Below, piece after piece: positions 1 through 64,000 of a DNA stretch of 64,000 bases. The notes beneath the pieces were generated by a model. That model was not told the origin of the DNA. It worked only from the letters and a program-made list of their open reading frames with translations, and ran no database searches. Position 1 is the stretch's first letter. Every line of letters starts with the position of its first letter. Source of the DNA: Alkalispirochaeta americana. Lineage in GTDB: Bacteria; Spirochaetota; Spirochaetia; DSM-27196; Alkalispirochaetaceae. The stretch spans positions 62,001 through 126,000 of the forward strand of contig NZ_FTMS01000006.1 of assembly GCF_900156105.1 (NCBI RefSeq). Reading direction: 5' to 3'. The position numbers and the translations under genes were made by a program.

Positions 1-54
1 ACCCCCAATCACGAGACCGATGGTCCCTCCCAGAATTTTTCCGAACCAGCTCAT
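1..54 (-). CDS. N-terminus of DjlA/TerB-like co-chaperone (partial)
   Basis: Only the first 18 codons are present; the gene runs off the left edge. The reverse strand starts with ATG and reads MSWFGKILGGTIGLVIGG. This short aromatic start followed by a glycine-rich hydrophobic stretch is typical of DjlA/TerB-DnaJ type proteins, whose N-terminal segment inserts in the membrane. An AAGG sits just before the ATG. The family call rests on this short segment alone and is tentative. It may be the last gene of the run fhs-crtI-this gene. Confidence 0.45.
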   Translation of the reverse strand, partial: MSWFGKILGGTIGLVIGG

Positions 55-157
55 CCTTGTTGCATCCTCTCTGTTTGTTCGCACACTCCGGATCATCGCA
101 CACACTCCGGAATGCAGACCACTCCGGGATCAGGAGTTCCGGGGTCGAAAAAGCCCG
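55..157. other. intergenic with imperfect direct repeat
   Basis: A short spacer with no gene. It carries two near-identical copies of CGCACACTCCGGA about 19 bp apart (about 79-112). No convincing terminator is visible. Confidence 0.4.
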
Positions 158-1657
158 TCACCGCCCTGCCTGGACACGAGCGGCTGTGACCTCCCCACTG
201 ATCATGCTCATGGTTGTACCCGTTCCGGGAAGCGTGTACTGCCCGGCATAGTAAAGATTTGAAACCTTTTTTGACCTGTTTTTCAACCTGAACCAGGCTG
301 TCTGAAAGAGGGTCTGTCCCAATCCGAAGGCGTTCCCCTTAAAGGCGTGATAATCCGCAGAGAACTCCTTCAGGGACATGCTTTCCTGAAACATCAGGTG
401 CTTCCGCAAGGGCCGCCCCGTTTTTTCCTCCATCCGGTCCAGGGCGTGTTCCAGGTAAATCCGACGCTGTTCCGGCGTGTCCTCGAGCCCGGCAGCAACC
501 GGTATCAGGAGAAAAAGCGCCTCTTTTCCCGGAGGAGCGCAGGTTTTGTCGGTCCGGGAGGGCAGATGCAGGTAGAAGAGCGGTTTTTTGATCCACCGGG
601 GCTTCTCATAGACCGCATGAAAATGCTCTTCCCAGGGGGCATCAAAGAAAAAGGTATGGTGCTGAAACTCCTCCAGGGGACGATCGAAGGCAAGGTAATA
701 GTTCACCACAGCCGGCGCCAGCGAGAGGCGATCCCACCGTCCGGGAGAGACCGACCGGTACTCCGGAGGCAGAAGTTGTTGCTCCACATGGTGGTAATCG
801 GCGTTGGCCACCACCAGGTCGAACTCCTCCTGATAGGTCTCGCCCGCCTGGGTTCGAACCGAGGCCGCCCGGACACGCCGGCCCTCCAGGGAGAGCTCCG
901 TGACTTCGTGGCCCAGGCGAAACCGTACGCCCAGATCCTCACAAACCTGTTGCATCGCCCGGGCCACAGCGGAAAACCCTCCCTGGGGATACCAGGTTCC
1001 CAGGGAGAAATCAACGTGGTTCATGAGTGTGTACACCGCCGGGGTTTTCCCCGCCCGGCTTCCCAGAAAGACCACGGGAAACTCCAGAATCTTCTGGAGC
1101 GCCCCATGGCGCACCTGGCGGCGAACCCGGGAGCCGTAACTCTGGAAGAGGTTTAACCGGGGCAAATGGGGAATTACCCGGGGGTGGAGAAAGTCGGCGA
1201 TAGAATAATAGTTGCGGAAGACAAAGGAGTCCATGGCCAGGCGATACTTGGCCGCGCAATCCTCCAGATACCGGCTCAGACGGCCTCCGCTTCCCGGCTC
1301 GAGTCGCTCGAAGACATCCCGGGCTCCCTGGGGGTCCGCCGGGAGATCCAGATAGTATTCTCCCTCTTCGCCCAGGGGGGAATCAAAGTAGACCCGATAG
1401 CTGGGATCAACCCGGTGAATCTCGTAGAACTCTTCCCGGGAGCGACCCATTTCCCGAAACCATCGATCGTGTTCCTGGGGCATCCAGTACCAGCTGGGCC
1501 CCATATCAAAGCGGAAGCCCTCCCGGGAAAACTCTCGCGCCCGGCCGCCAACCCAGCTGTTCTTCTCGAGAACCGTTACATCGTAGCCATCCCGGGCAAG
1601 GAACGCCGCTGCTGAAATTCCCCCAAACCCCGCGCCAACCACCAACACGCGTTTCAT
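158..1657 (-). CDS. crtI: CrtI-family phytoene desaturase / carotenoid oxidoreductase
   Basis: A 499-aa FAD-dependent amine-oxidase-fold enzyme of carotenoid synthesis. The N-terminus is a Rossmann dinucleotide-binding motif (VVGAGFGGISAA), followed by the LEKNSWVGGRAREF segment typical of CrtI. The C-terminus carries the family FAD signature (LYYAGQYTLPGTGTTMS). Length fits CrtI (about 490-510 aa). The frame stays open upstream for 54 more codons, but ATG at 1657 is preceded by GGAGG at correct spacing and places the FAD motif at the N-terminus. It lies 34 bp behind fhs, so the two are probably co-transcribed. No crtB or crtE is in the window, so substrate and desaturation number cannot be told; a neurosporene/phytoene desaturase or a related isomerase is possible. 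Confidence 0.88.
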   Translation of the reverse strand: MKRVLVVGAGFGGISAAAFLARDGYDVTVLEKNSWVGGRAREFSREGFRFDMGPSWYWMPQEHDRWFREMGRSREEFYEIHRVDPSYRVYFDSPLGEEGEYYLDLPADPQGARDVFERLEPGSGGRLSRYLEDCAAKYRLAMDSFVFRNYYSIADFLHPRVIPHLPRLNLFQSYGSRVRRQVRHGALQKILEFPVVFLGSRAGKTPAVYTLMNHVDFSLGTWYPQGGFSAVARAMQQVCEDLGVRFRLGHEVTELSLEGRRVRAASVRTQAGETYQEEFDLVVANADYHHVEQQLLPPEYRSVSPGRWDRLSLAPAVVNYYLAFDRPLEEFQHHTFFFDAPWEEHFHAVYEKPRWIKKPLFYLHLPSRTDKTCAPPGKEALFLLIPVAAGLEDTPEQRRIYLEHALDRMEEKTGRPLRKHLMFQESMSLKEFSADYHAFKGNAFGLGQTLFQTAWFRLKNRSKKVSNLYYAGQYTLPGTGTTMSMISGEVTAARVQAGR

Positions 1658-1691
1658 CGATGCCTCCTGCGCCTCCAGCGCCTTGCTTCGG

Positions 1692-3434
1692 TCAGAACAA
1701 TCCCTGTACCCGCCCCGTTTCCACATCGATATCGATCCCGCGGAAAGCGGGGACACTGGGCAGGCCCGGCATCGTCCGGATATCTCCAGCCAGGGCGTAG
1801 ACAAAGCCTGCTCCTGCACTGGGCCGCAACTCCCGCACTGGAAAGATAAAGTTTTCCGGCGCGTTTTTCAAAGCGGGATCGTGACTCAGGGAAAGATGGG
1901 TCTTGGCGATGCAGACCGGCATGGTGCCGTAGCCCTCTTCCTCGTATCGGGCAATCTGACGGCGTGCCAGAGGGCTCAGCTCGATGTCCCTGGCCCCATA
2001 GACCCGGGTTGCCACGGTACGAAGCTTTTCCTCCAGAGGAAGCGAGAGATCGTAGAGAGGAGAGGGACTGGTGGTCCGGGGCGCATCGGCAGCCCTGGCC
2101 ACGGCCTCGGCCAGGGCCAGGGCACCTTCACCACCCCGGGCATGATGGTGGGTAACCACCGCGTCGGCGGCCCCCGCCTGAAGAGCCGCGTCGCGAACCA
2201 GAGCCAGCTCCCCCTCGGTATCGGTATCGAAGGCGTTCACCGCCACCACCAGGGGAACACCAAAGAGGCCGGCGATCCTGATGTGAGCCCGCAGGTTATC
2301 CAGCCCCGATCGCAGGAGCTCCAGGTTTTCCTGGCAGTACTCCTGCGGCAAGGGCCGGCCCGGCGTTACCGCGGGGCCTCCACCGTGCATTTTCAGCGCC
2401 CGGATTGTGGCAACCAGCACGACCGCATCGGGCATGAGCCCGCTCACGCGGCACTTGATATCAAAAAACTTCTCCATGCCGATATCGGCACCAAAACCGC
2501 TCTCGGTCACCAGAAATCCACCCTGGGTCAAGGCGATCCTGTCGGCCATAACCGAGGAGTTGCCATGGGCAATATTGGCAAAGGGCCCGGCGTGGACAAA
2601 GGCTGGTTGCCCCTCCAGGGTCTGGAGGAGGTTGGGCCACAAAGCATCCCGAAGCAGCACCGTGGCCGCTCCAGCAACTCCCAGATCCTCCGTTGTAACC
2701 GGTGCCCCCCCGCGATCCAGGGCCACCACGATCCGGCCGATACGCTCCCGGAGATCCCGCAAGTCCCTGGCCAGAGCCAGGACCGCCATAAGCTCGCTGG
2801 CAACGGTTATGTCGAACCCGCCCTGGCGAAGAGGGCCATCGGCGAGAGCTCCCAACCCGGTGACAACGGAACGAAGAGAGCGATCGTTCAGATCAACCAC
2901 ACGGTTCCAGGATATTTCGTAGGGATCGATATGAACTTTTTCTATTCCCCGCTTCTGGAAGAACGCATCGGACCAGCGGGATTCGTGATACATCTGGTTG
3001 TCAATTGCCGCAGCGATCAGGTTGTGAGCAGCCGTGATGGCGTGGATATCACCGGTGAGGTGAAGGTTGAACTCTTCCATGGGGAGGACCTGGCTGTATC
3101 CACCGCCGGCGGCTCCGCCCTTTATTCCGAAGGTCGGGCCTTGCGAGGGCTGTCGGATGGCGCACATTCCTTTTCGGCCAATGGCGCCGAGCCCCTGGGT
3201 GAGCCCCACGGTGGTGGTGGTTTTTCCCTCTCCCAGAGGAGTGGGGGTGATCGCCGTGACATCGATATACCGGGAATCGGGGTGGCGTTCACCCCGGGCA
3301 ACGGCAGGGTCAACCTTGGCAATATTTCTTCCCCAGGGAAGCCACTCCCCCGAGGCGAGTCCAAGCCTGGCCGCGATGGTTTCAATAGGCTCCACCTGGG
3401 CGGCCTGGGCAATTTCCAGATCTGATAGACGCAT
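1692..3434 (-). CDS. fhs: Formate-tetrahydrofolate ligase
   Basis: ATP-dependent ligation of formate to tetrahydrofolate, giving 10-formyl-THF for one-carbon metabolism; cytoplasmic. The 580-aa product has the FTHFS P-loop (PTPLGEGKTTTT, about residues 69-80), the conserved block with FDIKCR near residue 330, and VVAVNAFDTDTE in the C-terminal half. Family length is about 555-560, so this is slightly long. ATG at 3434 was chosen over a TTG six codons upstream because it matches the usual start MRLSDLEIAQ. It is followed closely by crtI on the same strand. Confidence 0.95.
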   Translation of the reverse strand: MRLSDLEIAQAAQVEPIETIAARLGLASGEWLPWGRNIAKVDPAVARGERHPDSRYIDVTAITPTPLGEGKTTTTVGLTQGLGAIGRKGMCAIRQPSQGPTFGIKGGAAGGGYSQVLPMEEFNLHLTGDIHAITAAHNLIAAAIDNQMYHESRWSDAFFQKRGIEKVHIDPYEISWNRVVDLNDRSLRSVVTGLGALADGPLRQGGFDITVASELMAVLALARDLRDLRERIGRIVVALDRGGAPVTTEDLGVAGAATVLLRDALWPNLLQTLEGQPAFVHAGPFANIAHGNSSVMADRIALTQGGFLVTESGFGADIGMEKFFDIKCRVSGLMPDAVVLVATIRALKMHGGGPAVTPGRPLPQEYCQENLELLRSGLDNLRAHIRIAGLFGVPLVVAVNAFDTDTEGELALVRDAALQAGAADAVVTHHHARGGEGALALAEAVARAADAPRTTSPSPLYDLSLPLEEKLRTVATRVYGARDIELSPLARRQIARYEEEGYGTMPVCIAKTHLSLSHDPALKNAPENFIFPVRELRPSAGAGFVYALAGDIRTMPGLPSVPAFRGIDIDVETGRVQGLF

Positions 3435-3532
3435 TGTTGTGTTGTACCACAAAAACGGTGTGCCGACAACGAAAACCTGGCCATCCCTCCGGGACTCCCC
3501 CTTATCCTGCCGGAGAGTTCCCCCGGGGATAC

Positions 3533-4150
3533 CTAAAAGGGAAGGAAATAACGCACCCCGATGCCAGCTCCAAAGTTGGGAGAGGTATCGGGAACAATTC
3601 CCACTCCGGGGGCTATTTCTGCAAAAAACTCCAGGGGCAACTCCTCCAGGGGAAGAACCGAGAGCCCCAAGGGAACCCGCACCTCCACCCGGTGGTCAGA
3701 ACCGATCCGGTACGAGAGCCCTCCCCCCACGAAGGGAGAAAGATACCGCCCTCCCGCCGTCTCGATGATTGTCAGGTGATAGAGGGCGTTGCTGTGAAGG
3801 TACAGACCGGCATCCTCCTGAAACGACCAGGCCACGGCCGCATCAACGGCAAAACCCGTCTCGGTGAACCAGACTTTTGCCGTAAACCCCGAGGGCTCAC
3901 CCAGAATGATACCACCTCCGATGATCGCCGGCCCCTCGGCAAGCCCCGCCAGATCCACACGGCTCCGTTCCTCGGCCCGGCGATCTGCCTGGCCCCAGAG
4001 CGGCGCCGCTCCAAAGATTCCCAGCATCAACACCAGCACCAACACCCGCATCAATACCCCGGGAAGGGCGCCTCCCGAAGAAAGTCCCGGGACCGATCCG
4101 GCCCTTATTTTTTTGCTCTCCCTATTCGCGTTCATATTATCTTTGCTCAC
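3533..4150 (-). CDS. Small outer-membrane beta-barrel protein (hypothetical)
   Basis: A 205-aa protein. A charged 33-residue leader precedes a strong signal peptide (MRVLVLVLMLGIFGAAPLWGQA), then alternating hydrophobic/polar beta strands ending in aromatic F (GIGVRYFLPF), typical of an outer-membrane barrel insertion signal. GTG at 4150 has AAGGAG at ideal spacing; ATG at 4051 would give a conventional signal peptide and has only a G-run before it. It resembles small spirochaete surface barrels, but I cannot name a family. The VLVLVLML stretch is coded by short CAA/CAC-type repeats. Confidence 0.6.
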   Translation of the reverse strand: MSKDNMNANRESKKIRAGSVPGLSSGGALPGVLMRVLVLVLMLGIFGAAPLWGQADRRAEERSRVDLAGLAEGPAIIGGGIILGEPSGFTAKVWFTETGFAVDAAVAWSFQEDAGLYLHSNALYHLTIIETAGGRYLSPFVGGGLSYRIGSDHRVEVRVPLGLSVLPLEELPLEFFAEIAPGVGIVPDTSPNFGAGIGVRYFLPF

Positions 4151-4306
4151 AGTCTGCTCCTTCGTGTCCGCCTAGGCCTCCGCGGCCGCCTTATTCCATT
4201 CCATCAGTCTACCCCAAAGATACGCCGGGAACCTCTTCAGGTCAAAACTTCGGAAGAGCGGAAAAAATTGATTGCGAAACCCTCGCAACTGTCGTACCGT
4301 ATAGGA

Positions 4307-4615
4307 ATGGAAGTTCGAGTCGTTACCATTTGCGTCAAACCTGAATATTACGACCAATTTGAGGAAGTCACCGCAAAAAATCACGCTGCGTCTCTGGAAG
4401 AGCCTGGGGTGGTCCGTTTCGACGTGCTAAAAGATGAACAGAACCCCGGCGTCTACGCGCTCTACGAGATGTACCGTGACTCGGGGGCGATCCTGGCCCA
4501 CAAGGAGAGCAGACACTATAAAGCCTGGCGCGATCAGGTGGAGCCCATGATGGAGCACCCCCGCCACGGCATGGATTTCACCCTTCTCTATCCGGAGAAA
4601 ACTGGGAAGGATTAG
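4307..4615 (+). CDS. Antibiotic-biosynthesis-monooxygenase (ABM) domain protein
   Basis: A 102-aa ferredoxin-like ABM-fold protein, most like putative quinol monooxygenases/LsrG-type enzymes. Seen: VVTICVKPEYYDQFEE at the start, FDVLKDEQNPGVYALYEMY in the middle and HKESRHYKAW near residue 70, the normal order of conserved ABM blocks. The reading frame is open far upstream, but ATG at 4307 follows an AGGA and starts exactly at the first beta strand. The stop overlaps the stop of the convergent OppF-like gene by 4 bp. Its substrate cannot be predicted. Confidence 0.75.
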   Translation: MEVRVVTICVKPEYYDQFEEVTAKNHAASLEEPGVVRFDVLKDEQNPGVYALYEMYRDSGAILAHKESRHYKAWRDQVEPMMEHPRHGMDFTLLYPEKTGKD

Positions 4616-5562
4616 CCCTCCAGGGAACCCTGAAAGGCGGCGCTCACGCGGTGCCCCGGAGCCACTTCGGTCATGATCAGCTCCCGGGGGTCTTCCACGG
4701 GAGGGGCCGTGAGGTCTCCCGTAGCCGGAACGGGCGGCGGCGTCAGCGGTCGTTCCCTGCGGGGCCGTCCCAGGGCAGGCTGAGCCTCGAAGAGGTACCG
4801 TGTGTAGGGGTGGAACCGCCCCGCCAGAAGCGCTCCTGCAGGAGCCTCCTCCACCAGAACGCCCCGATACATAACGCCGATCCGGTCACACATATACCCC
4901 ACCACGGCCAGATCGTGGCCAATAAAAAGCATCGTCAAATTCCGCTCTTCCCGCACCTGGAGGAGCAGGTTCAGTATCTGCCCCTGGATGGAGGCGTCCA
5001 GGGCGCTCACCACCTCGTCACAGATAATCACCTCGGGCTCCGTGATAAGCGCCCGGGCAATGGATATTCGTTGCCGCTGCCCCCCCGAAAAATCGGCCGG
5101 GCGCCGATCCAGGTCTCCTGCCCGGAGCCCCACCTCTTCCAGTATCCGCCGGGCCTCCACCTCGGCCCGGGCGCGGCCGGGCCAGGAAGGAGCATAGCGG
5201 TACCCCGAGAGTAAAACCTCCCGGATAGTCATACGGGGGTTCAGAGAGCGGGCCGGATCCTGAAAAATGTAGCGAATCCGGCTGCGCATCTCCTTGAGGG
5301 ACCGGCGATCCAGCCGGGAGAGGACAAACTCGCTTCCATCACGACTGCGAAAAGTGATCTCTCCCGCCGAGAGACGCTCCATCCGAACGATCATTCGGGC
5401 CGTGGTGGTTTTGCCGCACCCCGACTCGCCCACCAGGCCGTAGATCTCGCCTGGCTCAACGGCGAGGCTCAGACCGTGCACGGCGTGAACAAACCGGTCC
5501 TGGCGGGCAAAGAACCCCGCCTCCAGGGGGTACCGCTTTTCCACACGCTCCAGGGTAATCAC
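4612..5562 (-). CDS. ABC transporter ATPase, OppF/DppF type
   Basis: Second ATP-binding subunit of the oligopeptide/dipeptide-type importer encoded at 4.6-10.7 kb. The 316-aa protein has Walker A GESGCGKTT, Q-loop FQDP, signature SGGQRQR and a Walker B of VIICDEVVSALD, followed by the C-terminal HPYTRYLFEA segment typical of the OppF/DppF oligopeptide-binding tail. The GTG start overlaps the OppD-like stop as GTGA and has GGAGG upstream. In Walker B the usual DEP is DEV, a common OppF variant. Confidence 0.92.
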   Translation of the reverse strand: MITLERVEKRYPLEAGFFARQDRFVHAVHGLSLAVEPGEIYGLVGESGCGKTTTARMIVRMERLSAGEITFRSRDGSEFVLSRLDRRSLKEMRSRIRYIFQDPARSLNPRMTIREVLLSGYRYAPSWPGRARAEVEARRILEEVGLRAGDLDRRPADFSGGQRQRISIARALITEPEVIICDEVVSALDASIQGQILNLLLQVREERNLTMLFIGHDLAVVGYMCDRIGVMYRGVLVEEAPAGALLAGRFHPYTRYLFEAQPALGRPRRERPLTPPPVPATGDLTAPPVEDPRELIMTEVAPGHRVSAAFQGSLEG

Positions 5563-6623
5563 GGGAGACCTCCTTCACCCTCGGCCGGGGCGGATCCGCC
5601 GGGGGGATTCTCCCCCACTCGGGGGAACCGCAAGTCGGGCCCCTTGGGACCGGGAACCAGACACCGAAAGGAGCTCTGCCCTTCTCTTCGCCAGGGCGGA
5701 AGCTCCCGGCGACACTGGGCAGTCACCAGAGGACACCGGGGAGCGAAGGGGCACCCCTCCTCGGGGGCCAGAGGGTCAGGCGGTGATCCTGCAAGCCCTC
5801 GCAATGGTCCGTCCCGGTGATGCGCCCCCAAGGGCACAAGCCCTCCCAGAAGCGCCTCGGTATAGGGATGCCCCGGTCGGGCCAGAACCTCTCCAGGGGG
5901 GCCCTCCTCCAGAATGATCCCCGCGTACATTACCACCAGCCGGTCGGCAAACTCCGAAATCAGCGCCAGATTGTGGGTAATAAAGAGAATCGCCAGATTC
6001 CGCTTGCGGCGGAGCTCCAGCAGCAGCTCGATGATCCCCGCCTGGATCGTCACATCCAGGGCGGTGGTGGGTTCATCGGCGATGAGCAACGCCGGTTCGG
6101 CCGCAAGAGCATGGGCAATCATGATTCGCTGCAGAAGCCCCCCGGAAAACTGGTAAGGAAAGTTGTCGAGCCTCCTGGCCGGGTCGGGAACCTTTACCTC
6201 CTCCAGAAGCCGGATCGACCGTTCCCTCGCTTCGCGGGGAGACATCTCCGGCGCATGGGCGCGCAAGGTCTCTCTCAGGGAGGCTCCCACGGTATAGAGG
6301 GGGTCAAAGGAGCGGCCCGGCTCCTGGAAGATCATGGCCGCCTCCTTGCCCCGATACCGGCGCAGAGCCGGGGCCTTCAACCGGGCGATATCTTCCCCGC
6401 GATAGAGGATTCTTCCCCCCGTGATCGCTCCGTTGCCAGGCAGGAGCCGCAGGATCGAGTGGGCCGTAACACTCTTGCCACTTCCCGACTCACCCACGAC
6501 CCCCACAATCTCGCCCTGATCGACCTGAAAGGAGACGCCCCTCACCGCCTGGAGCGTTCCTCCGGAGGTGGCGAAGTCCACCCGCAGCTCCTCCAGGGCA
6601 AGCAGCTCTGTGTTCTCTTTCAC
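5559..6623 (-). CDS. ABC transporter ATPase, OppD/DppD type
   Basis: First ATP-binding subunit of the importer. The 354-aa protein has Walker A GESGSGKS, signature SGGLLQR (GGL in place of the usual GGM), Walker B LLIADEPTTALD and a C-terminal cysteine cluster (CPFAPRCPLVTAQCRRE), the oligo_HPY region that in relatives binds an iron-sulfur cluster. It overlaps both neighbours by 4 bp (GTGA here, GTGA at its stop), so translation of the four transporter genes is coupled. Confidence 0.92.
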   Translation of the reverse strand: MKENTELLALEELRVDFATSGGTLQAVRGVSFQVDQGEIVGVVGESGSGKSVTAHSILRLLPGNGAITGGRILYRGEDIARLKAPALRRYRGKEAAMIFQEPGRSFDPLYTVGASLRETLRAHAPEMSPREARERSIRLLEEVKVPDPARRLDNFPYQFSGGLLQRIMIAHALAAEPALLIADEPTTALDVTIQAGIIELLLELRRKRNLAILFITHNLALISEFADRLVVMYAGIILEEGPPGEVLARPGHPYTEALLGGLVPLGAHHRDGPLRGLAGSPPDPLAPEEGCPFAPRCPLVTAQCRRELPPWRREGQSSFRCLVPGPKGPDLRFPRVGENPPGGSAPAEGEGGLP

Positions 6624-7726
6624 GAGGAAACCTTCCGTTCCCGGTGGTAGGGATCCAGGAGATCCCGCAGAAGATCACCGATAAAGTTAAAGGCCAGGGT
6701 GGCCAGAAGCAGGAAGAGCCCCGGGTAGAGAAACCAGGGAAAGTTTCTCAGGTTTGCCAGCGTGGAAATCTCCCGGTTCAACAGACTTCCCCAGCTCACG
6801 GCGGGATCCACGATCCCCAGACCGAGGTAACTCAGAACCGTCTCGCCCAGAATAAACCCGGGGATCCCCAGGGTCACACTCACGATCAGAATGGAAGCCA
6901 TCTGGGGAATGATATGCCGAAAGATGATCACCAGAGGGGGGATGCTCTCGAGGCGGGCGTTTACCACAAAATCCTCGCGCTTGATGCTGTGCACCAGCCC
7001 CCGGATAAGACGGGCGCTTCCGGGCCACCCCACAAAGGAGAGGATCACCGTGATCAGCATAAAGGATTGGCCCGAATCGAGCTCCCGCGAGAGGAGGCTT
7101 CTCAGAAAAAGGATCAGATAGAGACCGGGAATGAGGATCACGAACTCGGCGATCCGCATGATCAGCCAGTCGATCCATCCTCCGTAGTAGCCGGCAAACC
7201 CTCCCAGAACGATGGCGATCGAGAGGGAGATCGAGATGCCGATGAAGCCGATGGTAAGGGAGATCCTGCTTCCGTAGAGAATCCTCGAAAAGAGATCTCT
7301 GCCCAGGTTATCGGCACCCATAAGAAAGACGGGGTAGGTTCGCCCGCCCTGCTGCCAGTCAGCGCCCCGTTCATCGTAGGGTTCGTCCGTTCCAAAAAGC
7401 CGAACTGTTCCCGGCAGAACCCCCGTCAGACGATAGGACGGACCGGAGGTGAAGAACCGGATCGGCACGTACTCGCCCCGGACGGGAGCGTAGCGCCAGG
7501 TCGATTCATCGATCAGGACGTGCTTCTGCACCTGCGGCCGAAACCCCAGCTCCCGGGAATAGAGGCGAAGGTTGGGCGGGTGATAGGCGTGCTCCCGGAA
7601 GACCGTTCCCGCCGGGTAGGGTGCAAAAAACTCCGCCAGGACCATGGTTCCGTAGAGGATCACCAGGACCAGCACGGAGGTTCCCGCCAGGGGGCGACGG
7701 AGGAGAAGCCGGCCAAAGCGCTTCAT
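6620..7726 (-). CDS. ABC transporter permease, OppC/DppC type
   Basis: Inner-membrane permease, 368 aa, longer than typical DppC (about 300). The extra length is an insertion of about 100 residues after the first membrane helix (residues about 40-135), predicted outside the membrane. The six-helix permease core follows, with the EAA-type motif near RHIIPQMASILIVS and an N-terminal MGADNLGRDLFSR block diagnostic of OppC. Start is ATG overlapping the upstream stop (ATGA). Long OppC forms with this insertion occur where Dpp-type transporters carry oligosaccharides, so sugar uptake is possible (inference). Confidence 0.9.
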   Translation of the reverse strand: MKRFGRLLLRRPLAGTSVLVLVILYGTMVLAEFFAPYPAGTVFREHAYHPPNLRLYSRELGFRPQVQKHVLIDESTWRYAPVRGEYVPIRFFTSGPSYRLTGVLPGTVRLFGTDEPYDERGADWQQGGRTYPVFLMGADNLGRDLFSRILYGSRISLTIGFIGISISLSIAIVLGGFAGYYGGWIDWLIMRIAEFVILIPGLYLILFLRSLLSRELDSGQSFMLITVILSFVGWPGSARLIRGLVHSIKREDFVVNARLESIPPLVIIFRHIIPQMASILIVSVTLGIPGFILGETVLSYLGLGIVDPAVSWGSLLNREISTLANLRNFPWFLYPGLFLLLATLAFNFIGDLLRDLLDPYHRERKVSS

Positions 7727-8823
7727 CGGTCTGCTCCAAACTTGATCCGGGGGTCCACCAGCGCAAGGAGGATATCGCTGACCACCATGCCAAAGAGCAC
7801 CAGAAAGCTGATAAACATGATGTTTGCCAGGACCAGGTTAACGTCTTCCTGACGAACGGCCTCGAACATGAGGCGTCCGATTCCGGGATAGGAGAAGATG
7901 ATCTCCAGGATCAGGGAGCCCGAAAAGAGGCTCGCCAGGAGGTTTGCGCTGGAAGTGATGTAGGGGTTCAGGGTGTTGCGGAAGGCGTGGGCAAAGTAGA
8001 CTCGCCGCTCGCTGATCCCCCGGCTGCGCAGGCTCGTTATGTAGGGCTGCCCCAGCTGATCCAGCATGGTGGCCCGGATCATGCGCAGGGTCCCCCCGAT
8101 GCCACCCAGAAAGGCCCCGATCAGGGGAAGCAGAATATGGTGGAGGTAACTGAAGGTGAACCTCACGGGACCTTCGGACCAGGGAAAATCAGGGTAGGCC
8201 GTAATGGGGAAAATTCCCGAAACCGAGGCAAAGAGCTGCAGCAGAATCAGAAGCAGGAGCCCCGGAAAGGCGTGCAGCACCAGAGCCACCACGGAGGCCA
8301 CCACATCGGTGCGCGTCCCTACCTTGGTACTGAAGTAGATTCCCAGGGCAAAGGAGATGATCGTAAGAAAAAAGAGCGATATCAGGTTGAGGATCAGACT
8401 GTTGATCATGCGATCCCGGATCAGGAAGAGCACCGGTGCCCGGGAGATCAGGGTTCGACCCAGATCCCTCTCGACCACTACTCGTCTAAGCCAGGTGGCA
8501 TACTGGATGTAAAAGGGCTGATCCAGACCAAGCCGGGCCCGGGCAACAGCGATCGCCTCCTCGGTGTACTGGTGATCAGGCTGGCGAAACTCGACGTCCA
8601 TCATCATCTGGCTGCGCACGTAGGTATCCACGATATCGCCGGGGGTAAGGGCCATGAGGCCGAACACTCCCAGACCGAGAAAAAAGAGGATGGTCACCAT
8701 GGAGAGCAACCGCCCTGTGATAAACGAAGCCAGGGGGAAGGCTTCGCGGAAGAGTCCCAGAGGGCGAACCAGCCGCCGCAGGAGTTCCTCCGGAGTTGCC
8801 CGGAGGCGTCCCGGGGCATTCAT
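7723..8823 (-). CDS. ABC transporter permease, OppB/DppB type
   Basis: Inner-membrane permease, 366 aa. An N-terminal helix is followed by an external loop containing RLGLDQPFYIQYATWL, the conserved OppB/DppB region, then five helices with the EAA loop (LRSRGISERRVYFAHAFRNTLNP). Preceded by an AAAGG site at 8834-8838 and by a 12-bp direct repeat at 8833-8859 (see repeat entry). An 11-codon in-frame mini-ORF made by that repeat ends in TGA overlapping this gene's ATG. Confidence 0.92.
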   Translation of the reverse strand: MNAPGRLRATPEELLRRLVRPLGLFREAFPLASFITGRLLSMVTILFFLGLGVFGLMALTPGDIVDTYVRSQMMMDVEFRQPDHQYTEEAIAVARARLGLDQPFYIQYATWLRRVVVERDLGRTLISRAPVLFLIRDRMINSLILNLISLFFLTIISFALGIYFSTKVGTRTDVVASVVALVLHAFPGLLLLILLQLFASVSGIFPITAYPDFPWSEGPVRFTFSYLHHILLPLIGAFLGGIGGTLRMIRATMLDQLGQPYITSLRSRGISERRVYFAHAFRNTLNPYITSSANLLASLFSGSLILEIIFSYPGIGRLMFEAVRQEDVNLVLANIMFISFLVLFGMVVSDILLALVDPRIKFGADR

Positions 8824-8832
8824 GAATCACGA

Positions 8833-8859
8833 CCTTTCATGGAGTCCCCTTTCATGGAG
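8833..8859. repeat. 12-bp tandem duplication (period 15) before oppB-like gene
   Basis: CCTTTCATGGAG occurs at 8833-8844 and again at 8848-8859. On the coding (minus) strand each copy contains CTCCATGAAAGG, so both an ATG and a ribosome-binding-like AAAGG are duplicated between the binding-protein gene and the permease gene. Confidence 0.8.
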
Positions 8860-10720
8860 CCCCCTGGAGGAAATAATACATGCTGTCGCTCCCGCCCAGG
8901 GTGTCAAAATAGACGTTCTGCCAGCGATCGCGAATCGCGAAGAAGGAAAAGGGATGAACCGTGTAGAGCAGGGGCAGCTCGGTCAGGATAATCCGCTGGA
9001 ACTCGTCGTAGATCTCCTTGCGCCGTTCCTGATCGAGGGTGAAGCGGCCCTCGTTGTAGAGGTAGTCCACACGGGCCTCCCACTCCGTGGCGGGGGTCTC
9101 CTGGAGGGGGTGCCAGATGTGAAAATTTCCGCTGGACTGCCAGACGTTGCTGCCACTCTCGGGCCAGTAGTTCACGCCCAGAGCCACCAGAACAACCTCC
9201 CAATCGAAGGTTGAGGATATTCGCTCCACCAGGTTCTGAAAATCGATGGGGCGCACCCGGGCGGTGATCCCGACATTTTCCAGTTCATCGGCAAAGATGT
9301 TGGCCATGTCTATTCCTGCGGTGTTTTCCGCGCCCAGGCTGATGGTAAACTCGATGTGGTTGCCCCGGTCGTCGTAGAGAAGGCCGTCCTCACCGGGGGT
9401 AATCCCGATCCCGGCGAGCAACTCCAGCGCCCGCTCGGGATTGTAGGTATACTCCAGCCGGATATCCTCATCGAAGAAGGGATTGGGAGGCGCAAAAAAA
9501 TGGTAGGCCGGTGAGGCCAGGCTCCGGTAGACCTGACGGGCGATCCGGGGCCGGTTCAGGAGACTGCTCATGGCCTGGCGAAACTCGCGTTGCATGAACC
9601 AGCGGTGTCGCTGGGGGTTAATGTTGGCAGGGTTCTGGTTGAAGGTGAAAAACGAGGCTCCCAGAGAAGCTCCTCCGCGATAGATCGTGAAATCCCGCTT
9701 CCCGATGCGCAGGAGCTCGTCCAGCTGCTCGGGCCGCACGGAGTGGCTGTCCTTTGAGCCCTCGCGGAAAAGCAGATAGGCCGTATTGTCATCAGGGACG
9801 ATCCGGTAGATCAACCGCTCGATGTAGGGAAGGCGCTGACCGGCCTCGTCCCGTCTCCAGTAGGCGGGGTTTCGCTTCATCACCGTCCGGACCCCCGGGG
9901 TGTATTCCACAATGTGGTAGGGCCCCACGCTGGGAATGGTCATGACATCGGTGTCCACGCTGAGCACGTCCAGGAGGGCCTCGCTGCCTCCCTTTTCCTT
10001 GGCGGGCTCGAAGATGTGCCGGGGCCAGACCCGCATATTGGTAGAGAGAACAGGATTTGCCACAATCCGGGGGAAGGTAAAGACCACCCGGCGCTGATCG
10101 ATTTTTTCCACGGTAACGCGGGCGCTGCTCCCGTCGGGCATCTCCACAAACTGCCCCGGGTAGCCGGGAAGGCGCAGACTGGGGTTTCCCTCAACCTGGT
10201 CGTACCAGAAAACGATATCGTCGGCCGTCACGGGAATCCACGTCTCGGGATCCGAGTCGGGCGTGGTCCAGTAGAGATCATCCCGAAGGGTGTAGAAAAC
10301 GCGCAGCTTGTCCTCTTCGTGATCGACCTCTACGGAGAAGGAGGCCATCCGGGGGATAAACTCCCGCCGGTACACGTCGTAATCGGCCAGGTAATCGCTC
10401 AGGAGGTTCACAATTGCCCGGGTATCACCGTCCCGGGCGGTGAGGTCGTTAAAGGACTTGGGATCGCTCGTGAGGGTGGCCACAAAGGTTCCACCCGGCT
10501 GACCGGGACGATACTCGGGAGGCCCCGGGCGGTAGGAGGTTTGCTGGAGCAAGGCGCTGCGCCGCTGCTCGCGCAGGAGCTGGGCCTCCTCCCTGGACAC
10601 CTCGGGTTCCCGGCTGCATCCCGCCAGGCCCATTGCCAGAGAGACCGCCAGGATCGTCGCCAGCCCCGCTGTCACAGTCAGGGCGAGCCCCCTGCGGAAA
10701 ACACCCCCCGTCCTAGACAA
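8852..10720 (-). CDS. Extracellular solute-binding lipoprotein, family 5 (DppA/OppA type)
   Basis: Substrate-binding lipoprotein of the downstream OppBCDF-type importer; 622 aa from the chosen start. Signal peptide with lipobox LAGC, cysteine about residue 35. SBP_bac_5 features include PRHIFEP, KRNPAYWRRDEAG and the region RLIYRIVPDDNTAYLLFREG. The frame is open upstream to an ATG at 10780, but that start would overlap deoR by 68 bp and put 20 charged residues before the signal. TTG at 10720 has GAGG at good spacing and overlaps deoR by only 8 bp. Ligand is unknown; context with sugar genes favours an oligosaccharide over a peptide (inference). Confidence 0.88.
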   Translation of the reverse strand: MSRTGGVFRRGLALTVTAGLATILAVSLAMGLAGCSREPEVSREEAQLLREQRRSALLQQTSYRPGPPEYRPGQPGGTFVATLTSDPKSFNDLTARDGDTRAIVNLLSDYLADYDVYRREFIPRMASFSVEVDHEEDKLRVFYTLRDDLYWTTPDSDPETWIPVTADDIVFWYDQVEGNPSLRLPGYPGQFVEMPDGSSARVTVEKIDQRRVVFTFPRIVANPVLSTNMRVWPRHIFEPAKEKGGSEALLDVLSVDTDVMTIPSVGPYHIVEYTPGVRTVMKRNPAYWRRDEAGQRLPYIERLIYRIVPDDNTAYLLFREGSKDSHSVRPEQLDELLRIGKRDFTIYRGGASLGASFFTFNQNPANINPQRHRWFMQREFRQAMSSLLNRPRIARQVYRSLASPAYHFFAPPNPFFDEDIRLEYTYNPERALELLAGIGITPGEDGLLYDDRGNHIEFTISLGAENTAGIDMANIFADELENVGITARVRPIDFQNLVERISSTFDWEVVLVALGVNYWPESGSNVWQSSGNFHIWHPLQETPATEWEARVDYLYNEGRFTLDQERRKEIYDEFQRIILTELPLLYTVHPFSFFAIRDRWQNVYFDTLGGSDSMYYFLQGAP

Positions 10721-11498
10721 GCCGAACCTCGATCCCCCGGCTGCGGAAGAGATCCACATATTCCTCGGGCGCCTTTTCATCGGTCACTACATAACTGAGT
10801 TCGTTCAGATTTGCAACACGGTTAAACCGGGACTTTCCAAACTTGCTGGAATCCGCCACCAGGATAACCCTGCTGGAAACGGCGATCATGGCCTGCACCA
10901 GGGGAACCAGGCGACTCTCGAAGAAGGTAACACCCTGATCACGGTGGATACCATCGGCCGAGAGGATCATGGTGTGCTCCCTGTGGCAGGTGTCAAAATA
11001 CCCTCCCCGGCCAACTCGGGGATCTACCACGTATTTGTTCCAGACCTCGCCGCCCAGGAGAACCAGGCGGATATTGTCGGACACACCCGCTTCCAGAGCC
11101 AGCTCCACGGAACTGGTTATCAGCCGGAAGTGACGGTCCTCGATCCCGCTCATGATCTTTCCCGTGAGAAAGGTGGTGGTTCCCGGACCGATAAGGATAT
11201 CGTCCTGATCCCGTACAAGTTCGGTGCAGTACTCGGCGATACGTATTTTTTCTTCCACGGCGTGGACCATGGTGCCAGGAGACAGGGCTCCGGCTTTATC
11301 GGAGGTGTAGACAACCCCGCCACCCATGGTCTGCAAAACTGCAGAATCCTGCTCGAGACGCTTGATATCTCTTCTGATTGTGGCCGTGGAGACCTGAAAG
11401 AACCGCGCCAGCTCATCCAGTGTGGTGTGGCGTTCCAGGCGAATCTTGTTCAGCACCCCCCGCAGACGTTCCTTTCTGCTTTGCACCACCATAGTCAT
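10713..11498 (-). CDS. DeoR-family transcriptional regulator
   Basis: A 261-aa sugar-phosphate-responsive regulator. The N-terminal DeoR helix-turn-helix (LDELARFFQVSTATIRRDIKRL, described here by positions about 25-46) is followed by a DeoR-C sensor domain with IGPGTTTF (about residue 100) and VLLGGEV. The C-terminal KFGKSRFNRVA block is typical for the sugar-phosphate-binding fold. It sits between a PTS IIB gene (14-bp gap) and the ABC binding protein (8-bp overlap), so it probably regulates this operon in response to a phosphorylated sugar. Confidence 0.9.
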   Translation of the reverse strand: MTMVVQSRKERLRGVLNKIRLERHTTLDELARFFQVSTATIRRDIKRLEQDSAVLQTMGGGVVYTSDKAGALSPGTMVHAVEEKIRIAEYCTELVRDQDDILIGPGTTTFLTGKIMSGIEDRHFRLITSSVELALEAGVSDNIRLVLLGGEVWNKYVVDPRVGRGGYFDTCHREHTMILSADGIHRDQGVTFFESRLVPLVQAMIAVSSRVILVADSSKFGKSRFNRVANLNELSYVVTDEKAPEEYVDLFRSRGIEVRLV

Positions 11499-11512
11499 AG
11501 CCCGGCTAACCG

Positions 11513-11803
11513 CTAGTCACTGTTGAGATACCCCACAATTTTTTCAAGGTCCCGCTCAAGACCCACTCCCGTGAGAAACGAGACAGAATGGATTACGGGG
11601 ACATCGCCCGTACCGGAGACGAAGGTGGTGGTTACCACCAGATCGTGGCCCTGGACCTTCTCGGGAACCTCAGCGGCTTTGCATTGTGTTGTCTCAACGG
11701 GAATATTGCGTTTTCCCAACTCTTCTTCAATTTTTCGCGCCACCACGGTGGACGTCGCAATCGCGGTCCCGCAGGCCACGAGGATTTTCTTTTTTTTGAC
11801 CAT
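11513..11803 (-). CDS. PTS galactitol-type EIIB subunit (orphan)
   Basis: A 96-aa IIB domain whose active-site loop is VACGTAIATST, with the phosphorylated cysteine at about residue 10 of the chosen start. This matches the GatB/lactose-type IIB fold. ATG at 11803 starts directly at MVKKKKILVACG; the frame opens 12 codons earlier without a better start. No IIA or IIC gene lies in the window and the next gene is a DeoR regulator, so either partners are elsewhere or the protein now works as a phosphorylation-dependent signal to the regulator (inference). Confidence 0.85.
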   Translation of the reverse strand: MVKKKKILVACGTAIATSTVVARKIEEELGKRNIPVETTQCKAAEVPEKVQGHDLVVTTTFVSGTGDVPVIHSVSFLTGVGLERDLEKIVGYLNSD

Positions 11804-11996
11804 ATGTATGGTATCCCTCTCTTCAGACGGTGCCGACACCCTTCGCGGAACGATACGTCTCGCGTCTGTTATATATTTATTCTATCACATTGAAGCGATG
11901 AACACCGCCACCGCCCCATTCTACCACAGGATACTGATATAGCGGCGAGAAGACAACGGAAGAAAGGCAAAAAACCTTTCCTGACTGAAAGAGATT
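11804..11996. other. intergenic, likely promoter region of IIB-deoR-ABC operon
   Basis: An AT-rich patch on the minus strand (about 11865-11895, containing AATATATAAC) is the best promoter candidate for the IIB gene. A short stem, GAAAGG/CCTTTC around 11966-11983 with an A-rich loop, follows galM, but its orientation and loop make it a weak terminator. Confidence 0.3.
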
Positions 11997-12950
11997 TCAC
12001 GAAAAAGCGCTTTCATCGGAAACGCTGATTCTGATCTGGGCCCGCCCCCGCAGGAACGCTCCGGGAGGAACTCCCGGGACTCCCAGAGAGGGAAAATTGA
12101 ACGCATCGGCCGGCCCTGTGACCGGCTCCAGCGCTATTGAGCGACGGTGGGGAGGAATAAAAACCTGGACCGCACCGAAGGCGTCGCCGCACCATACCTC
12201 GAGACGGTGATCCCGGCCCTGGAGAACCACCGGGGAACCGCCCTGGCCGTCCCGTTTCAGGGGCCAGGCCAGGTCTATCGCGGCGGCTCCGATCGGACGG
12301 GCGGTGCGAAAATCCCGGGAGGAACCCTCCACCAGGGGCAACTCTCCCGTGGGAATCAGGCGGCTGTCCACCTGATAATAACGATCGGCGGGAATCTCCA
12401 GCCGGAGCCGGTCTACCCGATCCGCCTCGGGCAGGGAAAAATAGGGATGCCAGCCCAGGGCAACGGGGGCTGTCTCATCGCCGGTATTCTGGACCAGGAG
12501 ATCCACCAGAAGAGCATCGTCCCTGAGCGTATAGGTTACCTCCAGAAAGAGCGGAAACGGGTAGCCCTCGCACGGCCCCAGAGTTCCCTCCAGAAGCAAC
12601 ACCGACTCGCGGGAACATTCCTGAATCTTCAGCTCTTTCAGGACCGTCCTGCACAGAAAACCGTGAATCGCATCGGCTCCTTCGGGATCGTTCAGGGGCA
12701 GCTGAAAAAGCCTTCCCTGCCAGCGATATTCCCCCCGGGGAATGCGATCATTAAAGGGAGCAAGCAGGCGTCCGCAGAACCAGCGGGCCGATTCTTCAGA
12801 AGAGGAGCCATCGTCCAGGATGTTCACAGCTCCCCCGAGGGAGCCTTCCGGTACCAGCCGGATCTCCCGGACAGCGCCGCCCTGGTCCAGATCAACCGCC
12901 AGCCTGGCCCCCGAGGGCCGCTCAAGACGTCGTATCACTTCCCTTGTCAC
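11997..12950 (-). CDS. Aldose 1-epimerase
   Basis: Interconverts alpha and beta anomers of hexoses (GalM fold), cytoplasmic. The 317-aa protein has HGF near residue 117, GWHPYF (catalytic/binding histidine) near residue 186 and EPVTGPADAFN (catalytic glutamate) near residue 275. It overlaps the deacetylase gene by 4 bp and ends the ROK-PFK-SIS-deacetylase block. It could act on a different sugar or sugar phosphate (YeaD-like), as the motif set does not fix the substrate. Confidence 0.85.
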   Translation of the reverse strand: MTREVIRRLERPSGARLAVDLDQGGAVREIRLVPEGSLGGAVNILDDGSSSEESARWFCGRLLAPFNDRIPRGEYRWQGRLFQLPLNDPEGADAIHGFLCRTVLKELKIQECSRESVLLLEGTLGPCEGYPFPLFLEVTYTLRDDALLVDLLVQNTGDETAPVALGWHPYFSLPEADRVDRLRLEIPADRYYQVDSRLIPTGELPLVEGSSRDFRTARPIGAAAIDLAWPLKRDGQGGSPVVLQGRDHRLEVWCGDAFGAVQVFIPPHRRSIALEPVTGPADAFNFPSLGVPGVPPGAFLRGRAQIRISVSDESAFS

Positions 12951-13810
12951 CTTTCTTCGGAAGAAAAGAGCTTTTCGTACCGCCGGGAATCGTAGAAGGT
13001 AAAGGGAAAGGTGCGGACATACTCCACGGGCCCGCCCCGGCGCAGCCCCTCCACCAGATGAGCTATCTGGGCCTGGGAGGCAAAAGCCTCGATGGAAGCG
13101 ATTTTTTTCTCGAAGAGCGATGCCCCGGTGCGGATCTCCAGGTCAGGATCCTCCACAAAGGGGCAATAGGCGGCGATCTCGTAAACCCGGGGAGTCTCTT
13201 CCAGGGGCGGCCCCAGTTCGGGCCAGATGTCTCCTCCGGCGTGGAACAATGAGATCAACACCTCCTGGTGAACCAGCTTGTGGTCAGGGTGATAATCGGC
13301 GGAGGACATGATAAAGACCCGGTTCGGCCGAAACGAGCGCAACTCCGCTGTAAAGCTGTTCTGGAGGCCGCAGAAACCGGCAACACTGTGGGGGTCGCCC
13401 TGGCCGGCACGATCGGCGGCCCGCCGTCCCAGATGAAGGTGCAGCTGCGAGTCCGGATACCCGTACCAGGCATAGTCGCTCACTCCCAGGATCCGGAAGG
13501 AGGCAGCCGTCTCCTCCTGGCGAACCCGAACGATCTCGTCGGCCCCGGTAACGCTGGTATACCCCATGCGTCCGTCCGTGACGATCCGGGCCCTCTGGGA
13601 AACCCCCTCGGCCGCGGCGGCCGCCATGAGCAATCCGCCACCAATCGCCAGATCATCGTCGTGGGGAGAGAAAAAGAGCCACCTCTCCTCATCGGTCCAT
13701 TCTTCCATTACCCGGGACAGCGATCCCCGCCGAACAGCGCCGTCGGGAAACCGTCGTGCCAGGCTATACCCTTTTTCTGCTCCGTTTTCGGTCATCTTAT
13801 CTCCAGTCAT
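12947..13810 (-). CDS. PIG-L/LmbE-family deacetylase
   Basis: A zinc-dependent N-deacetylase fold of 287 aa. The metal motif appears as PHDDD (canonical PHPDD) near residue 49, with the second histidine block HPDH near residue 172. This family removes acetyl groups from N-acetylglucosamine-type substrates. Its place beside a SIS isomerase, a phosphofructokinase and an epimerase suggests breakdown of an N-acetylated sugar (inference). Two start ATGs (13810, 13795) both have GGAG-type sites; the upstream one is preceded by tandemly repeated GGAGAGATT. Confidence 0.85.
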   Translation of the reverse strand: MTGDKMTENGAEKGYSLARRFPDGAVRRGSLSRVMEEWTDEERWLFFSPHDDDLAIGGGLLMAAAAAEGVSQRARIVTDGRMGYTSVTGADEIVRVRQEETAASFRILGVSDYAWYGYPDSQLHLHLGRRAADRAGQGDPHSVAGFCGLQNSFTAELRSFRPNRVFIMSSADYHPDHKLVHQEVLISLFHAGGDIWPELGPPLEETPRVYEIAAYCPFVEDPDLEIRTGASLFEKKIASIEAFASQAQIAHLVEGLRRGGPVEYVRTFPFTFYDSRRYEKLFSSEER

Positions 13811-13878
13811 AATCTCTCCGAAAGATTAATCGCTCCGAAGAGCAAATCTCTCCGGAGCGTGAATATCTCCAGGGACCG
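13811..13878. repeat. Four tandem 17-bp repeats upstream of the deacetylase gene
   Basis: AATCTCTCCG-like units start at 13811, 13828, 13845 and 13862, exactly 17 bp apart. The first ten bases of each unit are conserved and the remaining seven vary. On the minus (coding) strand this is a repeated CGGAGAGATT, i.e. a repeated ribosome-binding-like sequence in the gap between the SIS and deacetylase genes. Confidence 0.85.
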
Positions 13879-13882
13879 ATCC

Positions 13883-14890
13883 CTAGGAGCCCTGAAACTC
13901 GTTCCCCACCTTGCGGGCCCGCTGGGGTTTATCGGGATTAACCCCCAGGGCAAGACCGATCTCGACAAGGAGGTTCCAGCCTGCGGCAAGCTGGGCGTAG
14001 ACAGCCTCGGGCCCCGCCTGGGGAATCCGGATCGTGGGGAACCGGGTCTCCCGGGAAGCGATCGCCACAACCTGAAGTCCTACGCCCTGACTGAGAACCT
14101 GGGCAAACTTTTCCTCTTCCTCGGGGTAGGGATCGATGAGGACAACCGTGTCCTCGGGGTTCATGACCTCCTCGATCCCGTGAACCGCATAGGTTCCCTC
14201 CAGATAATCGGCTCGCTTGCGCGTGATCTCGTTGGTCTTGAGGGTGAGTTCTTCGGCTACGCCATCGTTGCGTCCGGCAAAATAGATCAGGGGAGACTCG
14301 GCGATCCTGGCAACCAGGGCTGGATCGATCTCCACAGCCAGGGCTTCTTCCATGACCGAAGCAAGCTTCTCCCGGTCCAGCCCGGGCTCGCCCAGGACAT
14401 CGCGAAAGATCTCATCGTAGACCAGGGCCTGCTCCACCACCGATTTGGTGGCAGCCACGGCCGCTTCCGCGCCGCACTGCAGCACAACGCGACTATCCGA
14501 TTCAAGGGCGATGGGCGTACCGTCGTGAGCGACCACACCGGTGATAGTAACCCCGGTGCCCTGCTTGCGAAGATGACGTATCAACTTGACCCCCTCGGCG
14601 GTTCTTCCCGAGTTGGAGCCGATAAACACGTGATACCCCTCAAGATCGTACTCCCGGGCCTGAAGGCAGGCCTCGGTGATCATCCGAGGGGTTCCGGGCA
14701 AGCGGAGCGCCCGGGCAATGAGATGCTTGGCGGGAAAGATCCGGCTGGAGCCTTCCCCGGAAAGCAGGACCCGATCGGACGAGACCTGGATCGCCTCCAT
14801 CGGGGCTGTATCCAGGTTCCGGACCACCGAGACGGTCTCCATCATTTCCCGGCACAGGGCGTAGCGGGTATATTTCTCTGTGTGTTTCAT
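13883..14890 (-). CDS. SIS-domain sugar-phosphate isomerase (AgaS/FrlB-like)
   Basis: A 335-aa protein with two SIS domains, as in the isomerase half of GlmS. Seen: SGEGSSRIFPAK in the first phosphosugar site, SNSGRTAEGV and AATKSVVEQ, the usual SIS sequence blocks, and a second domain with YFAGRNDGVAEELTLK. Likely an aldose-ketose isomerase/deaminase for an amino sugar phosphate. The ATG at 14890 follows AAAGGA; a TTG two codons upstream is less likely. It lies downstream of a three-copy 15-bp repeat. Confidence 0.85.
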   Translation of the reverse strand: MKHTEKYTRYALCREMMETVSVVRNLDTAPMEAIQVSSDRVLLSGEGSSRIFPAKHLIARALRLPGTPRMITEACLQAREYDLEGYHVFIGSNSGRTAEGVKLIRHLRKQGTGVTITGVVAHDGTPIALESDSRVVLQCGAEAAVAATKSVVEQALVYDEIFRDVLGEPGLDREKLASVMEEALAVEIDPALVARIAESPLIYFAGRNDGVAEELTLKTNEITRKRADYLEGTYAVHGIEEVMNPEDTVVLIDPYPEEEEKFAQVLSQGVGLQVVAIASRETRFPTIRIPQAGPEAVYAQLAAGWNLLVEIGLALGVNPDKPQRARKVGNEFQGS

Positions 14891-14909
14891 GGCCAATTCC
14901 TTTCTTTTC

Positions 14910-14954
14910 GGTTCATCTGATTCCGGTTTATACGATTCGGGTTCATACGATTCA
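14910..14954. repeat. Three contiguous 15-bp repeats upstream of the SIS gene
   Basis: Units GGTTCATCTGATTCC, GGTTTATACGATTCG and GGTTCATACGATTCA lie head to tail at 14910-14924, 14925-14939 and 14940-14954. They fill much of the 117-bp gap between the phosphofructokinase stop and the SIS start. They could be a regulator-binding array or a slippage product. Confidence 0.85.
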
Positions 14955-15007
14955 TAATATGGACCCGGTTATTCCCCGGGCCCCATGGTCTATCACTGCA
15001 ACCCTGA

Positions 15008-16252
15008 TTACGACAGGGGAGCCCCCACCCGGGGAAGATCGCCCAGATCAAGAAACTCCTCAAAGTCTCCCACCAGGGGCCGCAGGTAATCGAGAAATGC
15101 CGGGGTCACATACCCGGGGACAAGAAACTCTCCAGGCATGGGCCGTGCCCGGACAGCCACCTCCTCAAGCGGAGCCGTTCCGTAGCCAACCCGGTAGGCC
15201 TCGCCTGGTTCGCGCCGGATCGTTACCATGACCCCGCTCTCACCCCGCACAGCCCGGGAAACAGCCTCGACACCGCAGGCCCAGGCCTCTTCCCTGTCCA
15301 GGCCCACCACCCGATCCGCCGCCGACATGGGGAGCGATTCGGGAATCTGGAACTCCCCGCGATACCCCGTGGCCTCGCTGATCATTCGGTGCAGGCTCAA
15401 GGCAGCGCTGGCCCCGCTCATGGCCCCGAACTCGATATTGTTGAAACGATCCCGGGCGGTATTACCGGTGACTCCCGCCGAAACAGGCGTGCCGTCATCC
15501 CAGCAGGTTCCCTCGCCCACCACGATCGAGGCCCAGCCGTACTCGCCGATAACACGCTCCACATCGGCAAGAACCGTCTCCCGAGTCAGGGGAATCTCGG
15601 GAACGTAAATAAGATGGGGAGCATCTTCGGGCGATCTCTTGACCACAGCCGAAGCAGCAGCAAGCCACCCGGCATCACGCCCCACGGTCTGGTGAACCAC
15701 AAAGCGATCGACCCGCTTCATGTCCCGGGCCAGCCGGCCGGCATGCTGTACCGAAAGCGCCACATACCGGGCAGCCGAGGGAAAGCCCGGTGTATGGTCC
15801 GTGGCGTAGAGATCGTTGTCCACGGTCTTGGGAATTCCCACGCCCTGAAGCCCGTAACCGCCCTCACAGCAGTAGCGGGTGACCCGGTGGATCGTATCCA
15901 TGGTGTCGTTCCCACCGATGTAAAAGAGATAGCGTATATTATACTTTTCCAGAAGCGCTCGTATCCGGGGCAAATCCTCTTCCTGAACCTTGTGCCGGCA
16001 GGACCCCAGGGCCGAACCGGGAGTGCGGCTCAGAGCAACCAGTTCAGCCGGCGAGAGCCCTCCCAAATCCAGAAGACGATCCTCCATGAACCCCTCGATC
16101 GCGTAGTTCATGCCGTAGATTCCCTCGAACCCTGCGGCCCGTGCTGCCTGGATCACGCCGGCAAGGCTTGCGTTGATTACCGCCGTGGGGCCGCCCGACT
16201 GACCCACCAGGATATTTCCCCGGGCCGTTCCTGTTGCTTTTTCTCCACTCAT
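15008..16252 (-). CDS. 6-phosphofructokinase, PPi-type subfamily
   Basis: Phosphofructokinase fold, 414 aa. The nucleotide/PPi loop is GGNDTMDT (about residue 112) and the catalytic loop PKTVDND (about residue 140); ATP-type enzymes have GGDGS and TIDND. The wider sequence fits the PPi-dependent or related long subfamily. It overlaps the ROK gene by 4 bp and is followed by the SIS gene, so it likely phosphorylates the fructose-6-P (or a tagatose/other ketose phosphate) made by that pathway. Substrate choice is not certain from motifs. Confidence 0.85.
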   Translation of the reverse strand: MSGEKATGTARGNILVGQSGGPTAVINASLAGVIQAARAAGFEGIYGMNYAIEGFMEDRLLDLGGLSPAELVALSRTPGSALGSCRHKVQEEDLPRIRALLEKYNIRYLFYIGGNDTMDTIHRVTRYCCEGGYGLQGVGIPKTVDNDLYATDHTPGFPSAARYVALSVQHAGRLARDMKRVDRFVVHQTVGRDAGWLAAASAVVKRSPEDAPHLIYVPEIPLTRETVLADVERVIGEYGWASIVVGEGTCWDDGTPVSAGVTGNTARDRFNNIEFGAMSGASAALSLHRMISEATGYRGEFQIPESLPMSAADRVVGLDREEAWACGVEAVSRAVRGESGVMVTIRREPGEAYRVGYGTAPLEEVAVRARPMPGEFLVPGYVTPAFLDYLRPLVGDFEEFLDLGDLPRVGAPLS

Positions 16253-17346
16253 TTCATTCCCTCTCCTGCAAGTATCGTATCAAGACTATCCTCATAGACC
16301 AGATGAGCAGCCCCCAGTAACGCCGCCTGGCGATGCAGAACCGTCTCCACGGTAATCCCTGAATCATCCAGAGCACGCCGGGTTTCCCGCAACTCCCCGC
16401 GAAGCCCTTCGGGCGAGGCAGAATCGGGTACGCTGATCACCACCCGGGAAGGGTCGGAAAATCGAACCGCCGTGGCAGCAGCCATATCCAGCTCCTCCGG
16501 GGTGTGACCGGGCGAAGGCGGCAAAAGCTCTCCCGCACTACCCCGGGCACCACGCCATACCCGGCCACCCATGACCATTCCCGCGCCCACCGAGGGCGGA
16601 TCCTCGGTGAAGACCAGCGCCAGAAGCACCTCCTCCTGGAGGCGGGTTTTTCTCCAGGCGTTGAAGGCGATACAGTTGGCATCGTTCTCCACCACCACCG
16701 GAAGAAGCTGGACCGTCTCCCGCGCCAGATCACCCCGCGCCAGGGAATCGGCCAGAGCCTGCCGGAGAAGCCGGGGAAGATTCTCCAGATCGTGGGGAAA
16801 ATCTGCCGAGGCGCGCACGTTTCCCTCGGGGGTCACCACGCTGGCCACTGCCAGGGCTGCGCCCAGGATCGGAACCGCCCGGGATTCCCCTGCCCCGGAG
16901 GAAGAACCTCCCGGAGAACCCTTCTGAAGCTCCCGGGCCAGCCCCGCGAGAAGCGAGGAAAACTCCTCTCCCGACGGCGATTGTGCCCCGGAGGAACCCG
17001 GGACTTCGGGAGCGCAGCCACGTCTGGCCGATGAAACAACCCGGCCCGTGCAATCCACCAGCACTCCCGTCAGCTCCCGGGAGGTCCAGAAAAACGAGAT
17101 ATACCGGCCCCGGCCAGGATCAAGGGAGAGAAGCCGCGAAGGTTTTCCTCCCCCTGCGCCAGGGGTTCCCCGGCCCCGCTCCAAAACCCAGCCCTGCCGG
17201 GAGAGTTCCCGAACCAGATTGGTCACCGTGGAGGGCCTGAGCCCCGTGGATCGGGAAAGATCAGCCCGGGAAACAGCGGGGGAAGAGCGCAAGGTCTCCA
17301 GAAGCGTGCGAAGGTTTTCCCCTTTGATTCGATCCTGTGTTCCCAT
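16249..17346 (-). CDS. ROK-family transcriptional regulator
   Basis: A 365-aa NagC/XylR-type repressor. The N-terminal winged helix (residues about 8-60, SRADLSRSTGLRPSTVTNLV) is followed by a ROK sugar-kinase-like domain with VVENDANCIAFNAW near residue 200. The CxCG zinc cluster found in many ROK proteins is absent. It is the first gene of the minus-strand sugar block and overlaps the phosphofructokinase gene by 4 bp. A near-perfect palindrome 19 bp upstream suggests it represses its own operon. Confidence 0.9.
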   Translation of the reverse strand: MGTQDRIKGENLRTLLETLRSSPAVSRADLSRSTGLRPSTVTNLVRELSRQGWVLERGRGTPGAGGGKPSRLLSLDPGRGRYISFFWTSRELTGVLVDCTGRVVSSARRGCAPEVPGSSGAQSPSGEEFSSLLAGLARELQKGSPGGSSSGAGESRAVPILGAALAVASVVTPEGNVRASADFPHDLENLPRLLRQALADSLARGDLARETVQLLPVVVENDANCIAFNAWRKTRLQEEVLLALVFTEDPPSVGAGMVMGGRVWRGARGSAGELLPPSPGHTPEELDMAAATAVRFSDPSRVVISVPDSASPEGLRGELRETRRALDDSGITVETVLHRQAALLGAAHLVYEDSLDTILAGEGMK

Positions 17347-17364
17347 GTATCCCTGTCCCCCGAC

Positions 17365-17391
17365 GTTAGTTCATTCACCGAATAAACTAAC
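17365..17391. promoter_or_regulatory. ROK-type operator palindrome
   Basis: Two 12-bp arms, GTTAGTTCATTC and GAATAAACTAAC, separated by ACC, form an inverted repeat with one mismatch. The TTAGTTTATT...AATAAACTAA pattern resembles XylR/NagC-type ROK operators. It lies immediately upstream of the ROK gene and would block transcription of the operon or its own promoter. Confidence 0.75.
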
Positions 17392-17423
17392 AATAGCACA
17401 GGGACCGTTCCCGGTCAACAAAA

Positions 17424-17447
17424 ACCCGCCCGCCCCACCCGGCGGGT
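17424..17447 (-). terminator. GC-rich hairpin with T-run on minus strand
   Basis: ACCCGCC and GGCGGGT form a 7-bp stem with a 10-nt loop; on the minus strand it is followed by TTTTTG. This has the shape of a rho-independent terminator or attenuator reading toward the ROK gene. It could stop antisense transcripts coming from the ettA region or attenuate a long leader of the ROK operon. Confidence 0.4.
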
Positions 17448-17510
17448 ATGGGGGCCGTCAGAGTGGAAGCCGCCTGTCCCTTACCCCCCCTTTTCTGATA
17501 TGCTCGGGCC

Positions 17511-19190
17511 ATGGCGAAAACCTTCGACGACAAACGAATCATTTATTCCATGCAGGGCGTCTCCAAGATGCACGGCACCCAGCAGGTACTCAAAGACATA
17601 CATCTGGCCTACTTCTACGGTGCCAAGATCGGCGTGCTGGGACTCAACGGATCGGGGAAATCCACCCTTCTGCGAATCCTCGCAGGGGTCGATACGGATT
17701 TCACCGGAGAGACCACGGTCTCCCCGGGGTTCACCATCGGCTACCTGGAGCAGGAGCCGGAACTGGCCGCCGGAAAAACAGTCCGCGAGATCGTGGCCGA
17801 GGGCGCCCAGGAGACAATCGACCTCCTGGCAGAGTTCGAGGCGATCAGCGAGGCCTACGGCGATCCCGACGCTGACTATGAGAAACTTGGCCAGAAACAG
17901 GCCAGCATTCAGGAGAAAATTGACGCCGTTGACGGCTGGGAGCTCGATTCCCGGTTGGAACTGGCCATGGACGCCCTGCGTTGCCCCGAACCGGAGACGG
18001 TGGTGGATGTTCTCTCGGGAGGAGAGCGCCGCCGGGTGGCCCTGTGCAGACTGTTGCTGAAGCAACCCGACATCCTCCTCCTGGACGAGCCCACGAACCA
18101 TCTCGATGCGGAAACCGTGGCCTGGCTGGAACGGCACCTGCGGGAATACCCCGGCACGGTCATCGCCGTGACCCATGACCGCTATTTTCTGGATAACGTG
18201 GCGGGGTGGATTCTGGAGCTGGACCGGGGCCTGGGAATCCCCTGGAAAGGAAACTATTCAAGCTGGCTCGAGCAGAAACAGGACCGTCTTGCCCGGGAAG
18301 AAAAGGGCGAGAGCGAACGCCAGCGGACCCTGGCACGGGAACTGGAATGGATACGCATGACCCCCAAGGGAAAGCAGACCAAATCCAGGGCCCGAATCGC
18401 CAACTACGAAAAACTCCTCTCCCAGGAAGGTCGGGAAAGAGTCCGCGACACCCGCCTTACCATTCCCCCGGGACCTCGCCTGGGAAATCTCGTTATCGAG
18501 GCAGAGAAGATCAAAAAGGGCTATGATACCAAACTGCTCTTCGAAGACCTCTCCTTCTCGGTTCCTGCCGGAGCCGTCGTGGGAATCGTGGGCCCCAACG
18601 GAGCGGGAAAAACCTCGCTCTTCCGCCTGATCGCCGGTCAGGAAGAGCCCGACGAGGGAACGCTGCGTCTGGGCGAGACGGTCCAGATCGCCTACGCCGA
18701 CCAGATGAGAGCGTCCCTGGACCCGGAGAAGACCGTCTGGGAGCTGCTCTCTCACGGTCAGGATCTGATCCGCCTGGGTAATCAGGAGGTGAACTCCCGG
18801 GCCTTCTGCGCCTGGTTCAACTTCACCGGTTCAAGCCAGCAGAAACCTGTGGGTGTTCTCTCGGGGGGTGAGCGAAACCGCCTGAACCTGGCAATGATGA
18901 TCCAGCAGGGCGGAAACGTATTGCTCCTGGACGAGCCCACCAACGATCTGGACGTGAACACCCTGCGTGCCCTGGAAGAGAGTCTGGAAGAGTTCGCCGG
19001 ATGCGCCCTGATCATCAGCCATGACCGCTGGTTCCTGGATCGGGTCTGCACCAACGTGATGGCCTTCGAGGACGATGGCGTGGTCTGGTACGAGGGAACA
19101 TGGAGCGAATACGAGGCAGAGCGACGCAAGCGCCTGGGATCGGCCGCTGACCGTCCCCACCGCTACGTGCACCGCAACCTTACACGCTGA
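17511..19190 (+). CDS. ettA: Energy-dependent translational throttle protein EttA (ABC-F)
   Basis: A 559-aa ABC-F ATPase that binds the ribosomal E site and gates translation elongation according to energy state. Two ABC domains: Walker A GLNGSGKST with LSGGERRRVAL, and Walker A GPNGAGKT with LSGGERNRLNLA. The arm and linker region lies between them (about residues 95-130 and 240-320). Length and the start MAKTFDDKRIIYSMQGVSK match EttA (E. coli 555 aa) rather than Uup or YheS. Its stop abuts that of the convergent rimO gene. Confidence 0.95.
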   Translation: MAKTFDDKRIIYSMQGVSKMHGTQQVLKDIHLAYFYGAKIGVLGLNGSGKSTLLRILAGVDTDFTGETTVSPGFTIGYLEQEPELAAGKTVREIVAEGAQETIDLLAEFEAISEAYGDPDADYEKLGQKQASIQEKIDAVDGWELDSRLELAMDALRCPEPETVVDVLSGGERRRVALCRLLLKQPDILLLDEPTNHLDAETVAWLERHLREYPGTVIAVTHDRYFLDNVAGWILELDRGLGIPWKGNYSSWLEQKQDRLAREEKGESERQRTLARELEWIRMTPKGKQTKSRARIANYEKLLSQEGRERVRDTRLTIPPGPRLGNLVIEAEKIKKGYDTKLLFEDLSFSVPAGAVVGIVGPNGAGKTSLFRLIAGQEEPDEGTLRLGETVQIAYADQMRASLDPEKTVWELLSHGQDLIRLGNQEVNSRAFCAWFNFTGSSQQKPVGVLSGGERNRLNLAMMIQQGGNVLLLDEPTNDLDVNTLRALEESLEEFAGCALIISHDRWFLDRVCTNVMAFEDDGVVWYEGTWSEYEAERRKRLGSAADRPHRYVHRNLTR

Positions 19191-20588
19191 TCAGCCTTTC
19201 TGCCGCCGGGCCTGGAGATCAACCCCCGACCGGGCGGTGATCTCCACCGGCACCACGCTCCCGGGGAGGCAATCGGCTCCATCGTGGATCACCACCAGGC
19301 CGTCCACCTCGGGAGCGTTCAGGGGCGAACGCCCCAGAAGAATCTCCGTCCCCTGGATCTGCTCCTCCACAAGAACCGGAAGCGACCGCCCCACAAAGCG
19401 ATCAAGTCGCCGGGCGACAATTCGTTCCTGGACCTCTTCCAGAGCTTTTTTCCTGTTCAGCATCTCTTCCGGGGAGACGATTCCCCTGGTTTCCTCCCCT
19501 GCCGGAGTCCCCTCCTGAGCACTAAAGGGAAAGACTCCCACCCACTCCAGCTCAGCCGCTTCGATAAAGGCCAGAAGCTCCCGGAAGTGATCATCGGTCT
19601 CACCGGGATAGCCCACAATGAAGCTGGACCGGAGCGCTGCGTCGGGGTTGATCGCACGAATATCCTCGATCAGCGAAAGGTACCGCTCGGGATTTCCGGG
19701 GCGCCCCATGGCACGCAGAATTTCAGGAGACCCGTGCTGAAAAGAGAGGTCAAAATAGGGAAGGAGCCGCGAATCTTTGCAGGTGAGTTCCACCACCTCC
19801 AGAGGAAACATGTCGGGATAGAGGTACAAGGGACGCAGCCAGAACGAACCCGGCTCTCCGAGCAGGCTCCGCAAGAGTGCGACGATCCCTCCAGGCTCGG
19901 CCTGATGTCTCCAGGCCGCAAGATCCTGCGCAACCAGGTTGAACTCGTAGAGCCCTTGCTGGCGGAGCTGACGAAACTCATCCAGAATGGACCCGGCGCT
20001 CCGCGAGCGCTGGGGACCGCGAATATCGGGAATCGCACAGAAGGTGCACCGGTGATCGCACCCCTCGGCAACCTTGAGAAAGACCGATCCGGGATGCGAC
20101 AGAAGCCGGCGCCGTCGGGGTTCGGCAAGGTCTGCCCCGCCGGGGGGCAACCAGACCAGAGGGTTTCCTGCAGGATGACCATCAAGACGGTCCAGGAACT
20201 CGGCAATTTTATCGGGCTCACGGTTGCCAAAGATACCTGCCGCTTCGGGCAATCCCTCGGCCAGGGCATCGGGAAACCGCTGGGTCAGACACCCTGCAAG
20301 AACCACCGAGGCCCGGGGATACCCGGCCATCATGGCCAGGGTGGTATCGATCGATTCCTGCTGAGCCGGCTCGATAAATCCACAGGTATTAACGATAATC
20401 ACCTCGGCCAGGGAGGGATCATCCGTCCAGACCCGGCCGGTCTCTTCCAGGCGAGCCCCCATGATCTCGGCATCCACCTGGTTCTTGGCACAGCCCAGGT
20501 TCTCGATATAAAAGGTTCCTGCTCCGGGGGATCCCCCGGCTTGTTCTCCGGAATCACCCGATCCCGGTTTGGCAGTCTTGTCTGGCAT
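19191..20588 (-). CDS. rimO: Ribosomal protein S12 methylthiotransferase RimO
   Basis: Radical-SAM methylthiotransferase that modifies the conserved aspartate of ribosomal protein S12. The 465-aa protein has an N-terminal UPF0004 domain beginning IENLGCAKNQVDAE (RimO type; MiaB differs here), the radical-SAM cluster motif EGCDHRCTFCAIP near residue 170 and a C-terminal TRAM domain (residues about 395-455). A 25-residue Gly/Ser/Pro-rich extension precedes the first domain. It is downstream of rodZ on the same strand with a 69-bp gap that holds a 13-bp direct repeat. Confidence 0.93.
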   Translation of the reverse strand: MPDKTAKPGSGDSGEQAGGSPGAGTFYIENLGCAKNQVDAEIMGARLEETGRVWTDDPSLAEVIIVNTCGFIEPAQQESIDTTLAMMAGYPRASVVLAGCLTQRFPDALAEGLPEAAGIFGNREPDKIAEFLDRLDGHPAGNPLVWLPPGGADLAEPRRRRLLSHPGSVFLKVAEGCDHRCTFCAIPDIRGPQRSRSAGSILDEFRQLRQQGLYEFNLVAQDLAAWRHQAEPGGIVALLRSLLGEPGSFWLRPLYLYPDMFPLEVVELTCKDSRLLPYFDLSFQHGSPEILRAMGRPGNPERYLSLIEDIRAINPDAALRSSFIVGYPGETDDHFRELLAFIEAAELEWVGVFPFSAQEGTPAGEETRGIVSPEEMLNRKKALEEVQERIVARRLDRFVGRSLPVLVEEQIQGTEILLGRSPLNAPEVDGLVVIHDGADCLPGSVVPVEITARSGVDLQARRQKG

Positions 20589-20591
20589 GTT

Positions 20592-20620
20592 TTGAGTTAC
20601 CTGTTTCTTGAGTTACCTGT
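20592..20620. repeat. 13-bp direct repeat (period 16) in rodZ-rimO gap
   Basis: TTGAGTTACCTGT occurs at 20592-20604 and at 20608-20620 with no mismatch. On the minus strand each copy contributes AGGTAACTCAA, an AGG-bearing leader directly before the rimO start. Confidence 0.8.
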
Positions 20621-20657
20621 CGTTTCGGGCAGGCCCGATCGGCCCGCGCGAACACCG

Positions 20658-21758
20658 TCAGTACAAGGGAAGTTGCTCGACCAGGAACTCGTCCCCGTCG
20701 GCGATGCGCCGGAAGACCAGAGCGACAACCTCACCCTGTCTCCCCAAACTCAGGGAGGTGCCGGCAACATTCAGATCCACGTTTCCGGCGTTGCTCACCC
20801 AGAGCCGCACCAGATGGGATGCAGAAAGAGAAAGGCTCTCACCCCGGGCGTAGACCGCCTCCTGGCGAGAACCCTGGTCAACCTGGTATCGCACCAAAGT
20901 GCTTTCCAGAACCTCCAGGGAAAGGGGAAACTCGATCTCCTGACCCAGCGAAGCCACAACCTGGGGCGATCGCTCCCGGGAGGGCTCGCGGGTCTGGCCA
21001 ATCTCGATCTCCAGGCGGTCTTCTTCCGAGAGGAGCGCCGCCCGCGATGATTCCTCCTGGAGCTGCCCCACAACGCGATCGATCCGGGCGACCACCAGGG
21101 GAGGGTCTTCATCAAGGTAGATCTCCCGGATCGCCACACGCACATCGGGAGTTCCCTCGCCAGTAATATCCAGAGACCGGCTGGAACCCCGGGAAATCTC
21201 CACGATCCCCGCCTCGCTCCCCAGAGCCACCCGATCGCCGATGGAGATAAACTGCAACAAGGCCCGGGTATCACCCACGGGAACGGCCACACGATCACCC
21301 TGGGCAAAACGACGCTCGATAAACTGGTTGCTCAGGAGGATCGGCGGAGCCGAGGCAGACTCCTGGACAACGGGTCTCGAGAAGGAAGGAAGTTTCAGGT
21401 CCGTCTGAAGAAACAGATAGATCCCTCCTCCGAGGAGCACCACCAGCAGAAGCCCGGCCAGGGATTTTACCGGAACCTTGAGAGGCTTCCTATCCAGAAG
21501 TTCATCCATGGGAAGGGGCTGTTCCTGAATTTGCATATTGCGGTAGAGCCCCACCACATCGTCGGGATCAAGGCCCAAATACGCCGCATAGGAACGCAGG
21601 AAGCCCAGAAGATAGGCCTCTCCGGGCAACTGATCAAAATCCTCTACCTCCAGCGCCTGGATGTATCGCTTCGAGATATGGGTATCGCGCTCGACCTGCT
21701 CCAGAGAAAGGCCTCGGACCTCCCGGGCAGACCGTAGCTTCTCGCTGATAGACTCCAA
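20658..21758 (-). CDS. rodZ: RodZ-like cytoskeletal/membrane protein
   Basis: Bitopic membrane protein linking MreB to the cell-wall elongation machinery. The 366-aa protein has an N-terminal HTH_25 domain (residues 1-70, VERDTHISKRYIQALEVEDF), a basic linker, one transmembrane helix (about 95-115) and a periplasmic domain with several beta-rich segments like DUF4115. The start is TTG at 21758 with GAGGG at good spacing, 2 bp beyond the lolA-like stop. It is co-transcribed between the lolA-like gene and rimO. Confidence 0.85.
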   Translation of the reverse strand: MESISEKLRSAREVRGLSLEQVERDTHISKRYIQALEVEDFDQLPGEAYLLGFLRSYAAYLGLDPDDVVGLYRNMQIQEQPLPMDELLDRKPLKVPVKSLAGLLLVVLLGGGIYLFLQTDLKLPSFSRPVVQESASAPPILLSNQFIERRFAQGDRVAVPVGDTRALLQFISIGDRVALGSEAGIVEISRGSSRSLDITGEGTPDVRVAIREIYLDEDPPLVVARIDRVVGQLQEESSRAALLSEEDRLEIEIGQTREPSRERSPQVVASLGQEIEFPLSLEVLESTLVRYQVDQGSRQEAVYARGESLSLSASHLVRLWVSNAGNVDLNVAGTSLSLGRQGEVVALVFRRIADGDEFLVEQLPLY

Positions 21759-21760
21759 GA

Positions 21761-22456
21761 TTACCCCTCGCCTTCAAAGAGAAAGTCGTGAAAGGTGTTG
21801 GCCGACGAGGGACCGCGATAATCGAAACGGCTCGCCGGAATTCCGGGATTTCGATCAATGTTGGTGAAATCAAGCTGGATTTCCTGATAATCGGCAGTAA
21901 CACCCTCAATGCGGCGAATGAGGTTGTTCGCACCTATGGAGAGAATCAACTGGCGGAATCCCTCGGAGGTGCTTCTCCAGTTCAGGCGCAACTTGGTAAC
22001 CAGCTCATCGGAGCCCTCTTCCAGGGGAACAGCGTTGGGGCTGTCCAGATAAGCAATTCCATACCCCCGCCGCAGAAGCTGCAACCCCCGCCCGCTGGCT
22101 GCCGCGGTCAGGGCGGCATCCCCTCCGGACTGTAGACGCTGACTCAAAACGACGTTGTACCGGGGCAGATAAATCTGCAAGCGCTCGCCATCGGAGACAA
22201 TCACCTGATCCTCGGGTTGGGAGAAGTCGATCCTGATTCTCTCGGGGTTTTTGAACAACAGGACACCCCGGGAGACACTGCCTCCGTTTTTGATGGAGAT
22301 GTTGGCAGAATACTCCTCGATAGATCCGTATTCCTGCGCCACCTGGTCAAAGAATGCCGTGGCTGGCAGGAGATCCTGCGCAGCGGCAACACCACCGACC
22401 ACAAGCAGAAGAACTGCCAGGCCCGTTTTTGCTATTTTCTGTAAATCAAACACCAT
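21761..22456 (-). CDS. LolA-like outer-membrane lipoprotein carrier
   Basis: Periplasmic protein of 231 aa that probably carries lipoproteins from inner to outer membrane. A signal peptide (residues 1-26, ending VGGVAAAQ) is followed by the LolA-type pattern: FFDQVAQEYGSIEEYSANI, GVLLFKNPERIRIDFSQPEDQVIVSDGERLQIYLP-like strands, and a final YQEIQLDFTNIDRN. Starts at 22522 and 22465 are in frame, but 22456 has AGGA at better distance and gives a standard signal peptide. A promoter with TTGACA lies upstream. First gene of lolA-rodZ-rimO. Confidence 0.8.
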   Translation of the reverse strand: MVFDLQKIAKTGLAVLLLVVGGVAAAQDLLPATAFFDQVAQEYGSIEEYSANISIKNGGSVSRGVLLFKNPERIRIDFSQPEDQVIVSDGERLQIYLPRYNVVLSQRLQSGGDAALTAAASGRGLQLLRRGYGIAYLDSPNAVPLEEGSDELVTKLRLNWRSTSEGFRQLILSIGANNLIRRIEGVTADYQEIQLDFTNIDRNPGIPASRFDYRGPSSANTFHDFLFEGEG

Positions 22457-22494
22457 ACCCTGCATTCCTGATCCTGCCACTGTTATATTTTTGT

Positions 22495-22522
22495 AGTGTA
22501 GCCACATATACTGCTTTGTCAA
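22495..22522 (-). promoter_or_regulatory. Sigma-70-like promoter of lolA-rodZ-rimO
   Basis: On the minus strand TTGACA (22522-22517), a 16-bp spacer and TACACT (22500-22495) form a reasonable -35/-10 pair about 40 bp before the chosen start of the lolA-like gene. Confidence 0.5.
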
Positions 22523-22619
22523 CCGGAGACCCCTTCATCTGATCATATCCCCAGTGAGGGGAAAATTCTACGGCACGCCTCATCTTTTGCAACCTTCCCG
22601 GGTCTGATAGAGTACCCCC

Positions 22620-23300
22620 ATGTTCGTCATATCTCTCGGAGGGTCAATCCTGGTTCCGGACCAGATTGACACCAGCTTTCTTGCCTCGTTTCGGACGATC
22701 CTGGAGGAACACCTCCAGGATCCCACCCAGCGCGTTGTCCTGGTAATTGGCGGGGGCGGGCCCGCCCGGCGTTACCAGGAGGCCTACCGGTCTCTTACCT
22801 CATCCCCCGACCCGGACGCCCAGGACTGGATCGGGATCATGGCAACCCGATTGAACGCCGAGCTCGTCCGTCAGGCCCTGGCGCCGCTGTGTTGCGATCC
22901 CGTGGTCTACGATCCCACCGGGGACATCTCCTTTACGGGAAGAATTCTGGTTGCCGCCGGCTGGAAGCCCGGATTCAGCACCGACTTTGATGCTGTCAAG
23001 CTGGCCGAGCGTTTCGGGGCCGATACAGTAGTGAACCTGAGCAATATCGCCCAGGTCTATACGGCAGACCCCAAGGAGGACCCCTCGGCGACTCCCCTGG
23101 AAGAGGTTTCCTGGGAAGAGTTCCGGCGCATTGTGGGAGACCACTGGACCCCGGGCAAAAATCTCCCCTTCGACCCCGTGGCAACCCGCCGTGCCGCCGA
23201 ACTGGGGTTACGTGTAATCGCCGCCGACGGAAAAAACCTGGACAATACCCGTGCTATCCTGGCAGGAGAGGCCTTCTTCGGAACCCGCATTGGTCCGTAG
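22620..23300 (+). CDS. pyrH: UMP kinase, archaeal-type subfamily
   Basis: Amino-acid-kinase-fold enzyme phosphorylating UMP to UDP. The 226-aa protein starts MFVISLGGSILVP (phosphate-binding GGS) and has VIGGGGPARRYQE near residue 45, and TDFDAVKLAERFGADTVVNLSNI near residue 123. The short N-terminus and GGGGPAR block match the archaeal UMP kinase group rather than the hexameric bacterial PyrH. There is no clear Shine-Dalgarno before ATG, and TAGAGT lies 6 bp upstream, so a leaderless mRNA is possible. Confidence 0.85.
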   Translation: MFVISLGGSILVPDQIDTSFLASFRTILEEHLQDPTQRVVLVIGGGGPARRYQEAYRSLTSSPDPDAQDWIGIMATRLNAELVRQALAPLCCDPVVYDPTGDISFTGRILVAAGWKPGFSTDFDAVKLAERFGADTVVNLSNIAQVYTADPKEDPSATPLEEVSWEEFRRIVGDHWTPGKNLPFDPVATRRAAELGLRVIAADGKNLDNTRAILAGEAFFGTRIGP

Positions 23301-23332
23301 GGTACCCGGAATCAACCAGGGCTGACGGAACT

Positions 23333-24901
23333 TCAGCGATTGTTTCTGGCCAGCCGCTCCAGATCGGTCACCGTGGCGGGGTTCAGGCGGTGGGAAGCAG
23401 GAATCATCGCGAGCGCGAGCGACTGCTCACCCCGCTCCGCATCGGCCAGAACCGGAATCGACCGATCGTACTCGTCCAAAGCGAGATACAGCCGGGCGAT
23501 CCGGTAGGCCGGGGATTGCTCCTCCCCCGGAAGGGGGAACGGAACCCGCTCAATCTTCCCCAGAAGCTCCCGGGCCCCCTCGCGATAATTTCCCGCCAAT
23601 AGCCGCTCTGTAGCCGCCAGATTTATATGGGCCAACTCGTCGGCCGAGAGAATAAGACCCCGCAAACGGGCCACCTCCTGGGAACGGTTCGCCATAATCA
23701 GGGCTGCTGTGAGCGACGAAAGAACGTCGATCCGCACGTTCTGATCGAAACGGGATACCGAAGTCTGGCCCAGCAGCTCCGCGATCGTAGCCCCCGGACT
23801 CCATTCAGGCTCCCCCTCGGTGCGAAGCCTGATCACAGCAGCCACCGCTCGGGCCCGGACTTCGGCGTCGGCGATGGCAAGAGCTGTAGCACAGGCCTCG
23901 TCGTAGTAGTTCCGGAAGGGAAGCCGCCGATCCTCCTGAAGGGCCACGGTACCCAGGATTGCATAAGCGACAGCCCGGGACGAAACAGGGGCAATGTTCC
24001 CGATAATTGCCTCTGCCCCCGGCCGGTCACCCTGGGAAAGAAAATAGCGCAACACCTGCCGGATCTGTTCAAAATCATCGGACCGCACCAGCAGCCCCTG
24101 CTCGGCCCGCCGCAACGCCTGATCCTGGAGACTCCTCGCATCCCGACTGTTCCCCAGGGTCAGACTCAAATCAGCCAGACGGACTTTCAGGATCAGCGCC
24201 GTCGTGGGGTCCTCGATAACCGGCACGATGGCAATCGCCTGCTGGACCACGGGATTCAGCGCCAACCGATCCCCCTGATCCCGGATCAACTCGGCGGCCT
24301 CCACCAAAAAGCGGGCACGCACCATATCGTTGTCCAGAAGGTACAGGGAATCGAGAGTTCTGCGAATTGATTCTTCATCGATATTGGGATTGGCCAGCTG
24401 CGCTTTCAGCAGACGAAAGAGCAACTTTCCCGCCTCCTCGGAAGGAAAGCTGCGGGCACGGGCAACCACATCAGAACTCACCGCTGCCGCCCGTTCGCCG
24501 TAGGCCTCGTCAAGACTGGCAAGGGAGATCCACATCCAGGCCCATTCCAGCAACTCGCTTCCCCGCAAATCGTTTGCCCTGGATATTCGGGCATCCAATC
24601 GCCGGGCAATCGTTACGGAGCGGTCCAGCTGGTCCTCATCGGCCTCAAGCGAAGCCAGATTGACCGCCACCCGGGCATAAACAGGAATGACCCTGGCGAG
24701 AGGCTCTTCCTGGACACGTTCAAGTGCCACATCCAGGTGATAGATTCCCGTCCTGGGGGGGCCCGGATCACGCTCAACCTCGGGCCCTGTGGTGCAACCG
24801 GAAACAGAAAGGACAAGAAAAGTGACGAACACAACAACGCCCCCGAGGCGAGGTTGCCAGAAAAACCGAGAAGTATGCACCGGGACCATCGTATCGAACA
24901 T
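23333..24901 (-). CDS. Hypothetical lipoprotein with helical repeats
   Basis: A 522-aa exported protein. Signal peptide with lipobox VSGC (cysteine about residue 36), then a long run of amphipathic helices with AR, AV and LA pairs resembling degenerate TPR/SEL-like repeats (ALERVQEEPLARVIPVYARVA, RAVAYAILGTVALQED). ATG at 24901 has AGGGGA at good spacing; a start 8 codons upstream is less likely. No enzymatic motif is seen. Divergent from the small gene at 24946. Role unknown; location probably the periplasmic face of a membrane. Confidence 0.65.
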   Translation of the reverse strand: MFDTMVPVHTSRFFWQPRLGGVVVFVTFLVLSVSGCTTGPEVERDPGPPRTGIYHLDVALERVQEEPLARVIPVYARVAVNLASLEADEDQLDRSVTIARRLDARISRANDLRGSELLEWAWMWISLASLDEAYGERAAAVSSDVVARARSFPSEEAGKLLFRLLKAQLANPNIDEESIRRTLDSLYLLDNDMVRARFLVEAAELIRDQGDRLALNPVVQQAIAIVPVIEDPTTALILKVRLADLSLTLGNSRDARSLQDQALRRAEQGLLVRSDDFEQIRQVLRYFLSQGDRPGAEAIIGNIAPVSSRAVAYAILGTVALQEDRRLPFRNYYDEACATALAIADAEVRARAVAAVIRLRTEGEPEWSPGATIAELLGQTSVSRFDQNVRIDVLSSLTAALIMANRSQEVARLRGLILSADELAHINLAATERLLAGNYREGARELLGKIERVPFPLPGEEQSPAYRIARLYLALDEYDRSIPVLADAERGEQSLALAMIPASHRLNPATVTDLERLARNNR

Positions 24902-24945
24902 AGGCAATTCCCCTGGTTTGGTCAACGCGCTATAGTAGAGAGATT

Positions 24946-25311
24946 ATGTTTCATTCACAGAAGTTTCTTACACAATGCCGAAAAATTCCTGCCGGAGCCT
25001 TTGCCTCGGCCGGAGACGAACAAAGCCAACTGGAGGCGCTCTTCTCCCGCTTTTTGGGGGCCGCTCCCCGAGAACTTTCCCAGGATTTGCTGGCCCATGT
25101 CCTGGAACACGCCAAAGACCGGGATGAAGCCCAGCAGAAGCTGGCCGATCTGGTGGATCTCTTCTGGTTGCAGTACGACGATGCCGCAGACCCCCTCGAT
25201 TTTTCCGACTGGGAAGTCCTGAGGGACGGTATCAACAGCTGGGCCCAGGATCTGGATATAGAACTGGTCCAATATGTGATGGAGCGGGTACTCTCCCACA
25301 AGGCCCTCTGA
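24946..25311 (+). CDS. Small conserved-looking acidic helical protein
   Basis: A 121-aa cytoplasmic protein, mostly helical and acidic (QEQLEALFSRFL-like helix, then PRELSQDLLAHVLEHAKDRDEAQQKLADLVDLFW). No signal peptide, no metal motif. The start ATG is preceded by GAGAG at suitable distance. I do not recognise the family. It is the last gene before tRNA-Leu and the accessory island. Confidence 0.55.
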   Translation: MFHSQKFLTQCRKIPAGAFASAGDEQSQLEALFSRFLGAAPRELSQDLLAHVLEHAKDRDEAQQKLADLVDLFWLQYDDAADPLDFSDWEVLRDGINSWAQDLDIELVQYVMERVLSHKAL

Positions 25312-25403
25312 AAAGGGATGCTGAGCGTGGGGATTCCGATCCCGGGCACCCCGGTTTCTTGCGCGCGGGTGAGGCTGGAGGCGGCAGAGCACGGCCCGCC
25401 CCA

Positions 25404-25432
25404 TTGCGCAGAAAGCGATTCTGGTGTAGTAT
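25404..25432 (+). promoter_or_regulatory. Promoter of tRNA-Leu
   Basis: TTGCGC (25404-25409), exactly 17 bp, then TAGTAT (25427-25432), ending 17 bp before the tRNA 5' end. Confidence 0.55.
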
Positions 25433-25449
25433 CCTCCCCTGAATAACAG

Positions 25450-25533
25450 GCCGGCGTGGCGGAATTGGTAGACGCAGCAGACTCAAAATCTGCCGCCCGC
25501 AAGGGTGTATCGGTTCAAGTCCGATCGCCGGTA
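25450..25533 (+). tRNA. tRNA-Leu (anticodon CAA)
   Basis: An 84-nt class II tRNA. The 7-bp acceptor stem pairs GCCGGCG with CGCCGGT (one G-U), discriminator A at 25533. The anticodon stem GCAGA/TCTGC encloses loop CTCAAAA, anticodon CAA (UUG codons). A long variable arm follows (about 25495-25508), and the T stem ATCGG/CCGAT holds TTCAAGT. CCA is not encoded. The 3' end is the edge of the accessory island and has a 10-bp echo at 25978. Confidence 0.95.
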
Positions 25534-25987
25534 GTTTCTGATACATTTTAATGTAAGAACTTAGCTTTCGCGGTATACTTTCTGGCGAAACCCCATAGCG
25601 GGTGGTCTGAGATTACAGGAAGGATCACATGCCGCGCGGCAAAGCACCATTCAGCCTTCAGAAGCGCCCCACCAACAAGCAAGAAGCGGAAAAGAAACGC
25701 CAGGGCAGAAAATACCGCTACATATTCTACGTACAGTTCCGGGATCAAACGGGAAACTACACCTCGGCCATTGGTACCGGTGAGAACTCCGAGGGTGCAG
25801 CTCGCGCCTGGGCGATGGACTACCTCCGCAAGGGGAACGTACCGGTACATCGCAGAGTCCCGTCGTAACCTGAATAACCGACTTATCCCCTACTTTGGCA
25901 GGAAGAAACTCTCCATCGTCCGCCCGGAGGACATTATGCGCTGGAAGTATGAACTCTACAAGAACGGTGATCCAGGCCGCCGGTAGT
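25526..25987. mobile_element. Relic of a tRNA-Leu-integrated element with 10-bp att-like repeat
   Basis: The last bases of tRNA-Leu plus its 3' flank, CGCCGGTAGT (25526-25535), recur at 25978-25987. Between them lies a broken integrase that reads away from the tRNA. This is the layout of an integrative element whose interior has been deleted. The repeat is short, so the boundary is tentative. Confidence 0.4.
25629..25977 (+). pseudogene. Tyrosine recombinase/integrase remnant (frameshifted, truncated)
   Basis: The first frame (25629-25868) reads KYRYIFYVQFRDQTGNYTS and GENSEGAARAWAMDYLRKG, like the arm-type DNA-binding N-terminus of phage integrases. It then shifts near 25835 into a second frame reading SRRNLNNRLIPYFGRKKLS and RPEDIMRWKYELY, the start of the core SAM-like domain. 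The catalytic domain is absent. It sits 95 bp from the tRNA-Leu 3' end, as expected for an integrase at its attachment site. Confidence 0.65.
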
Positions 25988-26138
25988 ACCCGCGTCCAAC
26001 AGAAACTAGACGCTTGGTCCTGAGATAGTAGTCAACGGTGGGTCGATCAAATCCCTTGCTGAAGAGCCACGGCCTGTTCACGACCTGCCCTCCCGGAAAC
26101 ATATCCGGCAGGGATTGTTGCGTTCGTGGTTCGTTCAT
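25956..26138 (-). pseudogene. Truncated AbiEi-like antitoxin N-terminal domain
   Basis: About 60 codons. After a short start the protein reads FPGGQVVNRPWLFSKGFDR and DYYLRTKRLVSVGRGYYRR, the winged-helix pattern of AbiEi-type antitoxin N-termini (compare GKLERITRGVYR in the intact gene at 26329). It then ends at the junction with the integrase relic near 25980. It points the opposite way from the intact AbiE pair, so it is a separate, broken copy. Confidence 0.5.
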
Positions 26139-26208
26139 TGCTGTTATTGCATAGTAATGTATGCAATTCAAGACGATAGTAAACCTAACCGAAATGTAAG
26201 ACAGGTCG

Positions 26209-26313
26209 AGACAAATTGTCCTCATTTGCTCTCATTTGAGGTCATCTTGTCTCATTGACACACGTCGTGGTCTGTCGTTACTTGACAATGAGACAAGTTG
26301 TACTCAATAATAT
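26209..26313 (+). promoter_or_regulatory. abiE promoter with inverted-repeat operators
   Basis: TTGACA at 26282-26287 and AATAAT at 26306-26311 (18-bp spacer) make a strong promoter for abiEi. TTGTCTCATT (26247-26256) is inverted as AATGAGACAA (26287-26296), overlapping the -35. A further near-palindrome, GACAAATTGTC, lies at 26210-26220. AbiEi antitoxins are known to bind inverted repeats in their own promoter, so these are candidate operators. Confidence 0.6.
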
Positions 26314-26328
26314 GTATGTGAGGACATA

Positions 26329-26937
26329 ATGTCTCGTGAACAAACCGACAAAAGCGCTCTCGAAACCATGGAGAAACACGGCGGACAACTCCGCATGGCA
26401 GAAGCACTCAAGGAAGGCATAGCTCGACGAACGCTATACCGACTCGTCGACGAGGGCAAGCTGGAGCGAATAACTCGCGGGGTATACCGTCTTGCCCACC
26501 TTCCGGAAATCAGCTATCCGGATTTTGTAACGGTGTCTGTCCGTGCCCCTAAGGCTGTCATCTGCCTGGTATCCGCCCTGTCTTTCCACGACCTCACAAC
26601 CCAAGTACCTCATTCGGTGTGGATCGCTATTCCCCGGGACTCAAGACCTCCAAGGATCGACTACCCACCCATCTCGTGGATCGAGGTTTCTGGAGAGGCC
26701 TACGACAGTGGGGTAGAACGACACTTCCTTGATGAAACAGAGGTCCGCATCTACGGACCAGAGAAAACCCTTGCGGACTGCTTCAAATACCGAAACAAGA
26801 TCGGTATGGATGTCGTGCTCGAGGCCCTCAACCTATATGTGCGTGGCAGCAGGCAAGATATCGACAGCCTTCTCCACTTTGCGGAGATCTGCCGCGTTTC
26901 AGCTGTAATGAAACCCTACCTGGAGGCGCTGGTGTGA
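26329..26937 (+). CDS. AbiEi-type antitoxin (type IV toxin-antitoxin)
   Basis: A 202-aa antitoxin/transcriptional repressor of the AbiE system, giving abortive infection in relatives. N-terminal winged helix (residues about 10-55, RTLYRLVDEGKLERITRGVY) and a C-terminal AbiEi domain with IRIYGPEKTLADCFKYRNKI-like core (VRIYGPEKTLADCFKYR, near residue 145). Overlaps the toxin gene by 4 bp. Upstream inverted repeats suit autoregulation. Base composition is lower in GC than the flanking core genes. Confidence 0.88.
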   Translation: MSREQTDKSALETMEKHGGQLRMAEALKEGIARRTLYRLVDEGKLERITRGVYRLAHLPEISYPDFVTVSVRAPKAVICLVSALSFHDLTTQVPHSVWIAIPRDSRPPRIDYPPISWIEVSGEAYDSGVERHFLDETEVRIYGPEKTLADCFKYRNKIGMDVVLEALNLYVRGSRQDIDSLLHFAEICRVSAVMKPYLEALV

Positions 26938-27746
26938 ACACCAAGAAAAACATCGCCGCTTCAGTCCGACAACGACTGCTCAACAGGGCCCGCACGGACG
27001 AAAGACCGTTTGCCGAGCTACTTCAATACTACGCAATGGAGCGTTTTCTGTTTCGATTATCGCAGTCGGAACACGCCCGGAGGTTCATCTTGAAAGGCGC
27101 GCTTCTGTTGCGCACCTGGGGATCTGCGATAGGTCGTCCAACGATGGATATCGATTTGTCGGGAAAAACCTTGAATGATATTTCCGCCATACAAGCCCAA
27201 ATCACCGACGTAATCGGTGTCGCTTCGAACGACGGACTGGTTTTTGATTCGAAATCGATCCAGGTGCAGCGTATCACTGAAGAGGCAGAATACGAAGGTA
27301 TCCGGGCTCGATTCCTGGGGTATCTAGGAGCAGCTCGGATCACCATGCAGATCGATATCGGGTTTGGTGACGTCGTATTCCCGGAACCCACAGAGGTGGA
27401 ACTGCCGAGTGTTCTTGATGCGGATCCTTTCACGATGCTCGGCTACAGCCGTGAGAGCGCGATCGCCGAAAAAGTCGAAACGATGGTCAAACTCGGACTG
27501 GTGAACAGCCGGATGAAGGATTTCCACGATATATGGCTGCTGAGCCGAGGCTTCGACTACTCCGGCGCACTCCTACAAAAAGCAATGGTACAAACCTTCG
27601 AAACGCGGGACACCACCATACCACCAGGTTTCGAATCGATCGTGGCGCAGGTGCAGACCTTTACCGAGCCTGTTCTTCAGAGTATTCGTTCACCCGATCC
27701 CTTCGCCGTGACCTGGAAGGCGCCTGGCCCTTGGGGGATTACCTGA
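26934..27746 (+). CDS. AbiEii-type nucleotidyltransferase toxin
   Basis: A 270-aa nucleotidyltransferase-fold toxin. Seen: FILKGALLLRTWG (conserved GG/KG block near residue 45), RPTMDIDLSG with the catalytic DxD pair (near residue 67), and AIAEKVETMVKLGLVNSRMKDFHDIWLL near residue 180, the signature AbiEii region. The C-terminus ends in GPWGIT, short of many relatives (about 300 aa) but with the usual terminal PW. Its stop falls in a repeated sequence also found at 28891. Together with 26329 it appears intact. Confidence 0.88.
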   Translation: MNTKKNIAASVRQRLLNRARTDERPFAELLQYYAMERFLFRLSQSEHARRFILKGALLLRTWGSAIGRPTMDIDLSGKTLNDISAIQAQITDVIGVASNDGLVFDSKSIQVQRITEEAEYEGIRARFLGYLGAARITMQIDIGFGDVVFPEPTEVELPSVLDADPFTMLGYSRESAIAEKVETMVKLGLVNSRMKDFHDIWLLSRGFDYSGALLQKAMVQTFETRDTTIPPGFESIVAQVQTFTEPVLQSIRSPDPFAVTWKAPGPWGIT

Positions 27747-27768
27747 CCATCCCACTTGGTCCGAGAGT
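27741..27768. repeat. Dispersed repeat, copy 1
   Basis: TACCTGACCATCCCACTTGG and the following TCCGAGAG recur at 28891-28918 with about four differences. The first copy spans the abiEii stop codon. A shorter match, GGTCTGAGATTA, is at 25606. Nature unknown; could be ends of a small mobile element or a recombination site. Confidence 0.45.
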
Positions 27769-27864
27769 ATTGGATCGAAACAACCACCGTGCGTCTCCAC
27801 CTTGTCAGTGGCTTCGCTCGGCTATGCATTCGAGAGCACACCAGCCGAAATCGATAGTGTTTCG

Positions 27865-28059
27865 TCAGATACCCATTTCGCTTCGTACATCCGCGAGAGA
27901 CCGAGTCTCCGCATCCTGTTCAGCCTGCTTCGCCTCCCGCAGATCGCGGAGATCCTCGTAATCGTTGAGCTCGGTTTCTATACGTTCAAACTCTTCGTAT
28001 GGCAGAATCACGAATTCCTTTTTTCCGTCTTTCTCAAGTATCTTCGGATGCAGCTCCAT
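27865..28059 (-). CDS. Phd/YefM-like antitoxin
   Basis: A 64-aa protein, MELHPKILEKDGKKEFVILP then EEFERIETELNDYEDLRDLREAK: the shortened Phd-like antitoxin type whose C-terminal acidic helix neutralises RelE toxins. AAGGAGG lies 4 bp before ATG. It follows the toxin gene by 9 bp, so gene order is toxin first. The region between its stop and abiEii (27747-27864) shows no gene. Confidence 0.75.
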   Translation of the reverse strand: MELHPKILEKDGKKEFVILPYEEFERIETELNDYEDLRDLREAKQAEQDAETRSLADVRSEMGI

Positions 28060-28068
28060 GACTCCTCC

Positions 28069-28320
28069 TTACCGATATGCCTCTCGGCGATGCATGATGC
28101 GATAGACGATCACACGATCTGTACCATCGATTTCGAACAATACACGATAATCACCAACTCGCAACCGGTACTCCGGCGTGTGGTTCGTCAGCTTCTTCAC
28201 GTCTCCCTGTAGATCGTGTTGAAGTCGCTCCAACGAATCCGCGACCCTGATCGCTTGAGCTTTTTCGATCCTCCGAAGGTCCTTAACCGCTTTCGGCTTT
28301 AGGTCGATCGCGTATTCCAC
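28069..28320 (-). CDS. RelE/ParE-family toxin
   Basis: An 83-aa protein with the RelE pattern: VKDLRRIEKAQAIRVADSLERL, then KKLTNHTPEYRLRVGDYRVLFEID and a C-terminal VYRIMHRREAYR containing the H-R residues that act in mRNA cleavage of RelE relatives. It is immediately upstream of the Phd-like gene on the same strand. The toxin-before-antitoxin order is like higBA. It appears full length. Confidence 0.82.
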   Translation of the reverse strand: MEYAIDLKPKAVKDLRRIEKAQAIRVADSLERLQHDLQGDVKKLTNHTPEYRLRVGDYRVLFEIDGTDRVIVYRIMHRREAYR

Positions 28321-28466
28321 ACAACAAATCTAACACATCTTTGGTCATTAGGCTCCATCTAAGATTCCCCCGCGTTTCGGTCCGGCCATTGAGCAGAGAT
28401 GCTGCTATGCAAACAGCCTATATAATCGAACGGCGGCAGACATCGATGATCGTCAGGAAGGGTTCG

Positions 28467-28778
28467 TTATCGTTTGCCACGTAGTCCTCGTTCCACGTCG
28501 GCAAGGTTGTCTTCCACCTGACTGAGTTTCTCTTCCAGGACCTTTCTCTGCCGCACCTTCGCTTTTACTTCTTGGGCAGCATCGGAGTCGACCGGACCGA
28601 CATATTCGAACTTCACTTTGTCGGACTCCCGATATGCAAGATAGAGATACTCCCGATTCCATCGCTTCTTTCTGGAAAGAGATCCCTTCGGTAGCTCAGA
28701 CAGTTGCCGCTCGTATCGCGCCTTGAGGCTGAGAAGTCTACGCTTCTCCTCTTCGAGGATAGCGAATACCATTGCCAT
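28467..28778 (-). CDS. Hypothetical coiled-coil protein (DUF6788-like)
   Basis: A 103-aa basic protein. Helix RRLLSLKARYERQLSEL, then REYLYLAYRESDKVKFEYVG, then a coiled coil of about 35 residues. The central YLAYRE...YVG block is like small proteins (DUF6788-type) found beside mobile elements and nucleotidyltransferases. Start 28778 has AAGGA at suitable spacing; ATG two codons in is possible. A near-palindrome with a TATACT lies just upstream (28798-28821). Function unknown. Confidence 0.5.
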   Translation of the reverse strand: MAMVFAILEEEKRRLLSLKARYERQLSELPKGSLSRKKRWNREYLYLAYRESDKVKFEYVGPVDSDAAQEVKAKVRQRKVLEEKLSQVEDNLADVERGLRGKR

Positions 28779-29271
28779 TGCTTATATCCTTGCCTAACAA
28801 ATAGACAGTATACGGTATTTGTTTGGCAAGCAATGCATTTGTCGGAACAAGCGGCTGTTGCGTGATGGTCAGCATCAGATTCTCGGGAATACCTGACCAT
28901 CTCACTTGGTCTGAGATTTAGTCTGAGATTGTAGAACGGAAAATTGCGCAAAAGCGAGTCCAAGCGACGCAGGATCATCAGCTCAACCGGACAGCCGTGA
29001 TCTGAACCGAAATTTTGCGGTTCTTGAATGACTCTGATTCACAATGTATATACAGAAATGGTATAACAAAACTGTATGGATGTTGTTCGGGATGAGGAAA
29101 GGAATACGGTCCTCAAACAGGAAAAGCAACGTCTCGCTCCAGTTGTCGTGGCTATCGCGTTCCCCGCCCGGAGGATTTTCTCCTCTCGGACAGATCTCCG
29201 TTTTCCCCCGGAAACACTGTCCGAAATCACCGGAGTATACACACAGCACCCCATAGGGCGAAGGAAAACGT
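28779..29271. other. Gene-poor spacer with palindrome and dispersed repeat
   Basis: About 490 bp with no credible gene. It holds the inverted repeat CAAATA...TATTTG (28798-28821) around TATACT, likely the promoter/operator of the gene to the left. The second copy of the TACCTGACCATC repeat is at 28891-28918, followed by another GTCTGAGATT at 28920. ORFs in this spacer overlap one another on both strands and resemble no family I know. The last 30 bp carry GAAGGA for the TSUP gene. Confidence 0.4.
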
Positions 29272-30000
29272 GTGAACGTCGAATACACATTAGGACTCAT
29301 CTCATTTCTGACCTCCTTCGTTGCCGCAGTTATCGGCTTTGGCGGAGGCATGCTACTCATCGCCATACTCCCCGTTTTCTTGAGCCCCGGCCTCATTATC
29401 CCCGTTCATGGAATTACACAACTCGCGAGCAATTCTTCCCGGCTACTCTTCTCTTTCACCCACGTGCGATGGACCCTGCTTCCCCGATTTCTGGCGGGAT
29501 CTTTAGCGGGAGCACTGGTGTTTGGTTACTTTCTGTCGAATATTCCAATCAGGTATCTGCCTGTGGCAATTGGCAGCTACATCCTTCTCACCCTCTGGAG
29601 CAGGAGATTCTCTTCTCTGGCGGGCAAGTACGAGAACTACTATGTGATTGGCTTTATACAAACCGGTCTGGGACTCGTCGTTGGATCAGCGGGGCCCTTA
29701 TCCCTATCTCTCTTGACAAAAAAACTGAAAACAAAAGACGAGATCATCGCCACCAGCTCGATGTTTCTGACAATCAGTCACTTTGCGAAAATACCAGTCT
29801 ATTCAGCAATTGCAACGGGACTGACCTCAGCGCTGGGAATAACAACCGCCATGGTAATAGGGTCGATTCTGGGATCGTTTGCCGGCACACGGGCACGCCT
29901 TCAAGTCAGCAACGATACCGTCTTGGGGGTAATAAAAATCCTGCTCACCCTGTTATCCCTCCACATGATCTCCAGGGCCCTGCCTTTCCCCTGGAGCTAA
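29272..30000 (+). CDS. TSUP-family (TauE/SafE) membrane transporter
   Basis: A 242-aa polytopic membrane protein with about seven helices and two related halves, each with an N-terminal glycine-rich helix: FVAAVIGFGGGMLLIAILP near residue 15 and QTGLGLVVGSAGPLSLSLL near residue 130. These are diagnostic of TSUP sulfite/organosulfonate exporters. The start is GTG at 29272 with AAGGA upstream. Neighbours do not show a sulfur pathway, so the substrate is open. It lies in the accessory island and looks intact. Confidence 0.85.
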   Translation: MNVEYTLGLISFLTSFVAAVIGFGGGMLLIAILPVFLSPGLIIPVHGITQLASNSSRLLFSFTHVRWTLLPRFLAGSLAGALVFGYFLSNIPIRYLPVAIGSYILLTLWSRRFSSLAGKYENYYVIGFIQTGLGLVVGSAGPLSLSLLTKKLKTKDEIIATSSMFLTISHFAKIPVYSAIATGLTSALGITTAMVIGSILGSFAGTRARLQVSNDTVLGVIKILLTLLSLHMISRALPFPWS

Positions 30001-30056
30001 CCCTGCCCTGGGCTCCTCACCCTGAGAACAGGAACCGAGACCCTGATGAAGACTAT

Positions 30057-30123
30057 CTCGCGGAGAGTTTCCTCTCAGCGAGGCAGTCCCCACTGCTCCC
30101 GGCTTGCCCTCCCAGGGAGGGCA
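30057..30123. other. Two hairpin-forming sequences after the TSUP gene
   Basis: CTCGCGGAGAG/CTCTCAGCGAG with a 4-nt loop at 30057-30082, and a perfect palindrome TGCCCTCCC-A-GGGAGGGCA at 30105-30123. Neither has a T-run, so they are not standard terminators. Confidence 0.4.
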
Positions 30124-30149
30124 TCCTATCATTGGGAAAACCTGTCAGT

Positions 30150-30390
30150 TTAACTCGTTCGGCGTGAGTCGTGCACATGCGTCGATCCGATCAAGATCGA
30201 TTTGAGCTTGTTGTGCGTGTGTGGCGGAGTGATACCGGCGCGTACCAGAATCGCTTTCAGACTCTTTTCCGCAGCTTGCTGCGCGTGAAAACCAATCACC
30301 TCGATTGGTTGGGGGAGCATATCCAGTGGTAGTAGTCTGCCTCACCAAAATCAGCCTCAGCCTCGCCCAGAGAATGCGTCAGCGGGTATC
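30150..30390 (-). pseudogene. HEPN-domain protein remnant
   Basis: From 30320 to 30150 the minus strand reads MLPQPIEVIGFHAQQAAEKS followed by LKAILVRAGITPPHTH, the classic HEPN helix seen in MNT/HEPN toxin pairs. Upstream, in another frame, is LGEAEADFGEADYY, which fits the preceding HEPN helix; a frameshift near 30325 separates them. The C-terminus is cut after about 55 residues. The piece is too short for the usual ORF cut-offs. No partner nucleotidyltransferase is adjacent. Confidence 0.6.
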
Positions 30391-30395
30391 GCCGG

Positions 30396-30482
30396 ATCGT
30401 GCTCCTCTGCAATCTCAGTGACCGACATCCCTTTACGAAAGAACGCCGATCGAATACGTTGTTGTTGAGCCATTGTGAGCAT
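30396..30482 (-). pseudogene. IS21-family istA N-terminal remnant
   Basis: Starting at ATG 30482 the minus strand reads MLTMAQQQRIRSAFFRKGMS then VTEIAEEHD, the N-terminal HTH of an IS21-type IstA transposase. After this the homology stops and HEPN-like sequence begins, so only about 29 codons remain. Confidence 0.45.
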
Positions 30483-30599
30483 CCTTGATGGTGCCTCCCT
30501 TGCTGGTTGGTGGTTCTTCCACCAAGGGCAGGCGACCCATCCGAGGTCTTACAATGGCTCTTGCAATCCCGGGGAAATCCGCGATGCAAGAGCGGGGGG

Positions 30600-30790
30600 T
30601 GGGAGAGAATCTCCTGGATAGACCGATCAAGGTTCTGCTCCGCCACAACCGCACGGTAGGCATCGGTTGAGATAGCGAAACCGGACGGCACCGGCAGGCC
30701 CGCGCGAAGCATCTCGCCAAGATTAACGGCCTTTCCCCCGACGAGGTCAATACAGTCGCTGGTGAGCGAATCGAGCACAATTGTTCGGGG
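30600..30790 (-). pseudogene. Phosphoenolpyruvate synthase/PPDK N-terminal remnant
   Basis: The minus strand reads DLVGGKAVNLGEMLRAGLPV then PSGFAISTDAYRAVVA, the start of the PEP/pyruvate-binding (PPDK_N) domain. The frame is lost after about 60 residues and nothing of the catalytic histidine or PEP-binding domains follows. A fragment brought in and truncated within the island. Confidence 0.65.
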
Positions 30791-30964
30791 TCTGGCGTGA
30801 GTGCACTGGCGCTGTTCGTTCCGTCCACGGGGTTCCTTTCTTCTCCACAACACAGGGTTAACCAACAATGCCAGACCCGCGAAGCGGGGGGTACAAACCG
30901 TGACAGCCGGGGGTGTCCGGATCCAGAGGACCATCATACTCAGTTCACTTTGTAATCTTCCCTT

Positions 30965-32605
30965 CTATTCCACGCTGTAGTCCGGGGCGACCTCTGCGGC
31001 CTCTTCGTGCTGCCCCTGCTGATACACCGGTATGTACCCCGACAGGTAGCGGCTGAGCCGGGAGTCGCAAGCATAGACGAAGGTCCCCCGAATACCTCTC
31101 GTCATGAGGGTTTTGTAAATATTCAGAATGTAGTCTACCATCCGGGAGGGGGAAAGGGATTTATGCTTGCCATGCCGGTCCTTGTAACGCTCGGGATGGT
31201 AGCGCAACAGACCATTCTCCATGGTAATCTCCGGGCCGATGATGACCCCGGCATAATTCAGGTCATAACCTTGAACAGTGTGGATGCAGCCTACCTCTCT
31301 ATGAGCATTGGGGCTGTTGATCCAGTTCTTCGTGGTGGAATTCCATCTGAGCCGGCAACCCTCTATTTCTATATCGCAAACATCGGGATTGTCTCGACTG
31401 ATCCAGTCCCAGGCGAAGCCTGCTGCCAACCGGCAGAGGCCATGCTGCTCATTCAGACCCTGAATATCTCTGATCATGGGCAGCAAACGGGTGTACAGGC
31501 GCAGGTCGTAGCCCGGAAAACTCTCGGTCTGCGGATTGCGCTGGCGCAGAATGGCATCGATGTAACCGGTATAACGGTTGCCGGCCAGAACCCTCATCTG
31601 CGACTGCAGCACAAACTGTCGCGATTTCGGAGCCAGCGAGCTAAAACGGTTAGCTGCAACATCAGAGGGTTTTACGCTCTGCTTACTATCATAGAGCAAC
31701 ACCGCGTGGCGGGTTTTCTGCAGAATCCAGTCTAATTGATCGGTTTGCCCCGGGTCGAGGCCGAGCTTTCGGGCAGCAGAGTCAAAGGCCGCGTAGCTTG
31801 CCAGATTCTGTCGACGGGTCAGGCGGTGGGCCTCATCCACAATCAAGAGGTCAAACTTCTGCTCGTCCTTTACCACCCCGTTGGGGCCCAGCACCATGTT
31901 CTTTTTGAGCCCCGAGATGCTTCCAAAGATTTGTCGCACCGTTTCGCGCAGCGAGGTCTGTGGCAGCACTATACCAATCTTGAGTCCCGCCGTAGCATCT
32001 CCCGACAGCAGATACTTTACCAGATAGATCGCCAGAATAGTCTTGCCCGAACCCGGCTCACCCTTGATGATGCTGAGTGATTCCGGGTTGGAGGTAATGA
32101 TTCCCTCCAGCTCGGCAACGATTTCAGCCTGATCATCGGTCAGAGCCTTGTAGGGAGAGTACTTAAACAGATCACTGTTCTGAATATCATCTATGCTGTG
32201 ACGGACAATATTATGGCTCTTGAGTTCATCCCAGATCTCCCGAAACAGATCCTCGTAGTACTGGCGGTTATAGTAGTTGTGATTGCGTAATCCCCGATTG
32301 CTGTTCTGCAAGGTGTAGGTGCCATCGCCGGAAATATACTCGATAAGCGAGGCCTCAAGATCCAGGGTAGCAGACTTGTTAAACTTTTCATCCTTGATCA
32401 GGAAGATCCTGCTGAAGATTCGCCGTTCGCGGTTGGCCAAATGATTGCGGATGCGCTGCAGAGCACTGGTTGTCTCGCCAATATAAGCCTGCTTGCGGTT
32501 TTCCAGAATATAGATGATCGGCCAGTTGCGATACTGTTGCTCATTCTTAAGCGTCTCCAGGGTTTCAGGGGCAAAATTGTAACTCACAACCCTGTTCGTC
32601 GTCAT
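30965..32605 (-). CDS. GIY-YIG nuclease + DUF2075-type DNA/RNA helicase
   Basis: A 546-aa protein. N-terminal GIY-YIG-like nuclease: PIIYILENRKQAYIGETTSA (residues about 29-48, YIL and YIGET as the GIY and YIG elements) and a conserved LIEYIS. Then a superfamily 1-like helicase domain (DUF2075): Walker A KGEPGSGKT (about residue 189), Walker B LLIVDEAHRL (about 252), QSQMR (about 340) and a late VGCIHTVQGYDLNYAGVIIG (about residue 443). It overlaps the MazG-like gene by 4 bp. DUF2075 proteins are common in defence islands; its role here is inferred from that and from the setting. Confidence 0.85.
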   Translation of the reverse strand: MTTNRVVSYNFAPETLETLKNEQQYRNWPIIYILENRKQAYIGETTSALQRIRNHLANRERRIFSRIFLIKDEKFNKSATLDLEASLIEYISGDGTYTLQNSNRGLRNHNYYNRQYYEDLFREIWDELKSHNIVRHSIDDIQNSDLFKYSPYKALTDDQAEIVAELEGIITSNPESLSIIKGEPGSGKTILAIYLVKYLLSGDATAGLKIGIVLPQTSLRETVRQIFGSISGLKKNMVLGPNGVVKDEQKFDLLIVDEAHRLTRRQNLASYAAFDSAARKLGLDPGQTDQLDWILQKTRHAVLLYDSKQSVKPSDVAANRFSSLAPKSRQFVLQSQMRVLAGNRYTGYIDAILRQRNPQTESFPGYDLRLYTRLLPMIRDIQGLNEQHGLCRLAAGFAWDWISRDNPDVCDIEIEGCRLRWNSTTKNWINSPNAHREVGCIHTVQGYDLNYAGVIIGPEITMENGLLRYHPERYKDRHGKHKSLSPSRMVDYILNIYKTLMTRGIRGTFVYACDSRLSRYLSGYIPVYQQGQHEEAAEVAPDYSVE

Positions 32606-32952
32606 ATCTCTGCCTTCTCAGACACTCCTGGATCCACCCGCGTGGCCTTACCGTTGTTCCCCCTGACCCGATCCACGGGGAATCGCTCCTCATTTCGTGC
32701 AAGCTTTTGCTCCATCAGCGCCAGCGGATCCCGCCCAATCTCCTTTGCCAGCAGAAAACAGTAGATTAGAACATCGGCGATCTCATCAGCGAGCTTGTCA
32801 TCCGGCGGCTTTTCGCCCCACTGAAATAACTCCAGCAGCTCACCGGCCTCTATCGATACCGATTTAGCAAGATTTTCTTTGGTGTGAAATTGCTGCCAGT
32901 CGCGCCTGTCGCGGAATGCTACAATACGTTGCATTAGTTTTTCTGCGGTCAT
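32602..32952 (-). CDS. MazG-like nucleotide pyrophosphohydrolase
   Basis: A 116-aa all-alpha NTP pyrophosphatase of the MazG/dCTPase group. Metal-binding helices are visible: SIEAGELLELFQW (ExxE, residues about 32-44) and DEIADVLIYCFLL (EIADV, residues about 55-68). AAGGAG lies 6 bp before ATG. Its TGA overlaps the ATG of the GIY-YIG/DUF2075 helicase, so the two are translationally coupled. Likely hydrolyses (d)NTPs or modified nucleotides to monophosphates; substrate not determined by sequence. Confidence 0.88.
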   Translation of the reverse strand: MTAEKLMQRIVAFRDRRDWQQFHTKENLAKSVSIEAGELLELFQWGEKPPDDKLADEIADVLIYCFLLAKEIGRDPLALMEQKLARNEERFPVDRVRGNNGKATRVDPGVSEKAEI

Positions 32953-33027
32953 GAAGGACTCCTTGGAGGCAAGTGTAGCACATGAGACCAGTCACTGCCG
33001 AGAAATCCCCTGAAAGGGCCCCCGCAA

Positions 33028-33246
33028 TCACTCCCCTTTGAGACCGTCAGGGCCCACCTCAAAGCTCGCGCAATAGGGACAGTAGGGTCGAACGGTGTAC
33101 TTGATATCCGATTCGTCTATCTGTGCCTTTGGAACTGCGGCGTATAAAAGATCATGAAGGCTCCAGGTATGGCAAAAACTCTCGCAGGTCTGTATTCCTG
33201 AAAAAGTTCGCCCACAGGCGAAACACACATAGCGGGATTCTTCCAT
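33028..33246 (-). CDS. Small zinc-ribbon protein
   Basis: A 72-aa protein with two CxxC pairs, VCFACGRTF near the start and YCPYCASF near the end, plus CESFCHTW between, suggesting one or two bound zinc ions. ATG at 33246 is preferred because AGGA is 5 bp upstream; another ATG is two codons earlier. Family not recognised; may be cargo of the island. Confidence 0.55.
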   Translation of the reverse strand: MEESRYVCFACGRTFSGIQTCESFCHTWSLHDLLYAAVPKAQIDESDIKYTVRPYCPYCASFEVGPDGLKGE

Positions 33247-33276
33247 TCTCATCCTAATTTCCCGCCAAAATTATAC

Positions 33277-33480
33277 CTACACCGGCGGGGAGACGCCGAA
33301 GGCCTGGTAGATTTCCCGTTGTCGTTTGGTGACTGGAAACAGGATCCGGCGGCCGTCGATCACCTGGGTGCGTAGCTTTTCCATCGTCCGGATCAGCTCC
33401 TTCATGGTCATCGTCTTGTAGAGCTTCTGCTCAAGCATCACGCGATGAAAATGGATATTCCGCTGAATCCTGCCACCCGG
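33277..33480 (-). pseudogene. Transposase C-terminal fragment
   Basis: The minus strand reads NIHFHRVMLEQKLYKTMTMK and ELIRTMEKLRTQVIDGRRIL, ending in FPVTKRQREIYQAFGV and a stop. This resembles the C-terminal end of IS1634-like transposases (a helix, then a T-x-x-Q-x-x-I motif). Homology stops at the IS21 fragment on the other side. Low-confidence family call. Confidence 0.35.
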
Positions 33481-33532
33481 GGAGTGTGTGCAACCTCGCT
33501 TCAGCCAGCATAGGGCGCCGGCAGGTTTGTCG

Positions 33533-33850
33533 TCAATCTGAGGGTGTTTGTCGCCGTCTACTCCCTCCTTTCAGTTCGAATATCCAGGGCGTGTGGGCAA
33601 GACGGTCCATTATCGCATCGGCGATCGTCGGTTCTCCGATGATCTCATGCCACGCACCGATGGGAACTTGGCCGGTGATGATCGTCCCGGCTGTGTTGTA
33701 GCGGTCGTCCAGGAGTTCAAGCAGCGACAGGCGGTCATCTGAGTTCAGGGGAGTGAGCCCGAAGTCATCGATGATGAGTAATCCGGTCTTGGAGAAGCGT
33801 TGGAAAATGCTGTCTATCTTACCGTTCGGGATGACGGGGTTGGTCACCAT
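33533..33850 (-). pseudogene. istB: IS21-family IstB ATPase remnant
   Basis: C-terminal part of the IstB helper ATPase. It reads GLLIIDDFGLTPLNSDDRLS (Walker B), DDRYNTAGTIITGQVPIGAW (sensor 1), and IIGEPTIADAIMDRLAHT, ending with LKGGSRRR. The P-loop half is missing; homology stops near 33840. It is in the opposite relative order to the istA piece at 30.4 kb, so the two come from different IS21 copies or were rearranged. Confidence 0.75.
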
Positions 33851-33871
33851 GATAACTTTGATTCTCCCCAA

Positions 33872-34015
33872 TCAACCGGCTTCGGCTACATGATAATTGA
33901 CATGTTATCAGATTCTTATACGGTTGAGTATGATAACGGCACCAAAAGCATAGTGAAGTTTGAGCTATAATTTACTTCACTGAGAGCGGCAACTCGGGGG
34001 CAAGGGAAAAACAGG
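33872..34015. other. AT-rich spacer with two inverted repeats
   Basis: TGATAA (33891-33896) pairs with TTATCA (33905-33910). AGTGAAGT (33952-33959) pairs with ACTTCACT (33974-33981) around an AT-rich centre. No gene. It marks the right end of the IS-rich island before the exopolysaccharide locus. Confidence 0.35.
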
Positions 34016-34786
34016 TTACCTCTGGAGAAGACTCCCTTCAAGATCTTCCAGGGACTGAAAAACGAAATCGGTCACCACCAGGAGCTCGCGTTCCGACGAT
34101 TGCAGAGGTTTACCCTGGTAGCGCCAGAAGTTGAAATACACTCGCTCCCGCCGGGCATCCGGCACAACAGAGCTGTGTACGGTAAAGCGCCCGGCCACCA
34201 GATGCTCCTCCGGCGGATAATCAGAATGGCCGTGCCAGCTCAGGAAATCCACCCTTCCTGGCTGCCACACAAAACGATGCGTTGTGGCAAGCCCCTCCTG
34301 GATCAAGTTAAACCGATGCCGGTTCTCTTCCTGCGCCGACGGCTGCACGGAAAATTGCATGTTGGTCATCTCGATGTTACCCCATCGGGAAAACTCGATG
34401 TCGATCTCTCGATGGTACTGGTGATTGCTCGGAAGTTCGAAGGTGAAGAAACCAAATACCGCCTGTGGATCAAGATGATCTATCCGTCCAAAAAACCGTG
34501 CCTCATAAACGCCGTAACCAAGGGGCCGGCGTGACCGGACTTCCGTGGCATGGTTCCCGAGGGTCATATTCAGGTGGCCGCTCTGGTCTACCCAGATGTC
34601 CTCGGGAGCTGATGAGAAGGTATTGCCACCCGGAGCGGTGGGCTTAGCGCTTGCCCGAACGGTCCACTCGTATCCGGCAAATGTGATTGTACGCGGTTGC
34701 GCTACCGGCGCTGGTATGGCCACCGTTCCAAATACCACAATCACCACCCCCGTCAGAACTGTCTGCCCCAGAGCTCTTGGATCCAT
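34016..34786 (-). CDS. GH16-like secreted glycanase
   Basis: A 256-aa exported protein with an N-terminal membrane/signal segment (residues 8-28). The beta-sandwich core is GH16-like: the active-site strand is REIDIEFSRWG (E-I-D-I-E, residues about 126-136), with MNMTLGNH-type and YGVYEARFFGR strands before it. GH16 enzymes cut beta-1,3/1,4-glucans, galactans and similar polysaccharides. Upstream ATG at 34816 would add 10 residues. It diverges from the GGDEF-like gene and probably trims or releases the polymer made by the synthase. Confidence 0.72.
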   Translation of the reverse strand: MDPRALGQTVLTGVVIVVFGTVAIPAPVAQPRTITFAGYEWTVRASAKPTAPGGNTFSSAPEDIWVDQSGHLNMTLGNHATEVRSRRPLGYGVYEARFFGRIDHLDPQAVFGFFTFELPSNHQYHREIDIEFSRWGNIEMTNMQFSVQPSAQEENRHRFNLIQEGLATTHRFVWQPGRVDFLSWHGHSDYPPEEHLVAGRFTVHSSVVPDARRERVYFNFWRYQGKPLQSSERELLVVTDFVFQSLEDLEGSLLQR

Positions 34787-34794
34787 CTTCTCAT

Positions 34795-34824
34795 TATACA
34801 AAAAAACGCTCCTCATGGTACAAT
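34795..34824. promoter_or_regulatory. Divergent promoter elements between GH16 and GGDEF-like genes
   Basis: TATAAT on the minus strand (34800-34795) faces the GH16 gene, and TACAAT on the plus strand (34819-34824) faces the GGDEF-like gene. Fewer than 60 bp separate the two coding regions, so their expression is likely linked. No ribosome-binding site precedes either ATG clearly. Confidence 0.4.
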
Positions 34825-34836
34825 CAACACTGTTTT

Positions 34837-35721
34837 ATGAATGATATACAGTGTCCCACAACGGGCCTGCCCGCAGGCTCTGCACTGGAAAAAGCAATCC
34901 AGAATCTGGTTGAACACAACACCAGCAACGGGTGGATTCTGTTTATCCATGTCGACCGAATCGAATATATCAACACCTTCTACACCCGCAAGGAAGGAGA
35001 CGAGACGCTCTACCGAATAGCACAAATCCTCTCCCGAATTGAATCGTCACATCTCTACCGCTTTGCCGGGCCGATCTTCGTCATGACTCTGACAGGAAAC
35101 ACGGCGAAGGCCCTCGACGTGGCAGAACAACTCCGCCGGGCGGTGGGAGACTCTACAGAACTGATCGAAAACCTCACCGTCTCTATCGGTCTGGTGGCCG
35201 CCGATGAGGCTGAATCAGCGATGAAGATCCAGGACATTGCCCTGGATCGCCTGAAAACTGCCCGGAGGCGGGGGGGGAATACCATATGCGCTATCTCGCA
35301 TTCTGACGAGGACTCGGAATACTCGTCCAAGACGGTGTTGCTGGTAGACCCGGAGTCGGACATGCTCACCGTGCTCATTCGGGAAATCGAGAACAAGGGG
35401 TTTTCGGTGATTACCGCCCAAGATGGGTTGGAGGCGTTACAGGTTGTCTCCCAGATTTCGCCGGATGTTATAATATCGGAACTTACCGTGCCGAAGCTGG
35501 GCGGATTTGAACTTCGAGCCCGCCTGAGACAGTCAGAGGAACTTGGGGCGATCCCCTTCGTACTTCTCTCTCACCGGTGGAACGACGAATTGATTCGGGA
35601 AGCATCGTCTCTGCGGATTCTTCACTACCACCAGAAACCCCTTTCGGCAGTGCACATAGCCGAACTGGTAAAAAATCTCGCTGTCGGACGATTTCGGGAA
35701 GAGGAGTCGGGGTGCGTCTGA
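34837..35721 (+). CDS. Degenerate GGDEF plus receiver-domain protein
   Basis: A 294-aa regulator. Residues about 1-145 have the GGDEF-domain fold (FIHVDRIEYINTFYTRKEGD, VSIGLVAADE), but the catalytic GGDEF motif reads AGPIF, so diguanylate cyclase activity is unlikely. Residues about 165-285 are a receiver domain (VLLVDPES, then PDVIISELTVPKLGG) in which the phospho-acceptor aspartate is glutamate. Conserved Ser and Lys (LLSH, QKPL) remain. It overlaps the synthase gene by 10 bp. Likely a c-di-GMP-binding or purely structural control subunit (inference). Confidence 0.75.
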   Translation: MNDIQCPTTGLPAGSALEKAIQNLVEHNTSNGWILFIHVDRIEYINTFYTRKEGDETLYRIAQILSRIESSHLYRFAGPIFVMTLTGNTAKALDVAEQLRRAVGDSTELIENLTVSIGLVAADEAESAMKIQDIALDRLKTARRRGGNTICAISHSDEDSEYSSKTVLLVDPESDMLTVLIREIENKGFSVITAQDGLEALQVVSQISPDVIISELTVPKLGGFELRARLRQSEELGAIPFVLLSHRWNDELIREASSLRILHYHQKPLSAVHIAELVKNLAVGRFREEESGCV

Positions 35722-38700
35722 TAGGTACCGAAATAATGGTGGTCGAGCTGGTCCTGGCAACTTTCTTCTTCGTCCTGGCATCGTGCGCCGTGATCATTAT
35801 GGCAGGGGCCGGCATGGTGCGGCGTCGCCGCGAGCGCGCTGTTGCACGGTGCAGGGAGTTTCTCGCCGGGCCTTCGGTAAATGACATGACCGTTCAAGAA
35901 ATCGCCCGATTTATCGAACGCCGGCAAATACCCTTTCTGCGTGCCTACGTGGAGATATCCAGCCATGTCCAGTTCTCCGACGATGCCCGACGGAAGCTGG
36001 AATCAGCCCTGTTGCAGGCGCGTTCCGATATGCACCTGATCCGTGAACTGAACCGGCGATCCCCATTCCGCCGAAGCCGAGCGGCACTGTTCCTGGCGTA
36101 TATACCCTCCACGCCGGGGGCTCGTGCTCTGGACCACGCCTTGAGGACCGAACGATTCTCTCGGGTCAAGATCCGGATCGTTTTCGCCATCGTCCGTCGT
36201 CGATATCTGCACTCGATACCAACAATTCTGGACAGTTTATCTGGCGCATCCCCTGAGTACCAGAAACAGGTCACAGGTCTGCTAATGGACTTGGGATCCG
36301 ATCTGGTGCAAATACTTCCGGTGTTGCGGGACCGAAAGGATCCTGAGCTTCAGATGGTGTTCGTAGGGGTGGCGGAGCAGGTTCCCTCCGACACGATGCG
36401 TACGTATCTGGAGACCCTGGTAGACCAAGCCACACAGGATGTGGCTCGAGAAGCGTTTCGAGTGTTGTTGAATTATTTTTCGGACACGGTGGATCCAACG
36501 CTGTACTTTAAAAACAAGGATACATTTTTCGTTAACCTGGCGGTAGAGGCCCTGGGGCGGTTCCCGTCAGAGGAAAGCGTCGAGGCAGTCCTTCCGTACC
36601 TGGCAGATGCAAAGATCCGCAAAAGCGCGGTGGCAGCCCTGATGACGATGATCGGTTCTGTGCCACGACTGATGCCGTTCCTTGTAACGCACTTCCGGAC
36701 CACCCAAAACCGGGGAATCCAGGAAGGCCTCGCCGAGGTTTTGTCATCCCGTTCCGAGTACCTGCTCAACACTGCCCGTCGCGAGCGGTGGCCCGATGCC
36801 GAGCACGTGCTGAGCATGATACTCCAGACCCATAAAGCAACGGGAGTGCTGGCCTTCCTCAACCGCAATACTGATCAGGAACAGGAACGCGAGATCTGCC
36901 AGCTGATCGGAGCCACGGTACGAGAAGACCCGTGGCTGCGGAAGGAGTTTGGTCTGTACGGAAAGCCTTCCGTGATACGAGAGTTAGGAATCGAAAAACA
37001 GGAAATTGCGTCTCAACGGGGGGAGAGGCTCGGCGAGAATCCCAGTGTACGGATTCTTGCGACGGTGGTCGGGATGACTGTCCTGTTGCCTCCCCTGATT
37101 TTCACAGCCCTGAGGATATTCGGAGGGCGCGTTACGGACTGGAGGGATCTCTTCCCGGCGTATCTGATCAGGTTCGAAGAGCTCTTTATCTTCTATGCCG
37201 TCGCCATCAACTCGGTGTATCTCTTGCTGCTGCTGGCAGCAGTATGGTCCATCCTGGAATCCACCCGATTATGGGAGACCCGCCCTCCTGAACTGCTCTT
37301 CAAACCGGGAATACTCCCTTCGGTAAGCATCATCGCTCCAGCATACAACGAGGAAGCAACAATTGTGGAAAGCGTGAGAGCGTTGCTAAACCTCAACTAT
37401 CCCGACTATGAAGTGATCGTCGTCAACGATGGGTCCCGGGATGGCACGCTCCAGCGCTTGGTGAGCACCTTCGAACTGGACAGGATGAGTATGCCCCTCC
37501 ACGATCACCTGAAAACCCAATCGGTCCGGGGAGTTTACAAAAACCCCCGGCTACCCGGGCTGGTGGTGCTCGATAAATCGAACGGTGGAAAGGCTGATTC
37601 TCTCAACGCAGGTATTAACGCGTCACGGAACGCGTACTATGCTGCGATCGACGCTGATTCTCTCCTTGAGCCACAGGCGCTATTGCACCTGGCGGTGGAG
37701 ACACTGGATTCGGAGATTCCCGTGGTAGCCACTGGAGGAAACGTCCTGCCCATAAACGGGTGCCTGGTGGAGCGAGGACACATCGACCAGATACGAATGC
37801 CCCGGAACTGGCTTGCGAGCTTCCAGATGGTGGAATATGTCAGAGCGTTCATGACCGGCAGGACCGGGTGGGCGCGTATCAACTCGCTTTTGATAATATC
37901 TGGTGCCTTTGGCCTGTTCAATACCTCCAAAGTAATCGATGTGAAGGGATACCTCACCTCAAGCGAACGACTGCTGAAAGACACGGTAGCGGAAGACATG
38001 GAACTGGTGGTGCGTCTCTCACGGGAGCTTCGGGATCAGGGCCAGGAATGCGCGATTCGCTACGCCCCCGGCGCAAATTGCTGGACCGAGGTGCCCGAGA
38101 CGGTTCGGATACTGGGGTCCCAACGAGATCGGTGGCAACGGGGTCTGATTGATGTACTTTTTTTTCACGCTGCCATGGCCTTGAGGCGACGATTCGGCCG
38201 TCCCGGCATGATCGGGATGCCCTATCATTATGTGTTTGAGCTTGTTGGCCCGTGGATCGAAATCCAGGGATACCTGTTTCTTCTGTTGGGGCTGGTGCTA
38301 GGCGTGCTACCAGCGAGGCTCGTTGTCTCGGTGCTGGTGGCGTCGGTCGGCCTGGGAATGATAGTCTCTCTCTTGTCGGTTCAGCTGGCGGAGTGGGCAC
38401 ACAAAATGTTTCGCCGACGCGATCGCGTGCAGATCTTGCTATTTGCGATGCTCGAGAATTTCGGGTATCGCCAACTCGCGAGTGTGTTTCGACTGAGTGG
38501 CTATATCAGCGTCCTGCGCCAGCGAACGGGCTGGGGTACCATGAAACACGGCGCGGATTCCTCAAAAAGGCGGGGTAGAATGAGTGTAACACAGAGCAAA
38601 ACAAAAATCTGGCTGGTACCGGCCATCACCCTGTTCCTGGTGATCAACGGTGTACTGCAAGTAGACGCCCAGGCCTTCCGGAATATTGCGGCGTTTTCCG

Positions 38701-39023
38701 TGGAGAACTATTTCGACGACACCTTCGCCACACGCCTGGAAAATACCTTTATCGCCCCCCTGATCGAAGATCGCCTGCAGATGCAGGTAAAGGTGAGCAA
38801 CCAAACCGACAACATTCTCGAGGACACCCGCTCTCTCTCGATGGTGCACACCGGACCGATTATCCTCTTTACTCCGCATCTGTACGGGCTCGCAGTATAC
38901 GGCGCCGGCTTTCGCGATACCGGATCAATAGTGCACGAAATAGACCTGCAGCTGCATTACGAAACGGCTGGGTACCGCATCGGCGCGGGCACCCGGGGGC
39001 AATGGGACCGGACGAAGACGTAG
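35712..39023 (+). CDS. HEAT-repeat / processive GT2 polysaccharide synthase (ORF continues into barrel)
   Basis: GTG at 35712 has GAGGAG 5 bp upstream. A membrane helix (about residues 10-30) is followed by HEAT-like repeats (about 60-430), two helices (447-470, 491-515) and a GT2 domain: SVSIIAPAYNEE (536), NDGSRDGT (572), AIDADS (646), VAEDMELV (759), GSQRDRWQRG (801). These are the D, DxD, ED and QxxRW residues of processive enzymes such as cellulose or hyaluronan synthases. C-terminal helices follow to about residue 893. No PilZ domain is seen. The synthase should end near 38580, but the frame stays open through the next gene's signal peptide to 39023, giving a topologically odd 1103-aa product. 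A 1-nt indel before 38582, where TGA overlaps ATG, would restore two genes. Confidence 0.8.
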   Translation: MRLIGTEIMVVELVLATFFFVLASCAVIIMAGAGMVRRRRERAVARCREFLAGPSVNDMTVQEIARFIERRQIPFLRAYVEISSHVQFSDDARRKLESALLQARSDMHLIRELNRRSPFRRSRAALFLAYIPSTPGARALDHALRTERFSRVKIRIVFAIVRRRYLHSIPTILDSLSGASPEYQKQVTGLLMDLGSDLVQILPVLRDRKDPELQMVFVGVAEQVPSDTMRTYLETLVDQATQDVAREAFRVLLNYFSDTVDPTLYFKNKDTFFVNLAVEALGRFPSEESVEAVLPYLADAKIRKSAVAALMTMIGSVPRLMPFLVTHFRTTQNRGIQEGLAEVLSSRSEYLLNTARRERWPDAEHVLSMILQTHKATGVLAFLNRNTDQEQEREICQLIGATVREDPWLRKEFGLYGKPSVIRELGIEKQEIASQRGERLGENPSVRILATVVGMTVLLPPLIFTALRIFGGRVTDWRDLFPAYLIRFEELFIFYAVAINSVYLLLLLAAVWSILESTRLWETRPPELLFKPGILPSVSIIAPAYNEEATIVESVRALLNLNYPDYEVIVVNDGSRDGTLQRLVSTFELDRMSMPLHDHLKTQSVRGVYKNPRLPGLVVLDKSNGGKADSLNAGINASRNAYYAAIDADSLLEPQALLHLAVETLDSEIPVVATGGNVLPINGCLVERGHIDQIRMPRNWLASFQMVEYVRAFMTGRTGWARINSLLIISGAFGLFNTSKVIDVKGYLTSSERLLKDTVAEDMELVVRLSRELRDQGQECAIRYAPGANCWTEVPETVRILGSQRDRWQRGLIDVLFFHAAMALRRRFGRPGMIGMPYHYVFELVGPWIEIQGYLFLLLGLVLGVLPARLVVSVLVASVGLGMIVSLLSVQLAEWAHKMFRRRDRVQILLFAMLENFGYRQLASVFRLSGYISVLRQRTGWGTMKHGADSSKRRGRMSVTQSKTKIWLVPAITLFLVINGVLQVDAQAFRNIAAFSVENYFDDTFATRLENTFIAPLIEDRLQMQVKVSNQTDNILEDTRSLSMVHTGPIILFTPHLYGLAVYGAGFRDTGSIVHEIDLQLHYETAGYRIGAGTRGQWDRTKT

Positions 39024-39370
39024 CTTACGTCGTACCCTCTCTCGGTGGCCGGATACAACTATCACAGTGGATCGGTCTGCAGGCAACGTACTTTATGGGC
39101 TTCAACAACGATGGAGATATCAGTAACTCTATCTGGATGGAGGGAGATTACGCGGTCAATCCGGTGGTTACCGTAAAACTCGGCGGGAGCGCCGAGCTCG
39201 GCGACGACGTGGAGCTCCCGGACGGATCGGATTTGACCTACAACCTTATCTCCGGGATCAGGGTCGCCTTCACAGATTCCGTATCAGCACGGTACCAGCT
39301 CGATTATATCGGACGAGAGGACCAGGACGATGGAGTGCGCAGTTTCTTTTTCGTGGACTGGCGGTTCTGA
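38580..39370 (+). pseudogene. Outer-membrane beta-barrel of the synthase locus (frameshifted)
   Basis: Starts at ATG 38580: MSVTQSKTKIWLVPAITLFL is a signal peptide ending near VDAQAF, then beta strands. The frame breaks at about 38990-39002, in a run of five Gs, and resumes at 39002 with MGPDEDVAYVVPSLGGRI, ending SFFFVDWRF, a terminal F typical of barrels. One inserted base restores a continuous protein of about 263 aa. It probably forms the export pore or a secretin-like partner for the polymer (inference). It converges on the lipoprotein gene with a 4-bp gap. Confidence 0.65.
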
Positions 39371-39374
39371 TCGG

Positions 39375-40019
39375 TTAAGGATCCGGCGTCCCCTCAGGGC
39401 CCCGAAAAATCTCTGCGAAATACCGGGGGTTGAAAAACGTTTCAAACAGAATGACTCCTGTCCGATGAAAAAGCGTTACCTCTTCCCTGATTTCTCCAGG
39501 AAGCGTAGCCCAGAGAAGCTCGGAGCAATAAAGCTCCCCGTTTTCAAGAGAAAAGGAATGGTCGAAGGTCACGCGCTCTGACAGGTAGAGCTGCGCATCC
39601 CGGACCATGGCGTCGCGAATGACCTGCGACGACCGAAGCCGCATCACGATGACAGAACCCGGGACTGCTTTCTCCAGAAATTCCGTCAGTGATTCCACTT
39701 GCACGCCATCCTCGTGGTACAGTCGTCCCGAGACTGAATGAATAACTGCCCAGGAGTCATCGTCTTGCCTGAAGAGAATCCCGCCATGGGAGATTGCCTG
39801 GGGCTCATCAAGTACCGAGACAATCATGCGACTCAGCAGGCCTGTCCCGTGTCTGAAAACAAAATCACCCTCGTGCAACAGGGCCTGATCGATCTGTGGT
39901 ATCGATGATGGATGCCCCGGAGGGGACTCCTGTACCGGGCATGAGACGAGCAGAACTAAAAGAACCAGGAGAAGAGAGGACAGTCTGGCCAGGGACTGCC
40001 CCCGCATCATCAGGATCAC
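39375..40019 (-). CDS. YiiX/NlpC-P60-type cysteine hydrolase lipoprotein
   Basis: A 214-aa lipoprotein (lipobox LLVSC, cysteine about residue 27). The YiiX/YebB-like permuted papain fold: GDFVFRHGTGLLSRMI, then ISHGGILF (histidine), and C-terminal GELYCSELLW (cysteine) in the order His-then-Cys of permuted NlpC/P60 enzymes. Probably hydrolyses a peptide or acyl bond in the envelope. It overlaps the upstream DUF4878-like gene by 4 bp. Substrate unknown. Confidence 0.75.
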   Translation of the reverse strand: MILMMRGQSLARLSSLLLVLLVLLVSCPVQESPPGHPSSIPQIDQALLHEGDFVFRHGTGLLSRMIVSVLDEPQAISHGGILFRQDDDSWAVIHSVSGRLYHEDGVQVESLTEFLEKAVPGSVIVMRLRSSQVIRDAMVRDAQLYLSERVTFDHSFSLENGELYCSELLWATLPGEIREEVTLFHRTGVILFETFFNPRYFAEIFRGPEGTPDP

Positions 40020-40414
40020 ATATCCTTGTCTATGTCATCTTTTTCGAGACTCACGAGCCATTTGCCATCAACTCGAACAAGCGGAAGGACTTCCTGATCG
40101 CCCGCAACGTCAAGAGTAACCAGGGCGGTGTCGTTTGTGACTTCAGACGACACCACAGACACTTGATCGGGATTCGGCATCTGCGCTTCCTGACGCCATT
40201 CTTCCTTGCTCATCCCGGAAGTCATGAGCGCAATAAACTGGATAAGCTCCGCCGTTTCCTCAGTACCAATCTCTTTTGCCTCATCCCACTCTGCATTCAT
40301 GTAATGGTGGAAAAACTGCACTGCCACATCCTCCGGAGCGCCTTCCCCGGCAGAATCACAGGCAAAAAATACACCGACAAACACCATAACCAAAACAAGA
40401 CTCAAAGCACGCAT
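40016..40414 (-). CDS. DUF4878-like lipoprotein
   Basis: A 132-aa lipoprotein: signal peptide with FFAC lipobox (cysteine about residue 19). The mature part, PEDVAVQFFHHYMNAEWDEA, LVTLDVAGDQEV, VRVDGKWLVSLEKDD, follows the alpha+beta NTF2-like pattern of DUF4878 proteins. Co-transcribed with the NlpC-like lipoprotein (ATGA overlap). GGGGG precedes the ATG. Function not known. Confidence 0.7.
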   Translation of the reverse strand: MRALSLVLVMVFVGVFFACDSAGEGAPEDVAVQFFHHYMNAEWDEAKEIGTEETAELIQFIALMTSGMSKEEWRQEAQMPNPDQVSVVSSEVTNDTALVTLDVAGDQEVLPLVRVDGKWLVSLEKDDIDKDM

Positions 40415-40545
40415 CGTAACCCCCCTTTTTCCCGCTACACTACTACCACGCTCTCATTGCTGGTAGTTGCTCATACAATCCTAGGGTATACGGCTCTCGA
40501 AACGCAAACTCGCACCAGAGTCCGGTGGTTCTGTCATTCTCGAGT

Positions 40546-41442
40546 TCAACTGCCGGATTCACACCGATCGATCTTTCCCTGAAGGTTGCTGTCAAAAGCG
40601 GGGTCTCTCCCCGGTAACTCCAGGGCGTGGATATACTCTTGCAAGGCCCGGGCCTTGAGGTCCTGAAAGAAGAAGGCGTCGCCCAGATAGACCCTGAACC
40701 TTCGCTCCTCGGGAAAGATTCTGCAGGCCTCGCGAAAGTGTTGTTCTGCCTCGGCGTATTTCCTGTTCATGAAAAGGTAGTCGCCAAGATTAAACCAGGC
40801 GACCTCATGGGCGGGATCTACCGTGAGCGCCACATCCCAGCAGAGAGCAGCCTCGTCCCAGCGGTCCAGATGACGCAAAAGATTGCCCTTTATTACGTGG
40901 TAGCGCGGTGTGTCTTCGGGAACATCGGCGATAACCTGCAATCCGTGATGCGGATCACCGTCCATCCCCATGAAGGACGCCATCTCAAGCTGCAATCGCT
41001 CGGTGCTCGCGCAATTCCGCAGACCATACTCGAGGACACTATAGGCCTTTTTTGCGGCCCCCTCCTGATACAGCCGAAGCGCCACGGCATCGATGATTTC
41101 CTCCTGGAACGGAAAGATATCCAGGAAGAAGTCCGCGGCGGCATCGACTCCTGCGATGAAGTCGATTGAAACCAGCGCATCAAGGGCTGTCTCCGGGGAG
41201 AGCTCATCGGAACAGATCAAACCCGGGGGGTGGGGCAGCGTATCCAGAAGTTCATCAATACACTCCTCGCAACAGGCGATTCCGGGAATGTTCACGATGA
41301 AGACACATTTTTTACCCGCAGGACCACCCCGGTTCCGGGATGACCTTGAATCCACAGCCATCCCCCTGCCCCGAAAAGCAGAATCTCCGGGAGTATACGC
41401 AACCATCTCCCCGCAGCATGAACAAAATCCGTGTATCTGCAC
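40546..41442 (-). CDS. TPR protein with N-terminal cysteine clusters
   Basis: A 298-aa protein. The N-terminus carries FCSCCGEM and IACCEECIDELL, two CxxC clusters likely binding zinc. The C-terminal half is TPR: YHVIKGNLLRHLDRWDEAAL, EVAWFNLGDYLFMNRKYAEA, RRFRVYLGDAFFFQDLKARA (residues about 170-285). GTG at 41442 was chosen because GGAGGG is 5 bp upstream and it keeps both cysteine pairs; an upstream GTG gives 15 more residues. Possibly a scaffold or sensor. Function unknown. Confidence 0.65.
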   Translation of the reverse strand: MQIHGFCSCCGEMVAYTPGDSAFRGRGMAVDSRSSRNRGGPAGKKCVFIVNIPGIACCEECIDELLDTLPHPPGLICSDELSPETALDALVSIDFIAGVDAAADFFLDIFPFQEEIIDAVALRLYQEGAAKKAYSVLEYGLRNCASTERLQLEMASFMGMDGDPHHGLQVIADVPEDTPRYHVIKGNLLRHLDRWDEAALCWDVALTVDPAHEVAWFNLGDYLFMNRKYAEAEQHFREACRIFPEERRFRVYLGDAFFFQDLKARALQEYIHALELPGRDPAFDSNLQGKIDRCESGS

Positions 41443-41621
41443 CAGCCCCTCCAGAGGATCTGCACGTGAATCTCCAGGCCGTTCCACCAGGCCCGCATGG
41501 CAGCTCCCTTGTACGTTCCCGTATCACTATACCACAGTATCACGGATAATAGATTTTTTGCTGTAAATGATTTTGTTTTTGACATCCCTCAGAAGAAGCT
41601 CAGACGTGGCCGGTTTTGGCC

Positions 41622-42335
41622 TCACTCCACCTTCACAGGAAGTGTGCGCGTGATCGCCCGGAGAATCACCAGAACCACCATGGCCAGCCCGACCCTGGCC
41701 CCAAAGAGCGCCAGAGGGAACATCGCCAGAGGAGAAGTATCCAGAGCAGCCAGCGGTGCCAGGAACGGCAGCGTCACCTGAGACCCTCCCGCCCAGAGCA
41801 GATCGGTGACACCGGCGATCACCAGAGCCACCACCAGCGAGGCCAGCCCGGGAAGAATCCCCGACCGGTAAAACCCGGCAGAAACAAGCCACCCCAGGCA
41901 ATAGTAGACAAAACAGAGCAATAGCTGCGCCGGAAGAACCCGCACCATACCGGCAATGCTCCCGTAGCGGGCTATGCCGGGGACCATCGATACCACCAGG
42001 CCAGCCACCATGAGTAGGCCCGAGAGAAACAAGGCCTCGGCTGCAGCTCCAAGAAAATAATCCCGCCGGGTCACCCCCAGGGCCACAAAAAAACCCGTCA
42101 TGGAGGAGAAGGTCACAATCCCCACGACCAGAAGATAGACCGAGGCCGAGGTCGTGACCGTTGTAAAAAAGGATATCTGATCCAGCCCCGTTTCTCCACC
42201 AGCAACGCGAATCACCGGAGGAAGCACCAGATGAATCGCCAGAAGCACCCCGAAATAAATCAGAGTCCAGAGCAGGTGCATCCGAAACAGATCCTGAGCC
42301 ACCTTGAACGGAACAGATTCAGCGATTTTCCACAT
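41622..42335 (-). CDS. ABC transporter permease (exporter-type)
   Basis: A 237-aa protein with about six transmembrane helices and little else, the layout of YtrC/YtrF-like or ABC-2 permeases. It overlaps the preceding ATPase gene by 17 bp, and that gene overlaps a GntR regulator by 11 bp, the arrangement of ytrA-type stress efflux modules. Substrate unknown. Confidence 0.75.
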   Translation of the reverse strand: MWKIAESVPFKVAQDLFRMHLLWTLIYFGVLLAIHLVLPPVIRVAGGETGLDQISFFTTVTTSASVYLLVVGIVTFSSMTGFFVALGVTRRDYFLGAAAEALFLSGLLMVAGLVVSMVPGIARYGSIAGMVRVLPAQLLLCFVYYCLGWLVSAGFYRSGILPGLASLVVALVIAGVTDLLWAGGSQVTLPFLAPLAALDTSPLAMFPLALFGARVGLAMVVLVILRAITRTLPVKVE

Positions 42336-43209
42336 CTTGAGCCTCCCCGGCAGTAAGATGGATCAAAAGATCCTGGAGCGCCACAGACCCCACCTGCAAG
42401 CCCCTGGTTCGAGCCCGATCCCGGTCATCCTCTTCGAGGGCACCCCAGAGTGTGACCTCTTTGGTTCCGCCCAGGGTTCGCTCTGCCAGAACCCTCTTTC
42501 CCCGGGAAACAGAATCAACACACCCGGCCTCGCCGGTGAGGGTCCATCCACGACAAAGGACCTCCTCCAGAGGTTCATTCACCAGCAGCTCCCCCTGGTG
42601 CACGAGCAGAACATGATCAAAAAGATACTCCATCTCCGAGACCAGATGCGTTGAGATGACCATGATCCGGGGATGGCGCTCCCGATCCTCCAGAACTTCC
42701 CGATAGAAAATCTCCCGCGCCGGGGCATCCAGGGCGAGATGGATCTCGTCAAAGATCGTCACGGGACACCGGCTGGCCAGGCCCATCACCAGGTTCAGGG
42801 CTGATTGCTGGCCCCGGGAAAGGGACTTCACGGGGCGTTTCAGGGGAAGCCGAAACTCCCCGGCTAACCCTTTGGCGTAGTCGAGATCAAAAAACGGCCG
42901 GTAGCGATGGCAGCTGCGAAGATACCCGGCTGCGGAGTCGTATTCCTCGCTGTAATCGGAGGGATAGACAAAGCTCACCTGCGGCATAACCCGGGGGTTC
43001 TCGAAGGGGTCTTCACCACCAATCAGGAGAGACCCCGCCGTGGGCCGGTTATAGGAGGCCAAAAGCGAGAGAAGCGATGTCTTGCCCGCTCCGTTGCGTC
43101 CGATAAGGCCGTATATAAGCCCCGGTTTCAGATCGAAGGAGAGGTTTTTCAAGACCTCCTCTCTACCGTAGCGAAGGCAAACCTTTCGGGCGCGGACGTC
43201 ACAGGTCAT
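42319..43209 (-). CDS. ABC transporter ATPase (YtrB-like)
   Basis: A 296-aa ATPase with Walker A GRNGAGKTS, signature LSRGQQSAL (a non-canonical LSGGQ) and Walker B VTIFDEI, then MVISTHLVSEMEYLF (H-loop). The C-terminal 90 residues are a separate beta-rich regulatory tail. Similar to YtrB. A closely related fragment is found at 51721-51779, showing that a paralogue once existed elsewhere in the window. Confidence 0.85.
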   Translation of the reverse strand: MTCDVRARKVCLRYGREEVLKNLSFDLKPGLIYGLIGRNGAGKTSLLSLLASYNRPTAGSLLIGGEDPFENPRVMPQVSFVYPSDYSEEYDSAAGYLRSCHRYRPFFDLDYAKGLAGEFRLPLKRPVKSLSRGQQSALNLVMGLASRCPVTIFDEIHLALDAPAREIFYREVLEDRERHPRIMVISTHLVSEMEYLFDHVLLVHQGELLVNEPLEEVLCRGWTLTGEAGCVDSVSRGKRVLAERTLGGTKEVTLWGALEEDDRDRARTRGLQVGSVALQDLLIHLTAGEAQDVENR

Positions 43210-43582
43210 CGTCTGTATCCTCCCTGAAATTTTTGAGCAGGGCCAGAATCTGCTGGTCCGATATGTTCAGCCGTGCCGCTTCCCGCAGCAGAGGCTCCAG
43301 ATAACGACGGGGGAAATCCCGCCGCCGGGCCTCGCGCAGTTTTTCTTGTGCGCCAGAGGCGACGAAAACTCCGATGCCCCGCTTTTTATAGAGGACCCCC
43401 TGCTCAACCAGCAGGTTGATTCCCCTGGCTGCAGTGACGTGGTTTATCCGGTAGAACTGAACCAGCTCTGTTGTGGAGGGAATCCGGGAGTCCTCTTTCA
43501 AACGGCCGTCCACAATCTGGTCCTCGATCTCTTCCTTGATCTGCCGGAAGAGAGGACTCTCTTCATTCAGGAGATCCTTCAC
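43199..43582 (-). CDS. GntR-family regulator (YtrA type)
   Basis: A 127-aa short GntR protein: winged helix (LFRQIKEEIEDQIVDGRLK, RIPSTTELVQFYRINHVTAA, residues about 10-75), then a small dimerisation tail, typical of YtrA regulators that control ABC exporters. GTG at 43582 has AAGGGG at suitable spacing; an ATG 13 codons upstream lies in the operator. It overlaps the ATPase gene by 11 bp. Confidence 0.88.
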   Translation of the reverse strand: MKDLLNEESPLFRQIKEEIEDQIVDGRLKEDSRIPSTTELVQFYRINHVTAARGINLLVEQGVLYKKRGIGVFVASGAQEKLREARRRDFPRRYLEPLLREAARLNISDQQILALLKNFREDTDDDL

Positions 43583-43597
43583 TGCGCCACCCCTTAT

Positions 43598-43634
43598 ATG
43601 GTTATATAGTATTGTATACAACCATAGGTGTCAA
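43598..43634 (-). promoter_or_regulatory. GntR operator within promoter
   Basis: TTGACA (43634-43629), 17 bp, TACTAT (43611-43606) form the promoter. Overlapping it, ATGGTTATATA and TATACAACCAT (43598-43608 and 43615-43625) are inverted arms of 11 bp with one mismatch, separated by 6 bp. Suitable for binding by the adjacent GntR protein and autorepression. Confidence 0.7.
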
Positions 43635-43829
43635 GAAAAACCGGTGGATCAGATCTCTGAAGATTGGATCCAGAGTACGAAAGATCTCTTTTTCGCAAAA
43701 AGATCTCGTTTTCACCGAGCCTGTGACATGTTATGTCGCACCAGACCCCTATTATCACACACACCAGGAAGGGATTCAAAACCAGGCCCCTCCCCACCAC
43801 AGGAGATTCTACGACGGAAAGGAGATCCG

Positions 43830-44546
43830 ATGTCCTTACAAGACGCCCCCCCGGCACATTTTTCTGCAGACGGTGACGGGCCTCTGCTCCTCGTCACCGG
43901 TGAATCCCGCGCAGGGAAAAGCACTCTCATCAGAGCGATCTTTGGAGAGACCCCCACGGGAGAGGAGCGGTTCTGCGGGGACCAGGCCCCTTCCCTGGAG
44001 ATACTCGAAACCAGGACATCGGGCAACGTCTGGCCGGCTCCCTCCCCACCCGCTCGGTCAGACCAGACAATTCATCTGGCCTGGTACTGCCTTGCCGGAG
44101 ATGCCCCCGGAACAACCGAAGATCACATCAGGAAAATCAGGATGATCAGGACGATCACCCCAGTCGCGGTGGTGATCACCCGGTGTGATCTGAAATGGTT
44201 CAACGATCCTTCACCGGGGGAATACTGCTCCCAGGCTGGCCGTAGCCTGGATAGAGCTCTGCGACGGGCAGGCCTCACCACCCCGGTCTTTGAAACCACA
44301 GCGGACCCGGACATCCCCCTGGACCTGACCAACCTCACGAAGTGGTCAATTGGGGCCCTGGCCAGGGAGAATCACCGCCAGGCCTTCGTGGAGTCACAAC
44401 ATCGGGCCCTGAAACGGAATCTTGCCCTGGCCTACGCAGTCTGGCAGGAACGGCGTCGCAGGAAGATCATCTATGTAAAATTTGGCCCGGGTGCCCGAGG
44501 ACGATACGGAGGAAGGCCCTTTCCCGGGAAGTATTTTCCAAAATAG
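43830..44546 (+). CDS. Small GTPase-like P-loop protein
   Basis: A 238-aa protein with Walker A GESRAGKSTLIRAIFGE (residues about 26-42), a G3-like region around HLAWYCLAGD, and VVITRCDL (about residue 114) as a TKxD-like G4 motif. This resembles Era/dynamin-like or GTP-binding DUF proteins in order of motifs but G2/G3 are weak. The C-terminus is basic and helical. AAAGGAG precedes the ATG. Followed by msrB at 35 bp. Function unknown. Confidence 0.6.
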   Translation: MSLQDAPPAHFSADGDGPLLLVTGESRAGKSTLIRAIFGETPTGEERFCGDQAPSLEILETRTSGNVWPAPSPPARSDQTIHLAWYCLAGDAPGTTEDHIRKIRMIRTITPVAVVITRCDLKWFNDPSPGEYCSQAGRSLDRALRRAGLTTPVFETTADPDIPLDLTNLTKWSIGALARENHRQAFVESQHRALKRNLALAYAVWQERRRRKIIYVKFGPGARGRYGGRPFPGKYFPK

Positions 44547-44581
44547 TTGCCCCGGCAGAAAAAGAGTAGTATTTCTGTCAT

Positions 44582-45025
44582 ATGATCACCTGGAACGATA
44601 TATGTCGCCTTGCCGATGAGGGGACCCCTCCTCCGGCCCGCCGGGTAGAGAAGAGCGACCGGGAATGGCGGCAACTGCTCACAGAAGAACACTATCGGGT
44701 AACACGCACCGCCGGAACGGAACGCCCCTTCAGCTCGGCCCTGTGCACCCGCTTTGAGCCGGGAACCTACGGGTGTGTGTGCTGTGGTGAACCCCTCTTC
44801 AACGCCGACACCAAGTTTGACTCCCACTCGGGATGGCCCTCGTTCACGCAGCCCCTGACGGCCACCGCCGTGGCTTACCGCTGGGACGCATCCCTCGGCA
44901 TGACCCGGATAGAGGTGCTCTGTAACACCTGTGATGCCCATCTGGGCCACGTCTTTCCCGATGGCCCGGCGCCTTGGGGGACACGGTATTGCATGAATGG
45001 CATCGCCCTCAAAAAGGTGTCCTGA
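44582..45025 (+). CDS. msrB: Peptide methionine-R-sulfoxide reductase
   Basis: Repairs methionine-R-sulfoxide in proteins. The 147-aa enzyme has both zinc-binding CxxC pairs (CVCCG, CNTCD), the HSGWPSF block, HLGHVFPDGP and the catalytic cysteine in RYCMNGIAL near residue 138. All key residues are intact. A decayed paralogous C-terminus lies at 51780-51989. Confidence 0.93.
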   Translation: MITWNDICRLADEGTPPPARRVEKSDREWRQLLTEEHYRVTRTAGTERPFSSALCTRFEPGTYGCVCCGEPLFNADTKFDSHSGWPSFTQPLTATAVAYRWDASLGMTRIEVLCNTCDAHLGHVFPDGPAPWGTRYCMNGIALKKVS

Positions 45026-45048
45026 AGGCCCCCGGTGGTGATCCCCGA

Positions 45049-48000
45049 CTATGAGTCCGGCGGTGCCTCAGAAGGCGGCAGATATCGGGCCAGGGTTGCC
45101 TTGAGTTTTTCCGATTCTATCGGCTTGGTCAGAAAGTCCTCCATGCCGGCAGCAAGGCAGTTGTCCCGCTCCTCTTTGGAGGCCCCCGCAGTGAGGGCAA
45201 CAACGGGGACCTGTCGGCCCGTTGCGTCCTGGAGGGCGCGGATCTTCCGGGTGGCCTCCAGTCCATCCTGGATCGGCATCTGCACGTCCATCAGAACCAG
45301 GTCCGGCGAAGACTGCCGGTATTGTGTAACCGCCTCTACCCCGTTGGTCGCCTCCAGGAGCGTTGCCCCCGGGCAGAGCTTCTCCAGGATCGTCCTGATC
45401 ATCAGGAGATTCATCTCCACATCTTCTGCGATCAGAATGGTCCTGCCCTGGTAGTGCCCGCTGGCAGTCTCCACCTCCCCGGAGTCATCCTCTGGTCGGG
45501 AGAGGCTTTGGGGCTCCGGGTCCCGGAGGTGGCTCAGATACTCAAAGAGATCCCCCCTCTTCACCGGTTTGCTCAGGCGAAAGCGCACCCCCAAATCCTC
45601 GCATTCCCGATGGAAGGCAGCATCTTCCGTGGAGGAGTGCAGCAGGATCACCGGTTGCTTGTCGGGGCCAAGGTTGAGGCGCTCCCGAATCATGCGGAGG
45701 GTCTCCAGCCCGTCGACACGGGGCATGTGGTAGTCGCAGATAATTACATCGAAGGGTTCTGAAGTCTCGAGAACCTTCAGGGATGACAATCCATTATCAC
45801 AGGATTCGCTGACGATCCCCCAGGTTGCGAGGATTTCCCCGAGGATGAGGCGATTATGGGCGTTGTCGTCGATGATGAGACAGCGCTTGACCCGGGCAAT
45901 GGATCTTCTGTCCGGTTCCTTTCCATCCTCGGTGTCGGTGATAATATCAAAGGAGAAGGTGCTTCCCCCACCTTCCCTGCTATCGATCCGGATCCTGCTG
46001 TCCATCTTTTGGGCGATCAGATCAGAGATGATCAGGCCCAGGCCGGTGCCGCCAAACTCGCGGGTGGTGGAGCTGTCAGCCTGCGAGAAGGCCTTAAAAA
46101 GTTTTGCCTGCTGCTCCTCTGCAATCCCGATGCCGGTATCGCGAACGGAGAAGGAGAGGATTCCCTTTGCCTCCGCCCCCAGAGCGGTATACTCCGCTCT
46201 GAGCTCCACCTCGCCCTGCCTCGTGAATTTAACGGCGTTTCCCAGGAGGTTTGTCAGAATCTGCTTCAGGCGAACGGGATCGGTCACGGCAAAACGCGGC
46301 ATCCCGGGATCGATATGGAGGAGAAGCTCCAACCCTTTCTCTGCTGCACCGTATTTCACAAGGTCGACACTCTGTTCAAGAAGCGAGATCATGTCGGTCT
46401 GAACCATCTCGAGATGCAGCATCCCCGCCTCGATCTTCGAGAAATCGAGGATGTCGTTGATAATACCGAGCAAGCTGTGTCCAGCCACGTTGGCGTTGTT
46501 GACGTAGTCCGCCTGCACCGGCGAGAGCGGCGTATCCCGAAGCAGATCGGTGAAGCCGATAACGCCATTCAGCGGCGTTCGTATCTCGTGGCTCATGTTT
46601 GCCAGAAATTCGCTCTTGGCAGCAGAAGCCTGACGGGCCTGGGTTGCCATCTCCCTGGCCCGGGCGGTTGCTTCTTCCAGATCCCGGTTTGCCTGAAGCA
46701 GTTCCCGGCGAGACTGCAGCTTGAGAAGAATCTCGCCGACCATATTCGCCAGCACAGCAAGGCTGGAAATCTCGCGTTCGCCCCAGAGGTTTTTCCGCGT
46801 AACCCCATCGCACCCCACGAACCCCCAGATGTTCTCTCCCCTCACAATTGGCGCGGCCATAAGGGATCGAACGTTCCGGGCTGTCAGTTCTCTCTTCCCG
46901 GCCTCCGGTTCATCGGGAAGGGCCTCCACATCGGGGATATGCACAGCTTTTCCCGAGAGGATTTGCCCCTTGAGCCACGCAAGCGATGCCGCCGACAGGG
47001 CCTGTCCGTCTTCACTCCGGGGCGCGACCTCCCCGGAAGACCACTGGTGGATATTGCCCGTGCCATCGTCAGCGTCAGTGCCATCGCCACCGCCATCGTC
47101 AGCGCCATCGTCAGCGCCATCGTCAGCGCCATCGTCAGCGTCAGCGTCAGCAAGGGAAAACGTAACCAGATAACTCCGATCGGCGTGAAAAGCACCGCCA
47201 ATGGTCTCAAGCATGTGGCGGATATCGTCGTCAAAACGCTCCTCCGTGGTTGTAACAAACCGCGAGGAGATACTGGCAACACAGAGCTGGAAGGCCAGAC
47301 TGTTTTTCAGCTGTTCCTCAGCAACCTTGCGGGACCGGATATCCAGAAAGCTCACGATACAGCCGATCTGCTTCCTTTTCCGGGGCACGGCACTGTGGCG
47401 GGCCCTGCTCCGGTGCGCGATGCTCCGGGAGAACCGGTTTCGGTACAGGGGCGTGACAAGCAGATCCACAGGGAAACCTTCACCACTCTTGTGCCAGAGC
47501 CACTCCTCGCCCCTTCTCTCCAGGCCGTCAGTACTGGTCCGGCAAACCGGGCAGTCCTCCCAGGGGTAGGGTGAACCGTCGGGACAGCTATGGTGGAAGA
47601 GGCTGTGCTGATCCTCTCCAAGGACCTCATCTTTCTCGTAGCCGAGCATGCCCAGGGCGGTCTGGTTGATGAAGGTGCACCGGCCGCGATGATCCACACC
47701 GAAGACGCCCTCGCCCAGACCGGCCAGCAGGCTGGCCTGAAACTCGGCCTGCCGGGCCTTGACCCTGCGAATAACCAGCACCACCGAACCGGCTACCACG
47801 AGAAACACCAGGAGGATCGCCAGTACAATCAGCTCTCTTCTCCAGCGCTGCCAGGCGTCCACCAGGGTGAACTCGGGCACCTGATCAAAGGGGGGCTGCC
47901 GCAGTGTCCGGAGCAGCTCCTCCACCGGCCGGTAATCGGCGGGGATGGTGAAACCGTGAATCCCCAGTTGCCGGCTGACTTCACCGGCGTGGGGCAGGGC

Positions 48001-48837
48001 GAGCACCGCCGCCGCCACCTGCAGGGCCATTTCCTCATCGGAGTCGGAGAGAACCACAAAGGGCCACTCGGGATAGAGCGGGGTGGACAGTACCTGGGGG
48101 AACCCGGGGTGTGACACCGGGTTGAGAAGACGGACCTCGTCCTCTTGCAGGAGGCCCTCCCGCACCAGCGATTCCAGAACCCCGCTCCGCACAAAGGCCG
48201 CATCGGCCTCGCCTCTCAGGGCCGTCTCGATAGTTGCAGCGTGGGGCATGCCGGTGAAGACCAGATCCAGGTGGTTTTTGGCTGCCACTCCGTGGTTACG
48301 CAACTCAAAGGCCTGCGCCAGATACCCCCCAAGCGAGTTGGGGCTCACGGCCGCCACAGTTCTTCCCCGCAGATCCCCTGCGGTCCGGATATCATCCCTC
48401 CCGGCCGGCACCACCATGACGCCCCCGAATCCCCGAATCGGCACGCCCTCGACCTCCTGGATCAGGCTGGCCAGGGGCGCGGAAAAGCGCTCCCGATGTC
48501 GCAGTATGATGTAGTGCCCCGGATTTGTCAGAACATAATCCAGTTCACCTTGCTGGATAGCCCGCTCCAGATCGGGGTAGTTGAAGGCCCGGATTTCCAG
48601 ATTGAGCCCCTCCACGGTGGCGTTGAGATAGTCCACCAGGGGCTGCCACTGCGCCTCCGTCACGGCGACGGACCGGAAAGCCAGAACCCCGAGCGTGTGG
48701 GGCCGCGCCCGGACCACCGAGGGCAAGACCACCAGGGGCAGGAGAAGCAGCGCGAGAATACTGAGAACCTTCCAGCTTGCCTTGATTGCTATCCCTCCCG
48801 TTGCCAGAAGAATAGATAACCCTGTAGCGAAACACAA
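45049..48837 (-). CDS. Hybrid sensor histidine kinase with PhnD-like sensor
   Basis: A 1262-aa protein. An N-terminal signal/membrane helix (residues about 20-42), then a phosphonate-binding-type periplasmic domain (about 48-325, [30 protein letters not shown]), a membrane helix (about 340-363), a PAS domain with CxxC (DCPVCRTS), a GAF-like domain (about 545-720), HisKA with [14 protein letters not shown], HATPase ([10 protein letters not shown]) and two receivers ([22 protein letters not shown]), both keeping the acceptor aspartate. The GAF-like part contains an in-frame 12-bp repeat coding DDGA units. It likely senses a small ligand in the periplasm, such as phosphonate or similar. Confidence 0.88.
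47092..47139. repeat. Four perfect 12-bp tandem repeats in a coding region
   Basis: GCCATCGTCAGC is repeated four times without mismatch, coding an acidic Asp-Asp-Gly-Ala run on the minus strand. Flanked by related 6-bp units. Confidence 0.9.
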
Positions 48838-49065
48838 GACCGGGGCAGGACCTTTGGTAGCTCCATCGGGATACAGGTCTTTATCGCCCAGGGGCGAGTA
48901 TCGGTTTCTACGCCGCTGGTTTTACCCAGGCCCTGGTACGCAATCGGGTACGCCCCCGCTCCCTGCGGTTCCTGGCGCCGGGAGTAGCAGTACGAGGGCA
49001 TGCCACCCATGCTCTTTGTGAAGGCTGCCGGGGTCTTCGATCTCTTCGCCTGACCCCTGGCACTC
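48838..49065. other. Intergenic, no gene seen
   Basis: About 230 bp between two minus-strand genes. I see no hairpin with a T-run and no clear promoter. Confidence 0.3.
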
Positions 49066-50424
49066 TTACCTGGTTCCCTCATTCCGGCCCCGGGCACGCT
49101 GCTGAATCGCCTCTGCCAGGGCCTGCGCGACCTCTTCGGTCTCGGTGCGGAGCGCCAGGAGGCTCTGGTTCTGTCCCTCCTGAACCAGGAGGTCCCACCT
49201 CACGATGGGCCCCTGGAGGGAGGCCCGCTGCATTCCCGGTACGATCTTGCAGGAGCTGATCGCCGACCACTCCCGGCAACGGCTCTGGATCTTTCGCCGA
49301 AGCACCCTGTCGTCCCGCAGGTTCTCGGGGGCCACCACGACCCGCACCAGGACGGGGCCCAGCAGGGCCCGGAGAAAGACAATAACTATCAGAAGGCCCA
49401 GGGCAAGGGGGATCATTCCCGCCGCCGCCAGGGCCGCGCCGACCATCACCACCAGACCGGACCAGAGGTATCCCACAGCCTTGTCGCCCCGCAGGGAAAC
49501 TGCCACCAATTCTCCCGAGGGGGCATAGCCCATCCGGAAGAGTCCCCTTTTGGGACGAAAGAGGCGTCCCGCCACAGATCGGGGATCCCCGGCGGTGCGT
49601 TCTTTTTCAAGCACCGCCAGAAGCTCCCGGGGTTCCCCGGAAACCAGATGCGTCGCCTCGGCACCATCGATGGCGTCCGGCACAGTGCTCCCGGCCATTC
49701 CTTCTGCTGAAGTCCCCGGGCCTTCCCCGGTTTCTGCTGTGCCGGAGCTGCTCACACTCACCACGGGCAGACGGATTACCCCCTGGATCGAGGGCCTCAG
49801 GGTTGTGCTCTCTACCACCAGCTCCCACCATATCCACTCGACTCGTTCGCTGGTCATCGCCGTGGTGGCAGGAGCATCGGAGGGTATCGCTATGTCCACA
49901 GGGATCCGAAGGGCTCTTCCCGAGGCGGTTATGGCCTCTTCCATCGCCACGGTGGTGCTGACCTCGGTCACCACCCGCTCCCGACGCCGGCGGGACCGCA
50001 GCATCAAATCCCGCTGGGCAATACACTGGAGGGTTACCCTGCACTCCAGCGCGCGGGCCGACGCGTGCCCTGCTCCATCGGCACCACGACGAACCCCGGG
50101 GAGTTTCTGTGCTCCCAATACTACCTGACCCCGGAGCAGCCCCCCGAGAGAGGGCTCTTCCCCGGTCAGTTCAAAATGCAGAGACCCCCACCGCGCCGTC
50201 CTCGCCAGCATCGAGACCCACTGGAGAAGAAGGGGGATCCCCACCAGGGGCACCACGTACCACAATGCCTGCTGCGGATCCGCCGGGATCAGGGCAGGGG
50301 GCGCCTGCGTCAGTGCCAGAGGCCACAGCAGACCGTTCAAGACCACCGGCATGATCCCGGCGCTCACCACATTTCGCCACCGGCCTCGCCGGACATTACC
50401 GAACTCGTTTCCTCGTCGTGCCAT
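49066..50424 (-). CDS. Hypothetical membrane protein with beta-sandwich segment
   Basis: A 452-aa protein. Two membrane helices near the N-terminus (about 20-70), then a beta-rich soluble region (LHFELTGEEPSLGGLLRGQV, RVTLQCIAQRD, SGRALRIPVDIAIPSD) that looks like an arrestin-type sandwich, and two helices at about residues 325-370, followed by a basic C-terminal domain. No enzyme motifs. I do not recognise the family. The strand spacing indicates a stand-alone gene. Confidence 0.6.
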   Translation of the reverse strand: MARRGNEFGNVRRGRWRNVVSAGIMPVVLNGLLWPLALTQAPPALIPADPQQALWYVVPLVGIPLLLQWVSMLARTARWGSLHFELTGEEPSLGGLLRGQVVLGAQKLPGVRRGADGAGHASARALECRVTLQCIAQRDLMLRSRRRRERVVTEVSTTVAMEEAITASGRALRIPVDIAIPSDAPATTAMTSERVEWIWWELVVESTTLRPSIQGVIRLPVVSVSSSGTAETGEGPGTSAEGMAGSTVPDAIDGAEATHLVSGEPRELLAVLEKERTAGDPRSVAGRLFRPKRGLFRMGYAPSGELVAVSLRGDKAVGYLWSGLVVMVGAALAAAGMIPLALGLLIVIVFLRALLGPVLVRVVVAPENLRDDRVLRRKIQSRCREWSAISSCKIVPGMQRASLQGPIVRWDLLVQEGQNQSLLALRTETEEVAQALAEAIQQRARGRNEGTR

Positions 50425-50546
50425 GAAACAGAGTATACACCGAAGTTTGCCCGGCAGGTTTCCTGTCCCGCTATAGAATCCCTGTTCCCGGAAGTAATTG
50501 ACCCCTGCCAGAGTTCCCGCTATGGTGAGCCCCGGAGAGAGGGACC

Positions 50547-51719
50547 ATGGAAAATCAGGCCCTGTGGATACTGTACACCACCAGCAACGACCGGTTCCCC
50601 TACCGGGTGGAGATTCGGCGCGGCACAGAACAGGTTATCGCCCTCTGGACGCAGGACAAGTGGCCCGGTAGTGGCAAGCAAATCTTCTGCATCCGCGAGG
50701 GCGAGCCCGACGGGGAACCCTGGCAATTTACCGAGGTCGAGCGGGTTCCCGTGGTCCGCCTTGAGCGGTTCGGCAAGCAACTTACGGTGATTCTGGACAG
50801 GCCCACACGAAAGCGCTGCAACTTTCTCTTTCTGCAAAAGCGCTACAAGAACCGCCCCGGCACCTACGAGCAGATCTTCTTCCGCACCCAGCAGGGAATG
50901 AACCAGCATCGTTCATCCTCACGGGTCCGCCTGCCCCCGGGCCACAGCCCCTACCGGGTAATTGTCGACAGCGCCGAACGCTATCCCTGGAAATTTCCCG
51001 GCCCCGCCACGGAACGGCGCAAGCTCCCCGCCGGCGACTACGCCCTGGAGATTGATCATCAGCTCCATGCCGTGGTGGAGCGCAAGACCTTTGAAAACCT
51101 GCTCTCCGATTTTTCCTCTCTCCAGGGTCTCCACGCCAAGCTCGATGATCTTGGCCGGTGGGATCACGCGGCGGTGGTGATCGAGGCGGAATACCGCGAT
51201 TTTCTGAATCCCCGCAAGATGGAGGGCCGCTGGCCCATCACCCACGCCGTGCGTGTTCTGGCCGAGCTCCATGTGATCCATCGGGACATCCAGTTCGTCT
51301 ACGCCGGGAGCAGGAAGGCAGGAGAGCAGTGGACCAACGCCTGGTTTTCTGCCAGGGCCAGGGAACTCTGGCACCGGCGGGAAGAGACCCATCCCGACCA
51401 GGATCAGGGTCAGCCAGACCGGGTCGCCCAGGCAGGGGAGCCCCCGGCGATCTACGACGCTGACCGCCTTCGTTCACCCGGAGACTCCATACAGGACCTG
51501 CGGCAGCTCATCCTGGAGGGGCCTGCCCTGGAGGAGCCCTTCTCGATTGCGGATCTCCGGTCGCTGGTTCCCGACCTCCCGGACCAGCGCCTGCGGACAA
51601 CCATGCGGAACCTGAAAAAGGAGGGCCACCTGGAACGGATCGGAGCAGGCCGGGCTGCGCGATGGCGCCGGTGCCAGGCCGGTGGAACCCGGCGGGTTAC
51701 TCCCAGCCCCACGAAATAG
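50547..51719 (+). CDS. ERCC4-domain nuclease
   Basis: A 390-aa protein. After an N-terminal basic domain (residues 1-120) comes an XPF/ERCC4 nuclease: VIVDSAERYPW (about residues 138-148), KLPAGDYALEI and VVERKTFENLLSDF (about 160-195), i.e. the metal-binding GDYA...ERK...D motif. Residues about 330-375 form a small winged helix (SIADLRSLVPDLPDQRLRTT). ERCC4 nucleases cut branched DNA; bacterial members are scattered and often in mobile or defence contexts. RBS GAGAGG precedes the ATG. Confidence 0.82.
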   Translation: MENQALWILYTTSNDRFPYRVEIRRGTEQVIALWTQDKWPGSGKQIFCIREGEPDGEPWQFTEVERVPVVRLERFGKQLTVILDRPTRKRCNFLFLQKRYKNRPGTYEQIFFRTQQGMNQHRSSSRVRLPPGHSPYRVIVDSAERYPWKFPGPATERRKLPAGDYALEIDHQLHAVVERKTFENLLSDFSSLQGLHAKLDDLGRWDHAAVVIEAEYRDFLNPRKMEGRWPITHAVRVLAELHVIHRDIQFVYAGSRKAGEQWTNAWFSARARELWHRREETHPDQDQGQPDRVAQAGEPPAIYDADRLRSPGDSIQDLRQLILEGPALEEPFSIADLRSLVPDLPDQRLRTTMRNLKKEGHLERIGAGRAARWRRCQAGGTRRVTPSPTK

Positions 51720-51720
51720 C

Positions 51721-51779
51721 TCACCGTCCAGACCAGATGGGTCGAGATCACCACGATCCGGGGATGCCGCTCCCGGTCG
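51721..51779 (-). pseudogene. YtrB-like ABC ATPase fragment (paralogous debris)
   Basis: The minus strand reads RERHPRIVVISTHLVWTVSYF, closely matching the H-loop segment of the ATPase at 42319-43209 (RERHPRIMVISTHLVSEMEYLF). Nucleotide identity over about 45 bp is high. Only this stretch survives. Confidence 0.75.
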
Positions 51780-51989
51780 GGCTGGCCCTCCTTTACGGAA
51801 CCCCTCGATGCCAGAGCTGTGGCCTACAGCAGGGATGACTTCCTCGGCGTGAGCCGGATCGGGATACGGTGCAATACCTGCGATGCCCATCTGGGCCAGG
51901 TCTTTCCCGATGGTCCCGGTCCGGGGGGGCTCCAGTACGGCATCAACGGAATCGCCCTCAAACGGAATGGCCCTGAATCAGGAATCTGA
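51780..51989 (+). pseudogene. MsrB C-terminal fragment with catalytic Cys replaced
   Basis: The plus strand reads WPSFTEPLDARAVAYSRDDF then CNTCDAHLGQVFPDGPGPG and LQYGINGIAL to a stop. This matches the C-terminal half of the msrB at 44582 with the zinc CxxC retained and the catalytic cysteine changed to glycine. The N-terminal half is missing. Directly fused to the ABC fragment at 51779/51780. Confidence 0.8.
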
Positions 51990-51999
51990 ACAGGCTCGA

Positions 52000-53133
52000 C
52001 TATCGGAGCCCTTCCGTAGAAAAGACCAGACCGTGCTGAAAGAGGGGCGTTGTCCCGTAGTTGCCATCGGCGGTGATCTTCACCAGCCCCAGGGGAACAC
52101 AGAACCGTTGCAGTAGCAGATCCCGGTAGACATGGCGTAGCCAGCGTATCTCCGACGCATCACCTTGGGCTGGCCCGAGGAAGGCAGGAAAGGCCCGAAC
52201 GAACCGGTCGGTAAGATCGTCAAGCCTTCCCTCGGGATAGCGGGAGAGAAGATAGAGCGAGAAGACCGCCGACCTCTGGATGATAGCCAGATGCTCCTTG
52301 TCCTCCCGGGAGACGTCGAGATTTGCAACCCAGGAACTGTGAAAGATAAAAAACTCCAGCGTTTTGATGAAGACCGTGGGGCCCGCATCGTCGGCCAGCA
52401 TCTGAACGCCCTCGGTCGTGAGCTCGCTGCGGCGGGGCTCCTCCCGGGTCCATCCCAAGGAAACCACGACATCGTGAGCCATGACCAGTTTTGGAAGCGA
52501 CGCCTCCTTGGGTGCCGAGCTCCCTGCAAGGCGAGACTGGGGAAACCGGGAGAGATAGACGCGACAAAGATCACGGGGATAGTTCTGGCGGTCTGTCAAC
52601 CGGATTTTCCCTCCGTGTTCGGCGTGATAGCGGAGCAACCACCGAATCACCTGAACCAGGGGTGAGCTCTCCGCCCGGTCCGGGGTCAGGGCGCTGTTAT
52701 AGTACAGGAGCGGAGTCTTCTCCTTTCTCCCGGTATTCTCATGGGCGTCAAGAATCTTCTGCATCTGTGCCGGGGAAAGGCCTTCAAAATCGGGGCACGG
52801 TTGGTCGTTAGCTCGCTCCATGTGCTGCGCGCAAAAGGTCTGAAGCTCCTGGATACTCCCAAAGTCCTGGCCCGCCGCTGCCTGCTTCAGCTGTCCCAGG
52901 ACATCCGAGGCAGGATTTGCACGCCCCCGGTACTCCATGAAGGAGGGGACCTCGGCATCCGGGGGAAGGGTCTCGCAGAACCGGCGATAATCCTCCAGGG
53001 AGCCCTGGAGTTCGTGGGGCGACAGGAGCCCGGCCTGCTCTGTTGTCCGGCTCCGGGCCTCGTCGGTGCGAAGGCAACAATGCTTGTACTTCTTTCCGCT
53101 CCCGCAGGGACACGGCGCGTTTCGTCCTGGCAT
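52000..53133 (-). CDS. SEC-C motif protein
   Basis: A 377-aa protein whose first 20 residues are a SEC-C zinc motif (GRNAPCPCGSGKKYKHCC) as at the end of SecA, here at the N-terminus. The rest is helical and unassigned. Possibly binds ribosomes or SecB-like partners through the SEC-C domain. No signal peptide. Confidence 0.7.
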   Translation of the reverse strand: MPGRNAPCPCGSGKKYKHCCLRTDEARSRTTEQAGLLSPHELQGSLEDYRRFCETLPPDAEVPSFMEYRGRANPASDVLGQLKQAAAGQDFGSIQELQTFCAQHMERANDQPCPDFEGLSPAQMQKILDAHENTGRKEKTPLLYYNSALTPDRAESSPLVQVIRWLLRYHAEHGGKIRLTDRQNYPRDLCRVYLSRFPQSRLAGSSAPKEASLPKLVMAHDVVVSLGWTREEPRRSELTTEGVQMLADDAGPTVFIKTLEFFIFHSSWVANLDVSREDKEHLAIIQRSAVFSLYLLSRYPEGRLDDLTDRFVRAFPAFLGPAQGDASEIRWLRHVYRDLLLQRFCVPLGLVKITADGNYGTTPLFQHGLVFSTEGLR

Positions 53134-53350
53134 TGTGACAGCTTACCCGGCAATCCCTGGAAGGACAAGTTTCCCCACTCCACTCCAGGTGGATCGCCGG
53201 GATTCACTACGGATGGCCCCGGGGCGATGGAAACCATCGGCATTTCATTCCACAGGACTGCAACCCTCCGGCAAGAGAAGACTCCTGCAGTGTAGCCCCG
53301 CCGGGACCCTCTAGGATAGACTCGGTGGTTCACACAAATTATCAGGAACG

Positions 53351-54742
53351 ATGGAGGATTTCTCTTTGCACGATACACCGATCTCCACTCCGGAAGCGCA
53401 GGGCACGTCCCCGGGCAACACCCCCTCTTGTGTGGCGCTCTTGCCGCTGCTTCTTTTTCTGGCACTTTTTATTGGAACCGGCGCGGCCCTGACGCTGCGG
53501 GGAACCTCCATGGCCTTCTACCAGCTCTCGGCAGCCGTGGCTGTTTTGCCGGCCCTGGTCCTGAGTCTTCTCCTGGGCATGGGACGAAGCAAGACCAGCC
53601 TTGATACACAGCTGGCCACGTTTGTCCGCGGCGTAGGGGACAGCAACATCATCACCATGTGCCTGATCTACCTGCTGGCAGGAGCCTTCGCCTCGGTGGC
53701 GACCTCCATTGGAGGGGTCACGTCCACGGTAAACCTGGGGCTGGCCCTGGTTCCTCCCGCCTTCGTGCTCCCCGGGCTCTTTCTGATCGCTGCCTTTGTA
53801 TCCACCGCTATGGGAACCTCCATGGGCACCATCGCCGCTGTCGCACCTATCGCGGTGGGCGTGGGAGAGCAAACTTCCGTGGCTTTGCCGTTACTCATGG
53901 GCGCTGTCGTGGGAGGAGCCATGTTCGGCGACAACCTCTCCATGATTTCCGATACAACTATCGCAGCAACCCGCACCCAGGAGTGTCAGCTCAAGGACAA
54001 GTTCCGGGTAAATCTCTATATCGCCCTTCCCGCAGCCCTGGCAGCAGTTCTGGTTTTTGCGATCCTTGGAGCCGACGGAACCATAACAGAAGCGGGAGAC
54101 TACCGGATTCTTACAGCCCTGCCCTATCTGGTAATTCTGGGGATGGCTCTGGCCGGAGTGAACGTCTTTGCCGTGCTGGCCACGGGAATTCTCTTCACCG
54201 GGGTGGTGGGCCTCACGGTGGTCCCCGGCTACGCCGTTCTGCAGTTCTCCCGGGATATTTTTCAGGGCTTCCAGAAGATGCAGGAGATCATGGTGCTCTC
54301 CATGTTCATCGGCGGTCTGGGCGAACTCATCCGGGACCAGGGAGGTATCGCCTGGATTCTGGGACGGATCGACAGGATCACCGCCCGGTCACGAGGAAAG
54401 AACCGACGGCGCACGGGCGAGCTGAGCATTGCCGGCTTGGTCTCGGCAGCCGATATCTGCACCGCCAACAACACCGTGGCGATTATTCTCTCCGGGGGGC
54501 TGGCTCAGGAGATTGCCCGGAAAAACGGTGTTGACCCTCGCCGTAGCGCCAGCATCCTCGATGTGTTTTCCTGCGTCTTCCAGGGGATCATGCCCTACGC
54601 GGCACAGGTGCTTCTGGCGGGTTCTGTGGCGGGGATCTCCCCCGTGGCGATTGTGGGGAACAACTATTACTGCTTCATTCTGGCCCTGGCGGGCTGCGTT
54701 GCCATTGCCAGCGGACGACCCCGGTTTTCCCGGCGATCCTGA
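53351..54742 (+). CDS. NhaC-family Na+/H+ antiporter
   Basis: A 463-aa polytopic protein with about 11 helices. Seen: GVTSTVNLGLALVPPAF, TAMGTSMGTIAAVAPIAVGV and FGDNLSMISDTTIAA (near residue 195), the conserved NhaC-type blocks with polar residues in helices. AGGAACG precedes the ATG. Likely contributes to sodium/pH balance, which would suit an alkaliphile (inference). A 217-bp spacer upstream shows no other gene. Confidence 0.85.
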   Translation: MEDFSLHDTPISTPEAQGTSPGNTPSCVALLPLLLFLALFIGTGAALTLRGTSMAFYQLSAAVAVLPALVLSLLLGMGRSKTSLDTQLATFVRGVGDSNIITMCLIYLLAGAFASVATSIGGVTSTVNLGLALVPPAFVLPGLFLIAAFVSTAMGTSMGTIAAVAPIAVGVGEQTSVALPLLMGAVVGGAMFGDNLSMISDTTIAATRTQECQLKDKFRVNLYIALPAALAAVLVFAILGADGTITEAGDYRILTALPYLVILGMALAGVNVFAVLATGILFTGVVGLTVVPGYAVLQFSRDIFQGFQKMQEIMVLSMFIGGLGELIRDQGGIAWILGRIDRITARSRGKNRRRTGELSIAGLVSAADICTANNTVAIILSGGLAQEIARKNGVDPRRSASILDVFSCVFQGIMPYAAQVLLAGSVAGISPVAIVGNNYYCFILALAGCVAIASGRPRFSRRS

Positions 54743-54928
54743 TCCCGGGGAAGCTCCGGTGGCCAGAGAGAACCCCTCGCGCCGGCACAGTGGGTTACAA
54801 CAGTGAAGACAGCGTAACAGAACAGCGTGAAAAGCGTGATTTTCTTTGCACTTCCCGGGAGATCATGATATCGTAGTCCTGTAGATTTTAAACAGTTTTT
54901 GCCTCTCTGCGAGGCTGGAGGGTCATCG

Positions 54929-55390
54929 ATGCGAGCTGAACACATAAATCCTTTTCTGAACGCAACGATCAATATGTTCCAGCAGATGTTCGGCCTCACC
55001 CCTGATGCCCTGGACCCCTACGTGCTGGAGCACAGTGCAAAGCACCGCTGGGAGATCTCGGGAATCCTGGGAATTACCGGCGAGGCCCGAGGGCTGATCG
55101 CCATCAGGTTTCATCGGGCCCTGACACTGAAACTTCTGCAGAAATCGGGTATCACCACCACCAATCCCGACGATGAAGACGAGATGATCAACAGCATGGT
55201 GGGGGAGCTGATCAATATCGTTGCGGGTAACGCTGTTTCGGCCATGAGCGGGCAATCGATCGATATTTCCCCGCCCATCATCGTACAGGGGGAAAACCAC
55301 CGCCTCTCCTGGCCCAAGTCGGAACCCACAATCTGCATTCCCTTCCGCACGCCCACCGGGCCCTTTGTGGTAAACGTCTGCATAAAGTGA
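54929..55390 (+). CDS. CheX-type CheY-P phosphatase
   Basis: A 153-aa CheC/CheX-fold protein. Seen: MVGELINIVAGNAVSAMSG (near residue 90), with the E-x2-N phosphatase residues, and LNATINMFQQMFG at the N-terminus. The single E-x2-N pair is the CheX form, which works as a dimer. ATG at 54929 has GGAGGG at good spacing. No other chemotaxis genes are nearby. Confidence 0.82.
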   Translation: MRAEHINPFLNATINMFQQMFGLTPDALDPYVLEHSAKHRWEISGILGITGEARGLIAIRFHRALTLKLLQKSGITTTNPDDEDEMINSMVGELINIVAGNAVSAMSGQSIDISPPIIVQGENHRLSWPKSEPTICIPFRTPTGPFVVNVCIK

Positions 55391-55445
55391 CTCACCATCT
55401 CCTGGCGGCCCTCCCGAACACTCCCGGGGGGGTCTTGACAGGACC

Positions 55446-55467
55446 AATATTTCGCGTGCAAAATATT
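55446..55467 (+). promoter_or_regulatory. Palindromic site upstream of marR-like gene
   Basis: AATATTT (55446-55452) and AAATATT (55461-55467) form an inverted repeat with an 8-bp centre. TTGACA lies at 55435-55440. It is the best candidate operator for the MarR protein just downstream. Confidence 0.45.
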
Positions 55468-55484
55468 CACCTGCGTAAGAGCTT

Positions 55485-55982
55485 ATGAAAGATAACGATC
55501 ACCCATCCAAGTCCAATACCGACCCGTCCCTGGATACACCCACGGTGGTGCATTTGACCAAACGGCTCAGAAAGATAGCCCGGGGCTTCGACAAGCACTC
55601 CCGGTATCTCCAGGAACACCACCATATCACCGTTCCCCAGGTGATATGCCTCAAGGAAGTTGCCGAGCAGGACACCATCACCCTGAGCAAACTCACCAAA
55701 ATCGTGGCACTCACAAATAGCACCGTCACAGGGATTGTGGACCGCCTGGAAAAGCAGGATTTGCTGCACCGGGTGCGGAGCAGCAGCGACCGCCGCCAGA
55801 TCCACCTGTGCCTGACCGAAAAAGGAACGGCCTTTCTTCAGGAAATTCCCTCGGCTGTGCCAAGGCGGTTTATAGAGGGCATGCAGAGCTATACTCCTGC
55901 CGAGGTGGAACAGATTCTCTGGGCCGTGGACCAGATCGCCGACCTTCTGGATCCCGATAGCGCCTCCAGCCACGGGGAATAA
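55485..55982 (+). CDS. MarR-family transcriptional regulator
   Basis: A 165-aa winged-helix protein: TLSKLTKIVALTNSTVTGIV (recognition helix region), then DRLEKQDLLHRVRSSSDRRQ (wing with the D-R-R motif) and LTEKGTAF. Flanking helices make the dimer interface. It is preceded by a palindrome and lies divergently placed with respect to no close gene; it is followed by a terminator that serves gdhA. Ligand unknown. Confidence 0.9.
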   Translation: MKDNDHPSKSNTDPSLDTPTVVHLTKRLRKIARGFDKHSRYLQEHHHITVPQVICLKEVAEQDTITLSKLTKIVALTNSTVTGIVDRLEKQDLLHRVRSSSDRRQIHLCLTEKGTAFLQEIPSAVPRRFIEGMQSYTPAEVEQILWAVDQIADLLDPDSASSHGE

Positions 55983-55983
55983 A

Positions 55984-56019
55984 AAAGCCCCTCGGGAAAG
56001 ATCCCGGGGGGCTTTGCAC
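55984..56019 (-). terminator. Rho-independent terminator of gdhA
   Basis: AAAGCCCC-TCGGG with CCCGG-GGGGCTTT forms a strong stem with a short loop. On the minus strand it is followed by CTTTTTTATT, and it lies 31 bp after the gdhA stop. On the plus strand it has only a weak T-run, so it is mainly for gdhA. Confidence 0.8.
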
Positions 56020-56049
56020 AAGCGACAGGCCTCCACAGGCGAGGCAGAC

Positions 56050-58489
<2,440 letters not shown>

Positions 58490-58626
58490 AGTACTCTCCC
58501 TGTCAAAAATTTGGTGCATAGTTTAACGATATCGGCTGTGTTAATCCAGTGCGAATCCTGATCGAAAAAATCGAATCCCTAAATATCTGGTCCTCCCGGC
58601 CGATACCTAGGGGTATGAGAGGACCA

Positions 58627-58884
58627 ATGATTACCCGGTTCCGGATCAAATCGAATCCGGAACGGAGCGAGTTCCTGGAAATCATCGGACGAACCCCGCA
58701 GGGTCTGCAGGTTCGTATTGTGCGGCACCACGAGGGATACGATACGGTCGACGAGAGCTTCATGGACCACGATCTCTTTGAAACCTGCCTCAAGACAGGA
58801 TACCTCACCGAGATTGATGCTCCGAGGGAAGCCCCCGGGGAAGACCAGCCCCGGGAATCGGGGAGCGTCTCCTCGGTTGCCTGA
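58627..58884 (+). CDS. Small hypothetical protein
   Basis: An 85-aa soluble protein, MITRFRIKSNPERSEFLEII, then RTPQGLQVRIVRHHEGYDTV and DHDLFETCLKTGYLTEI. ATG at 58627 has AGAGGA upstream; other in-frame ATGs lie at 58549 and 58615. The central pattern looks like a conserved small family, but I cannot name it. It overlaps the monooxygenase start by 8 bp. Confidence 0.5.
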   Translation: MITRFRIKSNPERSEFLEIIGRTPQGLQVRIVRHHEGYDTVDESFMDHDLFETCLKTGYLTEIDAPREAPGEDQPRESGSVSSVA

Positions 58885-60184
58885 AAAACTGCCTGATCAT
58901 GACCGGGACAACTCCTCTTCCGGGGTGATCATCGCGGGCGCGGGACCCACGGGGCTGCTCCTGGGGAATCTTCTGGGAGCAGCAGGACGACGAGTGACGA
59001 TCCTGGAAGCAGCACTCCGTCCCGGCCCGGTGGAGGAATCCCGTGCGATCGGGATTACCCCGCCCTCCCTGGAGATACTTGAGGAGGCCGGCCTCATTGA
59101 GGATTTTCTGGGATCAGGCCTCCCTATCCACCATGCTGTTGTTCACGGCACCCGCCGGTTCCTGGGAGCGCTTTCCTTCTCGGGTGTCCACCCACGCTTT
59201 CCTTTCATCCTGTCCCTGCCCCAACAGGTTACCTGCTCCCTGCTCAGGGAAGGGCTTCGACGGTATCCACAGGTTGAGTTTCAGCCGGGAAGACGGGTTC
59301 AAAGAATTACCCCGGCATCTCCGGGAATGACCGTTTCCTGCAGCGACGGATCTTCCTGGCGAAGCCGGTACATCCTGGGAGCTGACGGTCTGCGCAGCAC
59401 CGTAGCAGAAGAGGCAGGAATCTCCAGACGGGTTCACCGTTATAGGCAATCCTTTTTTATGGCAGATTTCCCCGATGCGGGAGAGTTCGGCACCGATGCC
59501 CACCTCTGGTTTACACCCGGGGGAGCGGTTGAATCATTCCCGCTTCCCGGGGAAAAGCGCCGGTGGATCGTGCAGCTTCCCCCGGAGGAGGCTCATTTTG
59601 ATCAAGTCAGCCCCGATCTGGAGGCTCTGGTTCTTGCAAGAACGGGTTTCGTTCTTGATCGGACGCAGCGTCTCTGGGAGAGCCCTTTTCATCCGGCCCG
59701 CACCGAGGCAGACCGTTTCTGGCAAGGCCCTATCTTTCTTGCCGGTGACGCCGCCCACACCATGAGTCCCATTGGCGGTCAGGGGATGAACACCGGCTTT
59801 GCCGATGCAGAGCTTCTGGCCGCTGTGGTGGAGCACCTCTTCCAGGACCAGCGGCAGGATGAGAAACCCGCTACGCCCGGCCGGTATCAGCGTGTTCGAC
59901 GACGCGCCGGCCGATCGGCGGCCAATCGGGCGGCCCTGGGCATGGGCCTGGGAACACTGCGGGGGTATATCACCTCCCTGGCTAGGAATGCTCTTGTTGC
60001 CTTTCTGCTCTCTCCTCCCTTTCAGCGGTTCACGGCCCGGCACTTTGCCATGCGTACCATTCCCCGGGGTCGTCGGAGCAGCGCCCTCCGCCCCGGCCCG
60101 GGGCGCTTCGTTTTTTCTTGCCTTTCCCCGGTGACCAAGGTACTTTCATCGGGCCATGAAAGAAAAAAAAGCCCGGGGCGGTAA
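58877..60184 (+). CDS. FAD-dependent monooxygenase (aromatic hydroxylase type)
   Basis: A 435-aa flavoprotein hydroxylase: FAD motif GVIIAGAGPTGLLLGNL near the N-terminus, middle VTCSLLREGL and LGADGLRSTVAEEAG (DG motif), and GDAAHTMSPIGGQGMNTGFADA (GD motif). This is the p-hydroxybenzoate-hydroxylase/UbiH-like fold. TTG at 58877 (overlapping the prior gene) was chosen; a GTG at the FAD motif is the alternative. It overlaps the type III PKS gene by 29 bp and likely hydroxylates the phenolic ring made by it. Confidence 0.85.
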   Translation: MPEKLPDHDRDNSSSGVIIAGAGPTGLLLGNLLGAAGRRVTILEAALRPGPVEESRAIGITPPSLEILEEAGLIEDFLGSGLPIHHAVVHGTRRFLGALSFSGVHPRFPFILSLPQQVTCSLLREGLRRYPQVEFQPGRRVQRITPASPGMTVSCSDGSSWRSRYILGADGLRSTVAEEAGISRRVHRYRQSFFMADFPDAGEFGTDAHLWFTPGGAVESFPLPGEKRRWIVQLPPEEAHFDQVSPDLEALVLARTGFVLDRTQRLWESPFHPARTEADRFWQGPIFLAGDAAHTMSPIGGQGMNTGFADAELLAAVVEHLFQDQRQDEKPATPGRYQRVRRRAGRSAANRAALGMGLGTLRGYITSLARNALVAFLLSPPFQRFTARHFAMRTIPRGRRSSALRPGPGRFVFSCLSPVTKVLSSGHERKKSPGR

Positions 60185-61322
60185 CGCTCCCTTCCCGGCC
60201 TTCCCCTCCCCCCCGGGGGCTTCGGTCTGGCTTCAGGGTATCGCCACAGCGGTACCTGCTCACACCTATTCACAGAACGAGGCCCGGGAGTTCATGCGAA
60301 GAGTTCCCCATTTCACCCCAAAGGAACAACGTTTCCTGGACCGTTTGTACCAGGGAACGGGGATCGAACATCGCCATTCTGTCCTGGCCGATTTTGGCAA
60401 GAAGAGCGAGGAATACTCCTTTTTTTCCCGTGATCCATCGTTGCTCCCCGAACCCTCGCCGGCCCGGAGAAACGATCTTTTCATCGTGGAAGCGGAAAAG
60501 CTGACGGTCCAGGCGGTGTCACAGCTCTTTCAGGAACTGTCCTGGCTTGAGCCTTCCTCGGTTACCCACTTGATCACCGTGACGTGCACCGGTTTTTCTG
60601 CTCCCGGCTTTGATTACCAGGTCGTGCAAGCCCTGAATCTCCCCCCGAATATCCTGCGCCATAACATCGCCTTTATGGGGTGTTACGCTGCCTTTCCTGC
60701 GCTCCGAATGGCCCACACCATCTGTTCTGCCCATCCCAAAGCCCGGGTGCTGATCGTGGATGTGGAGCTCTGCTCACTTCATGTTCAGTTCAAACCGGAT
60801 CCCGACACCCTGGTGGCAAATGCACTATTTGCCGACGGTGCGGCAGCAGCCCTGGTCTCGGGAGATCTTTCCGGGGACGCTTCCCCGCTGTTCCGGATGG
60901 ATTCCTTTGCTTCGAGGATTCTCCCCGACAGCACCGGGGCCATGTCCTGGCGCCTGGGGGAGAAGGCCTTCGACATGACTCTCTCGGCCTACGTTCCAAA
61001 GCTGATACGGGAGAACCTGAACAGCCTTCTCGAGGAGTCTCTGGCAGAAAGCGGTCTCTCGCTCCGGGATATCGCCCTGTGGGCGATCCATCCCGGGGGA
61101 AAAGCGATCCTCGATAAAGCCCGGGAAGCCCTGGGGCTGGATGACACGGATCTTGAAGACTCCTGGGAGATTCTGCGAAACTACGGCAACATGAGCTCCG
61201 CCACAATTTTCTTTGTCCTGCGCCGCATGGCAGAACGCGCCCGCACCGGGCCTGTCTTTGCCGCAGCCTTTGGCCCCGGGCTTACCATCGAGACAGCCTG
61301 CCTGGAAAAGGTTGCCCCGTGA
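60156..61322 (+). CDS. Type III polyketide synthase
   Basis: A 388-aa chalcone/stilbene-synthase-like enzyme that extends an acyl-CoA with malonyl-CoA and cyclises it, giving resorcinols or pyrones. Catalytic triad present: Cys176 in AFMGCYAAF, His312 in AIHPGG and Asn345 in YGNMSSAT. The surrounding sequence is nearer to bacterial alkylresorcinol/alkylpyrone synthases than to plant CHS. Start ATG lies in the end of the monooxygenase gene. Starter unit cannot be read from sequence; long-chain acyl is likely by analogy. Confidence 0.92.
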   Translation: MKEKKARGGNAPFPAFPSPPGASVWLQGIATAVPAHTYSQNEAREFMRRVPHFTPKEQRFLDRLYQGTGIEHRHSVLADFGKKSEEYSFFSRDPSLLPEPSPARRNDLFIVEAEKLTVQAVSQLFQELSWLEPSSVTHLITVTCTGFSAPGFDYQVVQALNLPPNILRHNIAFMGCYAAFPALRMAHTICSAHPKARVLIVDVELCSLHVQFKPDPDTLVANALFADGAAAALVSGDLSGDASPLFRMDSFASRILPDSTGAMSWRLGEKAFDMTLSAYVPKLIRENLNSLLEESLAESGLSLRDIALWAIHPGGKAILDKAREALGLDDTDLEDSWEILRNYGNMSSATIFFVLRRMAERARTGPVFAAAFGPGLTIETACLEKVAP

Positions 61323-62203
61323 AACACGCCCTGAAGTGGTATCCGGCCCAAAGAAGCCAGGAACAGGAGCTCATGGACGATACCTTGAGCGATCCGACGC
61401 TCCTCGGCCGAACCCTGAACCAGTTTTCCCTGATAAACCTTCTCTTCTCCCGCATGAGAGGCCTGGTGCGACAATTCATTCTGGACGACATCATTGCCAG
61501 TGGACCGCACAGAGAGGGAACTCCGATCTCGGTTCTTGATGTGGGAGCCGGGGCCTGCGATATCCCCCTGTGGCTTCTGGCAGAGGCCCGAAAGAAGGGC
61601 CTCCATCTGGAGATCACCTGCCTCGACCACGACCCCCGGGTGGCAGACTACGCACGGCGGAGGACCGCCCGGGAGCCAGCGATCACCATCCAGGAGGGGT
61701 CAGCCCTGGAGATCAGCCAGCCCTTTGATTACATCATGGCAAACCATCTGCTCCACCATCTGACGGAGACCGACATTGCCCTGTTTCTGGATCGCTCCTA
61801 CCAGGCTTGTCGCAGGCGGTTGCTCCTGAACGATCTCCTGCGGTCCTACTGGTCCCTGGCGGGGTTTTCTCTCTTTGGAGCGCTCTTTCTGCACCGGAGC
61901 TTTGCCCGTGCCGACGGAACTCTCTCCATACGGAGGGGCTTCCGTCCCGACGAGTTGAAGCAGCTACTGGACCACAGCCCCTGGAGATCAGCCAGCACCG
62001 GCCAGGGGACCCCTCACCCCCTCACCCTGCTGGGAAGGCGTATCCCCGGCAGGGTTTTCCTGGTAGCCGACAGGCGCTCCTGCGGGGGACCATCCCCTAT
62101 TCCCAGGACGACTATTCCCAGGACGACAACCGTTCCCGGGCAACGGCAAGATCCATGCGCTGACGAACGCGGGGACTCTCCACAGCCGAGAGTTCCCCGA
62201 TAA
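61319..62203 (+). CDS. SAM-dependent methyltransferase of the PKS operon
   Basis: A 294-aa class I methyltransferase: VLDVGAGACDIPLWLLAE (motif I, about residues 73-90), ITCLDHDP (motif II), and FDYIMANHLLHHL (motif III/IV). It begins with GTG overlapping the PKS stop (GTGA). Likely O- or C-methylates the phenolic product. The last 30 residues are a repetitive Pro/Thr-rich tail (PIPRTTIPRTT) coded by a tandem 15-bp duplication, so the true functional end may be earlier. It overlaps the convergent TPR gene by 92 bp. Confidence 0.85.
   Translation: MKHALKWYPAQRSQEQELMDDTLSDPTLLGRTLNQFSLINLLFSRMRGLVRQFILDDIIASGPHREGTPISVLDVGAGACDIPLWLLAEARKKGLHLEITCLDHDPRVADYARRRTAREPAITIQEGSALEISQPFDYIMANHLLHHLTETDIALFLDRSYQACRRRLLLNDLLRSYWSLAGFSLFGALFLHRSFARADGTLSIRRGFRPDELKQLLDHSPWRSASTGQGTPHPLTLLGRRIPGRVFLVADRRSCGGPSPIPRTTIPRTTTVPGQRQDPCADERGDSPQPRVPR
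62097..62126. repeat. Perfect 15-bp tandem duplication
   Basis: CTATTCCCAGGACGA is present at 62097-62111 and 62112-62126 with no mismatch, in the last codons of the methyltransferase gene and across the stop of the convergent TPR gene. Confidence 0.9.
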
Positions 62204-63032
62204 CCCAGCGAATTATCTCCAGGGCTTCCTCGCGGTCGTTCTGCTCCTTCAGGGAAACAATACCTTCGTAGGCCAGACCCCGTTCCAGCACCGTCTCGGC
62301 TGTTCGATACGCCTCGGCCATGCGGTTCTGGCGGCGTTCGCGTTTTCGCACGCTGTTGTTTCTTGTCCATAGCGAGGTGGCCAGGTCGATGTAATGATCG
62401 AAATACCGTACCGGCACCAGCCCCGCAGCCCGCTGCTCCTCGTAGAGATCGATGGCACGACGTCCCAGGGAAACCGCCCCATCGTTACTGCCAAAGGAGA
62501 TGGGCCACCCCGGCAGCTCCCGGTAGACCTGACCCAGCACGTAATAGCCCTCGGCCAGTTCAGGATCCCGTTCCAGGGCATCCACCAGATAATCGCGCAC
62601 CGTGGAGGCCTGGAAGAGGGAATTAAAGATGCCCCGCAGCTGGGCACGACGCCCGGCCGTGGCGGCCAGCCAGAAATGAGTCTGGGCATGGTCGGGAAAA
62701 AACTCCGCCGCCATCTCGGCGTAGCTATGGGCCTCGTCGTACAACGCAGAGGCCTCATCTTTCTCCATGGTCTCCTGCCAGAGCGAGAGATCAGCCACGG
62801 CTACAAGAGAGCGGGCCTTGCGCCAGAGGATCTCGCCCCGCTGAGGCCCCTCCCAGACACGGGAGAGCTGGTCCTCCAGGAGAGCAGCCACTACCTCGTT
62901 ATCGTCCACGTAGTGATAGGCATCGATCCGCTCCAGGGCTTCACCGAACTCACCTTCCCACTCTACGGTGAGGGCAGGTACGACGAGGAGGGGGGCTGCC
63001 AGAAAAAGAATCGCCCACAAAAACCGCACCAT
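62112..63032 (-). CDS. Exported TPR protein (RMD/TatT-like)
   Basis: A 306-aa protein with a signal peptide (MVRFLWAILFLAAPLLVVPA) and helical repeats: DHAQTHFWLAATAGRRAQLR, PELAEGYYVLGQVYRELPGW, and RRAIDLYEEQRAAGLV. The H-WLA-GR block resembles RMD-like TPR proteins of the periplasm. A start at 63119 has a stronger AGG-type site but puts 29 residues before the signal; 63032 gives a clean signal peptide. Function unknown. Confidence 0.6.
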   Translation of the reverse strand: MVRFLWAILFLAAPLLVVPALTVEWEGEFGEALERIDAYHYVDDNEVVAALLEDQLSRVWEGPQRGEILWRKARSLVAVADLSLWQETMEKDEASALYDEAHSYAEMAAEFFPDHAQTHFWLAATAGRRAQLRGIFNSLFQASTVRDYLVDALERDPELAEGYYVLGQVYRELPGWPISFGSNDGAVSLGRRAIDLYEEQRAAGLVPVRYFDHYIDLATSLWTRNNSVRKRERRQNRMAEAYRTAETVLERGLAYEGIVSLKEQNDREEALEIIRWVIGELSAVESPRVRQRMDLAVARERLSSWE

Positions 63033-63161
63033 CTGTTTTTCCCGCGTCCATTTTGCCCGGTGCCCTGAAATTTCCCCGGCGCAGGGAGAGATTTGAAAAA
63101 AGAGTCCTTCTTTTGTCATATTTTCTTTCCAATTCGGGTCTTTCTCGTTACTTTCTTGCCT

Positions 63162-64000
63162 ATGAATAACCATGACATTGAGGAGATTGTACAGCTTTCG
63201 CGGGAAATCGGACAGAGCCCCCGTGGAGCAGGCAGCACACGAGGAATTGTCTCAATCAAAGACGAAAAAACACTGGCTCTGAGCGAACCGGGTCACGTTC
63301 TGACTGATCTTGGTCCGGAGCACTTTCGCCGACTTGATCGCGCCCACCTTGATTCGATTGCACCTCCCCGGAATCCCCCCATACTCGAAGACCTCATAGC
63401 AGAAACGGAAACTCTGATGCACGCGCTGTTTCCCCGGCGAATCGTTTTTCATACCCACCCCACGGAACTGAACGGCCTCACCTGCTCCAGAGAGGGGGCC
63501 GCAGCAGCCCGGGAACTCTTCGGGGATCGGGCGCTGTGGATACCCACGGTAAACCCGGGATACATTCTGGCCCGCACAATCTACGACCTGGTTGAGCAGT
63601 GGCGTGCCGATCATGACGGAGCGTACCCTTCCCTGCTGATCATGCAGAATCATGGCCTGGTGGTAACAGGGGATACGGCAGATGATATCAGGAACGCGCA
63701 CCGGGAGGTAACAGAGGCCCTGGAGAGGGCGATCACGATTCGCCCCGATACCAGGGAGGGTGAAACGGACCCTTTCTTTCTGGAAGACCTTCGAGACTAC
63801 GCCGCCCATGCAGTAGCAGAGTATCGGGCCGCCCACGGAGATTCGCTGAATCCGCCTGAGACCATAACCTTCACTTCACCGGAGCTGATCTCCCGGGCAA
63901 CCAGCCCCGAGACCTTTGCCCCACTGACGGGGGCCCTCACCCCGGATCACATCGTCTACAGCGGCCACCGGCCCTGCTACATCTCCCCCGTCTCCCGGGA
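63162..64000 (+). CDS. Class II aldolase family protein (partial)
   Basis: Starts at ATG 63162 and runs off the right edge with no stop, so it does not appear as a closed ORF. It reads NNHDIEEIVQLSREIGQSPR at the start, with FHTHPTELNGLTCSREGAAA (HxH zinc motif, near residue 90) and LLIMQNHGLVVTGDTADDI (third His block). The length and these blocks fit RhaD-like/rhamnulose-1-phosphate-aldolase-type class II aldolases. Start has no strong Shine-Dalgarno. The substrate sugar phosphate is not fixed. Confidence 0.8.
   Translation, partial: MNNHDIEEIVQLSREIGQSPRGAGSTRGIVSIKDEKTLALSEPGHVLTDLGPEHFRRLDRAHLDSIAPPRNPPILEDLIAETETLMHALFPRRIVFHTHPTELNGLTCSREGAAAARELFGDRALWIPTVNPGYILARTIYDLVEQWRADHDGAYPSLLIMQNHGLVVTGDTADDIRNAHREVTEALERAITIRPDTREGETDPFFLEDLRDYAAHAVAEYRAAHGDSLNPPETITFTSPELISRATSPETFAPLTGALTPDHIVYSGHRPCYISPVSR

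Follow-up and report, generated by a model that had tools for sequence, protein, structure and literature searches.

A locus in the genome of Alkalispirochaeta americana places genes for a GH16-like glycanase, a regulator with GGDEF and receiver domains, a synthase that combines HEAT repeats with a GT2 domain, and an outer membrane barrel side by side. It raises the question of whether these genes constitute a synthase-dependent exopolysaccharide system, as a preliminary description had proposed, and, if so, what the HEAT repeats contribute and how the synthase would be controlled. Most of the synthase-dependent systems known so far respond to c-di-GMP, which acts via PilZ, GGDEF, or partner subunits. 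Our analysis makes it reasonably probable that the locus is a synthase-dependent exopolysaccharide system of the Spirochaetota and derives, by fusion and re-wiring, from a more widespread receiver-HEAT-GT2 module, and that control would be exerted via a receiver-HEAT contact and not via PilZ.

Organization of the locus

The window, the whole 64,000-nucleotide stretch of DNA analyzed here, is part of contig 6 of a 3.3-Mb genome in 65 contigs. The features of the locus are given in Table 1. The plus-strand operon, in the order regulator, synthase, barrel, starts approximately 20 bases from the longest possible GH16 start. Pfam detected GH16, Response_reg, GGDEF, HEAT_2, and GT2 families. As had been claimed, PilZ was not found in the Pfam scan of the locus proteins, the synthase included, and an Rfam search around the locus returned no match.

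Table 1. Features of the exopolysaccharide locus (window coordinates; residues are those of the encoded protein)
Feature	Position	Strand	Remarks	Basis
GH16 family glycanase, signal peptide	34016..34816	-	likely start Met ~34786	Pfam and profile of relatives
Regulator, pseudo-GGDEF and pseudo-receiver	34837..35721	+		Pfam
Regulator, pseudo-GGDEF	residues 13-146, ~34873-35274		AGPIF in the place of GGDEF, without I-site	
Regulator, pseudo-receiver	residues 167-278, ~35335-35670		Glu at the phospho-acceptor Asp position	
HEAT-GT2 synthase	35736..38578	+	alternative GTG start near 35712 possible	
Synthase, first TM	residues 5-23		N-out/C-in	
Synthase, HEAT domain	residues ~45-420, 35868-36995			
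Synthase, further TMs	residues ~440-458, 483-501, 836-854, 862-880			
Synthase, GT2 core	residues 475-931, 37158-38528			
Frame break, synthase C terminus	38540..38552	+	from frame 0 (GTMK) to frame 2 (RRGFLKKAG-stop)	
Outer membrane beta-barrel, signal peptide and C-terminal Phe	38580..39370	+	split: 38580-39023 (frame 0), 39002-39370 (frame 2)	
G5 run where the barrel frame is lost	38996..39000	+	complete relatives all open across	

The four-gene set is real and far above chance. All four genes occur together again in relatives L020, L021, L023, and L026. In L022 and L029, where the contigs stop within the synthase, the first three are found (the Spirochaetota relatives named in this comparison are all metagenome bins). 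The view of the four adjacent genes as one unit holds for the conserved set, but the GH16 gene is divergent on the minus strand and the barrel is not a single open reading frame (ORF).

Several other genes of the window were annotated in passing. On the minus strand, a truncated PPDK_N fragment (30296-30937) is probably a pseudogene, and the GH16 gene is adjoined by what is left of an IS21 IstB ATP-binding protein, a C-terminal part (33533-33871). Between them, a minus-strand gene (30965-32605) encodes a fusion of a GIY-YIG domain and a Schlafen group 3 type helicase, weakly similar to phage defense models, and is adjoined by a MazG-like gene. A hybrid histidine kinase of 1,262 residues (45049-48837, minus strand) carries two receivers and an N-terminal phosphonate-type periplasmic binding domain.

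Frame breaks in the A. americana genome

The ORF at 35577-39023 is stop-free from the synthase through into the barrel. Synthases of relatives finish in a nearly invariant R-G-F tail; in the window, the corresponding tail RRGFLKKAG and its TAG stop (38576-38578) lie in frame 2, while the preceding GWGTMK lies in frame 0 (to ~38543). A whole-genome profile search of the same genome likewise recovered the barrel halves in two frames. In complete close relatives the barrel is one ORF of approximately 265 to 280 residues, although some of these ORFs are listed longer owing to upstream starts. The barrel and the synthase end in the window are frameshifted, through either recent mutation or assembly error; as the displaced parts remain open, both breaks are recent or artifacts. 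Because of these frameshifts, the anatomy of the locus was read from relatives.

Two independent frame breaks within a single operon, with truncated PPDK and IS21 genes a few kilobases upstream, could also mean that the frameshifts are real and that the system is a decaying remnant, switched off in this genome. However, the remainder of the operon is open, and the out-of-frame barrel half is open as far as the native stop, so the lesions would be recent or artifacts. Furthermore, the frame of the barrel is lost through a change of one base within a run of G, as is typical of sequencing error. No internal stops occurred in the other matches from this genome. Decay is therefore rather unlikely, and it would be compatible with our main reading as applied to the relatives.

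Structure and topology of the synthase

The synthase was recognized by the Pfam families HEAT_2 (E = 2e-8) and Glycos_transf_2 (E = 1e-19). The D, DxD, ED, and QRxRW motifs described earlier are present (QRDRW in the window) and invariant among the 24 sequences compared. An AlphaFold2 model built on 24 aligned synthases (pLDDT 87.8, pTM 0.85) predicts the GT2 half to be a membrane-embedded, processive-type fold resembling hyaluronan and cellulose synthases. Its structural matches, at VIA Z 24-27, were hyaluronan synthases, cellulose synthase, and a mannosyltransferase from an archaeon, among them the Chlorella virus hyaluronan synthase (Z 26.1, 389 residues) and E. coli BcsA (Z 24.3), with the mannosyltransferase PcManGT as the best match. 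In the Foldseek and VIA searches with the synthase model, the HEAT half was unmatched among the matches listed, which were occupied by the GT2 domain.

The TPR scaffold of synthase-dependent systems is periplasmic, and it had been suggested that the HEAT repeats within the synthase could take over this role. The predicted topology contradicts this. The N-terminal TM is followed by an arginine-rich cytosolic flank (6 K/R among 15 residues), and the next two helices return the chain, so that HEAT and GT2 would lie on the same, cytosolic side. The HEAT domain is accordingly predicted to be cytosolic, behind an N-out/C-in TM. In addition, relatives carry HEAT alongside TPR barrels, and a barrel protein of the TPR or YaiO kind is present in most bacterial clusters with a separate HEAT gene. 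A HEAT domain that replaces the periplasmic TPR scaffold was rejected on these two grounds. Overall, the synthase-dependent exopolysaccharide reading stands on the processive GT2 fold, the gene order, and the co-occurring hydrolase, but not with the role originally given to HEAT.

Conservation and the wider receiver-HEAT-GT2 module

In whole-genome searches, 16 of 61 genomes, that of the window counted, contained the synthase, as did, at E < 1e-60, 27 of 393 genomes sampled across the phylum. The proposed gene order was confirmed as well: among loci with flanking sequence, almost every one has the regulator directly 5' of the synthase, and GH16 is divergent from the regulator or beside the synthase in many of them.

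Distant Spirochaetota (L076 to L080) encode HEAT and GT2 as two proteins in neighboring genes, preceded by a gene for a TPR protein, which is a TPR-barrel wherever that gene is complete; a stand-alone receiver is present at L076, L078, and L079. HEAT and GT2 are also separate at L070, but this may be a secondary split since the sister locus L067 is fused, and the argument made here rests on L076 to L080 and other phyla, with L070 left aside. Related arrangements occur in plasmid records of the Alphaproteobacteria Erythrobacter and Mesorhizobium (receiver, TPR or YaiO protein, HEAT, GT2), of Deinococcus (TPR protein, HEAT, GT2), and of three Halobacteria (receiver, HEAT, GT2), and those of Emticicia show a related cluster with a YaiO barrel. 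In Paenibacillus, an unannotated TM-bearing protein occupies the HEAT position and is a candidate HEAT protein. Behind one archaeal receiver-HEAT-GT2 cluster (L107:6004-10610) come genes for a sugar-phosphate nucleotidyltransferase and GlmS, a hint of an amino-sugar polymer.

Profiles of the fused and separate HEAT proteins aligned over 336 columns (hhalign, 98.8%, E = 9e-17), and the orientation of the N-terminal TM is identical in both. On this evidence, the synthase of the window unites in one protein two subunits that adjacent genes encode elsewhere, and this fusion argues that HEAT and GT2 work together physically. The separate clusters differ from the window in several respects. Their HEAT and GT2 are homologous to those of the window and mostly adjoin a receiver, which is stand-alone and retains the Asp in nearly all cases (9 of 10 examined). 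In the window, by contrast, HEAT and GT2 are fused, the receiver is fused to a pseudo-GGDEF and carries Glu, a GH16 is added, and the barrel is without TPR.

A conserved protein of approximately 1,030 to 1,090 residues, probably membrane anchored, was also observed beside HEAT-GT2 (L056:12062-15286, L063:8970-12200, L109:1779-4880, and others). It occurs in several spirochetes and Paenibacillus, with ~30% identity over the full length. Parts of it look like a glycosidase-type barrel by eye; it had no Pfam, NCBIfam, or PDB match and was not found in the genome of the window.

Relationship to known synthase systems

The nearest curated family of the GT2 is PgaC/IcaA (TIGR03937, E = 1.7e-32). The locus shares with PgaABCD a processive GT2, an outer membrane barrel, and a secreted hydrolase. 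The Pga system employs PgaD, PgaB, and the TPR-barrel PgaA. PgaC lacks HEAT, whereas the window encodes GH16, HEAT, a pseudo-GGDEF/receiver protein, and a barrel without TPR, and an assignment to PgaC/IcaA was rejected at 112.9 bits against a cutoff of 422.3. The likeness to BcsA/B/C/Z lies in the overall synthase fold and the general plan of synthase, hydrolase, and barrel. However, PilZ and BcsB are missing, the hydrolase is GH16 instead of GH8, and the barrel lacks TPR. BcsA was rejected as an assignment given 29 bits against the TIGR03030 cutoff of 699, the absence of PilZ, and a separate position in the tree.

Two mixed-linkage glucan synthases, Sinorhizobium BgsA and Romboutsia RiGT2, are processive GT2s like that of the window, and the lichenase-like GH16 is the one hint that the polymer here could be a 1,3-1,4-beta-glucan too. 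RiGT2 has a PilZ domain and BgsA pairs with BgsB; to our knowledge, no HEAT, receiver, or GH16 partner has been described for either. In a GT2 tree with long reference branches, in which BgsA stood for the mixed-linkage synthases, the module members clustered together (97/96), with E. coli PgaC, BcsA, and YaiP and a pSymB ORF that is presumably the S. meliloti BgsA falling outside. An assignment to Bgs was likewise rejected, since BgsA joined BcsA at 100/100, apart from the module, again on long branches. The system is a well-conserved variant among synthase-dependent exopolysaccharide systems and apparently undescribed in the searchable literature, where no description of the module (HEAT with GT2, YaiO, or exopolysaccharide) was found, most subscription papers being outside its reach.

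The regulator and the question of c-di-GMP control

Pfam recognized the GGDEF and receiver domains of the regulator at E-values of 1e-12 and 1e-13, respectively. The earlier view that this protein is degenerate was borne out: the GG(D/E)EF motif was present in 0 of 28 aligned regulators, an RxxD I-site in 1, and at the receiver acceptor position 24 have Glu and 4 have Asp. By motif, the regulator is not an active cyclase. Neither the regulator nor the synthase has an evident c-di-GMP site, although a non-canonical one may exist. The sole regulator with RxxD at the I-site position is L023:2096-2989, where c-di-GMP binding may persist.

These data bear on a conventional c-di-GMP system, whether of the PNAG, the cellulose, or the mixed-linkage glucan type, where c-di-GMP would be made or sensed for the synthase by the GGDEF protein. 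The GGDEF fold is recognizable in the regulator, one relative has the RxxD, and the genome holds 20 other GGDEF domains, nearly all well scoring, and 3 PilZ proteins. Furthermore, BgsA was previously shown to bind c-di-GMP without PilZ (PMC10374906). However, the GGDEF motif is lost in 28 of 28 regulators, the I-site is absent in 27 of 28, and the synthase has no PilZ domain. Against the PgaC and CelA models, the scores were 113 and 29 bits where 422 and 699 are required, and the GT2s of the module group apart from BgsA, BcsA, and PgaC. Conventional c-di-GMP control is thus improbable.

Most regulators outside the clade of the window have an ODP domain at the N terminus (PF19583, with E-values as low as 1.7e-58). 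It is absent from the regulator of the window and its clade. The ODP domains of the relatives are homologous to solved oxygen-binding di-iron proteins (6qrq, E = 2.7e-30), and their HQDPD motif is retained in some lineages and lost in others. Fusions of ODP, degenerate GGDEF, and receiver lie directly 5' of a polysaccharide synthase at L062:5322-7328 and L060:4294-6030 and likewise at L053, L055, L056, L058, and L059. In Treponema denticola, ODP is an oxygen sensor acting in chemotaxis (PMC7666581). The HQDPD-bearing domain is what it has in common with many of the relatives' regulators; in contrast, it serves chemotaxis and not polysaccharide synthesis, and the regulator of the window has no ODP. 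A link from oxygen to polysaccharide is possible through the ODP regulators.

The GH16 glycanase, the barrel, and the polymer

The glycanase matched PF00722 at an E-value of 2.9e-4, slightly under the cutoff, in keeping with the GH16-like assignment in the preliminary description, which had missed its strand and divergent orientation. A profile of 15 GH16 relatives found lichenase (1,3-1,4-beta-glucanase) structures as nearest (6e-11), and the catalytic ExDxE is invariant in the relatives (E137, D139, E141). No other GH16 was found in the genome of the window. The protein, with its catalytic residues in place, is predicted to be the secreted polymer hydrolase of the system. The GH16 profile was detected in 22 of 393 genomes, 19 of which also encode the synthase, where 1.5 would be expected (P = 3e-23); by genus, 15 were shared (P = 4e-13). 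The first of these P values was calculated from 27 synthase and 22 GH16 genomes among 393, and both ignore shared ancestry. In 8 of the 19 genomes, GH16 and synthase are on separate contigs or far apart, and the co-occurrence is therefore not mere linkage. In one spirochete family, a polysaccharide deacetylase (PF01522) adjoins GH16 (L056:5501-6436 and L062:10894-11781).

The outer membrane barrel was upheld by the protein of relative L020, modeled as a 14-stranded barrel (pLDDT 87) with a signal peptide and a terminal Phe. Its fold resembles FadL and OmpG (Z ~20-23), which are channels and not polysaccharide exporters. TPR, the periplasmic scaffold, was not found in the barrel of the window's lineage but is present in relatives L053, L054, and L076 to L079. 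A whole-genome search with the barrel profile recovered the family in 5 of 393 genomes, near the lineage of the window, and barrel co-occurrence is for this reason unusable as a test. Other lineages have TPR-YaiO barrels (L053: TIGR04390, E = 4e-10), other candidate outer membrane proteins adjoin the cluster at L067 and L070, and in some lineages no barrel was found near the synthase. Barrel and synthase are not strictly coupled, and the simplest reading would be that the exit pore has been exchanged between lineages.

The FadL-/OmpG-like barrel conserved only near this lineage, the archaeal relatives without outer membrane or barrel, and the top structural match to PcManGT could indicate that the product of the GT2 is a periplasmic or lipid-linked glycan, with a general porin or uptake channel in the operon by chance, but the invariant QRxRW, ED, and DxD motifs, the hyaluronan-synthase-like fold with membrane helices, the TPR-YaiO export-type barrels of distant members, and the dedicated GH16 leave this with little likelihood.

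As for the secreted polymer that we favor, the lichenase-like GH16 suggests a 1,3/1,4-beta-glucan. The similarity to PgaC, the deacetylase neighbor in some relatives, and glmS by one archaeal cluster suggest an amino-sugar polymer instead. The hyaluronan- and cellulose-like folds leave the sugar unfixed.

Proposed mechanism and implications

In the proposed mechanism, the GT2 would polymerize a beta-linked polymer and translocate it across the inner membrane, the barrel would be its way out, and the secreted GH16 would trim or release it, as BcsZ, PgaB, or ExoK do elsewhere. The HEAT domain would be a docking surface where the receiver or pseudo-receiver switches the synthase, replacing PilZ and c-di-GMP; gene order and fusion point to such a contact. 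Where relatives carry ODP, oxygen or redox may provide the input. Ancestrally, a phosphorylated receiver likely acted on HEAT-GT2, and the spirochetes may have swapped phosphorylation for another input.

More tentatively, the module could represent a PilZ- and c-di-GMP-independent synthase class across Bacteria and Archaea, in which a receiver would switch a processive GT2 directly via a cytosolic HEAT adaptor. In the Spirochaetota, the adaptor would be fused to the synthase. The receiver would be a pseudo-receiver that follows a pseudo-GGDEF and, in many species, also a di-iron sensor that binds oxygen, by which oxygen or redox could gate secretion post-translationally. If this is true, a receiver with a cytosolic HEAT subunit would be another switch for polymer secretion, in bacteria as well as archaea. 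Such a family would also offer a handle on the extracellular polysaccharide of free-living spirochetes, and the conserved GH16 provides a route to the identity of the polymer by digestion.
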